This document shows positions 1-64,000 of a stretch of DNA of 64,000 bases, piece after piece. The stretch spans positions 19,217,534-19,281,533 of the forward strand of contig CM037874.1 of NCBI GenBank assembly GCA_021292105.1, read 5' to 3'. How positions within the stretch are numbered: the stretch's first letter is position 1; every line of letters begins with the position of its first letter. The DNA is from Anadara kagoshimensis (Eukaryota; Mollusca; Bivalvia; Arcoida; Arcidae). The position numbers and the translations under genes are program-made. The notes under the pieces were generated by a model that saw only the letters and a list, made by a program, of their open reading frames with translations, did not search any database and was not told the origin of the DNA.

Positions 1-1961
1 CATTCAATCTGAAATTGAAGATAGGATAGATGAGTCGGGTACATTTCATGAAAGTAGTGTGCTTCATTTCTGAAAATATCGGTAACAGGCTAGGGATCAT
101 TTTGTGAATAGGGTCAAAATCTAAAACTTGAATCATACAACATTTGTATGGTATAGATGGGCGTTATCTCTCTTTTTCTGTTTGAAAAATGTAAAAATGG
201 TTATGACTTATTAATCTTGTTTTATCTGAACATCACACACAGTAAAAATATAATACCAACGTGTCTTTCTAATCGGATTATGAATGACATTGAAACTTTC
301 GGAATAATGACGTTACAAAAATCATCGTATCAATGCATGGATTATTTGTTCAATGTTTAGTAAAGTTAAGCTAAGCTTATATATATGTTTCAAATATATG
401 TTATTATGGACCACTTGTTGGATCCTCAAATATATAGTAATATAACTCTCAGCACTGGAAAATTTTTTGCAGTACGCATCCAAAATAAGCAGTTTCTGAA
501 TCACTGGCCCAAGTGCGTTTAACTATCTGAATGTTGTTTTCGTTGTATTCTGTTGTGTTCTTAGTAACCTTGGCTATATACATATATTCAGTTGCAAATA
601 GTTTAATGAACACAAAACAAGTGTCGAATTGGGATTTCATGAAGAGTAACGAAATAGTATACAGACCAGCAAACAGGTAAGTCGTGATCCAAATCCACAA
701 TATTGGTTTTTGAACCATATTCATGTTTCATATAAACATGATAAATCTATTTGATCTAAAATATTGGATTTATAAAATTCACTTCTTCAACATATGTAAA
801 TGACATATTGAACAATAAGTTTTTTAAATAGATCATAGACGCATCTTATCATCGAATTTAAATGAAATAATTTAATATTTTTAATGTTTTTATTGAAGTT
901 ATTCATCTCATCTAGTCGAAGACTATGCAACTTTCAGCGCAACCAATGTTTTCCTGTAGCCTTGAAAGGTCAAGTATTGAAAGCCAAAGTTAGTAATATA
1001 CATGTTTACAGTTTGAACACAAACGTATAATTATCTACAACAATACATACATAAATGCTTATCGTAATTATGAACAAAGACAAATGCACCAAACAAAGCA
1101 AACAAAGGTTGAAAGGTATCGATAGATCAAAATTTAATTGAACATTTTGTCACGCTAATTATGCCAAATCTTCAATAATTCCATTTTTATGATAATTTTT
1201 AAAAATCATGTACATGTATAAAAGAAATATTTGATAAAATATTTGAACAATTTTCATAAAAGTAATTTAAAAATAATAAATTCTTTATACATTAGAAACA
1301 TCTATTGAAAGAAAAAACTCTCAAACGTGCAAAAACAGCATCGTTTGATCTTGTTATGTTTGCTTATTTCTCGGCTGTTTCCATTTTTTTCAGTTACAAA
1401 CATTTTTCCATAAATTAAGGCATACAGATATATATATATATGTAGACTATGATGCACATAACTCACCTCCGTTATAAATTGGTGAAGTTTACTTGAAGCC
1501 TCAACTTTATTCATTCGCATTCAACATGAATGCACTGTGTTGGACAACCTCGCTTAAAACCTAAATATGTTCATACAAGGAAGAAGGAAGATTTATAAGA
1601 CGGCAGATATGTATCTTTTTTATTGGATAATGTGTAATCAAGTAAAATCATTGGAAATAAGTATTTGTCGATATTTGATTATTCATTCGCGTTTCATTCT
1701 TTACAATCAATCAAAAAATAGCTAAGAGTATACTTTAGTAATATATAAATAAACAAGGATTAATTTTTAAAAAGAGTAAATTGTACCATATGTCAATAAA
1801 TTGTAATTTAATTTCACATTTTAAACACATAATGTTGTGTTTTGCTTTAAACTGCATATACATTAAACAAAACTCGTGATTTTAGAATCCGTATATTTTC
1901 TCCACTAACCACTTTATATTCTTTTAACAGCTAAATAACTAATAAACGGAAACAGCGCTTT

Positions 1962-1995
<34 letters not shown>

Positions 1996-4066
1996 GACAT
2001 GGACTTCCAGTTAAGGAGGGAAATCACCAAATGGAATATATCTCATACATATAGTTTCTACAAATATATATTGTAGTTTACAGTGTCTTTATAAATTATT
2101 CTTTACCAATATCCAAAATTACAATTGTTTCCTATGATACCGATTATTTCAGTTTATTTTTTTTAAATCGATATAAGCAAGAAATCTGTGATCTACTTCT
2201 TACATGATTGACCCAACTTCTAATTTCAACCATTTACGGTAAATATCAAAACTAAACTCAGTAAAAATAAAATAATAAAGTCAGTAAACAGAAATTAGAT
2301 GTGTGAAAGACTGAAAATCAAAATCAGTACTTGCTAAATGGGTAATCATACTTAACTTGCATACACAATTTTAAGTGATTGTGTTTTGTAGTTGCTGAGA
2401 AACCTGTTAGGATATTTGCGACGGACGACGGTAAACCATTTCACCCCGCTCTTCTTTGAAGCGGGTATTTAATAAAGTCATTAGATAAGAACATCGAACA
2501 AAAGTTCTTAATGTATGAATGTTCAAATTTTCACGCATGACCAATTCAAGATCCTTATTCACTCGTAAACAATGCATCGCTCGAATAAGTCTCGTGCAAC
2601 ATGTTCGTTACTAGGCAGTGTCGACTTTGTATATAAAGCTGCACAAATGCACGATGAAATAAATGGACCAAATGTGGGCTTGACCCTTATCACACAATAC
2701 TTTAAACGTGGTGTACAGTTGCCAAATCTTTTTGTGTACAGGTTGATTGTTAGAGTGCCAAGGATATGAAACGCCTAGGGTTATCAGATCAATTAAATAT
2801 TGCAATTATTTTGACCCTTCGAGAAACGTGAATATTAACCGCAGTCGAATAAAAGTTAGTTTACAACTACGTAATTTGTCAATTTCAAAATTTTTACTTT
2901 TTATATGGTAATTGGTTGAAATGTTTGTTTTTCAAAAGAAAATGTAAATCTATGACTTGGTATAAAATTATTATTTATATCATTATTGTCATGGGAACCA
3001 GCTACAATTGAAGTCATATGACAGACGTGGTGACTTCATTTCTTCCTATTCTCAACTTCGTTTTCTAGGCAGCAATATTTTCACTTCTTCTGTAAATGGT
3101 GTATTTGTTGCATATCGAAAATTCTGTGGTAAAGTTTGTTTACACGATGGGATCTCTATTCAAATAAAATGTTAACAAATACATGTAAATTGTTGACTGA
3201 GGAAATTGTTAGTCTGGGGTTATTTAGGTCATTAATTATTTTCTGGCTGCTATCACAATATTGATTATAAGTATGAAAATTATCCTTAAAACATTGACGC
3301 TCATAGGTCCATGATTCTTTCATTCGTAAGTTTGATTTCACATGTGGTGTGTTACCTAGTTGAAAAAGAGATCCTTACCCGTTCTGAATTCTTAAGCATT
3401 CGACCTCGCTTCTTTCGTAGAAAAATTACGTGTTTAACTTACTTTGCCATTTTTTACAATTTATATTTTGCATTGAAAATCATTTTGATTTGGATATGGT
3501 GTTATGATTGTTTTTTATTAGTTATATGAAATACCATGTGCCATACATAATACTAGTACTGCATACGATTATCTTCAATTTGCATTATTTTGACGACGTA
3601 ATACATTGACTACGGAAATAAATTTAGATGCATATTTCTATTATTAGGAAATATATGTCATAAACTGATAGTATAGATGTGCAAATTCAAGGAATCGCAA
3701 TCAATATAATTTTGGTAAGTACCAAAAAATCAAAAGTATAAAAAGATAAAAGTTACAAAAACATATTACATTGTACAAACATAACATAATTAATATACAA
3801 AATCACCGGTTCCTTTTTGTACATATATTTCTGCCTGTAATTAACTGTACAAATCTCATCTTTAAATCAACCATAATATGTTTTGACGATTTTACAAAAT
3901 GATAATATAAAGTACAAAATGAAGTATAGATTACAATATTACATAGAGCATCCAAAACAGAAATATAAATATAATTGATATTTATCCGTTAGGTATCATT
4001 TAAGCTCGAGTTATGTGTTATTTTTATGTCATTAAATGAATAAAATAGTTTTTCGTCAAGGATTTG
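1..4066. other. gene-poor AT-rich DNA downstream of the lectin/EGF gene
   Basis: No exon, RNA gene or coding transposon could be supported here. The short open frames are rich in Phe, Tyr, Ile and Asn and look like chance frames in AT-rich DNA. Landmarks are a run of about 31 A at 1964-1994, which could be the tail of a retroposed sequence, and a small perfect hairpin at about 2443-2467 (stem CCCGCT/AGCGGG) followed by AATAAAG. Some of the part next to 4067 is probably the 3' untranslated region of the minus-strand gene that stops there. Confidence 0.5.
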
Positions 4067-7000
4067 TTAAAATTCAAGACCTCTAATGGCACGACTACTC
4101 GGTCCTAAAGATAATTCCTTCAAATGATGAGTACGTGGGTCCCATGGTTCGTTAGAATTACTAATCGGTTCTATTTGTTTCTTTTTCACTTGATTAGGCT
4201 GTTGTGTTCCTTGTCTCTTGTCACCAGCTTTGTTTCTACAACTAGACAAATGTAAAACTTGGCATACAATGTATTTTGTTTTGTTTAAAATGATGGTTTA
4301 TCTAAGATGATGGAATTACTTTCATAAGCACATATCATATTCAGATTGGATTGTAGAAAAAATATTTAAAGACCTCTGCAATATCATTGATTCCTTAATT
4401 ATTTCATTACGATTAGGGAAACAATAAAGATAATGAAACATGCAATTTGCAAGATCAGTGTCAACACAAACCATATATATTATCATATTTATTATTTGCA
4501 TAAAAAAGAAAGGTTGTAGGGTATATCTCTTGTGTCTTGTACTAACAGGAAATGTGTAATTGTTTTCATTTATCTTACATTATATGATTATCCTTCATTT
4601 TTGTCCACCGATTGATTTAAAACGTGTACTTTGAGATTACAGCAGTAAACTAAAATACGTTTCTATTTATGCCAATTTTCTTACCAATTCTCCTTTTCAT
4701 AAACAATTCATAAGTGGTTATAACTTACGTTTTGTGCTTTATAAGTAGATACGTGATAACCATCAGCAGAAGAAGAATTACAATTCCCAGTAACATAGAC
4801 ACTAGTATTAATAAGTTAAATCCATCATTTTTGATTTCTGAAATGAAAACATATCATGGTGGTCACCATTATAGCGTATCTAAATGACGTCAAGTTACTT
4901 TTGTGAATATATACGATTCTCGGTTACAAAAACGGTAGGCGTAATTAGAAACAAAATTAAATTATTTTGACATTATTCATATATAATGTTATTTGATACA
5001 TGTATGCGAATTACACATTGCAGAATTCTTCAATGTTTCTCTTTCAAAAAGAAAAATATATTCCATCACTATATGAAATCAGCACGACGACAGTTTGTAT
5101 AGCCCCTGGAGCGGGAAGACATAGGTTCGGACACTGCCCGGGTCATATATAGGGACATCAGTCAATTCTGTTAAAAAGCTCATCCAGATGTGTTTTTTTT
5201 TCATTAAATCAACGACGCTCTAATTTCGTTGCCAATATGTCAAATTGCTGACGATACTTTGAAGAACTACTATCGTTGAGCTAATCTTCTATGTAATAAC
5301 GTTTATATTACCGATTTTATAAACGTGATTATTATTATTAATAGTTCTCACCTTGGTTACAGTGTTCCCCCTTGTACCTAGAATCACAGCTACAATGAAA
5401 ACCATTGACCCTGTCTATACATACACCGTGGTAACAAGGGCTACTAGAACATTCGTCAATATCTAAAATATTGTAACAGTATAAGATATATCACCAATAT
5501 TACTTTAATTTGTTAAGATTTAACTGAGAAATAATCAGCACCTCCCCGCGGTATAGCGTGGAACAAACCACGGGCAAAGGTTCAGTTGCGGAAGAATAAA
5601 TCTGCCGCTTGTGAACGGCACATTAACAACTTAAATCAAAAGTATTTGAATAAATGCCGTGAACCCTTTTTTGGAAATACATTTTATAATTTATTTGTTA
5701 AAAGATCTAATGAAACATATCGCATGTTGAGATTTCCTCAATAGAAATAAATAATTCTATGAATGGAAATTAAGTCACAATCATTTATCGCGAAACATAG
5801 CATAACGTCACAAGATTAGAAAGGTATTACGTCAACAGTTATAGATATATCAGAATCGTCATTTTCTACGATTGCCTTTCATATTAAGGAAAAGGTAGAT
5901 CATGTTATAAACTTCTTTTACATCAGATTTCGCCAAATAGTTGAATAGCAATATCACTGTCTCTGTCCTCCACATTTTAAGGGCGATTTATTAAAAGTAT
6001 TCCAAAACTTATGACAAACGAACTGTAAATACAAGAACAGTTGCATGTAAGTCGATGTCCTTGTACTTTTAGACTTAAATGTATAAAAAGGTAAATGAAA
6101 ACAGGCATACAAATTCATTCCTAATTCATTATCCCAAATCGAGATTAAAAATTTTAAGCTGACAAATAAAGTTAAACTCATGAATTTCAAATGGGACTTT
6201 GTGCTCCGATTCTGTTTAGCAAGCTACATTGCCACATGTTAAATCATAATTAAGAACAACATGGAACTATGGGACGGCAATTATATCCACCTTAGAATTG
6301 TGTTATTTCTCTTATGAATGAAGAATGAATTTAGGATCGCATAAATTCCCACAGAACTGCAAGATGCAAACATTTAATATGTGTCTTCATAATTGATGAA
6401 TGTTGAAAAAAATACGATTCGCAATATGAAAATGTAGCTAGATTGCAACTTACAAAACAAATGTGAGTACTTACCAATTTCGCAGAGTTGTCCTGTAAAG
6501 CCTGGGTAACAGTGACATATAAATCCGTTCACTTTGTCAACACATGTCCCATTAAAACATCCAGAAAAAGTGCATTCGTCAATATCTGAAAAAGAAAAAC
6601 CATATAAATAACAACAACGGTAAATTAGTAATACATTACAGTGCAAACGAAACTCAAAGAGATGAACATGAAGGACGTGATGGTATCGGTTATAAAACAA
6701 CAATCTATTTGTGTCAAATTCTAACAACAGACATCAAATAAATTAGTAAAATTAATGAATTAGTTTAACTAGCTATATTATCATTACTGATATATATCAT
6801 TATAATGTTACTACAGTATTTCTATTTCCATTATACATTCTAATTCCATGTCTTGTGACATACTTTGAAAAAAAAATAATATAATTTTATTAATTTTTTG
6901 ATTCATGGAATCCGATTGTATATACGTGAACTTGTGTCAGTAAAATAAAAATATATTTAAAAACTTTCAAGTGTTTAACTTTTTATGTCATAATTTTTTC

Positions 7001-10000
7001 AATTAAAAACTACGGCAACACAAGTGACTACTTTCGAATTAGCATGCAATACATGTAGCTTTTGTCTGAGCAAGCAGAATCATGCAACCTCTGTGTCACA
7101 GGAGAAGTGAAACTATTGTCACTTTACAAAAGTGTATTTAAAAGTAAAGTTCACCGCAAATTACCAAAAAATGTGTTTTGAACAATTATAACAAAATGCA
7201 TTTGCATTTCCGAAACCCATGTTAATCAAAGAAATTACATTTTTTGCAAAACTAAAATGCTATTTTTCAAACTAAAATATTAATATTTTGGGACAAAAGA
7301 AGTACATTTTCCATTATGCAGAGTTGTCTAAAATTGAAATGGATGCGACAGACATATACAGACAACGTTCCATTTTTGCAGTAACCCTTTGAGAAATTTC
7401 TTTTGCCGTGTCAAGTTTTGTTTTAATTTACCGACTTCCATATAACAGCTTGTTGTTTTGATATAATTTAGAGTATCTTGACTTTGAAATGAAGCCAAAT
7501 TCGAATTCTAAACATAATCTGTTTGTAAAATGATACCAGTCACTAGTAAAACAGCATCACTTGCATCTTGTCTGAATAAAATACAACGATATTCCAAAAT
7601 AATACTAGTCTAGTGCTAAAAATGTTAACAATTTGAGCAATCCTCACTGATCAACCTACCTTGTTCACAATGTATTCCTGTATAACCTGGGTTACAGACA
7701 CAAACGTAATGATTCAAACCATCAACACAAGTCCCATACTGACAAGGATTACTCGAACATTCGTTGATTTCTAAACAAAAATACATATACCTCATATTAA
7801 CGTAAGTCTCGGTTACTTATGTAGATTGATTCAAGTTTAACCTGACCGTTTGACCTTTAATTTTAACATTCAAATAGACTTTTCAATTGTGTAATTTAGG
7901 GACATTTATATAATGTTGACAAATGTTGTCTTACCTAAATAACACAATCTATTAGCCCAAACTTATATCAAAATTAAAGGTTAAGCGGCCAGGTTAAACC
8001 TGCTTCACTATGTCACAGATTTTCCACGGATTAATTTCAGTTGTATGAAATTGCATTGAAGGTCAACATAAAAAAACAGAACTTTATGATGCCAATGTTT
8101 TAATGCTCCGTTAAACGTTATTGGGTATTGAACTTTCAATACAAAATAATGGTATATCCCATTTACAATTTCCAATTTGCTTTAGATTCTGTTGACTTTT
8201 GACCAATATTTGTTTCTTTGTTGAAAATCAGTGTTTCGATGTTCAATTTTTTAGGTGAAAGTTTTCCAACGTAATAGCAGCAATGGTTTTAGAATTAGTT
8301 ATGCGCCATAGGGCATTAACATAGATAGATAGTTTAAGTGTGGATCAGGTTCTGATCTCTGTCAAACAATAAATTGATTAAATACCATAAAGCAAATGAA
8401 TGCAATAAGTCAAGTAACATTTATATGAAAAAAGTTATATTTCATACAAAACATTGAATATAACGTTCACTACTTTTGACGGTCCCTTTGACATGATGAG
8501 TGGTTATTAATATATTACCATATAAATGTACCTATTTGGCAATCTGAATTTTCATCGTAGCCGGGAACACAACGACATGCATGAACAGGTGAACACGTGT
8601 TTGGTAACACATAGCATGATCCGTTATTAAAACAAATATGGTTACTACAAGGGTCTTCACCTAAAACAAATGTGAATATGAAAAAGTTAACTTCATAAAT
8701 GAAACTGTTTAGTATATAACAGGTCTATGGATAAAACACAATAATAAATTTATGAAAGTTTGCGTAAAGATAGCATAAAGAGTTGGAAATAAAAAATATA
8801 ATGATGGCGTAAAGATGGTATTTAAGAAACGGTTTACTGCTATAACAATGTGTAAAGTTGGGTTAGTTAAAATCTGTAGAAACTTATGAAAATGAAAGAT
8901 CGCATATAGATAGCGTAGAGATTAAGGGATTACAAACGATATTACTTCTCCAGTATTTTAAGAACTATTAACTATTTTATCAAACTTGGTCCAAGCATCG
9001 GCAGTGAAAGAAGATAGTATCAGCTTGAGTTTATTTGCCAGTTTGGAATAATACCCCAAGATTTTTTGTTGAAATTTCTTGTCTGTATAATTCTTTAGAA
9101 CCTGACATTATGTTTATTACAAACCAACTGTCACATAAAACTCTCTTTATGTAACCATCTGTTGTGAGTTTAGTTAATTTAACCTCACCTCTTTTGCAAA
9201 TGTAATTTGTTGTAATATTGCAGATAAAATCATTCCATCTATTACTTTGTAAAGGCCAAATACCAACACAGTGTTCTCTGCCATTAGCGTTATTTGGTTC
9301 CCCTGAAACACGAAGATACGCATTTTCAACATCCTCCTAGGATAGTACTATGTGTTTACACAGTACTCAAAAGTTAAACAACCACCATTTTTATGACAAT
9401 CCAATTCCGAATGACACATCAATGACTCGTGAATTACGAGTTATAAATGATCTGCACTCAGGAAGGTTTTGAAGGTATTTGATGACAGATGGAACAGCTT
9501 GTATAATCTCGACAAGTATAATTTTTTTAAGTATAACGAAAAACGACAAAAATTAATTAATCATAACTGCAACATCCGTCATAGCAGGGGTTTTAAGGTC
9601 TTTTCCACAGGAACCCCATCAAATAATATTTTTTATGTATTTAAATAGTTTTATTGTAATCTTACTATAATATTGGTGTTCGTATATAAATTTATTAATT
9701 TCATCTTCTAATAGACAAAATAATCATTATATTTTTACCTGGTGCCCAGTTTGCAAATTTAAAATCACTTTTATCAGCCCATCTCCAGTTTCCATGAAAA
9801 TCAGATGCCCCAATCCAATAGTGTTCTGGTGTATGTTTTATCAAACCTGTGTGATACCGTATATATTTATGCAATTTTACTATTTGACCCCGGTTGCACA
9901 ATCATTCCTTAACTAAGTGTTTTCTTAACCAAAATCTGGTAAATTTTGATATTATCTTATGGAAGTCAAAATAAAAGTTTCAACCAAAAAAAAAAAGACA

Positions 10001-12639
10001 GATTAATAAGCTAACTAAAATGATCCCCAATGTGTCACTTAAATTCATGAATATCTTGAAAATTAACAAAGTTATTCAGTTATATTTTTTTAAAACCAGA
10101 CTAAATTAAAGTAAAGAAAATATCAGTTAAGAAATGGTTGTAATGTCATATATCATTTTTTGAATTTAATCATAATATACATTAAAAAATGGTGAAAAAA
10201 GTATTTACTTGTTTTATATAATACAACTTGTGTGTTTCTAAAAATTTCTCTTTTGTGAAGTAAAAATAAAGTTATATAACGAACTCATCAAGCTGAGTTA
10301 ATCTACTTGTTTATGTGATAAACAAGAATTATTCTCGTAAAAACATGTTAAAATTAATATCCAAATTTTATCAATTAAGATTACTTTTGGAAATTTTGAC
10401 TAATTTTTATAATAAAAATAATAGAAATAAAGTTAAATTTGAAAATAATTAGTAAATATAATAAAATAAAATTATAAAATAAATCTTATTCACATATTGT
10501 ATGTGATTACTGATTTTGTTTCTAATTTTGAATGAAATTTCTAAATTTGGGGTTTTGAATTTAATCATAACATACATTCAAAAAATGGTATATGACAGTA
10601 ACATCGGGACACTATAGAAGCTTATAGAACAAATAAACATTTTGGAATATGAACATACATGTACGTTGCAACAAAGGCCAAAAATATCATAATAATAATA
10701 ATAACAACAACAATAATAATAACAATGTATAATAATACATTAATTAATAAATAAAAACCAAGTGAAATAAGACAAGACAAAACCTAGGCATATGACTTAA
10801 TTTACCATTGGTGATCATTCGATATGTACTTTGATTTACTACAGAACCCTACGTTTTTGAGGTCGACAAATTTGTAAGACCGTGTGTATAAGACACGTAT
10901 ACACGTATTGGTGTACAGAACATTTCCTAAACCATGTTGAGAGTTATATAATTAGAAAAATTGTATGTTTTGGTTTCTTTAACAATTTATTTTCAATAAC
11001 AACTTGTATAAATGTCTGATAAATACAGTACATGCCTCTCAAAAGTTTAACACTGACTCAACGGGAAAAAAGACATGAGGCCTGGCTGCTGAATGACCGA
11101 GATATTGATAACTGGTGACCAAAAATTGCCGAGACCTAGATAGCTGCTGCAAAAAAGATGTCAAGATACTGCTTACGAGCAGCCGGAAAGAGTTGCTTTA
11201 ATTCGTTCACTTAGTGTTAAACTTTCGACAGGTCTGTACTGTAGTTATCAACAAGTTGTTCTCAATTTCAAAACATGATAACATACTATCGCTCAATATG
11301 TAAAATCGTGTCATAATAATTAAAGAGATAAATTCTCTCTTGTTTTGACAATTTGTCTAAGTCACATTAACCTTGTTATATGCTGCTTACATGTCTACTT
11401 TAGGTTCTAAAGATTGTTAAAGTGCCAGTGACAAATCTAAGCAATCAGATGGGACGGGTCATTTAATATCAAAACTTGTTTATACCTTAAATATTATGTA
11501 TTGACATTTAGTACGAAATAATGTGTGATTTGACAGTCAACCCTGTCTATAAAGGTAACCAGTGGAAATAGTATTAATGGGCATGCGACCTTTATAAGCA
11601 GGTTCAAATAGCAAGAGCCATTTGTATAAAAAAATATTTTGACCTTTAAAAGCAGGTGCCCCTTATATAAGGGTGGACTTCAATGTGGGTTCGATTGTAC
11701 TTCAATACTTTGGTCTGTAAATTAGACACTGTATTTAAATTAAACAATTTAGTAACAAAAAAAAAACGAATTTAGATTCTACAAAAATTAACTATTCCTT
11801 TTCGAAATTATAAAATCTACAATTCTCAATGTCTAACGACGTGATGGTATTCAAAAACGAGTCAAAGAACTTCTAAAACTTGTTTAACAATAACATTTAA
11901 ATATTCTTCAAATTCAATTATAAAACAAACAAAGTAATTTGTGTCTAACTCGCAATTCTAAAAACAAATTTAAAACTTTTAAACTGACAAATTAGGTTAA
12001 ATACATGAATTTCCACTAAGGAAGTGAGGCGAGTTGCTACGGGAGAATAAGCACCTTAAGGTTACCTAGGTACACCCGCCACGTGTTTAATCAAAGTTGA
12101 GAGTCAAAGGAACATGGAATATGGGACGTCAAATATATACCTTCAACCAATCGTTGTTCTTGTTGATTTGTAACACTAAGTAGATCACTCCCTCTATTGA
12201 TACAATCTACTACTGCTTCATACCAAGTTTTAGGATTATAGACAACTAGATAGCAAAAACTGTTAACACATGTCCATCCTGTCTGGTTGGTTACTTGGCT
12301 ACCTGGTTTGAAATCGAAAAATATATATTGAGTACACAGAATCTCATATAAAGTGATAACTGATAATGATATTCCAAAAGAAGTACATGTTAATACGCAC
12401 TCGTATTTATCCACAAGGTCGCCAGTACCTGAATGTTGGAGAAAATTGAATATAAAAACATAATTACAAAATAACTCGCAATATTGTATGTTCGATTGAA
12501 ATTCGAACCTAAACGGCGAGAGGCTATGCATTCCTTGAGCGTGTGCTTTGAACTACTTTACCACAGAGGTCCTTATAGACAACTTGAAATAGGGGAAACA
12601 TAATAATAGTAATAATAATAATAATAATAATTTTTATTG

Positions 12640-12692
<53 letters not shown>

Positions 12693-13394
12693 TTTTTAAA
12701 AAAATGATGATAATAATAATAATATATGTTGTAATAATAATAATGTCATTTTAAAGTCAAAAACCAATGATTGAAAATTTTATATTAACACTTCCAGATT
12801 TTTGTCATCCAAGTACCTTTATTTGTTGATGCGACCAGTTACAAGAATTACCAAACAGAATTAATTTAAAAACAAATCTACACCAATGAAGGATAAAATG
12901 CATACAATAGACAGTATTTCTTGAACAATTCATGGTAATAAGAGCAAAAACTCTCACGAATATGTTAAGCGAATCTTGCGTTCAAAACAATGAACTACAT
13001 TTAGATGGAGATGTTTTCCAATATTTTTGTTTTCAAATTACAATGTAAATGTAAGCAGCTCTATTTTTGAATTCACCTAATGAATTCGTTTTTTAAAATG
13101 TTTAGTAAAAATAAGTTATACAATCATACACATTTGAGAATTTTCGCTGTTTTGTTACTAATATAATCCCGTGGGAAAAAGAATTTTTCGTTTGCATTAA
13201 ATGTCGGGAATTTGCTTAGCCACTAACATAGCGAAATTTAATTGTCCACGCATATTTTATTTTACAGTTGTTTGATTCTACCCCGAAGTTTTTTTAACCA
13301 CAAATGAATTAAAATGAACATATGACGTATACAAACCTTGTATGTTCGCTGACATCATCATCAGCAATGTTGTCATAGTTACTGTGGTAACCAT
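4067..13394 (-). CDS. C-type lectin / four-EGF type I transmembrane receptor (ten exons)
   Basis: The exons in order are 13337-13394, 12141-12302, 9739-9846, 9189-9302, 8532-8660, 7660-7770, 6475-6585, 5352-5462, 4729-4837 and 4067-4241. All have GT/AG borders. Inner phases are 1 up to the membrane exon, which ends in phase 2. The total is 1188 nt, or 395 residues, with no stop. The start ATG follows ACCACC, a good Kozak context. Residues 1-20 form a signal peptide. Residues about 20-147 form a C-type lectin domain with the EPN and WND calcium and sugar-binding motifs (mannose type by family rule) and the four core cysteines. EGF1 (148-190) is non-calcium. EGF2-4 (191-301) start EINEC, DIDEC, DIDEC, as calcium-binding EGFs do. 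Residues about 308-330 form the membrane helix, and the tail of about 57 residues is basic. The layout recalls selectins and the thrombomodulin/CD93 group, but no orthology is claimed. A role as a cell-surface glycan receptor in adhesion or immunity is inferred. An additional untraced exon between exons 1 and 2 cannot be excluded. Confidence 0.88.
5085..5150 (+). repeat. possible tRNA-derived SINE fragment
   Basis: A box B-like GGTTCGGACACTGCCC is followed by GGGTCATA, an arrangement seen in molluscan tRNA-derived SINEs. No convincing box A is left. The piece lies in an intron of the lectin/EGF gene. Weak call. Confidence 0.3.
6145..6290 (-). mobile_element. RT-element 3' end fragment
   Basis: This matches the 3' non-coding end of the RT element seen best at 53178-53827: the CTGACAAATAAAGTTAAA stretch, a degraded central part, then an AACATGGAACTATGGGACG block. 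It lies in the lectin/EGF gene intron between EGF3 and EGF4, on the gene's own strand. Confidence 0.55.
7828..8006. mobile_element. short inverted-repeat element (MITE), AGGTCA-type ends
   Basis: Imperfect inverted repeats of about 35 bp bound this 180-bp unit. The left end (7829-7866) holds TTTAACCTGACCGTTTGACC, and the right end (7966-8005) is its reverse complement with a few changes. The ends resemble those of the elements at 18221-18472 and 30799-31049 (core CTGTCCGTTTGACCTTT), so this is probably an older or diverged relative. It has no coding capacity and sits in a lectin/EGF gene intron. Confidence 0.65.
10145..10597. mobile_element. short inverted-repeat element (MITE), TGTCATATACC family
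   Basis: The two ends are inverted copies: TGTCATATATCATTTTTTGA at the left, and the reverse complement of TGTCATATACCATTTTTTGA at the right. Next to each end is a motif near TTTAATCATAATATACATT, which is itself repeated and inverted. The inside is AT-rich and non-coding. The same termini form the fold-back element at 23416-23529. Confidence 0.65.
11024..11243. mobile_element. short inverted-repeat element (MITE), TACAGTACA family
   Basis: It begins TACAGTACATGCCTCTCAAA and ends with the inverted counterpart (TGTACTGTA last), giving terminal repeats of about 34 bp with a few mismatches. The shared core is AAAGTTTAACACT. A second, weaker member occupies about 18598-18795, and an end fragment lies near 18066-18095. 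It is non-coding and lies in the long intron between lectin exons 2 and 3. Confidence 0.7.
12000..12140 (-). mobile_element. RT-element 3' end fragment abutting a lectin exon
   Basis: Read on the minus strand it starts GTATATATTTGACG, then runs through the element's usual 3' blocks (CATGGAA, CACGTGTTTAA, ACACCCGCCACGTG, AAGTGAGGC) to the CTGACAAATTAGGTTAA end. It begins at the first intron base after lectin exon 2 (12141-12302), so the splice donor lies at the junction. The same blocks occur at 53178-53827. Confidence 0.75.
12605..12740. repeat. AAT/ATT microsatellite
   Basis: AAT repeats are followed by a long ATT run and then AAT again, so the block can fold back on itself. Similar ATT runs occur at about 14157-14195 and 15910-15945. 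Confidence 0.9.
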
Positions 13395-14160
13395 GGTGGT
13401 ATTTGATTTCTTCTTTGTCAAAACTCGAAACTTACATCTATTCTGATTTTTGAATGACACATCGGTTATTATGGAATTAAAGTTTCTCTATCATTGGCAC
13501 ACCATCATTTCAGTACCGGTATCGGTATGGTTTCATGATATAATTCGGAGTAGCAAATAAAACAAGAAATCAATCCACTCTCCGTTGTCGAAAAATCTAA
13601 AATTATATAGTTTTAAGCACTGAGATTTAATTTTTTATCCTGTTAATGAATATTTATTTAAAACTTTCGCACTTGTTTTCATCAAACATGACCTCAAACC
13701 AAAATATGAACCTTAGTTCTTTTGAAATACACCTCTTCAAAGCTACTGTAAAAGTGGACGTGTACTTGTGTCTATTCCATTCAAATATCAAATATCTGAT
13801 TCAGGCAAAAAATACAGATAGACACAAAATATCATGTAAACTGCGCAGAACTGATTAGTTACGCATATTTTTTCAAAGGCTACGACTCGCTGATGTAGTA
13901 CCGTCTTTAGTTTTATCGTGAAGTAGTTTACATACTACTGGATTTAAAGTTCAAAGTTCTAATCAAATTTGACCCACGTGTTCAGATTAAAAACATACTA
14001 CCAACCATATAGTTCCTGTACGCGTGTCTGAGGAAATATTGCTCGGATGCCCCTTGTGATCACAACTCTCTCTTTTTCCCTCTCTCTCACGAGCAGAATA
14101 TGCCATTTTAATAAATATTTTGGTTTTATTTTATATCAAAATAACCATCACAGTTATTAC

Positions 14161-14194
<34 letters not shown>

Positions 14195-15339
14195 AACAAT
14201 GTTTTCATTATTTTAATTCACAAAATTGAAACACCTTAATAAATCAATAATAATGATGAGAAGCGGTTTTAGCTACCATTATGAACATTTAGCCTAGAAG
14301 GTTTCCAAGCATGCAAGTAACCGTCCGAAGTCTGGTCTTTTGCTGCGTCTGGTCTTTTGGTTTCCATGATTACTTGTATTCTGATGTGGTCTTGGTTAAG
14401 TTTACTTTTACATGTATATGTTTCTCAGTTGCAAATTTGTTACAGCTACATTCAATTCAAAGCAATGATTTCCAAAATACATACATCGAAGTACAACAAT
14501 TTATGTACAATAATTTTATTTGAGCAAATAGTCATAATCAACAAAGAAAAAATTGGAAACTTGGCCTTAACATCCTTATTTGCAAATAATTATAATGATA
14601 ATTAAATAAATGAAAATAAAAATAATGTTAAGATTGAAATTCAGGGAAAATAAGTGACTTTCTAGAAAAAGTCTGAACTTAATTGATCTAATTGAAAAAA
14701 AAAATCAAAATAAAGGTTCGATGAATGTAAGTTCAAGTTGTAAAAATGTTTCTGGAGTAATCGTGTATCACCCCCAATTCAAGATTATGTCACTTATATC
14801 GAGACAAAAGACGGTCACTACTACGGTGTGGCCAGAGAACCACCAACATTCGGCGGCAAGCTAACTGATAGACCTTTTTTACATTAGGATTTGTATGAAT
14901 GTGATTTAGAGAGCGATGGTCAGTAAGCAAGCGCTATAGACTACAAGGCCACCAAAGTGCTTACATGTAGCTGTAATGTAATTGTATTGGATTGTAATAA
15001 TAGTATTTATCTACTTATCATAGAGTTTGCGTGGGTTGAAATTAAACAGAAGTGACAAGAGGCTGCGCACAAGTTGTCCGTAAACGCGCATTGTACTACT
15101 TTGCAACCGAGGCTCCAACTTTAAACAGAATAGTTCACCTGTTGTCGTTGTAATTTATTGAATAAACTTTTGTTCAAATCAAGAGTATTTCACTTATATC
15201 AAGACATTACCAAATATAGGGGAATTTTTTATCTTTGCAGTTCGCTAATCCAAATATGCATAGATAAGTTCTTCACCGTTACAAACCTGTCGTGACACAG
15301 GGTATTGTTTATAATGTGTCATAAAAGGGCAATGTAACT
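13395..15339. other. spacer upstream of the lectin/EGF gene
   Basis: The first few hundred bases should hold the minus-strand promoter and 5' untranslated region of the lectin/EGF gene, but no clear TATA box or initiator was seen. The rest has an ATT microsatellite (about 14157-14195) and AT-rich DNA with short chance frames. Around 14750-15130 the composition looks repeat-derived, but no ends could be fixed. Confidence 0.45.
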
Positions 15340-15461
15340 TTAAATGTTGAGTGCTCAGCCAAAAAAATATATTAGTTCCAATTCTCGGTCAGATCAGGGT
15401 TCCAACCCACGATATCCCACATATAAAGCGTGTAGGCTCTACCAACGGAGCTACCATGGCG
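15340..15461 (-). repeat. tRNA-derived SINE, head fragment
   Basis: Read on the minus strand, the head has a box A-like TAGCTCCGTTGGTAGAGC and a box B-like GGGTTGGAACCCTGA at tRNA-like spacing, then TCTGACCGAG and a GGCTGAGCAC block. The same order occurs in the copies at 18797-19087 and 19340-19680. The body and tail are missing. Confidence 0.6.
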
Positions 15462-16191
15462 GTATTATTGTATTTATCAACAAGTACCTCTATGAAAAAC
15501 TTCTTATACAAATAAATGAAGAATATAAATTACACAAAAGAAAAATGTCACGTATAATGGAAAGTTTATGTCCATACTCAGTGTAATATATTTGCATAAT
15601 GATGATGACCTAACATTGTCATGTCGTACTTAATAAACTTCTAAAAGACAATATTAACATTTGATGTAAGCAATTCAAACGTTATATATTAGATTAAACA
15701 ATTATAATCAATAAATAGTGCATATAAACTTTATTTTGAAAATCGTTGAATAAGTGTGATAAATAAGATATGAATTGATTACATGTATATGACATTGTAC
15801 AACTTGTGTCTTAACACCGTTTAAATTTTGTCTCGACACCACGTTGTTTAAATAATAAAATGCGTGTTGTGCAAAAAGCTTTCGATTTTGGATGCCTACA
15901 ATTTAATTTGTATTTATTATTATTATTGTTATTATTATTATTAGTGTTGTTGTTTTAGAGAAATAAACAAGTTCATATGAATCTATTCTTTTCAGGCGTT
16001 TCAGTTAAAAAAACCGCCAAAATTTTTTCGGCAATCCATTGAAATGTATTGGTTTGAAATGTATTGGTCTTCCACGAATTGTTGGCAAAATATACAGCGA
16101 ATCTATTTTAATATAAGGGTAAAGCGTGAGCCGGCAGGATTATACACATATGGAGATACGCTACTAACCTATAAACACCCTGTCATCAGAT

Positions 16192-16367
16192 GGGAGACAC
16201 TAAAAGCCAGTAGCTTCGGCCGTGACGTAATCAAAAACGGTGTTGGTGATCCCGCCATTTTCCAGACCCAAGTCTGATCGTGATTCGAAAAGTATTGTTA
16301 TCACAATAAATGAATAAATAAATAAATAAACAAATAAATAATTAATTAAATAATTAGTACCTAAATA

Positions 16368-16402
<35 letters not shown>

Positions 16403-16421
16403 CTGGCTTTTAGTGTCTCCC
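16192..16421. mobile_element. small element with perfect 21-bp inverted ends
   Basis: Bases 16192-16212 and 16401-16421 are exact inverted copies. They start GGGAGACACTAAAAGCC. Just outside lie GTCATCAGAT on the left and GTCATTCAGAT on the right, which could be target duplications. Inside are about 90 bp of unique sequence, an AAAT microsatellite (about 16310-16350) and an ATAG microsatellite (about 16372-16400). There is no coding capacity, and the family was not recognised. Confidence 0.55.
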
Positions 16422-16672
16422 GTCATTCAGATCATGGACGACATATGATAAAGAATACAAGGTACCCGGAAAGATTCAGAAGACAAAAACTTGTGGCAAC
16501 AAATTTACGACATAACAACAAGGACGGCTTTGATATGTCTTATCTATACAAAGGATCCGAACCTTCTAGAGAATTAGATAAATGTTTAAATGCCAAAACG
16601 GTTATGTAATGTTTAAATAATGAAAGAAAAAACTTACGCGTAAAAACTAGTGACTATTTTGCAATGGTCTAA

Positions 16673-17862
16673 ATGCAAAGTTTACATATTTGTAAAAAGA
16701 AGGACCTTCTGTCTGAGCAAAAAAATGAAAGAGAAAGCTTACTGAAGAGATGTGAAGCTATAGAGGATATAGTTAAGAAACTGACCTTGGAACTTGGTAC
16801 CACCAAACAGTCGGTGAAGGACATCAAGGTGACGACCGCCAGACAACATTTAAACACACTGAAGAGATGTAAAGATGTAGAGGATACAGTTTAAACACTG
16901 ACCAAGACACTCAGCACCACCAAACGGTCCGTAAAGCACCTCGGAGAGACAACTACCCAACAACATTCAAACACACAGAAACAAATCAATGGTATTGTCG
17001 TAACCATTAGAGATCTCAGCGTTCGTACAAAACAACATTCAAGTCGGCTTACCAAGATCCAGAGTGACATAAAGGCCACCAATAACACAGGAGGTATGTT
17101 TTGTTTATTATTCAGTGATTTGGGGTTTTCAGAGTGACCAATTAAATGACAATTTCCAACTCAAATTGAGATGGTTATCAAATACACATACCGGTCCATG
17201 TTCAAATCACGCTAGGCAAATTGACAAGAACTACAGATAAAAAATAAACCATCAAAAATACATGTAGTTTGACACGTTCGGTGTGGCTAGCTAGACAGGT
17301 GATGCTTACCCTTCCAGATCACCTGGTCTCGCATTCCTGTTGGAAGTAAACGCGTTTAACTTAATTCGCCAGTTTTCAATTTTTATTTGATTTTGAGACT
17401 GTGATTCGAATCGGTATTATGTTCAATTTGAGAGTCCCATTGTGGATTTTGAAATCTAAAATGCTTCTAATCGTCTCCAATTCTAAAAAAAATCCCCAGA
17501 AAAATGCCCCGGTATCTCTAATACAATTGTTAAACTGATCACGGATTGCTCTGTGTCATATGTCTTTTATTTGTGTAATTATCTACATCATTAGTTTTCA
17601 TATTTTTCGCTTTTATATTTCAGAAATTAGAAATGGAACTGCTTTTTCTGTTAGATTTAAAGCTGCAAACCGACCAATAGCATTCTGTTCGGATGCTATT
17701 GTAAAATTTAATAAAATAATATCAAATAACGGAAATGGGTTTAGTGTGGCAACTGGAAAATTTACATGCAAGACACCAGGACTGTACTTCTTCACTGTAA
17801 CAATTATATCAAAGACAAACCATGGAGCAGCGTGCATGAGTTATCAAACTTCAGACTTTTGA
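16673..17862 (+). pseudogene. broken coiled-coil / C1q-domain gene
   Basis: The first exon piece (16673-17093) codes a heptad-like coiled coil in which the motif TLELGTTKQSVKDIK recurs in related form three times. An in-frame TAA at 16892 breaks it, and the frame stays open on both sides. The exon ends in phase 1 at GT (17094). The second exon starts after CAG at 17624 in matching phase and codes the first half of a C1q domain (AFSVRF, then TGKFTCKTPGLYFF). A stop at 17860-17862 ends it after about 65 of the usual 130 or so residues, and the rest of the domain was not found downstream. No signal peptide was found. Coiled coil plus C1q is the common bivalve sghC1q/C1qDC layout, with products secreted and often pathogen-binding. 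This copy is almost certainly dead. The intron contains an RT-element fragment. Confidence 0.75.
17260..17430 (+). mobile_element. RT-element 3' end fragment
   Basis: It contains GGTGTGGCTAGCTAGACAGG, then GTGATGCTTACCCTTCCAGA, TGGAAGTAAACGCGTTTAAC and GACTGTGATTCG in the element's order. It lies inside the intron of the C1q pseudogene in the sense orientation. Confidence 0.7.
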
Positions 17863-18112
17863 ACGGGGTACTGCTCAATTTTACGTCACTGTTTATTTTC
17901 GCAAGAGTCGCCATTTCAAGTAGATCGAATTATCTGTCTTACTGATGATGTTTTTCGTATACAGTGCCATCAACATGCCATCGTTTAAGGCAAATAAGTT
18001 GGCCTTCAGTTCAAGATATTTGCGTTTTTTTGTATTCAATTCACCATGTGAAGATGGGTGAGAGACAGACCTGACGAAAGTTTAACACCAAGCTAACAAA
18101 GCCTCAAGATTA

Positions 18113-18570
18113 TATAGTCAAACAACATTGACCTGTCCGCTTGACCTTTCATTGGGAATACCAATATTCGTGTAGGAGAATCCACCTCTTACATAGATGG
18201 TATTAGGATTCACAGTCCATATAGGTAAACAACATTGACCTGTCCGTTTGACCTTTCATTAGGAATATTCATAAAGGAGGGTCCAACCAATAAATTGGTA
18301 GCGTTAAGATCCAAGTTAATACATACACAAAGCACAGGTGTACTCATGAGGTGAGTATATCTCATGATGTATACAATATAAACACCTGTGCTCCCTATAC
18401 GTAGATATACTTGGTCCGTGATAAATATTTAAATCAAAGGTCAAACGGACAGGTCAAAGTTGTTTACCTATACATGAACAATGTTTGTGTCTAATGTTTC
18501 TTATTATGTAGACGAAATAAACACAAATATTTAAATTAAAGGTCAAACAGGTCAATGTTGTTTGCCTATA
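18113..18570. mobile_element. AGGTCA-ended MITE, outer copy split by a second copy
   Basis: The left end (18113-18160) starts TATAGTCAAACAACATTGAC and the right end finishes AGGTCAATGTTGTTTGCC-TATA, as inverted repeats of about 35-40 bp. Between 18221 and 18472 another complete member of the same family is inserted. TA bases flank both copies, which suggests a TA target. Non-coding. Confidence 0.75.
18221..18472. mobile_element. AGGTCA-ended MITE, inner copy
   Basis: About 250 bp with near-perfect inverted ends of about 38 bp (ATAGGTAAACAACATTGACC at the left, its inverse at the right). It is alignable over its whole length, in reverse orientation, with the element at 30799-31049; the shared middle includes GAGATATACTCACCTCAT. 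The ends carry two AGGTCA half-sites seven bases apart. Confidence 0.85.
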
Positions 18571-18597
18571 CCCGAAGGTTGAATTATAACAACATTT

Positions 18598-18795
18598 CTT
18601 AATAAAGTACAATACGGACCTGTCGAAATTTTAACACTAGGCTTATTAGTAACACATTTAACACTAAGCTAAATGCAAATTGCGGAATTGGCAGCTAAAT
18701 ATCGGTCTTTTAACTCTAGCTATTCATTTCGAGACCATTCGATAGCCGGACTGCGACCTATTCTGATTAACTCGTTGCTAAACTTTCGATTAGTC
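18598..18795. mobile_element. short inverted-repeat element, TACAGTACA family, decayed
   Basis: The left end ATACGGACCTGTCGAAATTT and the right end CTAAACTTTCGATTAGTC are inverted and match the termini at 11024-11243. It has an internal TTAACACTAAGC copy. More diverged than the first copy. Confidence 0.5.
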
Positions 18796-18796
18796 T

Positions 18797-19087
18797 AGAG
18801 TTGAGTTGAGTAATGGTGTTTAACGCCCCGGTCAAGGATATGTCATTTATATTTGAGGTTTCGCAAGCTATAGGTGAAGATGTAGACATTTTGTCTGGGC
18901 GTTGCGCTGATGTCATTATACAGCAGGGTTCTGTATCGTGCCACTTCGTTTATTTTAAGTTCCCATTCGAAAAAAACCCGTGGTTTTAATTTTGTATTTC
19001 GAGTGCTTGGCGTAATAAACAGTCAATACCTTCTTTCAAGATCACACAGTGTAGGGTTTCAAACTCTACTAACTGAGCTACGGCAGT
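18797..19087 (-). repeat. tRNA-derived SINE, nearly full length
   Basis: Read on the minus strand, the head has CCGTAGCTCAGTTAGTAGAG (box A) and TTTGAAACCC (box B-like), with bases missing between them. A body follows with GGGAACTTAAAATAAACGA and TGGCACGATA, then TATCAGCGCAACGC-like sequence and the tail GGGGCGTTAAACACCATTAC. Body and tail match the copy at 19340-19680. Confidence 0.75.
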
Positions 19088-19204
19088 TGTTTTAACAGGT
19101 CCGGACTGTGCAAGTAAAACTCAACGCACCAACATGCATTCAGTTGGATTCATACAGAGTTATACGTTTTGTTACATTTTTAGTTTATTCAAGCAATTTC
19201 TTGT

Positions 19205-19330
19205 TTCCGGAAAAGATAAAAAAGAAGACAGAAAGGCAAAATTTTTCTTCTTAGATTCGTAAAATTAAAACTGTCGGAAACTATTTTACCGAATATACGA
19301 AACAGTCGGAATTAGCACTTCGCGATATCC
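19205..19330. repeat. direct repeat partner of 19741-19870
   Basis: A stretch with GATTCGTAAAATTAAAACTG, TCGGAAACTATTTT and ACAGTCGGAATTAGCACT recurs in diverged form at 19741-19870 (GGATTCGAAAAATTAAAATT, ATATTCGGAATTACCACT). The two copies flank a SINE. Their origin was not recognised. Confidence 0.45.
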
Positions 19331-19339
19331 ACAGACAAC

Positions 19340-19680
19340 TGCGTGAGCTCAGCTGGAAGAGTGATCGCTATGTAAGTGGAAAGTCGTGGGTTCGAGCCCC
19401 GACCGAGTCTGACCCAAGACTTAAAAATGAGAACGAACTGTTCTTTCGCCAAGCTCCCGGCAATATAAAATGAAAGCCGTGATTTTTTTCCCATATGGGA
19501 ACTTAAAATAAACGAGGTTCCGTGTCACGATAGACGTGGCACGATAAAGAACCGAGCTACATAATGCTATCAGCGCAACGCACAGGAAAAGTTCTTCCAC
19601 TTTCGCTTATAGCTTAAGAGATTTCGATACAAGTGGAATATTCTTGACTGTGAGTTAAACAACAATTGCCAACTAAATTC
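19340..19680 (+). repeat. tRNA-derived SINE, nearly full length
   Basis: The head has GAGCTCAGCTGGAAGAG (box A) and GTGGGTTCGAGCCCCGACC (box B) at tRNA-like spacing, so a Pol III promoter is preserved. The body then shows GCTCCCGGCAATATAAAATG, GGGAACTTAAAATAAACGAG, GTGGCACGATAAAGAACC and ATCAGCGCAACGC, and the tail reads AATATTCTTGACTGTGAGTT. It has the cleanest head of the four copies in the window. Confidence 0.8.
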
Positions 19681-19699
19681 TACCATTCTCATTAGTTCA

Positions 19700-21100
19700 T
19701 TATTATTATTAATAGCACTAATATAATATACATTATGCTATTAGTTCCTTAGAACAATTTCGAGAGTTTCAAAATGATAAAAAAATTCTCTTGTCGGATT
19801 CGAAAAATTAAAATTCTCGGAAAATACGAAATATTCGGAATTACCACTGCGCAATATATTTACCACTGCGCAATTTATACATTCAAATGACGATAATGAA
19901 CGCACTTTACCTAGAATAAACAACTTTTGTAAACTTGTATTTTTAAACCATCCCGTTCTGAAGTATCGTATATGTACCCATGACTATCGATTATGGAGTA
20001 ATTTATTCAAATAAACATTATAACAAACATGGTATAAGTTGTACACGGAAGTCGTCAATCAGCGATTATCTTGTATATTTGTTTGTGTACGTGTCTCCTC
20101 AAATTAAGACCCTAATTTAGTTCCTATGAACCTTGGTCGAATAAAATTTCAAAATATTTTCAGATTTGAAGATTAAATGCTATTAAACATACCAAATATG
20201 GGTATTATCCAATCTTTAGAACTTTGTTTTTCGTCATTCTGAAATATACACAAAACCTTATGGACACGAGTATAAAGCTTTTAAATCTTACATCTTTGTA
20301 ATGAGCATTATCAGATTTAAAATTCAACATTCAATCATTAATTTATTTACAAAATAACTTCATTAAAAATATCCAACTCTAATGAATTTTGTTTTTCTAC
20401 CCTGCGAATCCTGCAACCAGCCTGATACCAAATTATTGCTTTGGTTTTCTGTAGCACAAAGTGAATAAACACAAATACACAGCTATACATGTTAAATCAT
20501 CTACCTTAATATAAAATGATTTACAATGTAATGTATTACAATAAATCTATTTATTATAAAATGATATTTTTCATGCACTTTTGTTGGGCTAAAAGTCGTC
20601 ACGTGATCAAATCAAACAATGTAATGACCTGGTACGAGCAAGAAAAGTTGATTGAAAGATTCAGTAAGTTGCTTTATTTACTCGGGTTAATGATGCTTCA
20701 AAAAAAGGAAGAAGATTTGGAAGGACAACACATCGAAACAACAATGGCAGTAGACAGTGGAAAGTTTGTGTCATTGTCGACTACAGACGCTTCGTTCAAT
20801 TGTCAAAATATTACGATAAATTACAACATTTTTTCAAAGTGAAGTGATATTATATCCATATGTTGAAAAGTTGTTAATGTTCAATTTTTTGTGTATAAAG
20901 GATTTTTAATATGTGAAACCAAGTAGTTTTGCCCTTTCTTAAAATTGTTTACCACATTTTATAATAAAACAATTATATTACCAATTTGAGGTCAATATAT
21001 GTTTAATTGACTACGGGACAGCAAAATTGATATCCAGTGGTCAATAAAACAAATTGGTGCAATAATTGTATATCATCTAATAACATATTATACCAGTGCT
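19700..21100. other. AT-rich spacer
   Basis: Apart from the repeat at 19741-19870, nothing could be assigned. One open frame (20516-20842, +, 108 residues) has a charged, partly helical middle (WYEQEKLIERFSKLLYLLG) and no recognised domain. It may be an exon-derived or chance frame. Confidence 0.35.
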
Positions 21101-21111
21101 AATTTTTCAGC

Positions 21112-21163
21112 ACTAGATGGCCGTTTTGAAATAAAATTAAATACAATTCCTCATCAGTGGTGT
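21112..21163 (-). ncRNA. decayed hammerhead ribozyme motif (copy D)
   Basis: Read on the minus strand it has CTGATGAGGAATTGTATTT, a longer disrupted stem II, then AAAACGGCCATCTAGTGCTG. The intact motif at 36302-36349 has GAAACGGCCGTCTAG at the same place. One core base differs (GAAA became AAAA) and stem II no longer closes neatly, so it is probably inactive. The flank CACTGGTATAATATGT is shared with the 36-kb copy. Confidence 0.65.
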
Positions 21164-21959
21164 TTGGAGAAACATTGTGAAACAATATTTATTTTTTTAT
21201 TAAGTAATGTGCGACCTTATGGTTAATAATCTAAAATTGTTTCCTTTTGCTAGACTTTGTCTGAAGTGCACCCATTTGTTCTTGCTTTAGAACGCTTTTG
21301 TGTTGGTATACAATCAAGCGAGACAATTCGTTAACCGTCATTCTGATGAATCACGCCGGTAATACTGCGTCGCAATTTTCCAAAATATCTTTACCTTTAA
21401 TCTCATTAACCCTTACTTAAAACTGTCGTTTCACAATACTTCCACTGTTTCATTTATATTTTAGTGTTATAAAACATATTCAGCAATGATTCGTCGCCGC
21501 TGCAAGTTATTTTATTCATTTGGGAGCCTGAATCAACCGTGGAACTGCTACATCAACTGTACATGAACTGTAATGACAAAGTTTTTAATTAACTCTAACA
21601 GTCTCATTAACAACAACAACAACAAATAAACAAATAAATGAATAAAAATAAAGTAATAGCCTTGAATAAATATATTATTTAACAGGTAAACTTCCAGCAG
21701 AAACTAAGTCTATTTTTGCTAGCCTTTTCATCTTTCTGACAGTCTTCAGGTAGGTTTAATTTTGAAGGATTTATGTATACATATATAATGACTTTGATCG
21801 TGTTGCCTTATGATTATTGCGTAACGGTAACTTGCATTTGCTAAATAATTATTGAGAGAGATTATTGTGAGACATAATTAGTAAAACTTTTTCAAAATGA
21901 AAAAAAAAGATTGCAATAGAAATGGTCATTTTATCATTTAAAGCGTACTGCGTACTTAT

Positions 21960-22715
21960 AGGCAATACAAACAAAATGTCGTAAACGAAGCATATGTGTC
22001 TCAGAATATGTCACGACAGAAACGTAGAACACTGTCGATGTTCCATAATGGATCACTGCCGTTGGCCGTCGAGACAGGTCGATACACCAGACCGCAAGTC
22101 CCTTATGATCAACGCAAATGTAATTTTTGTAACATTAATGCCGTTGAAACGGAGATGCATTTTTTAATGAATTGTCCCTTTTACAGTGATATTCGTTTTA
22201 CTCTTTTTTATTCAACCAGTTTATGTATCCAAAGTTTTAATAGTTTAAATGATTATGAAAAGTTGTATAGTATTATGAACTGTGATGAAATACAAAACAT
22301 TTTAGATAGTACTCTGTGTAACTTTTTTAAACGAAGAAAACTTTTTTCCGAATTTTTATAGTTTCGTTTAAACATTTTTAGAAACTACAACTTGTGATAT
22401 TATTTTTAATGCTACTGCAAAATGTAATTATAAAAGTTTTTAATATGTGATATTTAAAAAAAACTACTATGCAGTGTGTTTATAAAGGGTTTCTTATATG
22501 TGATTTTTACTCATTATTCAGGTTTTTTATATAGTATCTTATATGGTTGAGAATTTATTTTTTATGCATTATGTGATAAAAGTGTCTCATAAGTCTTTTA
22601 GGCTGGATGTCGTAATTCTTATATGTATATACTGTTTTTATGTATTTGTTATTGTTTTATGACATGTGACACTATTTATTTAAAGCAAGTAGTAAAATAT
22701 TAATAAATGGTTGAT
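21960..22715 (+). mobile_element. LINE 3' end with zinc-knuckle tail
   Basis: The frame 21996-22361 ends in the C-terminal part typical of non-LTR retrotransposon polyproteins: a GSLPLAVETGRY stretch, then a CNFC knuckle followed by ETEMHFLMNCPFY, which is the C-x2-C / H-x4-C zinc pattern after the RT. The RT domain itself is absent, so the copy is 5'-truncated. The 3' untranslated region contains TTTTATGACATGTGACACT, which is found again, inverted, at about 23650-23720. Confidence 0.75.
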
Positions 22716-23270
22716 TTTTCTGTTAGCATTCTCGATTCAAAGTCCTCGGAATCTTGTGTATTGCTAGAGTATATTATTCCGTAAACCGGCGTAAATGTTT
22801 GTTTAACTGTTAGATCGCGCATATCAACACGAATACTTTGTTGTGTTTAGACTTTAATCCCGGTTGTAGAAATACATTGAGGTTTCACTAATATTAAAAT
22901 CGCGCCACCTTTTTTAAAATACAGAAAAACCCTTTACAGTGTAAAGTGTTTTTGTTTGAAAATATGTGATAAATTATCAATTTTTTAAAGGCAGAGACGT
23001 TAACATATTAATACAATCACAATATAGAGAGAAACGGTTCAATTTGCGACATTCGAATGCATATTTGAAATTAAATGTACAATATAATAGAAAGTGCTTT
23101 AAATATTTCGCAATTAATTGAATTATGTTGAAACAAATGTGAAAATAAAGCAGATTTATTATTAGCAAATACAAGCATACCGTTCCATGCTGAAGAAAAC
23201 AATCTTTAATTAAAAGGACACAAGTCTGTTTTATCATTGATGCTTTCACTATAATATAGGTTTAAGCTGA
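22716..23270. other. AT-rich spacer
   Basis: No gene, RNA or bounded repeat was seen. The short minus-strand frame at 22977-23249 is hydrophobic and Cys/Leu-rich but has no splice or domain support. A GA microsatellite follows at 23271-23297. Confidence 0.4.
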
Positions 23271-23297
23271 GGGAGAGAGAGAGAGAGAGAGAGAGAG
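23271..23297. repeat. GA microsatellite
   Basis: An uninterrupted GAGA run in otherwise AT-rich DNA. Confidence 0.9.
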
Positions 23298-23415
23298 TCA
23301 CCACTATTTACTTTACCAGACAAAGTGAATTTAAGAAACAATAGATCAGCTTTGTCAAGCACAATGTACTGAATTTTTATCTGGTGAAATTCAAAGTTTG
23401 CTAAAAAAAAGGTTG

Positions 23416-23529
23416 TGTCATATACCATTTTTTAAATTTAATCATAAAATACATTAAAAATGGTATAAATGTCATGTTCCATTTTTAATGTATCTTATGA
23501 TTAAATTTTAAAAAATTGGCATATGGCAG
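23416..23529. mobile_element. fold-back element of the TGTCATATACC MITE family
   Basis: Two arms of about 47 bp, 23416-23462 and 23478-23529, are inverted copies with few mismatches and only about 15 bp between them. Each arm starts with the family end TGTCATATACCATTTTTT and includes TTTAATCATAAAATACATT. It is almost all terminal repeat, an internal-deletion form of the element at 10145-10597. A transcript would form one long hairpin. Confidence 0.8.
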
Positions 23530-23624
23530 TTGTATAAAACAGGTAACAGAAATACCGTTTGTGGTTAATCTGCTTACTGTTGCTTTCGGAAAATTAATTA
23601 TCTGGAAAACTATAAACTTTTGTA

Positions 23625-23730
23625 GACAAATACAAATACAAATACAAATATTTTATTAAAGTGTCACATGTCATAAAACAATATAGTACATTTAAGATAT
23701 TTACATATACATAAGATTATGACATCCAAT
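23625..23730 (-). mobile_element. LINE 3' tail with short tandem end
   Basis: Read on the minus strand, TTTTATGACATGTGACACTT is followed by TAATAAAATATTTGTATTTG and further TATTTG units. This is the 3' end of the LINE at 21960-22715 with its simple-repeat tail, a strongly 5'-truncated insertion. Confidence 0.65.
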
Positions 23731-23734
23731 CTAT

Positions 23735-23916
23735 AAAAGACATGTATGTTAGACAATTGTAGGTATTGATACGACGACCATTTTGATATATAGATGAAGG
23801 TCATGGGTTCAAAGGACAGGGTCAACGATACAAAAGAATACTAAAATGGTTAATTATCTGAACAATTCTAAAATCTGTTCTACATATATATTGAAGTCTC
23901 AGTAATTATGCTATTT

Positions 23917-23996
<80 letters not shown>

Positions 23997-24150
23997 CAAA
24001 ATTTGAAATAATGTCTTACACATGGTAGAAAATAATATTTAAAACAAATAAAATAAATAAGATAACATTTTGTTATTTGTTATTTGTTACATATATCATC
24101 AAGCTATTAGTTATCAGGTGAGCATATTAGACCCAATGAGCCTCTTAAGC
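23735..24150 (-). mobile_element. second copy of the tandem-array transposon, one unit only
   Basis: On the minus strand the end at 24150 reads GAGGCTCATTGGGTCTAATA then GCTCACCTGATAACTAATAG, the counterpart of the left end at 60908. A single array unit (CATGACCTTCATC, GGTCGTCGTATCAATACCTA) lies at 23735-23835, where the full copy at 60908-62631 has about eight. A TA microsatellite of about 70 bp (23925-23993) sits inside. The other terminus is missing. Confidence 0.65.
23925..23993. repeat. TA microsatellite
   Basis: About 34 uninterrupted TA units inside the transposon copy described above. Confidence 0.95.
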
Positions 24151-24154
24151 TGGA

Positions 24155-25133
24155 TGCGATTTACTAAGGTAATTTTCACAAACTTTGATAAAAACACTGT
24201 CTAATTATTATTTAGTATTCGTTTTATGATGTAGCTCGTTTTACTCTACCAAAGTTTAAAAAAATCACCAGAGTTACCTCCCTTTTACCACAATCTTGAA
24301 CATGACATACAAACTTGTATAAGTTAGCTATTAAACGTGTTACACAATTGACTCTTAAACCTGGATGAGTTTTCATCACCAAATTTTTATAAAAAAAGAT
24401 TATTAACGAATTATAGCAGAATTATTAAAGGATGTAGATCTATAATGTTGTCAGCAATTCTAACATGACCTGCGTTTTACTTTCAAAATGCAAATGAAGA
24501 AAATCATACGTGATAAAACAAACTAAATGCCCATAGCTGTACTCCTTTACTCACCTTGTCACACCATACAATGTATCTCAAAAATGTTGCGACGTAATTT
24601 TCTTTCATTTTAATTATAGTAATCTCAACAGCCGAAGTGTTTAAATGAACCATTTTTTTCAATTTTACTGACTGCGACGTAAAACCGATTCAAACATAAA
24701 ACATCATTTCGTTTTATGGCATGATTACGATTGAGGCCAGGTATACCAGGAGCCTATATTCCATGCTGTGTATAGAAGTAGTGTTGAATTTATTATTTGA
24801 TGATAGGAACAGTTAAATTGGTTTTAAAATCAAGAAATAAATTAGTAAGTTAACTACATCATGTACATCAGTTGTATGATATATTTTATTGATAACACAT
24901 GTCAATCTATAACTAACATCGCTGTATGATTTACGCTGAATATCATAATAAGTTCCTTTATGTCATTGTTCTCAAGCTGGAAAGTCTTTGGGATGCTTTT
25001 TTAATGACTGTATGGATGACAAAGATAGTGAAAACACATGCCACGTTCGTCTGAAAGAAACATAGAGAAAAAATAAAATGGCAGCTTGATTAAATCAAAT
25101 ACTAGATATAATACTATCATTAAATAATTCATT
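24155..25133. other. AT-rich spacer
   Basis: No coding, RNA or bounded repeat feature could be supported. It could hold cytoplasmic-tail exons of the minus-strand membrane gene at 27326-29726, but none was recognised. Confidence 0.35.
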
Positions 25134-26105
25134 GATGTTGGCAGTCATCATACATGTAGTGTTCTTGTTCAGTTTAATGTCTCTGTGTCCAGGATTGCCC
25201 TGGATATATTTGGCGTTCCATAGTTTCATGTTCCATCACACAATTTTGGTTACACACGTGAAGGGTGTAGCTAGCTAAATAGGAGGTGCTTTGTTACGCC
25301 ACATAGCAGTGTTGCCGCATAAACGTGTTCCAACACGTCTATGTGGGGAATTTCAACGCATAAAGAGAAAGCTTTTATGCGGCAAAAAGGCTACATTCCG
25401 CCGCATAAAGAAAACAATTGCTATCATCACCTGCATTTGCACCTCCATCATTATTACCACCTTCACAAAAAGCACCACCACCATCGTGATGACCATTATT
25501 ATATTATTTTTATTTTATTATTATTATTATCAAAGCAAAAGTCGAAATTCTGCCAAAATCACAATTTAACGATCATCAACATTACAGTCATAATCGCCAC
25601 CGCCGTCCGCACGACGACGGTAACATCGTCGTCGCGCTCTCATCGTCCCTGTCCCCTATCCCCGTATTATTACCATTATCAACAACACCAACAACATAAA
25701 TTCTCATTTGTCACCGTCGTCGTCATGATTTATATCACCACCACCGTTTTTGTCGAGATATCAGCTCTTTTTAAATTTCATACCAACTCGTTAAAATTAG
25801 CCATCGTTATGCGTCAAAAAGGCAGCCTTGCGCCGCATATAAGCAACACATCTTTATGCGTTGAACGCCGCCACATAAACGTGGCGGACCTCTTTATGCG
25901 TTGGAATTCCCCGCATAGACGTGTTGGGCGCGTTTATGCGGCAACACCGCTATGTGGCGTAACAGTGCTTACCCTTCCGGAGCACCGGTCTCACTTCCCT
26001 GGTGAAAGTTCACGTGTCTAACCTGTCAGTTACAAAGGTTTTTTTTCTTTACTTCTGGATTGTGATTCGGACATGGATTAGCATGTTGTTTTTCTTTCAT
26101 ACATA
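25134..26105 (+). mobile_element. RT-element 3' part, interrupted by a TIR transposon
   Basis: It starts in the last coding part (TGTCTCTGTGTCCAGGATTG, then CCCTGGATATATTTGGCG) and runs on to AGGGTGTAGCTAGCTAAATA and GGAGGTGCTT. There it is broken by the element at 25292-25964 and resumes with GTGCTTACCCTTCCGGAGCA and TTCCCTGGTGAAAGTTCACG. It ends near GATTGTGATTCGGACATGG. It is therefore older than the inserted element. Confidence 0.8.
25292..25964. mobile_element. non-autonomous DNA transposon with about 77-bp terminal inverted repeats
   Basis: It starts TGTTACGCCACATAGC and ends with the inverse. The arms 25292-25368 and 25888-25964 are near-perfect inverted copies. GTGCTT flanks it on both sides (25286-25291 and 25965-25970), and the uninterrupted target sequence in the copy at 30200-30300 has GTGCTT once, so this is a clean 6-bp target duplication. 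CGCATAAA or its inverse recurs many times in and next to the arms. The middle is made of CAC/CGT/ATT-rich degenerate trinucleotides, which leave a long but meaningless open frame (25341-26021, +). There is no transposase. The superfamily is undetermined. Confidence 0.88.
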
Positions 26106-26589
26106 CAAAAACTTATTATCACGTGCCATATTTTTAAAATTCATTTCGTGATAAGCTTAAAGCAACTGTAATTGACTATGCAGTGAAGTTTTAAATTTTC
26201 CTATAGCTATCGCCAATCAAACATATGCGACTACATATTATAATATTTGTGAGATTCAAATGGTATGTTTATTCTATTTAAGTCTTTTGAGTGTAAATAG
26301 TTGCAGATTTTGTATAAAAGGTTTGAAATAAAAAAATGAAGAAATAGCTTTTTTGGGGGGAATTGTTCAAAATTTAACATCTCATGGTCATGGTTCACTG
26401 GGATGCGCTTTATGAGTATGTCCAAAGAAACCACACTTAACTTTTTTTAATTGTTTACTTATAGTTTGGAATCATCTGACTTTTAGACCATTGACATTAT
26501 AAATTATACGTAAAAATTCGATTGATGGTATCAATCTTTTTAAACAAGGTAATAACTATTGTAAAATACTTGTTTACAGACGACACATC

Positions 26590-27215
26590 TACTTGATATT
26601 CAAATCCAAAACAAACATACCAATCCATGCCCAAATAATAATCCCAAAAACCTTAACCCTTTGAAAACCGACAAATTACCTTAAATAAGTGAACTTCCAC
26701 CAGGGAAATGAATTCAGGTGCCCCGGAAGGAATGGCACTCGCTAGCTTATACGCCACTGGTACAATCAAAATTGAGAAGAAAATGAAAATCGAATTAGTA
26801 AGGGTCTTTTTGGATTAAGAAATATCATACTTATCAACAATATTGTGATATCAGTCATAAAACGTTTGAGGACGATGATAGGCCCATTCATACAGTGTCC
26901 ATGCGTTAAAGATTTATTTGTAAGCTGCTTGCTTTAGTATATCAACTACCAATAGTAGGTACAAGCTATATCATAAGATATTTATTGTGAAACAGATGCA
27001 CAGTAACTAGGGGAAGCACGAATATTGATGCATAAATTGGAAAAGTTTATAACAGGCAAATTGAAGTCATCACGTTTGTCATACAGATTCCAATATAGGC
27101 TTTTGAAGGTGTTATAATTGAGGTACAAATCCAAATATGAAACAAAGGCTTTGTCAAGCGTATTTTTGACAAATGATATGAGAAAGGACATTTATTCACA
27201 AGGACCCCGTTTGTC
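26590..27215 (-). mobile_element. RT-element copy with C-terminal coding remnant
   Basis: On the minus strand the coding part (27191 to about 26982) reads SYLDLYLNY then LYDKRDDFNLPVINF and SPSYCASVSQ, matching the protein of the 53-kb copy. The reading frame then decays, and the 3' blocks (TGGTGGAAGTTCACTTATTT, AACCCTTTGAAAACCGACAA) close the copy near 26640. Strongly diverged, hence an older insertion. Confidence 0.75.
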
Positions 27216-27325
27216 AGAGCTCTTCCAACTGTTTTTTAGTAAAAAAGGAAATGTTTTTTTACAAGAATGAAGGTTTATGACAAATACTGGAATTAAAATA
27301 TAAAAAAGTAAAAAAAAATATATAC

Positions 27326-28684
27326 CTCTTGATACAAACTATCGCAGTAAGAATTGATGCAAAAACAGCGACCAGAATTATAACAACAGCGATAAATACC
27401 GGAAGTGTGACACAAACTTCCTTGTCCTCGGAAGAGTGTTTATCTGTTAAGTAAATAATTGTAATAGTTGTTTAATTTTAAACGTTAAAAAATCAACAAA
27501 TATTCGATATTGTATTAAAAGCAAACACACAGATACCGGTCTCTATCCAATTAGCAAAAGTTAAGTGAAATTTGGAAAACAAGAAAATTAAGTTGAACAC
27601 GTTAACCTATACCAATAAAACGTGATCCAGTGGTCCGAAAGTTTATGCACCTCTTTTCTAATGAATTGTCTTTTTAGACGTCTGTTTTGAACACTGGTGC
27701 TATTATAACTACATATCAATATTACTACTTCCTCAGACACCTTTTTTGTAGGAAAAGAAATGTAATAAAGTGTTGCCTTAGGTGGATGTTTTGTAAAATA
27801 AATGTTGGTCCTTTAATTTATGTTTTCATTTCAACATTTTGAAAAAAAATATTTGAATTTCTATAACTAATTTTGGTCTGATCACTACTCATGAGGATTT
27901 TTATTTTCAAACTGTCGTCTGTCTGTTCCAAAAATAAAACAATCTTAGTAATAATATGAGTTTCATCATATATACAACATCTAAATTATTGCTAAGATAA
28001 TAGTAACTGTGTAAATGCAACCAAAAACAATAAACGACTACTGCTAAACTAACCATGTGCAATCAAACATGCCTTAATGCCGTGTTATGTAATAAATGCA
28101 AAGAAATGTAATATCCACGTTGCAGTGTAAAAATTCCTTTCATGTAATGTTATTACACCTTGTTATGTAATAAAAAAACGACAGATGCCTTACATTTAAA
28201 GGCAATCTCTATAAAGAGGCCAGTTTACATTGTACACCAGTGCAATCTTAGCCGTATTGGTCTTCATCCCTGTTATTTGTACCTATATATATAAGGACAA
28301 TCCGACTATAAAGACCACTTAAAATGGTTCTTTTGGGTTTCTGTTTACCTGTACTTGAGTTATAGTATTTTCTTTTTACTAACTCTCAATTGGTTTAAGC
28401 ATTGCCGTCTTCAAAGATGATGTTGTTTTTGTTGTTGCTAATGTCGTTTTTGTTATTGCAGTTGTTACTGTTGTTCTTGTTGTTGCTTCTGTTAATGTTG
28501 TTGATGTTGTTGTTGTACAAGGAATAGATGTTGTTTTATCTATAAGAAAAATGTTCCTTAATTTAAATTTTTATTTGTCTATTGTCATTCGTTTTTACTT
28601 ACATTTTGAACTTACGTAACATCATTTAAAACTAAACATTTTAAAACATGTATTAAACGCCGTGGTTTTTAAAAAATACTATTA

Positions 28685-28727
<43 letters not shown>

Positions 28728-29726
28728 GTACACACGGACGCGAGTACGTAAACTATTAATTGTGTTTAGTGTAATTGTTAAACTTAATATTCAGTCAACT
28801 GATGTTCATGCCTTTTTTTCTAAATGATACAAAAATAAAATGTTATAATTAAACATAATTTACCAAAACTTTAGCGCTAAAATGTAACACTTAAGCATAA
28901 TTTACTAAAACAGTATCGCTCCACACAAGCAGTTGTCGGAACAAGGTGATGGACGTAAAAGGTGTTACAATTCTTAACTTCTATAGTGTACATTTGGTCA
29001 CAATTAACGTTACATTATAAAAGTTTGTTATTCAAAACATAATACAATAATCGACCATCAGTTGAAGCTTTAACGTTGCAGCAACTAGGTTCTATTTATC
29101 TTGTGTAATCAAAAACTAAAAACGGTACGGCCTATATATGATCCGAGCATTACTAGCACAGATGCACAAAATGTAAATTATCATGGTATTGAGTTCTCTC
29201 TCTTTGACCATACCACAAAGTAATGGAAATTCATGTAAGTTCTAAGAGATATTAGAATGTGGACATGGTTGAACGAAAGTGTTATATTTTGTTCTTTTTA
29301 TTGGAATTTTTAAATTCCTATAGATTCGCAGATATTTTTACGATAACTAGAAATCTATTTTTAATATTCAACCTGAAAAAAATGTTAAATTGAAGATCTT
29401 TAAACTATCAACCTTCAAGATCTTTTTTAAGAGTTTTGTTTTATTAACGCGTCACTACCGTCATCTATGCAAAATACTAATGGCACGGTCAAAGCTTGAA
29501 TGTTCTCCACATGTACTTATTCCCACTCAGACACTAACTTCAAATTAAAGAAACTTACCATTAATGATATTGTGTCCATGTCCTACAGAATTATACCAAA
29601 GGCTAATTTCAACAACAGCACATTTAAGTTTGATGACAGATGATAACTTTTGATTGAACACTGTACCGTTATGTTTAACAAACACATGTTTCGTTTGACG
29701 ATAGATTGTGGTACCGTTAGGAGAGT
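27326..29726 (-). CDS. threonine-rich type I membrane protein, partial (three exons)
   Basis: Three exons fit by GT/AG borders and phase. They are 29559-29726 (phase 1 out), 28384-28539 (phase 1 in and out) and 27326-27443 (phase 1 in, 2 out). The first codes a hydrophilic stretch (QTKHVFVKHNGTVF, then AVVEISLWYN) with two NGT glycosylation sequons and no domain recognised. The second is a mucin-like stalk, 23 Thr in about 51 residues, likely O-glycosylated. The third has a short polar lead with one Cys, then a strong membrane helix (FIAVVIILVAVFASILTAIV) followed by CIKR. The 5' end is missing: the acceptor at 29727 is poor, and an RT element starts about 65 bp beyond it. The cytoplasmic tail exons were not found. 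This is probably a remnant or part of a cell-surface receptor. It could be a pseudogene. Confidence 0.55.
27750..27935 (+). ncRNA. decayed hammerhead ribozyme repeat (copy C)
   Basis: The motif part is 27880-27928: TCACTACTCATGAGGA, an A/T-rich stem II, then CAAACTGTCGTCTG. The core CTGATGAG has become CTCATGAG and GAAA is damaged, so it should not cleave. The 130 bp upstream (CCTTAGGTGG, TGTTGGTCCTTTAATT, TTCAACATTTTGAAAA) match the upstream part of the intact copy, so the repeat unit is larger than the ribozyme. Confidence 0.6.
28687..28725. repeat. CA microsatellite
   Basis: About 18 CA units ending in CGCGTACACACGG, in the intron before the stalk exon of the minus-strand membrane gene. 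Confidence 0.9.
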
Positions 29727-29792
29727 CTCACCCACATTGCAGCACACGTGCTTGAATTTCACAGTATACACCGCACTATATCGCCAAATCAT

Positions 29793-30400
29793 TCAACTCA
29801 ACATACAGATATATAGATGACGTTCTGTCTCTTAACAATCCTAAATTTGGAGCTATGCAAATGTGATCTATCTTAGTGAGCTTGAAATAAAAGCCACGAC
29901 TGATTCCTCAAGTTCTGCTTCATATTTAGACTTATACCTGGTATATGACGCACACGAAAGGCTACATGTATTTGTTTCCCAATTAATACCCTATGGTAGA
30001 GCTTGTTCCCACTACGGGGACTTTGTACAACGAAGTAGGCTGCTTGCAAATAAATTGTTGTTTCAGGGATATTGCAAGCCTAGGATTATCAAGGCTCTCA
30101 AAAAGTTTTATGGTCGTCATCACAGTATTGTTGATATGTTTGATGTCTCTGTGACCAGGATTGCCCTGGATATATTTGACGTATCATAGTTCCATGTTCC
30201 TTCTACACAAATTTGATTAAACACGTGGCTGGTGTAGCTAACCAAACAGGAGGTGCTTACCCTTCCGGACGCCCGGCCTCACTTCCCTGGTGGAAGTTCA
30301 CGTGTTTAACTTAACTTGTCAGTTCCAAAGTTTTTGCTTTGCTTCTGGATTGTGATTCGGACATGGATTAGTATGTTTGTTATATAAACAAACAAATAAA
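29793..30400 (+). mobile_element. RT-element copy keeping the YIDD catalytic motif
   Basis: The frame at 29801-29860 reads YRYIDDVLSLNNPKFG, the reverse-transcriptase palm motif, with YIDD at 29810-29821. In the next frame (29863-30189) follow LSELEIKATTDSSSSASYLD and, further on, GRACSHYGDFVQRSRLLANK and KKFYGRHHSIVDMFDVSV, then a stop. Compared with the 53-kb copy, about 30 codons are missing in frame between RLH and VFVSQ. The 3' untranslated part (30190-30400) is the best reference for the element's end: CACGTGGCTGGTGTAGCTAA, GGAGGTGCTTACCCTTCCGG, GATTGTGATTCGGACATGG, then an AAAT-like tail. No GIY-YIG or endonuclease domain is visible, so LINE versus Penelope-like cannot be settled. Confidence 0.8.
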
Positions 30401-30798
30401 TACTTATTTGCGACCCGCCGTTGAAATAGACCACGAATCTATTAGATAGCAGTAGTAATATACACATCTATGTTTATCATGATAATTTGATACGTGTGCA
30501 AAAAGTCCAAAAAAGAAACGCAATATCCAGACACTAATGTATTAATTTACGTGAACTCAACTTAACTGGATAAAAGACCAGAGAGAAACTGCGAATTTAA
30601 GCAGAAAATAGCAGAACAATAGAAATTTAATTGACAATATATCACATAGAAAACCAAAGTTTAATCTATTTCCGTGAACTGACGGTTAGGAAGTGATATA
30701 CATACCCTACAACAAACCATGTATTCAAAAGCACCTACACTCATTGGTTAACAACATAATCATGTTTTATTTATACGTATAACCCTTGCATTTAAATA

Positions 30799-31049
30799 TA
30801 TGCAAACAACATTGACCTGTCCGCTTGACCTTTCATTCAAGTATTTATCACGGACAAGTATATCTATGTATAGGGAACACATGTGTATATTTTGTATACA
30901 TCGTGAGATATACTCACCTCATAGAGTAAACCTGTGCACTGAATATGTATAAACTTGGATTTTAACACTACCCATTTATTAGGGAGACCCTCCTAAATGA
31001 ATATTCCTAATGAAAGGTCAAACGGACAGGTCAATGTTGTTTACCTATG
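30799..31049. mobile_element. AGGTCA-ended MITE
   Basis: A full-length relative, in reverse orientation, of the element at 18221-18472. The left end is TGCAAACAACATTGACCTGT, and the right end AGGTCAATGTTGTTTACC is followed by TATG. The inside shares TATTTATCACGGAC, AGTATATCTA and GAGATATACTCACCTCAT. Differences are scattered, by eye about 15 percent. Confidence 0.85.
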
Positions 31050-31059
31050 CAGGTATACC

Positions 31060-33440
31060 CTGCATTATACTTTATATAAACCAACAACTAAATAATTATT
31101 TACCGACAGCCCGCTGTTGAGGATGGACCAATAGAAAGAACGGGAAAACCAACAAATGCTAATGAACTTATTTACAAATCTAAACTTTTAGAAACTTGCA
31201 AACGACTCTCAATAGAATCAACTATGTAACCATCCTTGATTACGTCACATTTCCTCATCCCATGCCTCTTTAGACATCGGTCATTAACCAATTTGCCGCA
31301 GTAGTAAGACCGCCTGTCTGTAACCCTTAATCAAATCTTGGCACCTACTTTAACTTCGAAACGATGCATTTCATTGTTCTTGTATAAGTTTTTTATCTTT
31401 ATAAATTCATTATTTAGCCCCCTTTGATTTGAAAATTGGCCTAAATAAAGACGATAAGATCCAGAATTGAAACCTTTCAAAGAAATATACATAATATATA
31501 TAGCATAAGGACATGCACTTGTCATACTCCTAGAAATAAGTACCTGGTTGCCTTATCTTTACTGATCAGTCTTGCTTTTTCAAATGTATTAAATCAAATA
31601 ACTGTCATTAACTTCAACATCACTGTATGTAAGTAAACTAAGTTCATCAAATCTAAAACCAACCTGAATATCCAATCGAAAAACAAAGTTAAATCCCTTA
31701 CGTTCAATAAATCATCTGAATCAAAAAAACATTTCACAAAGCTGCATCAACATATCGGTAGTCACGGAATCTTTCTGTGATCTTTCAGTCCTAGTTACAC
31801 ATTTACTGGCTACCACAGATGGTCTTCGAAGTGTCCGATGATTCATTCAACTCGTGAGCCCAATTTATAACGTAAACTACAGTGTTAAATTAACAGAATG
31901 GGTATTTTATCTTTTATCTAACAGTTGTGTTTAATAAAGTGATAGGCTAGGCACGTAATGAACAAAATCCTTGCCTAGAAATAAAAAGTTCCCACTTTTT
32001 AAAAGCATAAAAGGAAGATTTGTTCTAGTTGTCACTTTTGCTTGCCAAAAACAGTTTACACATTACACATGTAGATACAAACTATACAAACTACTGTTTT
32101 TATATACACAACTATCTAAAACTGTTTTGCTTACATGTTTATCTAGTTTCAGTCCTGTAAAAACAAACAAGGTATGTATATCAGAATTTTATACAAAAGG
32201 CAACTAAATTAATTTTTTGATTTATTTTTTTCCGAAAACACAATTTCGACTTTTGCCTATGCAAGTTAAAGCATAATTAACAACTAAAGTAAACATTTTT
32301 ATGTACAGAATATTTTAATTCTTTGTCAGATTTTGATACAAATAACCAACACGGAGTAGATTTCCACACAGGTACACCAGTGTACCCTCTGTATTGTCAA
32401 TATTTAGTCTATTGATAACATGCATACATATTTTACTATCACTGTTTGAATGAATCGACACATTAAGTGTTTTAGCACCAAAACCTAGACTTAAACTTTT
32501 TGCACTTTGTATTGTAGTTACAAGCAAATCTCTCACATGTATGAGGGCCCCATAATGAATCTAAAAAATTCATATTTGCAATTGTTAATATCCCCATCAT
32601 TACAATCAATAATTTTACTAAGTCTGCCTTTACATTGATTCTCTTGGAGTCCATTCAACCATGTCGTATATATTGATAGCAATATCATGAAGATAAGGTT
32701 TTCTACTACTCGTAACGTATTCTCATTGTAATCAAACACCCCGTTTGTTACGTATCAAATCAACGGAGTTTCTTAAACCTCTGTCGACAAATTCCCGTTC
32801 TGTTAAGGCAGAACTATTTGTACGCTCGCTAGCACACCATGTTCCGACATGACGCTGTCGTTTATGACGTCTTACGATTGTTGTCGACGTCATCGCTGTG
32901 TTGTTGTCAAATTGCACTAGTTCTTATAACCATTTACAAGAACTAGTGTAATATTTATGTATTGTACGAAAAAATGGTATTTTAGATGAAATACTTGACG
33001 GAAGTAAACGAAATTTATTTTGCTATATAATAAAAAGGTTATTAAACTGATATTAAAATATTGTCCCTCGTTGACTCGAAATGTCGAGTAAACTCGGGAC
33101 AATATTTCACAATAACCCTATAATACTTAACTTCGATTTAACAATGATTTTAGGGATTGATATCATTATAAAGTGTACAGTTGATAAAATCGTTTTACGA
33201 TTCAAATCTCATTATAAGATTAGTAAATGTAATATCCCACCTCTAATGTTTTATTAACTTGGATATATTGGAATTTATGCGAAGTCTTGTACTTTACATT
33301 GATAACGGCGTATCAATCAACCAGCAATCGCTCCGTTAGCGGTTATGTATGTTACCTTATATTATATAGTTTGTACATGTACTTGAAGTTATCATTTCAA
33401 GGCCTGAAAGGTATATCTTTGTAGGTAAATGTTATAGACT
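31060..33440. other. spacer upstream of the VWDE-like gene
   Basis: No exon or bounded repeat was recognised. All open frames are short and lack domain or splice support. The last few hundred bases before 33449 should hold the promoter and 5' untranslated region of the VWDE-like gene, but no TATA box is evident. A sequence near 31100 (TTACCGACAGCCCGCTGTTG) resembles one near 30405, so the stretch 30400-31100 may be flanked by a diverged duplication. Confidence 0.4.
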
Positions 33441-33448
33441 GCGTAAAA

Positions 33449-36400
33449 ATGAAAAAACACAAACTTTTTATAATGTGGATATATGCAATTCTCCAGTTGT
33501 TTTTTGCTGTATCGGGTAAGTGTTATCGCATTTAACTACAAACGTTAGAAAATTATTACGTTGTGCCTTTAATTAAGATATGTCATTTACAAACATTAGT
33601 TCTTTGTTTAAATGTTGAATAAAAACCAAGCTATCTTCAATACAAATTATTGATTCAGAAATGTTGCAAACCTAAGATTATCAGTACCTTCTTAAATTAC
33701 CATCATACAAATATTGTTGATAAGTATTGTATGTTGTATTCTGAATTGCATTGGATATATTTGAATCCCAAGTTTCCATGTTGATGTGAAGCTAGCTATA
33801 TAGGACGTGCTTACCCTTCAAGAACTAGGCCTCACATTGCTGGTGAAATGTCATGTGTTAAACTTAGTTTGCTTATTTCATTGTAATTAATTTTTAGGAT
33901 TGTAATTTAAAGATACGCCGATATGGTTTTGTTTGACAAATCATAGGAAATCATTTATTACTAATAAAAAAAAACATTTATTATTATTTATTTACAAAAA
34001 AACAAAACAAAACATTTCTACATTCATAATATTTTGATAACATTCCGTTGTATTTTATCATTCATTATTACCAAAAAAACATTTATTATTATTTATTATT
34101 TACAAAAGAAAAACAATTCTACATTCATAATGATATTTTGATAATATTCCGTTGTATTCTGTCATTTATTATTAACAAAAAAACAAACATTTATTATTAT
34201 TTCTTATTTACAAAAAAAAAAACATTTCTACATTCATAATGATATGTTGATAACATTCCGTTGTATATTGCTTAATTCTTAATTTAGGAAATGACTCGGA
34301 AAGATAAACTTGTCACCTAATGTTATACTTTACAAACCTTACATTTATATAATGTCTTTATTTTAAAGGGGTTGATGCTACACAAAAATTTTCTTCGCCA
34401 ACAGTAAGCGTGGATCATATCATTGAATGGAATAACGAAACAATAAATGGAATTCACATTTATGCACCAGGAATAAGATTTATGTGCAAGTTTGATAAGA
34501 CAGCTGGAAATCTTTTATACGCCATAAACTGGCATATTGATAACAATACAATTATCACTAAATCATTAACAGAAACCCCAGATGATGGACAGTCTGATCT
34601 TACAGAGAAAGATATGGGCGACATTAAATATGGAATCTATGTGAGTATATTTGTCTTTATATTATAGTGGTTGTATTTTTGTTTTGTTAAACCAGTCTTA
34701 TTACTACTGCAGTAGCTTAGATGGTGGAGTACACGCGTCATCTGTGGGAGGTCTAAGGTTTTAACCCCTACCGGGGTTGGACCAAACATTTAAAAAAATA
34801 TAGTGATTGTTCTTTTACGAGGACTCGGCTTCTAGAAATGAAAGTCACCAGTTCCTTCGGAAGAGAAGTTAAAAACCAATGCTCTGTTTCACGGCAGGCG
34901 TGGAAAGTTAGAGAGCCCTCCTTGCATATTCCCCTTAAGCGCACTGAAAAAATATAAATTTCTGAAACTTAACCTAGAGCTGTTGAAGTCTCTATAAGAG
35001 AAATATTCTTGACTGGTACGTAACATCTCATTCTACCGATCAATCTATTATTGCAAATTGTAAATAGCTCGAAGAATAGGTAAATTGACAAAATCACCAG
35101 TAAAAATTGTTTTAAATTAGTAGTTGATGTTGATACCTTGTCCGATTGATTAAACCAGTGACGTTTTATATGTTATATTAAAACAAGGAATCCTTAACTT
35201 AAAGCGTCTATGTGAATTACAAACCTTTTTCAGTAGTCAATTGCAAGGACTCTGATTGTGTTGCAATTCTAACCAGCATACATTACAAATGTGCCGTTGT
35301 CCCGGTTGATATTTATGTTAAGTACCACCCATCTCCTCTTTGCAATAGTTATGCATGGCATAATAATATCTCTTTGTTTTTCAGATTACCTGTGAAGTAA
35401 CGGCTTATAAAAATGCTACTAGTATGCCGATTAATTCAGTTAAAAGTTCGCCATTTTTTGCTGGAATCAGGGTATGTTTTCTCTTTCTTCTTATACAACC
35501 ATTAATATAACAATGTATAACTATGGTATGATTATATGTCACAGACCATTTAAAACGGTATTATTTTTTAAATCCATTCCTGCAACATTCATGACACTCG
35601 AACTTAATTTGTAATACAGCCAAAGCTCAAACGTTTTCCTATCAAAACGGCTTCCGTTATTTGAAAATATTGCAACATGTTTTTAAGTATATATAATTTT
35701 TATGAGGAAGCTTTTTCATTATGCAATTGAAAAAAGGGGTTCGAAACAGGTACTGTTACCATCTTTACACTTAGCGAGATCGCTAACTCGTGTAAGGCAA
35801 TCGCTTGGGAGGTTATTCAGTTGATTTTAATTGAAATGCTGTACATGTATTTCATATCAGTATGAAAACATCTCTAGTCGGGAGATAAATCATTTACTGA
35901 TTTGATTAATTTCTAGATACCGAATACTTTGTTAGTACAATGGAATGAATTCTATAGAACTTAGATAGTTATAAAGTATTTTTGTGACTTAAGACCTTGA
36001 TATGTACATCCATATACAGATTTTAGTTACTATGAATTGTAGATTTTCCCGAATTACAATTACATTCTGTTTCTGTATAATATTTGGTAGGCATCAACAT
36101 TTTAGTCATGTGTAGTTTTGTATTTTATAGTTTGGATAATTGTCTAAATTTCCTGCAAGTTAAAATTTGAATTTCTCAAAAACTAAGGTATACTCCCTCG
36201 TGCAAAGTATTTCCTTAGCTTAATTTGGTAAAATATAGTTTGGTCCTTTGGGTAGCTTTTCAACATCTTCAAAAATAATTTTGGTTTCATAATTTCGGTT
36301 CAAGCACTACTGATGAGGAATTGTATTCCGAAACGGCCGTCTAGGGCTGTAAAATTAAAACTGGTATAATATGTAATTGGATTATACTTTTTAGGCAAAT

Positions 36401-39400
36401 ACGACTAAAGTGTCTGTAGAACGAGGTAAACATACAATACTTGAACTTGAGTTTACGGTACCTTTCGGCTGCATTCATGATAGACATCTTGATTATTTGG
36501 ATGACTGCATCATTGCGATAGAAATGGAATACAATAACGATATGCAAGAATGTCAACAACCTGTTGGAGTTTTAGGACTAAGTCACGCATGTAGTCGAAT
36601 TGTAAAAGGTTATACGAGATTACAATACCAAAACGGTGAGACGTGGAAACCTAGGATCTACTGGAATGTATCTAACACAGACGATAAACTGTTCCCTTAC
36701 AAAGAATACTATCCAAATAGATATAAACTCCGCTTGAAAACTTTAACTGCAGAAAGCATTTATCACTTTTGGAATAATTATGATATAGCTGATATTGACG
36801 TAAGTATATAAATCATTCCCATTATTTTCTAAGACATGGTCGCTGGAGATAGGTAAATCGGAGATCATTAAACTTCCAAGTCGTCCGGCCTAAATTACAG
36901 AAATTACAACCAGTTCTAGAAGTTTTTCCTTTACATGTATTTTTAGAATTGATTTGAACATAGAAAGGTATCTTTGTTGGCTTGATTATACTTTATTAGC
37001 ACAACTGTTTTTATGACAAAAAATTTAAGTGAGACATCACTTAGCTATTGGAGTCTGATGAAAATTTATATACGTGGAAGTATATAAACAAATGATACTC
37101 TACAATTAATATGTTTGAGAGAAAAAAAAATGTTTCTTAATTTATTTAGCAAGGACCCTTATTACATTTAAGTCAAAGAAAAAGAAAATCTCGTAAATGT
37201 ACTGTTTTGGTGGCCCATCGGTTATTTAAATTCAAATATTTTGTGTTATCAAATTGTTTAGAAAACTTAATTTTTAAGGGTATTTAGTGTCTTAACTGCA
37301 TAAATATCTATATTTTTTGCATAAAGAACGATGTTCTGGTTTTTCATCAAAATAAAACATGCTTATGAATGTAATATTATTGGTTGAAATTTGTGTTATG
37401 ATCAGAATATTTTTGTACTTTCATTTTGAGTTTTTCTGCTATGTCTAGGTACTGTGTCTGTCTTTTCCATTCAGCAAGCTGTATGATCTTTCAAGACTGT
37501 ATAGCAAAATTTTTGGAACTTTGGTTTTCCCAAATTTCGGTTAAAGCACTACTAATGATGGATTTTATTCCTAAACGAACGTCTATTATTGCAAGATAAA
37601 ACTAATTTAGTAATATTAATATTAAGCTAGCTACAACACCACATATCTAATCAAAATGGAGAACGAAACGAATGTGCGACTATAAGACGTCATATATATC
37701 CAGAATTAATTGATACACAGACTTCATTTTGATGAAAAAGATCGTGTTGACGAAACTGTTTGAGGAACTTGTAAGAATAGATTGCAAAATCACAGAATCA
37801 ACAGTTAATTTGCCAGCAACTTGTTTCGTGTATTCAAATTCTTAACTGGGAACCTGTTCTACCATGGCGCATTAATTTATAAACAAATAGATCATAAATC
37901 AAGAGAAGCAACTATATTGTTGTATGTAAAGGTGATGATTAAAATAGAAACAATCATCAGATTATTTATATAACTTTAAATTACACCTGTGTTGTGCGTT
38001 AGGATTGCAATACAAATCCAAATATGATGAAGAAGAAAATGAGTCACGTTTATTATTTTAAACTACTTAGCTAAATCATTGCAAAAACATTCAGGCTTGT
38101 TATAAAAAAACTTTTCACCTATAACTGATCAAACCATATAATGTATGGCCGTATTGTTTGTGGGAAGTTTCATTGATTATTGTATTTTTTAGAAATAGAC
38201 ATTGTAAGATGACCTTATTACACATAGCCTTTGTATATTGAAGGTTGAGATAATAGATAAAAGTAGTGCATGGACTAATCCAAGATGTTATGCGCACGCC
38301 AGTGGTACACACATGAAAACTTTTGACGGCAGGTTATATAAGTACTGTAAATTGGGAAATTTTCGCTATTTTTTTTTTTTTTGTGTAAATTAGCGAGTGA
38401 AACAAGTCGCGAAAATAAAAGTTTCGCGAAAAATAAGCAGTAATTTAAATTATAACTACGCGAAAATTAAAAGACGCGAATAAATATTAAAGTACGTACA
38501 CGCGAAAATTTGATGACGCGAAACTTTCTCAATCTACAGTATCATTTTAATTTAAAAATCCCTTTGCAAAACACAGTATTTAAGCTAAGGAATTCCTGTT
38601 ATAAAATCCGTGCCATGTTCTGTTTTTGTCTTTATGTAGTTTAGTTATCAATTAACTGTAACAAACATGATTCTGCTTCGCTAAGACAAACGCTGGTTCA
38701 ACATATTCTGTTAGTTTTAATATCAATACGTTTCACACAAGACATTTTTTAAACTGAAATGAAATCAAGTACAATATAAATCCAATGTGTTATAGTGATC
38801 TAGGATTTCGAGTTAACTTTTTTGATTTGTTTGTATACTAGTTTTATACAATGTATTACATTTGTAACTAAAAAACGATAATATTTTTACATGTATTATT
38901 CAAAACAAACATATCAATACATACAAAAAACCACAATCTCTTAAAACGAAATAAAGTCCTTGAAGTTGACAAATAAGGTTAAACACGTTAAATTCATCAC
39001 TAATATCATTTTATAACAATTTGCAAGCATTATAATGTACACACAGTTTTAATCTCCATAATATTATAAATACAGTAATGCACTATCAGACTATAATGCT
39101 GTAGACATGTTCAGGTATATCATGCAACTACTGTCATATGAATAGATATTTTGTTTTTCAGTATCCATGAAGTGGAACAGTCTGGAGTTTTTACTATGTA
39201 CAAGAATAAAATTATCCCTGTTGAGGTACATGACAGCTTTACCTTTGTTTGTCTTTCTAATCAATTTAATATAAAAAAAAACTTAAAAACAAAAACTTAC
39301 CCACATCACAATTACAATCCAAAAGCAAAGAAAAATTTGAAACTTACAAATAAGGTTTAACATGTGCTCTTCCATAAGGAATGTGAGGCCAGGTGCTCCA

Positions 39401-42400
39401 GAAGTGTAAACATCTCCTATAGCAAGCTACACAGGCCACGCGTGGAATAATCATTGAGAGTGAAATGAACATGGGAATGTCGGACTTCAAATAATTTCAG
39501 GACAGTTCTCTAGAAATGTAGCTTTAATACAAATATTTTCTAAACGTCTTTAGAAGTTTTCAAATCGACAATAAAATCAAAGAGGGCAATGGTTTTCTTT
39601 TATAATGTTACTTTTTATTATAAATGTTGTAATGTTGTCTAAGTGCACGAATACGAACCACATTATGTCGCATAGCATAGATTTTTCTTCTTTTAGGGCA
39701 TATCCTAACGTGAGAAAATCGTGTGTATGGTCGCTAATAGCTAGTGATATTTAATTTTATTGTACATCATTTTATATACAGATTCAGATTCAGCTAAAGC
39801 CATGTGCATATGGTATTGGACATTGCATCTGTGGAGTATATGTACGATCGGGGCGTGATCTTTTTGTAATATCAACTTGTGATCAAAACTTCGTCTTCGA
39901 CTTTGTTTCATGTGATGATGGATCCTTAACTGTTTTCTACAGAACAACTTTAAAGCGATATGAGGTAATTCTATTGACATAAATGCTATAACATTCTGTT
40001 AAACAATTTAGAGAAGGAAATAGGTAAGGATTATCCTAGATAAAATTCTGCCTTTTGCAAATCCCTGCAAAGTGATTGGTAAAAAGATAACAAAAACAAA
40101 GAGCAAACAAAAAATGAGAGTATACCAACACAAATATTAGTTGTCATCAAACCAAGAGGAGCATAAACCTAATAATTATCTTTGTTATGTATTTTTCGAA
40201 TGTGTCAAAGTTGTTTTTACAAAAATTGGCATCTTAAATTTTTATTTCAACAAGGGGGAAATTTTTGGGTGACAATAATTTTTAAATAGATCTTTATACT
40301 CCTAATTGCATTTGTCATTAGTGAATTAAATATTGAATTATGTTACTTGCGCCTTCTAAAAAGTAAGTTACATACCATTTAGTCAGCATTACAACAAAAT
40401 TGTTTTGCTGCAAAAGTGCAAACTAGTCATTAACTGGTTTTGTACCAATGGTTACATTTGTTACATTTATGTTTCATTTCAAATTATATCTTTATAGAAA
40501 TGTTGAGTATGATAATATATGTCTTCTAAAATGGCTAAGCCAACTGAGCGTAAATTTGGTGAAGCGTCCGTCCATGCGTGGGTAAACTTTGATCTTCTCT
40601 AAAACACTAGGCCAGTTTAAACCGGATCTTGTGTTGAAGGTTCCTAGGTAGAAAAGATCAAAGGTTGTACAAGGCATTCTTGTATGAAATCCAAGAGGGC
40701 AGCCGTTACTATAAAAATGGCAATACATATGTAACTTGTTTTACGAGAAAGGCAAAACATTAGCAAATGAAAATGAGGTGAAATTTTCATCCAATTCTTT
40801 TTTCTTTTTTTTTTTTTTTTTTTTTTTGAAAATCTCAAAAATCACTACGCCAATTGAACCCGAATTTAGTTGAAAAGATTGAGCAAATTATGCAAATGAT
40901 GTCAGATATTTAGCCAGTTCATTGCAAACATTCTTAGATATGGTCTGTTAAATTATTTGGTTACTTTTTAATTATAATAATAGGAAATTAAACATTTCAA
41001 CTCATAACAATGATGCTGATCCATGTCCAAAGTTAAGCACCTCCTGTTAAGTAAGCTAGGCCGACAACGTGTGATAACACAATTGGCAATGACAGGAAAA
41101 ATATATCAGAAATGTCAGTGGCTATATAGACATTATATATGTCAGCAATATTCTTATAGCGTTCTTAAGATTCCCCGAATGTCTTGATATGCCTAGACTT
41201 GAAGTATTCATGTTCGAATCATAACATGTACACAAAGCAAGAACTTTGAAACTAAAACGTTAGATTAAACACCGGAATGTTCGCCAGGCATTGGGTGCTC
41301 TGCATGGGTAAACAAATTCTGTTTAGCTACTTACTCCCGCTACGTGTGTAATCGAAATTAAGTGAAAGGAAATGTAACTATGAGCTATTAAATATGTCCA
41401 TTATTTTTTGTACGTAGCTGCTTCCGTCGCATAATATTTCAATAGTAGTGGGAACAAACTTAACCATAACTAGGCGCCAAATGCATCCTAAATAGGAGAA
41501 AAGTAGATATTGTCGAATAGATAAGAAAACAATATAAAAAGAGAAAGAGAAACATACACTCAGTCGAATTTCATATTTCAAGATTCCCAAGCATAGCGGA
41601 CATTCATTCAGTCTCATTATTTAGGATTATCAAGAAATAAAACTTTTTTATTATATCTGATAGATTTGGATAATTTTGAGAAGTCTATTCTCGAGATTCT
41701 ACAACGTGCTGCAATAATTCTGCAAGCCATACTGTATAATTTGTCAGCAAATTCACTGCTTCGTCATTTCACTGATTTGTTATTATGTGTCAATTTTTTT
41801 ACCAAGCACTCAATGTTACAAAATGTGAGAAATGCATAGAAAAACCTTACAAAACAAGTGCCAAAGTACTATTTCAATCCAAATTGTGTGATCCTGTTAT
41901 TTATCTGTATTGATTTAATTGATGTACTATGTGGTTCATGTTTTGCTAATTGCTAAAAACTCTTTGAGCTTCTAGTAATTTTAGTAAGCAGTGTTTTATT
42001 TCTCTCTAAGAAAAGTACCGAAAACAAGGAAAGCAATTCTGTTCAACACTAGTCAACAACACACAACCGATCAACCAATATTTTCGTACAAAAATAATAA
42101 TATTACCCGTCTAATCTCCAATCGACATGTCACTACTGATACATTTTAAGACTATTTTGACAGTTATGTGCTAATTCATTCTTTTTTAATGTTTTAAGTC
42201 CAGAAAATATTTCAAGTTTATCGTTTAGTTTTGTAAATACTCTTGAAATCATGCGACCATAAATTGATTTCAGGGGCCTCATACACACAATAATTTGATA
42301 CTTTTTATGGTGTCAAGGGTCTTTCGTTGAATATTTGCATGTATCCTTGATAATAACTTCAAAAAATTTAATTGCTTTTGTGCAAAAATAAACAAAGATT

Positions 42401-45400
42401 GTGCAAGGATGATCTACCCCGACCCCGCCGCTCAATACATGATATTTACAGTTGACCAATGATAGCGACAAAGTTACGATCCTTTGGATATGAGAATATC
42501 ACAATAACCTTGTAAAATATCACAATAGATCTATTTTATTCATGCATGGCCACTATATTGCAGAAAACAAGTTCAAGAAAGGTATTTTGGTAATATATCT
42601 TTTTTCTTATTGAAGTCATAAATTAATGTCACATATCAGTATTTTTCAAATTTTTTGCCGCACCAAACTATATATATTTTAAAATTTTGAAAACAAAAGG
42701 AAAAAAGTTGTTTAAGAAACTATCATTAAAATTTTGCTATTGTTTACAATGCTTTGTGCTGGGAAGGTAGACAAGGTTTCAAACAACAACAGGACAGGTT
42801 ATAGGTAACTACCATTTTGTCATTTCATATGCAAATTAGCTTTCTTTCTTAGGTACAAAAATGTATAAAGGTCATAGATAGGTGTTTATACACTGTTAAA
42901 CACTGTGCTATTTATAGTAAAAATGCGTGCTAAAGTAGATTTATAGTGCATTGTATAAATAAAGGAATTAGTATATGGATTCACATGGAACAATTATTGT
43001 TTCCAAATATGTTTGAAATATAGGTCTACATGTTGTCATGTATATATAAAGGTCATGAACCCAATTTTAATCTGCGTTATGGGTCAGGTAATATTCAACT
43101 GTGTAAACTTCCACCCTCTACACAAATCTCCAAAGATGCATTTTAAATTAGTAATGATTATTTAAACAACTTTTTTGATTTTCTACCAAAAGTTCTGAAA
43201 TTACATGTCTTGATGTGGCAAAAAATTTCATTAAAAATGGTGTATTAGGTTTTAATATTCACTTTGAAATAAAAAAGATATTTTACCAAAATTCCTGTTT
43301 TGAACTAGTTTTCTACACTATAATATAATTAAAACAGCGACCTTCCAGGAAGATTACCGTGAGTCAAATAATAGGTTTACAATTGAAACAACCAGTTTAG
43401 ACAAACGTTCTGGAAATTGCAATTGTAAAATCAACTGTAAGTTTAAAAGTAAGGATCAGGAGATCAGGAGAGATAATCCATTTAATATATCGAACACAAA
43501 AACACGATGATACCCGCTTTTTTCTTTATTTTGTAGCATACAACTTAAAATTCCTATTATTACATAGTTTTTATCAAAACGTATGTCACAGATTTTAAAA
43601 AATTAGGATTTTTATGTGTAAAGACCAATGAAAATGGGGATACTTTTAGCACAGACCTTATTATATAAATTAAGAAAACTGGCGTTGTTTATAATATGAA
43701 CGCGCATAATCTAAAGCGGCGTGCCTTTGCGGATTATAACCAACACAATAAAAAACAAATCACTTTATCTATTTATTACCGAATCAATTACAAGCACCAA
43801 TTGCGCATTTTAATGTTTAAAATTGGAGAGTGTTCAAAACACTCTACAGGAAAAAAAAACAAAACCCAAACTTACCATTTTTGTTTTTGTTTTTTTTTTT
43901 TCAAAAAAGCACATAACCAAGGATCGTGTGACATTTTTCAGAAAAATCTATTTCGGGACAAATTGTTGCCTCAGGTACCGAAAATTGCCTTAATCTTAGT
44001 TTCTTCAAAACAATATGCATCATTGATACTAAGTCTTTCTTTTATTTTGTCTAACTAGATATATCTCCCAACAGGATCAGTAGTATACGTCTTCATGGTG
44101 TATAAGTGGAAGCTAAATGTTGATATTGACACGACCTCACTTGATGTAGGAAATGTTGAAGGTTTATGTGGGAACTTGGACGGTATTAGACGAAATGATT
44201 TTATAGTCAATGGTATCGATATGAGTCAGATAACACTATGTGGAAATGGAAATCCAGTTTTCCAGTGTAGAAACAGGTTCATTTTACACTACAAGTACGT
44301 TATTTTTAATTTTTAAAGCTTACAAGAATAGTGATTAAATAATGTAGTAAATACATGCAAGCAGGTAAAATCAAAACCAGATAGTTTACATTCTGTTATG
44401 TTTAATTTGATTTTAGATGTTGAATTTCCATGTATATGCAATTTGACTTTCTATTTATTTATTTATTAATGCATTATGGCGTATTATGTTTTAGATTGAT
44501 TTTTTCACGTGCCATTAATTACAGTTACGTCCCTTTCATAACTGGTGTCCTGTGCTTGTTTATTATTGTTTACTTTTATTTAGTACACTAAAACATCATT
44601 GATATTTGCGTTGCTGAATTAAACAAAAATGGTTTTCAAATTGTCTTATACACCGACAACCAATATGGGTCTTAATTTCCTACTTACTAAAAGAAGAGCT
44701 GATGTGCTAGGTGTCGATAATTTGTCGAACAAGTTTTTTATCATGATTTAAAGTTATGTTAATGATGAAACACAATTTAAACAGTAATATAAAATGAGTA
44801 GAACATTTAACAGTGAAGTATGACAATGAACTTAAGGAGGCCACAGAGAGAGCCATGAAAAATAATTCAACATTTTTTTTTCAAAAAATGATTCCTAAAA
44901 TGCCGAACTATCCGCCTATATGAGTATATACGCAAGAAACTGGGTTGCACCCTTTTCAGGTCTCTATACCCGTCACTACTTCGAGGCCAAGTACAAATAA
45001 ATCTCTGTGTAAATATATACGTTGCTTATGAATAACAGTTTTCTTTTTTTATATTGACGTGTGTGGAAGCTGACTTTACTGGGTAGTTAGTTGTCTATAT
45101 AATTTAAATGTTTGCTATTCTACACCAAAGTGTAGCGCTACTGTCATTGCCATTACTTTGTTGGCACAAACACAAAAAACTCAGGTGTCACAATGACTTG
45201 TTTTGTTTGCGTCATAATGCGTATAAGTTTTGTCTATTTACGGCATGTCAGTGTAATTTCATAGCAGATTACTTTGATTTAGGCCATCATTCTTGTATTA
45301 AGATGGAATCGGTGATTGAAGGCATTCAAGAAACTCAAGTTGTTAGAGCCACCCGTGCTTCAGAGACCATGCTTGGCACCTGTGGAGCATTTTTCAGACA

Positions 45401-47660
45401 AAATAGTGTTGCTAAGAGTTCATTATAAAGCCAGTTTGAAGCTTTGTCAAGAGCAGTCCTAATGCAAAGCTTTTATACTTAGTGCTGTGGACTTTATTGA
45501 TATAACCTTTGTTACAAGATGCTAGTAGCTATCTCCAGTCAATGTATAATAGTCATCATCAGAAAGGTCATTTGTATAATTGTATAATCGAAATCAATTT
45601 CTCTACTTTAACTATGAAATATTCTTATTCGACAAACCACAGGTTCATGATATTCAGTCGTGTCCAGCTAGTGACATTCATCACATATGGAATCTACCCC
45701 GAATTTTTGTCTATGGCCTTTCTTCGTGCGACGAATGCACTTTTTGGCATCTTATTTACTAGTACGTGTTCAACATACACGAAACACACGGACAAGTGGC
45801 CTTTAACTGGATTGTAGTGTCGTTATATATATTGTATGTATAAAACAAATATATGTAATGATATAAGAGATTATATAAAAAATAAATCCAAATATTTTCT
45901 GGTTTACATAATTGTACTTTCGGCTATTATTTATATAAGGTTAATTACTCAGGTCATCCTCAGGTCAATGGTCAGGCGAGCCTTTACCTCTAGGCAATTA
46001 TTCAATAACGTACAGCCTGGACATTACATGATGTATGCACCTTTGTCCAATTGACCTTACAAATCATGATGTTTGGTAAAAGATTAGGTCATGCTCTTCC
46101 CTTCTGTTATCTAACAGAAGAGTATATAAGTTGTCGCAGGCTAAACACACACACACACACACGCATCACACCTGGACATCTACACACAGACACCGCACAA
46201 GACACCATGGACTACAGAGGACATCAGTTTACAACAAGAATAAATTTAAAGTACTATAAAGCACAGATCTTCTTGTTATTACTACATAGCCGTTCAGGGC
46301 GATATCACATATACGTGCATGTCTCTCTTTCTGTTATGTTATTGTGGCATGAAAAATAGTATTGCATTTTAATTCTAACACAAAGTTAGATAAAAATAAA
46401 ATAAAGCCGTAAAATATAAACTTGTAACTTTGGGATTTGAATCAACAACATAAGACTTACTGGTACCAACGTATACCCACTACACAACGCAGGTAATGGT
46501 TGACAATAAGGTTTATTAATATCAAGTACGAGTATAGTACGGTAAATTAAGAGGTTATATTGGGGTAACTCTCAAAACATTGATTTTTATAAAATTCAGT
46601 ATCAGCGCATATCTCTCCATTAACTATACGTTGCATATTTAACAGTAAAATAATATAGATTTTTATATTCAAAATATATTTTATGGAGAGGCATGCGCTC
46701 TATATGTATTTATTAAAAAACGTGTTGATTTCCACTGACTTGTTCCATGTTTGCATAGAGTTCTACAAAGACAAACCAGTTAAACATATAATGCAATGCT
46801 TAATTGAGCTTTTTGCCAAAAAAACTTTTACATAATGATATTAGGTTTAGGTTTTTTCACTATCAATATGTATTCAACATACTTTTAAATTTTGAATCCT
46901 ATAGGCGGATAGGTCGGCGTTTTGGGTATCACCCTTTCTTAATATAGTAAGATAATAATAACCTGTATCATATATAAAAAAATCAAGTCCACTTTTAGAG
47001 TTACTCCCCTTTAAAGTTATCTCACGAAGATACGTGCAAAAGGAGGGAGTTACTATATGCCTAAATTTGCATTCGTTTTTGCAGGGGGGGGGGTTGAAAA
47101 GAACCTACTTAAACCAAAAGCAGTTTGAAGATGGATTTGAACCCATTTTCTTTATCGATTTTGTATCATAATTTCCTTAATTTGTTTTATATATTATTTT
47201 ACAGATACCAAAAACTGTCGTGATGTCTTCTATCAAAATCCTTATTCCAAATCTAATGAAAATTAAAATAAATTATCTTATAGAAATACACTTTTCTAGT
47301 TTTTACAGTTATAAGAGTATATGTAGTTCAAAAAGTGTTTCCAAATCTCTTTGAATCTAGTTTTGTTTTTACATTTCACAAAATTTTGTTTTGTAATAAT
47401 AAAATGTATTACTCTCACATGGTTTATTTAATTATCAAACAGGGTTCCAGAAAACCAAACTTTATTTCCAATCACGAGTATGAACAACCAATATGTAACG
47501 AATCTACCAGGCTTGAACAAAGAATTATATTGTGTATGTCCATATGACGATGGCTTGTATCATAATAGTTCGTTTGCTGGGAGTGAATGTTCTTATAGAC
47601 GACACCAATCGTGTAATTATAACAAAAACCAACTTAGATGGAATAGACACCGATTAAGCT
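33449..47660 (+). CDS. VWDE-like secreted protein with split von Willebrand D domain, partial (eight exons)
   Basis: The exons are 33449-33515, 34369-34640, 35385-35471, 36395-36799, 39162-39225, 39782-39964, 44059-44294 and 47443-47660. All have GT/AG borders. Exon 1 is a signal peptide (MKKHKLF then a Leu/Phe/Ile core). Exons 2-4 match the N-terminal region of von Willebrand factor D and EGF domain proteins (SVERGKHTILELEFTVPFGC; QPVGVLGLSHACSRIVKGY; YKLRLKTLTAESIYHFWNNY). Exons 5-7 code the vWD domain: SGVFTMYKNKIIPVE; PCAYGIGHCICGVYVRSGRD; IYLPTGSVVYVFMVYKWKLN and NVEGLCGNLDG. Exon 8 codes a Cys-containing region after vWD. Exon 4 ends in phase 0 but exon 5 starts in phase 2, and the expected NDPHM-TFDG segment is missing between them. 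All other joins agree. No EGF exons or stop were found after 47660. The protein is likely extracellular. The gene is either partial or broken. Confidence 0.8.
33650..33925 (+). mobile_element. RT-element 3' fragment
   Basis: TTGCAAACCTAAGATTATCA, CATTGGATATATTTGAATCC, GTGAAGCTAGCTATATAGGA and CGTGCTTACCCTTCAAGAAC appear in the element's order. It sits in intron 1 of the VWDE-like gene and is old, with many differences. Confidence 0.65.
33966..34267. repeat. three-copy tandem repeat, about 107 bp per unit
   Basis: Each unit has AAAAAACATTTATTATTATT, then TTTACAAAA, ATTCTACATTCATAATGATA and TTGATAACATTCCGTTGTAT. Units begin near 33966, 34074 and 34178 and differ by small length changes in the A runs. 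Lies in intron 1 of the VWDE-like gene. Confidence 0.8.
34706..35038 (+). repeat. tRNA-derived SINE, full-length but diverged
   Basis: The head TAGCTTAGATGGTGGAGTAC (box A) and GTTTTAACCCCTACCGGGGT (degraded box B) is followed by GGTTGGACCAAACA. Next come GCTTCTAGAAATGAAAGTCA, GCTCTGTTTCACGGCAGGCG and AAATATTCTTGACTGGTACG. Order and spacing match the copy at 19340-19680. It lies in intron 2 of the VWDE-like gene. Confidence 0.7.
36302..36349 (+). ncRNA. complete type I hammerhead ribozyme motif, intronic
   Basis: All conserved parts are in order. CTGATGA is at 36310-36316. Stem II is 36317-36321 paired to 36325-36329 (GGAAT/ATTCC) with a 3-base loop. GAAA is at 36330-36333. A very short self-complementary stem III spans 36333-36340 (ACGG/CCGT). 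The cleavage-site triplet GTC ends at 36341. Stem I pairs 36303-36309 with 36342-36348, with one mismatch. Predicted cleavage is 3' of C36341. Hammerheads with such short stem III are known from newt satellite DNA and from repeats in molluscs and other animals, where they work best as dimers. This one is in the sense strand of VWDE-like intron 3, about 45 bases before exon 4 (36395). The surrounding 150 bp or so belong to a repeat shared with copies at 27.9, 37.5 and 21.1 kb. Confidence 0.88.
37480..37612 (+). ncRNA. decayed hammerhead ribozyme repeat (copy B)
   Basis: The motif part is 37541-37590: AAAGCACTACTAATGATGGA, an ATTTTATT stem II, then CTAAACGAACGTCTATT. It lines up with the intact motif base for base, but the core is CTAATGAT and stem III is broken, so it is likely inactive. 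The upstream part (GGTTTTCCCAAATTTCGGTT) matches the upstream flank of the intact copy. It lies in the sense strand of VWDE-like intron 4. Confidence 0.65.
37640..38090 (-). mobile_element. old RT-element copy
   Basis: On the minus strand several blocks keep the order of the 53-kb copy: a TCATATTTGGATTTGTATTG block near 38020, a TTATGATCTATTTGTTTAT block, CACAGTATTG-like and TATATATGACGTCTTATAG pieces. Coding frames are lost. Borders are approximate. Confidence 0.45.
38343..38541. mobile_element. short inverted-repeat element (MITE), GCGAAA-rich
   Basis: The ends TACTGTAAATTGGGAAATTT and AAACTTTCTCAATCTACAGT-A are inverted copies of about 24 bp with two or three mismatches. The inside is full of TCGCGAAAA-like words in both orientations. 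About 199 bp, non-coding, in VWDE-like intron 4, which also has a T run of about 14. Confidence 0.8.
38900..39500 (-). mobile_element. two RT-element 3' fragments flanking VWDE-like exon 5
   Basis: The blocks 38900-39000 (GACAAATAAGGTTAAACACG) and 39285-39500 (AACTTACAAATAAGGTTTAA, GGAATGTGAGGCCAGGTGCT, CAAGCTACACAGGCCACGCG, AACATGGGAATGTCGGAC) are both minus-strand 3' ends of the RT element. They sit on either side of the 64-nt exon at 39162-39225 and do not touch it. Confidence 0.65.
40806..40827. repeat. poly-T run
   Basis: About 21 T following TCTTTTTTCTT. It may be the reversed tail of a retroposed sequence, but nothing recognisable lies next to it. Confidence 0.8.
41020..41400 (-). mobile_element. 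old RT-element 3' fragments
   Basis: A short piece at 41030-41080 (AAGCACCTCCTGTTAAGTAA) and a longer one at 41225-41400 (AAACGTTAGATTAAACACC, GGGTGCTCTGCATGGGTAA, CGCTACGTGTGTAATCGAA, GAAATGTAACTATGAG) keep the order of the element's 3' end. Both lie in VWDE-like intron 6. Confidence 0.6.
41401..44058. other. rest of VWDE-like intron 6
   Basis: AT-rich sequence with no bounded element recognised. An A-run and a poly-T-rich patch lie at about 43850-43905. Open frames here (for example 43696-44058) have no domain, and their composition follows the intron. Confidence 0.4.
44295..47442. other. VWDE-like intron 7
   Basis: No domain-bearing frame was found. A frame at 45108-45428 (+, 106 residues) ends with a polar stretch (MESVIEGIQETQVVRATRAS) of unknown origin. 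At 46090-46230 there is a promoter-like arrangement, GAAGAGTATATAAGTTGTCG, followed by a CA run and CACACCTGGACATC. It could be the upstream part of an old mobile element, but no ends or duplications were found. Confidence 0.35.
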
Positions 47661-48234
47661 GTAAGCAGTTGTTTTTCAAAAGATACTAAAAATTGCATGG
47701 AACAAGTGAATACGCATAAAATATATCACGTGTTTCGGGCGTCAGAGAAATGGTTGGATATAATCAAATTAACTTTAAATTGTTTGAACAGTTACGGTTT
47801 TAAGTAGTTACGGAATGTGAAAAGTGTCGATTCGAATGCACTGACAAATAAAGTATACAAGAATTATTACCAACTAAAATTTGTTTTTTTTAGAAATAAT
47901 AAGACTGACAAAGCAAACAAAAAGGAAAAAGAGTGTGTTGCATTCAGTTTCCTACACAATAATAATAGTGGTATCGATTTAAATTTACTTATTTGTTTCT
48001 CTTATTTACACCAAGTGAATTGCTATGTTTCCACATAAAAATCATTTATTTCTAAATTTGCTTTTAAACATTTTTTTAATAAACTTTTTGTATATAATGA
48101 TTTTAAATATTACATTTGATTGTCAACATACTTCTTGTGTTTGGTAGCATAATTTTTCAACAAACAATTGGTATACCAATGGACACAAACTGTACATCAT
48201 TGCTTGCTGATGTGTTTCGTTATACCTATTAGGC
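47661..48234. other. AT-rich DNA after the last VWDE-like exon
   Basis: No further exon was recognised. If the gene goes on, exon 8 ends at GTAAGC (47661) in phase 1. If that donor is not used, a stop follows eight codons later at about 47689. Nothing else was seen. Confidence 0.4.
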
Positions 48235-48885
48235 AGAATGTACCAAACCCCACATCTACATATACGAAAGATAGTAATGACTTTCAATATATTAATAATC
48301 CTTTATTTGCAGATTATGTAGATGACATCTCTCTCAATCAGTTTAAACTAAACTCTACGACTAACTCTTTAACTTAAACCTCAATTATGACGCAAACGAA
48401 AAGCTTTAATTTGTCATATACGAAAAAACATGATGACTTTGTTTCTATTGTCAAATTCCCTTTTCTAATCAGCAATACACCCGCTTATCCTCCAAATTTT
48501 CTGTTTGTTTTACAATATATGCGCAAGCAAAGGGCTTGATCTCACTGCAGAAACTTCATACAATGACACAAGCTGCTTGCAAAAGCATTGCTGAAGCAAA
48601 TATTTTGCTTTAACTTATTTAGGCCCCAAAAGTAAATTATGACCATACTCTCAATAATAATGATACGAATGATGATTACTAGGGTAATCCTTTAATTCAA
48701 ATAGTTATTTCACACATGGCGAGTTAAGCTATCTTTAAAGTTTTTACCCTTTTTGAGCACCTGGTCATGCAAACCTTGTGGAAGTAAACATGTTTACCTA
48801 ATTTGTCAGTTTTTACTTTTGCTTTGGAATTTTTTAATCGTTTGGTCGTGAACTGGTATGTTTGTTTTTGTTATTATAATACTTT
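48235..48885 (+). mobile_element. RT-element copy, old, with the YVDD region
   Basis: AATATTAATAATCCTTTATT and GCAGATTATGTAGATGACAT code a decayed form of the motif region. The later blocks are ATTATGACGCAAACGAAAAG, CAAATTCCCTTTTCTAATCA and ACACAAGCTGCTTGCAAAAG. The 3' end follows: TTTTTACCCTTTTTGAGCAC, TTGTGGAAGTAAACATG and TAATTTGTCAGTTTTTAC. Frames are lost. An ISL2EU-like transposon begins just after it. Confidence 0.6.
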
Positions 48886-49375
48886 TGAACGTACAACGTA
48901 AAGAGGTATGGCGGGTTTGATAGGCGTATTTCTTAAACCTTTACCTGTGCTACCGATCGATAAACGTGACGTCATATCATGGAATGCCATACACTATTAA
49001 TAGATACGAGTATAAGTGATTAGGCCATTGTAATTGTTATATTTGTTACTGATTATTTGCGACAATGTATACATTTTATTTAAATAATGAGTACCATAAA
49101 ATGACTTATATAGCAATAAAGTTTATTTCATTTGTAAACCGAATACTTCATGTTCTCCAGGAATGATTGATTGAGGACCCTCTCTTATTCGAAAACAAAA
49201 ACCTGATGCTTGGGGTATTTTGTTATGCTCACATATAGCTTATGACCGATTGCTGATTTTTGTAGAAGCATGTGAGAGGTTAAGTTGATACTTATGTATT
49301 CTTTTGATAAGTAATCAGCATTTTGTCCTAAGTTATATGTGACCACTAAATTCGCATCATATAGAGTTCATATTA

Positions 49376-50077
49376 TTACCTGTCTGAAAGACCAGTACGG
49401 AGTTTTGTCAGCAGAACGCCTGCACCTTGGCGGATTGTGCGATTTTTTGATTTCTTCATAGAAATGGCAAAAGAACAAACATCATCAAATTGGTTCTTGT
49501 TCAACCCAGTTGCATTGTATATATCATCACTGGTCATATCTGTATCGAAATCAATCTTGTTCTTTTGCATTACAATGTTCTTTAGCCCATTCAGTAGCTC
49601 TGTCACTTCATTGGTTGTTGCAATAGCTTTGTCGCTGGTACACATAGCATTTTGTGCAATAACACTTGGTTTCAATTTCATCCCTGAGAGGTGAGATTTA
49701 CAACACAAAAGACCCAAAGGTACAATTACACCATTGGATATAAAAACTTGTAGTCTTGCATCAGATGGTATTTTTGTAAGACCTTTTCCCATATGATGAC
49801 AAAAGACACAATGAGCTCTACTTTTAGCTACACTTTTAAATGACAGTACTATAGCATTTGAATTGCTTTTTGAAGACTGTTTCTTTGAACTGGGTTTCTT
49901 AACGTTTGTGTTTTTGTCATAATACAACTTTTTACATTTAAGGCATATTAATTTATCCACATTAATTGTCATACATAGTGTTTTAGAAAAAAATTCGGCA
50001 ATCAAACTATTAATTTTTCTACCTTGGCCTGTCTTAAGCCGTGCTGAACACACGCCACAAATTGCGGAATTGGGCAT
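49376..50077 (-). CDS. N-terminal part of an ISL2EU/Harbinger-like transposase
   Basis: An open frame of 233 residues starts at ATG 50077. Residues 8-48 hold two Cys pairs (CGVC, CLKC), and a second set follows with CVFCHH near 90 and CC/H near 125. The last 35 residues (NKNQFDDVCSFAISMKKSKN, then GAGVLLTKLRTGLSD) match the helix-turn-helix that precedes the DDE_Tnp_4 nuclease in this transposase group. The frame runs into a donor (CAG/GTAATA at about 49382), so the true exon ends there and the few codons after it are intron. No catalytic exon follows within the element, so it cannot move itself. A similar fusion in a host gene is less likely given the flanking inverted repeats. Confidence 0.7.
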   Translation of the reverse strand: MPNSAICGVCSARLKTGQGRKINSLIAEFFSKTLCMTINVDKLICLKCKKLYYDKNTNVKKPSSKKQSSKSNSNAIVLSFKSVAKSRAHCVFCHHMGKGLTKIPSDARLQVFISNGVIVPLGLLCCKSHLSGMKLKPSVIAQNAMCTSDKAIATTNEVTELLNGLKNIVMQKNKIDFDTDMTSDDIYNATGLNKNQFDDVCSFAISMKKSKNRTIRQGAGVLLTKLRTGLSDR

Positions 50078-50402
50078 TTCTATTATTGTAAAAGCAATGC
50101 AAAATGTTACCGCCCGTATAAAATCATCAAAATATAATCAAATATTAACATAATGACTATAATTTCTTTTCATTTGGCATGTTCAAGTGTTCAAGGCGCT
50201 GCACTGTTAGTGACATCGAAGTTCCGCACTCAATAAAACACGGGTGATAAACATTGGTAATGAGTTTTCGTTTTATTTCAGTTATAACCCGGAAAATCGA
50301 TTAAAAATATATATTTAAAAATTCAGATGCTTTTAATTAGTGTAACAATTGTGATGAAAATATATTAATGCTTAAAACTCCATAACTAAAACGAAAAAAA
50401 TA

Positions 50403-50476
50403 ACCCACTAATGGGGTGCGAACCCATGCCTTTGAAGTTGAATGCTTTGTGTGTTACCGACTGAGCTAAATTCCAG
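50403..50476 (-). repeat. tRNA-like pseudogene or SINE head
   Basis: On the minus strand it has TTAGCTCAGTCGG (box A) and a sound T arm, ATGGG/CCCAT around TTCGCAC (box B). The D stem does not close and the acceptor strands (TGGAATT and TAGTGGG) do not pair, so it is not a working tRNA gene. Confidence 0.55.
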
Positions 50477-50912
50477 TTCACTATTAGTCGTTTTATATTG
50501 TATAATAAGTATTGGATACCAAGAAACAAATCTCAATTTCCCTTTTTTTCAATTTTTTTATATTTTCTCCTAAGAGGACCATTTTTTTTAAAATATTGTA
50601 AAGATTGGATTTTAAATGTTCAATAAGAAACAATTAACATAAAAATGGTCCTCTGTGGAGAACGGTTTGAAAAACGGAAAATAAGACTGGGAAACCCCAT
50701 GTATTTTGAAAAAAATGGCATATGAGAGCCTAAAAACGGTCTTGTATCTGAAAAATACATTACACTGAATATTTTTGTGACCCAAAATCTGAAAATACAG
50801 ATAAAAGTCTATCGCTCACTGATATATATTTTATTATTTGAAACAATTTTTTTTCAAAAATCAAAATGGTCCATTTAGGACAAAATCCCATCAAACCCGC
50901 CATACCTCTTTA

Positions 50913-51489
50913 TTTGATACTTATTTCTAGCAGTCATTGATTAAAAAAGAAACTTAAAAAACAAATATAAATTTTCCATTTGTAGATTGAATTATATATA
51001 ATTCATGTTGACGCAAAAGTATAATTAAGACATTAGAATGGTGTGGACAAATACTAAAATCGTTATTTGTCATAATTAATGCCAGTTTCTTGGTCAGTGT
51101 AAATTTAATTTTCCCCCGAACAGAATTAAAGCAATTCAAATCATTACCATATGTTGCTTGTGACATGCAGCTAATTGTAATAATTTTTTAAAACGAGTCT
51201 GAAAATTCAACTTGAATAAGTGGTAATTAGTAATAAAATTTCAGAAAGTTATGGAATAGTGAAATGATATTTAATCTATTTCATATTTGTTATATATGGA
51301 CCGATGATTTAAGAAATAATCAATATTTATCCTTTGTATATCGTCAAATAATGGTATTTAATAAATAAAAATTAAATAAATTTATCCAAGCAAATGTCTT
51401 GTTATTTGTTGCATATGTAATTGCATACAACGTATCTCCCTTATCGTAACTTTCTAGTGAAACTACCGTAATTGTCACTGATCTAGAAA
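50913..51489. other. AT-rich junction
   Basis: Between the ISL2EU-like remnant and the first coding frame of the tyrosine-recombinase element. It probably includes that element's 5' leader, but terminal repeats were not identified. Confidence 0.35.
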
Positions 51490-51512
51490 ACTTTCAGCAA
51501 GTTTCAGTAAAA

Positions 51513-52306
51513 ATGCCAAGAGTCAGGGTTCGGGGAAGGAATGCTAGACGTGTCCCAGATGTCAGACCACGACGTCGCAATGCAAATCATGCTCAAGCGC
51601 ATAATGAACCAGAGCAAGTTGTACAAGATGTTGATGCCAACTTACCCAATTCTAGACCTCCTCATGTACAGCCTTTTGATGTCGAAGCCATTTCGCAAGA
51701 AATGTGTTGCAGCGAATTCAAACAATTCAGCCTATCCAAACCGCTGCAGCGCCTGCTAACATTAATGCGGAGCAAGGTAATAGAGAGCATGCTAATAACT
51801 TACAGAGTTTTAGTACAATGCATGAATTAGGAAACAATGTTCAAAATAATGTCAAAATCAAGATTATAAATAATGAGTGTATTGATCATGGAATACTTAT
51901 TTCCAAAGTATCAAATCCTGATGACGATTCAAAAATATTTCTATTAAAGATGGAAAATCTTGTAATTACTAATAAGTCTCGTCCTACTAAAATTACTGAT
52001 ATTCAACAGTGGACTGACGCCATGCTTATATTTGCTAGCATTTACACCTCGGCCCATTCATTAAAATTTTCTGGTTTATTGAAATATACGCATACAATAA
52101 GGCTTGGTGCATCACGTTCACCAGGGTTTAGATGGAAATCCTATGATATTCAGTTTAGACTGAAAAAAGAACGGAACCCTGAGAAGTCCTGGGCGGTTGT
52201 CGATCAGGAGCTATGGTTGCTTTATATGTATGCAAACTTCAATAACATTCCTTATGCAGCTACTACCCCTTCCAACAGTATGTACAAATGTTACGAATAT
52301 AATTAA
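51513..52306 (+). pseudogene. gag-like region of the tyrosine-recombinase retroelement
   Basis: It begins with an Arg/Pro-rich leader (MPRVRVRGRNARRVPDVRPR). Further on lies the conserved block of this group: IQQWTDAMLIFASIYTSAH, then LLKYTHTIRL, YDIQFRLKK and VDQELWLLYMYA. Part of the fossil described at 51490-60200; not intact. Confidence 0.65.
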
Positions 52307-52740
52307 AAGGGTGTTTGTAATAAACTTAGATGTTCTTACTTGCATTCTTGCATTAAATGCACCATGACCCATCCTCAACTTAGATGTAGGGTAGTGAAAG
52401 CTAGCAATATTAATTTTAGGTCTGGAAATCAACAACAGTAATGGTCCTCTCGTGTGGCAGCTGCAGCTACTAGCAATGGTAAACTTGACAGCACAAATGT
52501 CAGTAAACCAGCACATTCAGCTAAACAGCCTCGCCAATAGTCCAATTAAAGTTAATTCATTACAAAGTTTTTTGAAGTTATATCCAAATTTAGATGATGC
52601 TGAATTACTACATAATGGTTTTAACCATGGTTTAAAGTTGAATTATCATGGTCCTCGTCAAAGGACTATTTGTTCTAATTTATCTTCTCTAAAAAATCGT
52701 GAATTAGAAGCTATAAAGATAGTTATGAAAGAGGTTAATT

Positions 52741-54268
52741 TTGTTTCGTGTTGCTGGCCCATTTTTATTTAATCCTTTGCCAAGTTTAAGGCTTTCTCCA
52801 ATCGGTTTAGTTCCAAAGAAAGATGGTTCGTGGCGGCTAATACATCACTTATCATACCCTAAGGGGTCAAGTGTAAATGATTTCATAGATCAAAATTTAT
52901 GTTCAGTCAATTATACATCTTTTGACACCGCTTTATTGATGTTAGCAAAAGTAGGCAAAGGTGCATTAGCGGCCAGGCTTGATATAAAAAGTGCATTCAG
53001 GTTACTTCCGATTCACCCGTCCGATTTTGAACTTTTAGGTTTTAAAGTTGCCAATTATTATTTCACTGACAAATGTTTACCATTTGGGTGCTCTATATCG
53101 TGCTCACTGTTTGAACAATTTTCTACTTTTTTAGAGTGGCTTTTTAAACATAGGTCACAAATCAAAAACAAACATACTTATCCATTTCCGAATCACAATC
53201 CAGAAGCAAAGTAAAAACTTTGGAACTGACAAGTTAGGTTAGACACGTGAACTTCCACCAGGGAAGTGAGGCCGGGTGCTCCGGAAGGGTAAGCACCTCC
53301 TGCTTAGCTAGCTACACCCGTCACGTGTGTAATCAAAATTGTGTGAAAGGAACATGGAACTATGAGACGTCAAATATATCCAAGGCAATCCTGGACACAG
53401 AGACATCAAACTTATCAACAATACTGTGATGACGGCCATAAAACTTTTTGAGGGCCTTGATAAGCCTAGGCTTGCAATATCCCTGAGTCAACAATTTATT
53501 TGCAAGCAGCCTACTTCGTTGTACAAAGTCCCCGTAGTGGGAACAAGCTCTACCAAAGCGTATTAATTGGGAAACAAATACACCATAAGCAGGAGAAGCA
53601 GGTATATTGCTGCATAAAAAAGGGAAGTTGACAATAGAAAAATTGAAGTCATCACGTTTGTCATAAAGTTTCAAATGTAGCCTTTCTTGTGCGTCATAAT
53701 TCAGGTATAAGTCTAAATATGAAGCAGAACTTGAGGAATCAGTCGTGTCTTTTATTTCAAGCTCACTAGGATAGATGACATTTACATAGTCTCCAAATTT
53801 AGGATTGTTAAGAGTGATAAAATAGTACATTACTTAGATGATTTTTTATTAGCTGGCAGGGAAAATAGTGATGAATGTAAAAGCTTAATGGAATGTTTTT
53901 CAGATATATGTAATGAAGTGGGAGTACCATTAGCTCATGATAAAACCATTGGTCCATCTCCTATGTTAGTTTTCCTAGGTCTTGAAATCAACACAATAGA
54001 AATGAATGTCAAAATCCCTTCCGAAAAGCTTATTACACTTAAATATTCATTATTTTGTCTTTTGGGCAAAAAGAAAACAACTTTGAAAGACCTTCAGTCT
54101 GTTGTTGGCTTACTTAATTTTTGTACCAGGGCCATTCCACCAGCACGTGCGTTCAACAGACGTTTTTACGACGCTATATTTACATTTTGTCTGTTTTCTG
54201 TCTTCTACACAAGGTTTCAGAGCAATTGCGTTCATATCGGCCATGAACTGCAAGATCTACCTTGGTGA
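52741..54268 (+). pseudogene. reverse-transcriptase region of the tyrosine-recombinase retroelement
   Basis: Typical DIRS-type RT blocks are seen: SPIGLVPKKDGSWRLIHHLS, LDIKSAFRLLPIHP and CLPFGCSISCSLFEQFSTFL. After the RT-element insertion (53178-53827) come a YLDDFLLAG palm motif and LVFLGLEINT. The insertion falls between the fingers/palm part and the YLDD motif. Not intact. Confidence 0.75.
53178..53827 (-). mobile_element. RT-element copy, youngest-looking, inserted in the retroelement
   Basis: On the minus strand the coding tail (53830 to 53360, 156 residues in one frame) reads LNNPKFGDYVNVIYPSELEI, ASYLDLYLNYDAQERLHLKL, YDKRDDFNFSIVNFPFLCSN, IPASPAYGVFVSQLIRFGRA and KKFYGRHHSIVDKFDVSVSR. 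It starts just downstream of the YIDD position, so the copy is 5'-truncated. The 3' untranslated part ends near TTCCGAATCACAATCCAG at 53190. The uninterrupted frame makes this the least decayed copy in the window. The protein type is abundant in bivalve genomes. LINE or Penelope-like status is unsettled. Confidence 0.85.
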
Positions 54269-54539
54269 CGTCACGGGGATTCCAGTCACAACAATCGGCG
54301 TATGAATACACAATATCAAATACACAAAACCGGAACTATATTGACATAAAAATAAAGTTTGTTTACATCCCGTGATATCGAATTACTCATGTCATTTGGT
54401 GAGACTTTTGCTAAGAAATTTCTTTTTAAATACATCTGATTATTCAGTAAATAAAATTTAAAAAAATGAAATACAAGAAATAAAAAATGAAAAATAAATT
54501 GAATATTTAAAAAAAAATCTGCCGTCTGCTTACCTGTTC

Positions 54540-55233
54540 AACTTTGTAGTTTCTTCAACATGTCTTCCTCCGACGGCGAACTTCCAAACGCAAACTTTGA
54601 TATATATTTACCAGCAAACTTTGAGATGGATTCAAGTGATGACGAATTTTTGAGCACCATAAACTTTGAGGAATATAAAACCGTCAGGCCTATAGGAGGT
54701 GGTACATATATAAATTACAGAAATCAACTGGCATTCCAAGACACTCTGTCAACTCCAGCACTTGAGGACCTGTCCCCTCCTGAAACCCCAGCAGAACCAG
54801 ATAAGAAACGGTTTCAGTCTGTGTCCGTGGAAGAAATGGAGAGACTATTTGATGCTAGACAGGCCCCTTCAACAAAAAAAAAAAAAACACAGCATGGGGC
54901 ATGAGAATATGTCAAGGTTAGGTATTGGAAAATTAAGAAAAAACTGTAAATAAAAGTTTAATAAAGAATATTTTTTATGTAATCTTTAAAAAATGATGAT
55001 GGCGTCACATTGTGTAAAGCAGCAATCAAAACAAGTTATTGTTGCACAAAATAAATCAATCAAAAACTGTTTTAATTGTTACACAATGGGCAGTATAACT
55101 CTCAAAATAAACATAATTCAATTGTTAAAAGATTATAAAATGTTATGAGAGAGAGAGAGAGAGAGAGAGAGAATATTACCAGGTTAAAATAAAAGATGAA
55201 TTTTAGAGTTTACCAGATTAAAATATGAGTGAT

Positions 55234-55275
<42 letters not shown>

Positions 55276-55670
55276 CTTACCTTGTCTTATTTCTTAGAAG
55301 AATTCAATTTCTTCTGTTTTAGACTGGAACAAAGAAAAATGGGGACATGTACTGGACATTGAAAACATAGATGTCACCACATTGGCCGATATATAACCAG
55401 TTTTCTACTGTGAAGTGCGACCAAAACAATCCAAGAAAATGACTCAGAATGCTTCAGAAAATGTTGAAAACTCAGAGGACGTTTATCACAAAAACACTGT
55501 GATAAATATCCGGGCTGCCAAAAATCGCCATTTATCAAATCTTCACAGAACTATTTATGTAGTCAGGGACACACAGTTTAAGAAAGCCAATGGCATTTTA
55601 AAAGAACGGCTTACAACTGGTTTTTCTGTACCTTCAAAACATAAACCAGTGATTGAAAAAAACTGATCTG
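54540..55670 (+). pseudogene. Crypton-like (DUF3504-type) gene fragment
   Basis: The first frame (54560-54904) is acidic (MSSSDGELPNANFDIYLPAN) and ends with VSVEEMERLFDARQAPSTKK, as in the N-terminal region of Crypton-derived recombinase-like proteins. The likely second exon starts after TTTTAG at 55323: WNKEKWGHVLDIENIDVTTL, an in-frame TAA, then VFYCEVRPKQS, IRAAKNRHLSNLHRTIYVV and RDTQFKKANGILKERLTT. These fit the SAM-like core-binding part. The recombinase catalytic part is not seen. Two GA microsatellites (55146-55173, 55235-55271) fall in the intron. A CRE-like TGACGTCA lies at about 54267, upstream. It may be a dead transposon or a processed piece of a host DUF3504 gene. The family call rests on pattern memory only. 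Confidence 0.5.
55146..55271. repeat. two GA microsatellites
   Basis: GA runs at 55146-55173 and 55235-55271. They are separated by about 60 bp in which AGAGTTTACCAGATTAAAAT echoes ATTACCAGGTTAAAATAAAA, so the pair may be a small duplication. Confidence 0.8.
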
Positions 55671-55704
55671 ATTAGAATTTCATGTAATCTGATCTACACC
55701 AATT

Positions 55705-56205
55705 GTAATCTACACCAATCAAGTTTGTATTTTATTAAAGCTGAACCTGTTTCCTTTACAATGATACCAAATATGATCTATATCTACACAAAACCATCGA
55801 CAACAAAGATAAAAACGTTCCCCTACCCCGTTTCGATCATTTTTTTAAAAATGGGTATCTTTAATATATTTTTTCTAATAGAGTGGTGTCTTCTTTGGAA
55901 GATGAGAATATATGATCATTTATAACTACAATTCATCAAGTAAATGCAAAACATACTTTGTCTCAATGTGTTTTATTATGTTGTACAGAAATAATTTTAT
56001 AAAGGATAAATTGACACGATTTTATAGCGTTTTTCCCCAAAACTTGTGTTTATGACGTCATGGTGGCAATATAGTAGCAGCTACATCAACCAATTTTATG
56101 TTTTATTACAGCTGAACATGTTTCCTTTACAATGATACCAAATATGATATGTATCTGCATAATATTATTGAGAAGAAAGATAAAAACGTTCCCCTACCCC
56201 TAATA
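55705..56205. repeat. direct repeat pair of about 125 bp
   Basis: 55712-55832 and 56083-56205 share, in order, TTTTATTAAAGCTGAACCTG, TTTCCTTTACAATGATACCA, AATATGAT and GATAAAAACGTTCCCCTACC. They follow the Crypton-like frames and may be a duplicated 3' untranslated segment. Confidence 0.7.
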
Positions 56206-56379
56206 GAGAAATTTACTAAAAACTTTCAGGCACTCCTAAATATTGAAGTTTTTCATAAAGAGCATCCCAACTTATTTCTGGGAAACATCCTGATTCCATT
56301 ACTAGACACTCTATGGTACTAGAAAAAAGTAGTGTCGTTGGATCCTGGGGGGGTGCACGGTGGGTCCACCTAGCCCACG

Positions 56380-57010
56380 CACTAAATCATTTCAGCAATT
56401 TAGATTGTCTCGTAATTTTCAAATTATTTTGCCCCCACTCATATCGCATGTTGTTAATTTTATATCATTCTTATCCGTCAAGGGAAATGCTTCAAGTACA
56501 GTTAGAACGTATGTTTCTGCTATTGCGTACCAGTGTAAGATAAACAGTGTTACCGATGTTACTCAGTCATTTATTATAAAGAAAATGCTTACTGGTTTGA
56601 GTCGATTAGATAAGCGTGTTGATACTAGAATGCCTATAACTTTAGACATTTTGCAAAATATTCTTAAATTTCTTCCTGTTATTTGCGTTTTAAAGTATGA
56701 ATCAATAATGTTTGCTTCAATCTTTTCTCTTGGTTTCTTTGGATTTTTCAGAATTGGAGAATTGGTCGCCAGCTCACTTAGTGATCAAGGTCATTCATTG
56801 CAGAGCTATAACATTCGTTTTGTTGATTGTATCAAATCACTAGAAATAGTTCTCCCTCACTCAAAAAATGATCAATCTGGGCATGGTCATATAATACGTA
56901 TCCCAGAAACACGCATGTGTACTTGTACTGTTAAGGCCGTGCTATCTTATATGTCTATAAGGTCATGTTGTATTGCCCCTTTTTCTGTCACTTGTCTGGT
57001 AATCCAGTAA
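56380..57010 (+). pseudogene. tyrosine-recombinase region of the retroelement
   Basis: GNASSTVRTYVSAIAYQCKI is followed by LDKRVDTRMPITLDILQNIL and IFSLGFFGFFRIGELVASSL, the box I region with its catalytic Arg, then RFVDCIKSLEIVLPHSKNDQ. The C-terminal half is cut off by the Harbinger element at 57013. Part of the fossil at 51490-60200; not intact. Confidence 0.75.
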
Positions 57011-57228
57011 CCAGGCCCCGATTTCTCGAAAAAAAACTTAAGTCAAAACTTAAGTTTCATCTCAACTTCTCGGAAAAAACTCAGCTGAGTTTTTTCTCAA
57101 ATCGCATTTCTCGATGTTAGCTGAGTAAAATCTTAGCTGAGTTCAAATTTGCATTGATATAAGTGGCCCTACTTAAAAGGAAACAACGTTTTCGTCTGAC
57201 AGAATTTATGCATAACACAGTCGCCGGT

Positions 57229-57406
57229 ATGGAAAAAAAACGCAGAGAAAACCGAATTGGACGGGAAAAGAAAATATGTTACTGGTAGAAGCCGTAAATA
57301 AGGGAAGACCGTTTGTTTTCTAAATTTAAGGGGTTTGCAAGCTCTGGGAAAAAAATAACAAACTAAAGGAGATGGCATGGGAGGAGATTGCGGATATTGT
57401 TAATTC
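57229..57406 (+). pseudogene. Myb/SANT-like DNA-binding protein of the Harbinger element, fragment
   Basis: Read in more than one frame, the sequence codes RRENRIGREKK, VEAVNKGRPFV, FKGFASSGKKI and AWEEIADIVNS, the trihelix pattern of the second Harbinger protein. At least one frame change and one stop (TAG at 57286-57288, frame of the ATG) break it. A GT donor (TCG/GTACGT) follows at about 57406. In intact elements this protein escorts the nuclease to the ends. Confidence 0.55.
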
Positions 57407-58074
57407 GTACGTACACATTTTAAAAAACAAATCTAATTTATATTACACTGGGGTAATGGTAGATCTATAAAGTCATGTAAATCACGCTTGGCTCATCACG
57501 CTTGAAGGGAATATTTCAAATTATTCAATTCTTCAAAATACATGTAGATCTACCTTTAAATATTTATGCTCATTCCAATGTGTTTAATTCCATCCCTCTT
57601 CTACACTACACACACTGTTTACAGTAAGCATTCTTGAAAGTGCCTTAGTATGCTCTAATTTAGAAGTACTGGGATCCATGCCTTGTGATTTAGAGAATAG
57701 ATATAATTAATGCTATCTTAAATAGATTATGTGCATTCTGATTAAAATGCCACACTTTAAATAAGAACACCAAGCCAAATGGGTTTTGAATTACAGAATG
57801 TAAATTTCTCCATTTGTTGATTATTTTTACATATCTAGCTTGTTCATTCAACATTTTATTAATAAAATTCAAATGATTTCATTGGTTGCAATTATAATAT
57901 AGATCAGTTTCATTTTATGAAAATAACATTACTATACTGATTACAGACCCTAAAATAAGTGAATATAAAGCTTGCAATGAGAAAAATATTCATTATGCAT
58001 AAGAAATTTACAATGTCATGAATGCAGAAATGAATTTATATACAAATAATGAATAGACAGTTGGTACCTGTACA

Positions 58075-59568
58075 TTAAGAGAATGGAATTTTTTTCTATT
58101 TATGAAATCTGGTTCATTTTCTGTAGGGTCCATAATTCGTATGAAAGTGCCATCTATACATCCGAGTACATTGGGAAAACCTAGTTGATAGAGATTGATA
58201 GTATGATAAGTAATCAACATGCACAACTATAGTGCATATATATTTGAAAATGAGTTTGTCATCTTCTTTAACAGTTTTATAAATTATTAGAATGAATTAA
58301 TATTTTAATGGTGAACAAAATATAGTGGAGAAATAATAAACCTTTGATTTTTTAAACTGATACCAAATTTAATAATAACTGTAAAAAATAAATGTCAAAA
58401 TAAAGAATAAAAACAAATAAATTGATACTAAAATAAATTAAATTATATACTTTAACAAGAAATTCAAAAAAGACAAATAGACTGAGATCTATGGGGTTTT
58501 TTTTAATTGAAACTCTCTCTCTCTCTTGCTCTTGTTTTCATTTCTAGCTTTTAAATTATTGATGCAATCTAGTCATATGGAGTATCATGAATATATTAAA
58601 CAAATATTTATAAATAAAAATCCCGTGGGGCACCTCGTACAGCATTTTTTGTTTGTTTTTTTTTAGTCGGCGATTAAAAAGTGTAGCCAATTTCTTTCCA
58701 TGTCACATAATTATTAGAAACCGCTCTAGATGAATTTCATAACTATGAAAACGATTCATACTTTACTTTATATTTACTTTATACTATTTGTCACTAGAGC
58801 ATTTGCTCTAATACCCAACTTTATGAGGAATTTTTTTCAATGCATTCATTCAGAGACGTATTTAACTCATCGTTTCTGATTCATTTTTTGCATAATCCCA
58901 ACTGAAAATAAAGTGTCATCTGTGTGTAGATATAGCATAAAACAATGTATTTGTATTGTTACACGGGGGGTTGTAATTAATATTAGAATCTATATAATAT
59001 TTCTTCAAGTTGTACATTTTCAATCCTGCGAACCAGAAATTAAAAGATACCTATCGGACTACACTTTTTATACAGTCAATGTTTACATCTAGGCATTATG
59101 ATGTGGATGGTACATGTCAGATATTATGACAGATTTACCTGCTATATTGAAAAATTCTGTCTTTACTTCTTCGGCTCTGTTTCCAGTTGGCATCTTTATT
59201 ATCTCTCTTGAAATTAGACAAAGCCCATGACAGACATTTTTCACTGCTCTACAGACAGAGGACAGAGAAATGGACTTAAAAGTATCGGCTACCATGGAAT
59301 AGAAAGTGCCAGTAGCCAAAAACCTCAGTGTTGATAAGACTTGAAGAAGTGGGGTAAGAGCACAACTTCTCCGCGTATCTCTTGCCAAACAATTATTCAG
59401 AAGACCCGTGATATGTAGAATAGATGTAGGTCGGAAGCGAAAACGTTTATAAATTTCCGACTATGGCATTATTTCCAGAGGATTTTCCCGATCTAAAAGT
59501 CTGTTGTGAGCAATTCTTTGTCTATGACCACCACGACGACGCTGCCTCCTCCTGTTATTGACGGCCAT
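58075..59568 (-). pseudogene. HARBI1-type transposase, two exons left
   Basis: Exon 1 begins at ATG 59568 (MAVNNRRRQRRRGGHRQRIA) and runs to about 59140 with one stop (TAG) after NPLEIMP. It includes LARDTRRSCALTPLLQVLST, LRFLATGTFYSMVADTFKSI and SLSSVCRAVKNVCHGL. It ends IAG in phase 1 at GTAAAT. Exon 2, after ACTAG at about 58184, codes FPNVLGCIDGTFIRI with the first catalytic Asp (CIDGT) and NEPDFINRKKFHSLNVQ, and ends at GTACC near 58073. The remaining two catalytic acids and the C-terminus were not found between 57420 and 58070, so the gene is dead by deletion as well as by the stop. Confidence 0.78.
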
Positions 59569-59759
59569 GTTTGAGCTTTTTTTTAGACTTAAGTCTGCTA
59601 GGGAGGTAACTTAAGTTTTTACTCAACTTGAGACAAAAATTAACTTAGTTTTTTTCGAGAAATCAAAATATTTGAGTTTTCTCAAATTTGAGTAAAATCT
59701 CAGACTTAAGTAATGATATTTGTGATTGTAAATCTTTGCAATTGATTAAAATCTATTAT

Positions 59760-60060
59760 TTCTACTTTAAAAAATTATGTTTGAACTTCTTCCAAATACG
59801 AAAATTATTTGGTTACAAATTTTACCAAGGTTAAAATGGAGATATGAGAAAAATCATGTTGCTATTGACAAAATCAGGAAAAGGGTAAACAGAAAATAGC
59901 TACATTTCTCCTTAAAAATGGGTATTATATCAGATACCCAGAAATTACTGAACTTACTACTGTTCTCTTTCAACCTGATAATGTACATTTAAGTAAACTG
60001 GGTAATGATATTTTCCTTACAGAATTACAACGATTTCTGTTATACAAGGTGAATTTATCT
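59760..60060 (+). pseudogene. SGNH-hydrolase-like tail of the tyrosine-recombinase retroelement
   Basis: Short stretches such as KIIWLQILPRLKWRYEKNHV and, nearby, QPDNVHLSKLGNDIF carry the block pattern of the SGNH/GDSL-like domain found in Ngaro-type elements; the VHLS motif supplies the Asp/His region. It lies just beyond the Harbinger insertion. Part of the fossil at 51490-60200; not intact. Confidence 0.6.
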
Positions 60061-60200
60061 CCCCCTTTGTTTGAGTCTGGTCCATGGCTGTGATTTACCA
60101 AGTCAATTGGACTTAGGTATTGTTTGACCTTTTGGTCCATTTTATTGAATTGCAATTGATTATTTTTGTAGACTTTGTGTCTACCATTTTTATAGACCAA

Positions 60201-60907
60201 TTGGGTCTATCATTTATATATACTGCAAAATGTTTGTGGCATTTTCAATTTCTTGCTTGTTATCCTATTGTTTACATTTAATTTAAACTTTTGGCAATTT
60301 AATTTCTATCCTGGTGGCGCTGGATAAGATGAATCTTATCCATATGACGGTATTTTTGCTCTCACCATTATAGAAAAAAGACATTTCTTTTCAAAACATT
60401 TAGTTTTGAATGAATTTATACTCAGTTTGGTAAACATCTGTTACCAGGGTTTACCTTTATCTATTTAACATTTAATTGCAATTTTACATATTTTTGAGGA
60501 TGTCCTTTCAAAGAGTTAATTTGGAGTCTTGGCTCCTTTATTTACAAGCCGTGGCCAGATTATGCCAACTTAATAATAAATATATAATCTACACATTATG
60601 TTTATTGGTTATTTTTTATATCATTTTATGACAACTTTAGTATGCATTGTCGAATAATCTTCCCCTTGTGTTACAACATGGTCTTAGATAAAACATGGAC
60701 CGGAGTATAAATGCAGAAGAATTTATCAGAATGTGGTTTTGGGTAATCGTTGATCATCACAATTCTAACATTACTTTAATAAAAAAGGATTGAAATAAAA
60801 ATTGCTGACCCTTTTTCAGATGTATATTTTACTATCCATTTGCAAAAAGATCCATAGAAACAATTCGGCTGTTTACATTACCTCTATTGCAATGAATGAT
60901 TTTATAA
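60201..60907. other. AT-rich stretch after the retroelement
   Basis: It probably contains the 3' non-coding end of the retroelement. A short imperfect hairpin word, GGATAAGATGAATCTTATCC, lies at about 60323-60342. Nothing else was recognised. Confidence 0.4.
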
Positions 60908-62631
60908 ATAACAAGAAGCCCATGGACCTGATACGCTCACCTGATAACTAATGGCTAGCTGATAGATTTCAAGAAAACATAAATTCTGAAACCCAAATGA
61001 CTTTTTGCTTTACATCAAAATGATCGTTGTATCAATACCTACAACATTCTGTTATACATGCCTATACAAAAAGTTTATAGTTTTAAAGATAATAAATCAT
61101 TTATCTATTGTTTCGCATCTGTGACCTTGACCTTTGAGAACCCATGACCTTTTTATACATCAAAATGATCGTTGTATCAATACCTACAACATTTAATATA
61201 CATGCCTTTACAAAAAGTTTATAGTTTTCGAGATAATTAACCATTACGGTATTGTTTTGCATCTGTGACCTTGACCTTTGAACTCATGACCTTTTTCTTT
61301 ACATCAAAGTGATCGTTGTATCAATACCTACAATTTCTAATATATATGCCTATAAAAAGTTTATAGTTTTTAAGATAATTAACCATTTCGGTATGGTTTG
61401 CATCTGTGACCTTGACCTTTAAACCCATGACCTTTTTCTATACATCAAATTGACCGTTGTATTGATACCTACAACTTCTAATATATATGCATATACAAAA
61501 AGTTTATAGTTTTTAAGATATTTAACCATTTCGGTATTGTTTTGCATCTGTAACCTTGACCTTTAAACCCATGACCTTTTTCTTTACATCAAAATGACCG
61601 TTTATTGATACCTATAACATTCTAATATACATGCCTATACAAAAAGTTTATAGTTTTAGAGATAATTAAACATTTCGGTATTGTTTCGCATCTATGACCT
61701 TGATCTTTGAACCTATAACTTTTTTCTATACATAAAAATGACTGTTGTATCAATACTTACAACATTCTTTTATACATGCTTATACAAAAAGTTTATAGTT
61801 TTCGAGATAATTAACTGTTTAGCATCTGTGACCTTGATCTTTGAAACCATGACATTTTTCTATATATCAAAATGATCATTGTACAACTACCTACAACATT
61901 CTAATATACATGCCTATACAAAACGTTTATAGTATTCGAGATAATTAACCATTTTGGTATTGTTTCACACCTGTGACCTTGAACTTTGAACTCATGACCT
62001 TTTTCTATACATCAAAATGTTTTTGCATCAATACCTACAACATTCTACTATACATGCCTATACAAAAAGTTTATGGTTTTCCAAATAATAATTATAATCA
62101 GAGGTAAAAGAAAATAGGTCACGACCTTCACAATTGGCCTTGACCTTATTTTCAAGATACTAACAAGTCGATGTCAAAACTGAAAACCCCATGTCATTAT
62201 CTGGTCAAATAGTCAAGTTATAACAATTTGAAGCTATTTTACGATTTTTTCAAAATTAAACGCAAAAACGCGTAACCCATTTTTTGTCCGAATTTCACAA
62301 AATGAAGAAACTATAGCCTTAAGACCCTAGAGAAGCCAAATATTACATCTGATTTTTTCTCCAATCAATCTTTCGGACAAGAGGATTTTTTAAGATTTTT
62401 GCACACCTAGGTCACTTTGACCTAGTTATTGTAGCCATGGTAACACCACGAACAAATCTGAACTGCACTGGCCCATATATACTTCTCACCAAGTTTTATT
62501 GAAGTCAGAGGAGATGTCGAAAATAGGTGTTCACGACGCACACACCACGCACGCACGCACACACGCACGAACATACACACGCTGCGCTATGCCATAAACT
62601 CACATGACCTTTCGGTCAGGTGAGCTAAAAA
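60908..62631 (+). mobile_element. bivalve TIR transposon carrying a 143-bp tandem array
   Basis: It starts ACAAGAAGCCCATGGACCTG, then CGCTCACCTGA, and ends TCAGGTGAGCTAAAAA. The CTCACCTGA/TCAGGTGAG ends are inverted, and this terminal pair is common in bivalve non-autonomous elements. From about 61010 to 62085 it holds about eight tandem units with periods near 143 bp (range about 135-148). The rest (62090-62600) includes a CACG-rich patch. There is no coding capacity. A copy with one unit lies at 23735-24150. Confidence 0.75.
61010..62085. repeat. tandem array, about 8 x 143 bp
   Basis: Each unit has AAAGTTTATAGTTTT, GAGATAATTAACCATTTCGG, TATTGTTTTGCATCTGTGAC, CTTGACCTTTGAA, CCATGACCTTTTTCT, ACATCAAAATGATCGTTGTA and TCAATACCTACAACATTC. 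AGTTTATAG marks recur near 61070, 61212, 61356, 61500, 61642, 61790, 61925 and 62065. The TGACCTTGACCTTT word is intact or nearly so in the first four units and has one or two changes in the later ones. Confidence 0.85.
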
Positions 62632-64000
62632 TACGTTACAATCATTGTTTGGGAAACAGAGTTATCATAAGATAAGTAAGGGAGTACGTCATTAAAACGG
62701 AGCAGCCATAGATATATTGTTTGTTTTACAACGGCTGATTTTTTATGTTTCATATGAAGCAAAACGATGGTCATGTTAGAATTATAGGTAAATACGATAG
62801 GTCATAATCAATGCAATCATAATATATTTTTATCTGATATATCAACCGATAGCAAACCGATCTATGTTCAAATCACAATCAAACCAAAATCACAGTTATG
62901 GCTGTAGAATAAAATATAACACTTAAACTTTCACCAGGAAAATAAGCCAGATGTTCTGGAAATAAGATTTCCTTTTTAATAATCAGTACCCGCCAAGTGT
63001 GAAATTAAACCGGAAATGTATCTATAGTCCGATCACGTATTCAGTGATTAAAACCGACGTGACGTATAAAAGCTCGTGGATTACTTACCTCAAATTTCAT
63101 TATTGTTATGTCTTTAGATCTTTTTTATAACATGTGTTTAAATAATTTGATTACATTTTTATATTAAGTCTAAAAATTAAATAAAACCCGTTTTTATCAG
63201 GCGCACGTCTTAATTCAGACAATGCGTATCACGTAGTTAAATTCTTTATCGCCAATAACTAAATCTTTTGAGACAAAAATGACGGCTTAGTTAGATGACC
63301 TTGTATGTTTTATAGTTTAAGACATTAAATTAAAAAATTGTGTCGTTCTAATCCAAAATGTGTAATAATGAATATTATTCATTATCTTGATGCATGTGCT
63401 GTTTTCCATTCATTTACAAGTCCAATGGTTTAGTCCTTGATGTATACTGGTTAGGAATAGAAACATATACATATTAGCCAATCACAACCTTATTATAAAT
63501 ACAACTGTCGAATATGCCTTATCAACATATGAGAGGGGCAACAGCTACCTTTCAATTTTTGGCTTAATGTTGACTCCCATAACTAAAAAAGTGAATATTA
63601 ATCATTTAACCATGATGATAGATGATAGAAAAATAGTATTTTAAATACTTATCTTTAAAATAAGATTGCAGTTTATTAAAATTTATTCATATAAAATAAA
63701 ATCATAAAATTAAAAAAGTTGAGAATATTTGCAAAAATATTCAAAATATAAAAAAATGAGTTCTAATAACACATGTGACATTTCAAATCGATTAAGGTTA
63801 TATCAAGTAAAACAATTAAGTTTGAATCGCACCACTCATTCAAACACCTTTTCATCACTGAAATGTGATCGGATTATAACAGAATAGTAAGACTTAAAAT
63901 ATTTCGCAATTCATCATTGCTAGGTTTAAATCTGGTTATTGCCTTGATTATTAAGGTAAACAGTACCATTTTTAAATATATTTTATATTATTACCGACCA
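62632..64000. other. AT-rich spacer with one RT-element fragment
   Basis: A minus-strand RT-element 3' fragment lies at about 62860-63025 (GTTCAAATCACAATCAAACC, AACTTTCACCAGGAAAATAA, CCAGATGTTCTGGAAATAAG, CCCGCCAAGTGTGAAATTAA). Nothing else was recognised up to the end of the window. Confidence 0.5.

Follow-up and report, generated by a model that had tools for sequence, protein, structure and literature searches.

The window, the whole 64,000-nucleotide stretch of Anadara kagoshimensis DNA that was analysed, carries a plus-strand gene with a hammerhead ribozyme motif in its third intron. The motif occupies the sense strand 45 bp upstream of exon 4, and the open frame that runs through exons 1–4 bears out the original prediction, which had placed it in intron 3, in sense and ahead of exon 4. 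The gene and the motif comprise:

33449–33515, 34369–34640 and 35385–35471, plus strand: exons 1, 2 and 3, forming one open frame when joined with exon 4
36395–36799, plus strand: exon 4 of the VWDE-like gene, in open frame with exons 1–3; the repeat element described below stops 16 nt short of its acceptor
36302–36349, plus strand: type I hammerhead motif with a palindromic stem III, read from the sequence
36303–36309 and 36342–36348, plus strand: the two strands of stem I, with six of seven pairs and the mismatch A36306/G36345
36310–36316, plus strand: CTGATGA core box, read in the sequence
36310–36341, plus strand: exact 32-nt core common to 3061 places in the genome by pattern count

The name 'VWDE-like', which the original prediction gave to this gene, is weakly favoured by two Pfam matches, both sub-threshold: Ig_VWDE (E = 0.062; 13.7 bits, cut-off 28.1) and VWD at 44059–44313 (E = 6.6e-4; 20.5 bits, cut-off 22.9). 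An exon 5 first placed at 39162 was dropped as out of frame, and a VWD-like frame spotted by eye at 38208–38330 has no Pfam match. Intron 1 holds three A+T-rich direct repeats at a spacing of ~101–109 bp (33967–34266), and a CGCGAAAATT-type motif is repeated in intron DNA at 38445–38522. Other features of the window are an inverted repeat whose 24-nt arms are 88% complementary and enclose a 4-nt loop (33056–33107), a C1q domain frame (17539–17859, plus strand; E = 4.1e-13), a 253-amino-acid open frame with no Pfam match at E ≤ 0.1 (49376–50137, minus strand) and a reverse transcriptase frame belonging to a separate retroelement (52729–53211, plus strand; RVT_1, E = 2.2e-8). The C1q domain and the repeat types would fit a bivalve host.

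The conserved core and stems I, II and III of the hammerhead are all present in type I order, with the one mismatch in stem I. Stem II is a 5-bp helix, GGAAT/ATTCC, with a TGT loop, and is followed by GAA. Stem III is the palindrome ACGGCCGT, which can form either a loopless 4+4 arrangement or a 2-bp stem capped by a GGCC tetraloop. The predicted cut falls after C36341, 53 nt from the exon 4 acceptor. A descriptor scan of both strands of the whole window returned this hammerhead as its single match, and 2411 windows simulated from a first-order Markov model gave 11 looser matches and none equal to it. Stripped of its stems, a looser pattern matched 10 times against 11.1 expected, showing no excess over chance; the significance of the hammerhead therefore comes from pairing. 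With all elements in place, the type I hammerhead of the original prediction is confirmed as genuine and was correctly read.

The covariance-model check suggested alongside that prediction gave a divided answer. With an 81-base query, RF00163 (Hammerhead_1) aligned over its full length, model positions 1–45 of 45 covering 36304–36347 (E = 0.0018), yet its score of 21.6 bits is below the gathering score of 34. An Rfam search of all 64 kb yielded nothing reaching the gathering score, and a search with an 801-bp query at E ≤ 10 did not find the hammerhead. The 60-nt stretch is unremarkable in free energy (z = −1.30) and has a minimum-energy fold other than the hammerhead. A chance resemblance to a hammerhead would accord with the sub-gathering score and with the chance-level count of the loose pattern, but it is barely conceivable in the light of the simulated windows, of the thousands of identical cores in the genome and of the double hammerhead predicted for their dimer.

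The window hammerhead is part of a repeat element scattered in thousands of copies through the host genome. Pattern counts across the genome from which the window comes (36 contigs, 1.115 Gb in total), with the reversed pattern as control, gave 16926 places for a loose hammerhead pattern against 4655 for the control. The exact 32-nt core occurs at 3061 places and a 44-nt form with intact stem I at 2081, against 0 for the reversed pattern in both cases. One tandem array (L043, C1:310271–311966) consists of 5.0 ORF-less units with a period of 339, 98% alike, and further arrays of the element lie at L092, L101 and L102. A single L043 unit is low in G+C (33.6%); folded as a circle, it is 63% paired, and 19 of 100 shuffles fold equally well (z = −0.93). 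A coding role for the short frame opened by a start codon inside the hammerhead of this unit was rejected on reading the tails, as the more frequent tail lacks one A and thereby ends the frame.

Copies were compared in a sample of 60 loci, all on contig C1 and most of them taken from the earliest entries in the list of exact-core places, so that the sample is not random, and several duplicated pairs are included. Copies in this sample are mostly lone and 5′-truncated, and most end alike, 37–38 nt beyond the hammerhead cut. When the window is added, the sample gives 65 element chains, of which 50 reach their end at unit position 337–339, five at 334 and ten elsewhere; the 5′ starts of the chains are scattered over unit positions 1–302. 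Agreement among the 56 non-tandem tails is 41/56 at position 37 past the cut, 29/56 at 38 and 24/56 at 39. The combination of a fixed 3′ end and scattered 5′ ends fits reverse transcription from one inner site that often stops early. Exact flanking repeats of at least 7 nt were present at the boundaries of only 2 of the 65 chains, including an evident duplication of 28 nt at L050.

Pattern searches of other sequence collections produced matches that we rejected. A flank-plus-core pattern matched viral contigs once (L001), by chance, in a G+C-rich coding stretch. A 19-base minimal-hammerhead pattern matched 1 viral and 32 prokaryotic contigs, and stems I and II both reach at least 3 bp in none of these 33, which are thus not homologues. 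A sigma-70 scan was irrelevant.

The copy of the element in the window, and its relatives there, are:

36136–36378, plus strand: 5′-truncated monomer of 243 bp (unit 97–339) of the ~339-bp non-LTR retrozyme-type element, from identity to L043 and L055
36342–36378, plus strand: 37-nt tail from the cut site to the element 3′ end, from tail column agreement and chain ends
36345, plus strand: G in the window copy, where the remaining 66 of 67 distinct tails in the sample show T; with G, pairing with A36306 is lost and a rival hairpin gains strength
37517–37612, plus strand: old, decayed relative in intron 4, 75% identical to the window copy across 97 columns, with a mutated hammerhead core
21071–21196, minus strand: old relative, 75% over 126 columns, with a 10-nt insertion interrupting the stem II side
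27829–27940, plus strand: old, decayed relative with a CTCATGA core, 70% over 112 columns

The window copy is 93.9% identical to the L043 array unit over 245 columns and 96.3% identical to the dispersed copy L055; a clear target-site duplication was not found at its boundaries. We consider it very likely that the hammerhead at 36302–36349 arrived with this insertion, a 243-bp, 5′-truncated copy of a non-autonomous element of non-LTR retrozyme type with a ~339-bp unit. Non-LTR retrozymes are known from mussel, coral and salamander, and the best reading of the window copy is that it is an ordinary insertion of one.

The anatomy of the family suggests how such an insertion could arise: tandem copies would be transcribed into multimeric or circular RNA, a borrowed reverse transcriptase would copy this RNA starting at a fixed inner site, and early stops would leave 5′-truncated inserts. 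A linear RNA starting at the cut would give only a ~37-nt stub, so copies crossing the cut must derive from multimers left uncut or from circles formed by re-joining. The window copy would have inserted 16 bp upstream of the exon 4 acceptor and would leave with the intron at splicing. Given this short distance, the branch point of intron 3 may fall inside the element, if that acceptor is used.

In the window copy, the stem III palindrome forms a predicted rival hairpin with the 3′ side of stem I, aided by G36345. The hammerhead fold of this copy (−4.1 kcal/mol) lies 9 kcal/mol above the minimum (−13.1 kcal/mol), compared with 4.5 kcal/mol in the common form (−8.9 versus −13.4 kcal/mol). In two-strand folding, the common form gives a double hammerhead and the window copy does not. 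The predicted probability of stem I in the window copy is 0.000 with flanks of 20, 60 and 120 nt; the means for 70 other exact-core copies are 0.818, 0.614 and 0.460, with values above 0.2 in 61/70, 52/70 and 41/70, respectively. These folding energies ignore tertiary contacts, which leaves room for weak or slow activity. Being lone and mismatched in stem I, the window copy is probably inactive or slow in cleavage.

The original prediction held that the palindromic stem III suits activity as a dimer, as in newt satellite hammerheads. The comparison is apt, the motif being the same kind of repeat, but the transcript provides no intact tandem partner. The only sense neighbour within the transcript is the relative in intron 4, the core of which reads CTAATGA and CTAAA instead of CTGATGA and CGAAA; this mutated core makes a dimer in cis unlikely.

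These observations also bear on whether the ribozyme was recruited by the gene, with sense cleavage upstream of exon 4 competing with splicing and tuning mRNA output. Its sense orientation, the short distance from cut to acceptor and the intact exact core would suit such a role, for which amniote intron hammerheads, for example in RECK, provide a precedent in the part of PMC6155905 available to us. We nevertheless regard recruitment as highly improbable: the window's core is one of 3061 in the genome, stem I carries a private break and faces a rival hairpin, a dimer partner is lacking, and identity to other copies is high along the whole insertion, beyond the ribozyme alone. The splicing-tuning or small-RNA role that the original prediction had offered for this copy finds no support, as the core sits inside a recognisable retroelement copy with a private stem I mutation, a predicted non-hammerhead fold and no intact tandem partner. 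For gene control, this ordinary retrozyme-type insertion looks too damaged and too isolated. An eye-catching intronic ribozyme has thus been traced to a repeat family, and the gene role assumed for it is stripped away.

The host genome also contains Penelope-like elements. GIY-YIG ends gave at least 50 matches with 150 of 248 candidates scored, and RVT_1 and GIY-YIG share one open frame at L121. Two Penelope-like families, A and B, carry other type I hammerheads, again with a palindromic stem III, directly past the frame; the family A ribozyme has 50 exact occurrences in the genome. Of the family A tails, 32 are distinct: 21 of these depart from the shared sequence ~39–42 nt past the cut, and 11 do so at ~72–75 nt. 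In family B, 3 of 7 tails leave at ~40–46 nt and 4 run on, and a third type (L108, L110) appears by eye to be alike for ~64 nt past the cut. The tails of family A (L106–L153) have two alternative 3′ ends, mostly followed by TA runs. These two ends, ~33 nt apart, resemble an Anolis element with an optional 30–40 bp tail and two start sites, as described in the available part of PMC11167929. Exact family A hammerheads are often found as inverted pairs a short distance apart, the minus copy first and the plus copy second (C5:20181774/20181863, C13:9835606/9835714, C14:27124107/27124199 and others), which suggests inverted double insertions.

The window copy could in principle be a fragment of such an autonomous Penelope-like element, namely its repeated end with a minimal hammerhead and tail, and not a separate non-autonomous element. 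In this genome, the hammerheads of Penelope-like elements are likewise of type I with a palindromic stem III, and the elements stop at set distances beyond the cut; the part of PMC11167929 seen here describes elements in which tandem repeats and a hammerhead are combined with a fixed tail. However, the hammerheads beside GIY-YIG ends are unlike the window's in sequence, the window unit forms ORF-less arrays, and none of 30 GIY-YIG loci (from the at least 50 matches; ~1.5 kb on each side) showed the unit at the end of such an element, which makes this origin unlikely. Matches to the unit occur in 3 of these 30 loci: a degraded and inverted one at L121, one of 29 nt at L118 and, at L107, a truncated copy that lies 1.16 kb upstream and stops at the usual 3′ position.

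Read as a separate non-autonomous element, the window family still shares one property with the autonomous Penelope-like elements: their ribozyme sequences are unrelated, and both end ~37–44 nt past their own cut (in many copies of the Penelope-like elements). It is possible, though rather doubtful, that a Penelope-type reverse transcriptase copies the retrozymes of the Anadara kagoshimensis genome, with the ribozyme region placing the start of reverse transcription. Against shared machinery, TA-run insertion is a preference of family A (20 of 21 short-tail copies) and not of the window family (2 of 56 tails), which shows one 3′ end and not two. Penelope-like elements are named as a strong candidate for mobilising retrozymes in the available text of PMC7229834; a shared distance from cut to 3′ end, if genome-wide, would be direct evidence on that proposal, and Penelope-type copying, if true, would identify the agent that mobilises animal retrozymes, so far an open question. 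The 3061 exact cores offer a large natural set for testing how these elements are copied. Our literature search did not find this shared distance reported, which is no proof of its absence.

Several known systems resemble the window element, each as described in the accessible portions of the sources cited. Amniote intronic hammerheads are likewise sense, intronic and thought to be retroelement-derived (PMC6155905), but they are conserved between species, whereas the window copy is degraded and known from one species. Newt and axolotl satellite hammerheads have a weak helix III and work better as a dimer (PMC7229834), features that the window motif shares; unlike them, the window copy stands without an intact partner in tandem. 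The minimal hammerheads of Penelope-like and Terminon elements match the window family in being type I, with a very short or loopless stem III, a tandem arrangement and a fixed tail (PMC7761336, PMC6155905, PMC11167929), and differ in that the window element has no RT/EN frame of its own.

Metazoan non-LTR retrozymes carry a type I hammerhead in tandem repeats of ~150–450 bp, from dimers up, with low G+C and thousands of copies, according to the sections of Cervera and de la Pena 2020 (PMC7229834) available to us. The same sections report ~5000 copies in Mytilus, in ~350–390 bp repeats and without most of the nucleotides of the loop 1–loop 2 contact, and RNA circles in mussel, coral and axolotl. 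Unlike the retrozymes so described, the Anadara copies are mostly lone and 5′-truncated with one 3′ end 37–38 nt past the cut (in the sample), stem III is palindromic, folding as a circle is unremarkable, and the element is known here from DNA alone. It is like them in its type I hammerhead, 339-bp tandem units, G+C of 33.6% and thousands of copies; the tandem repeats are found at the level of the family, of which the window copy is a lone, truncated monomer.
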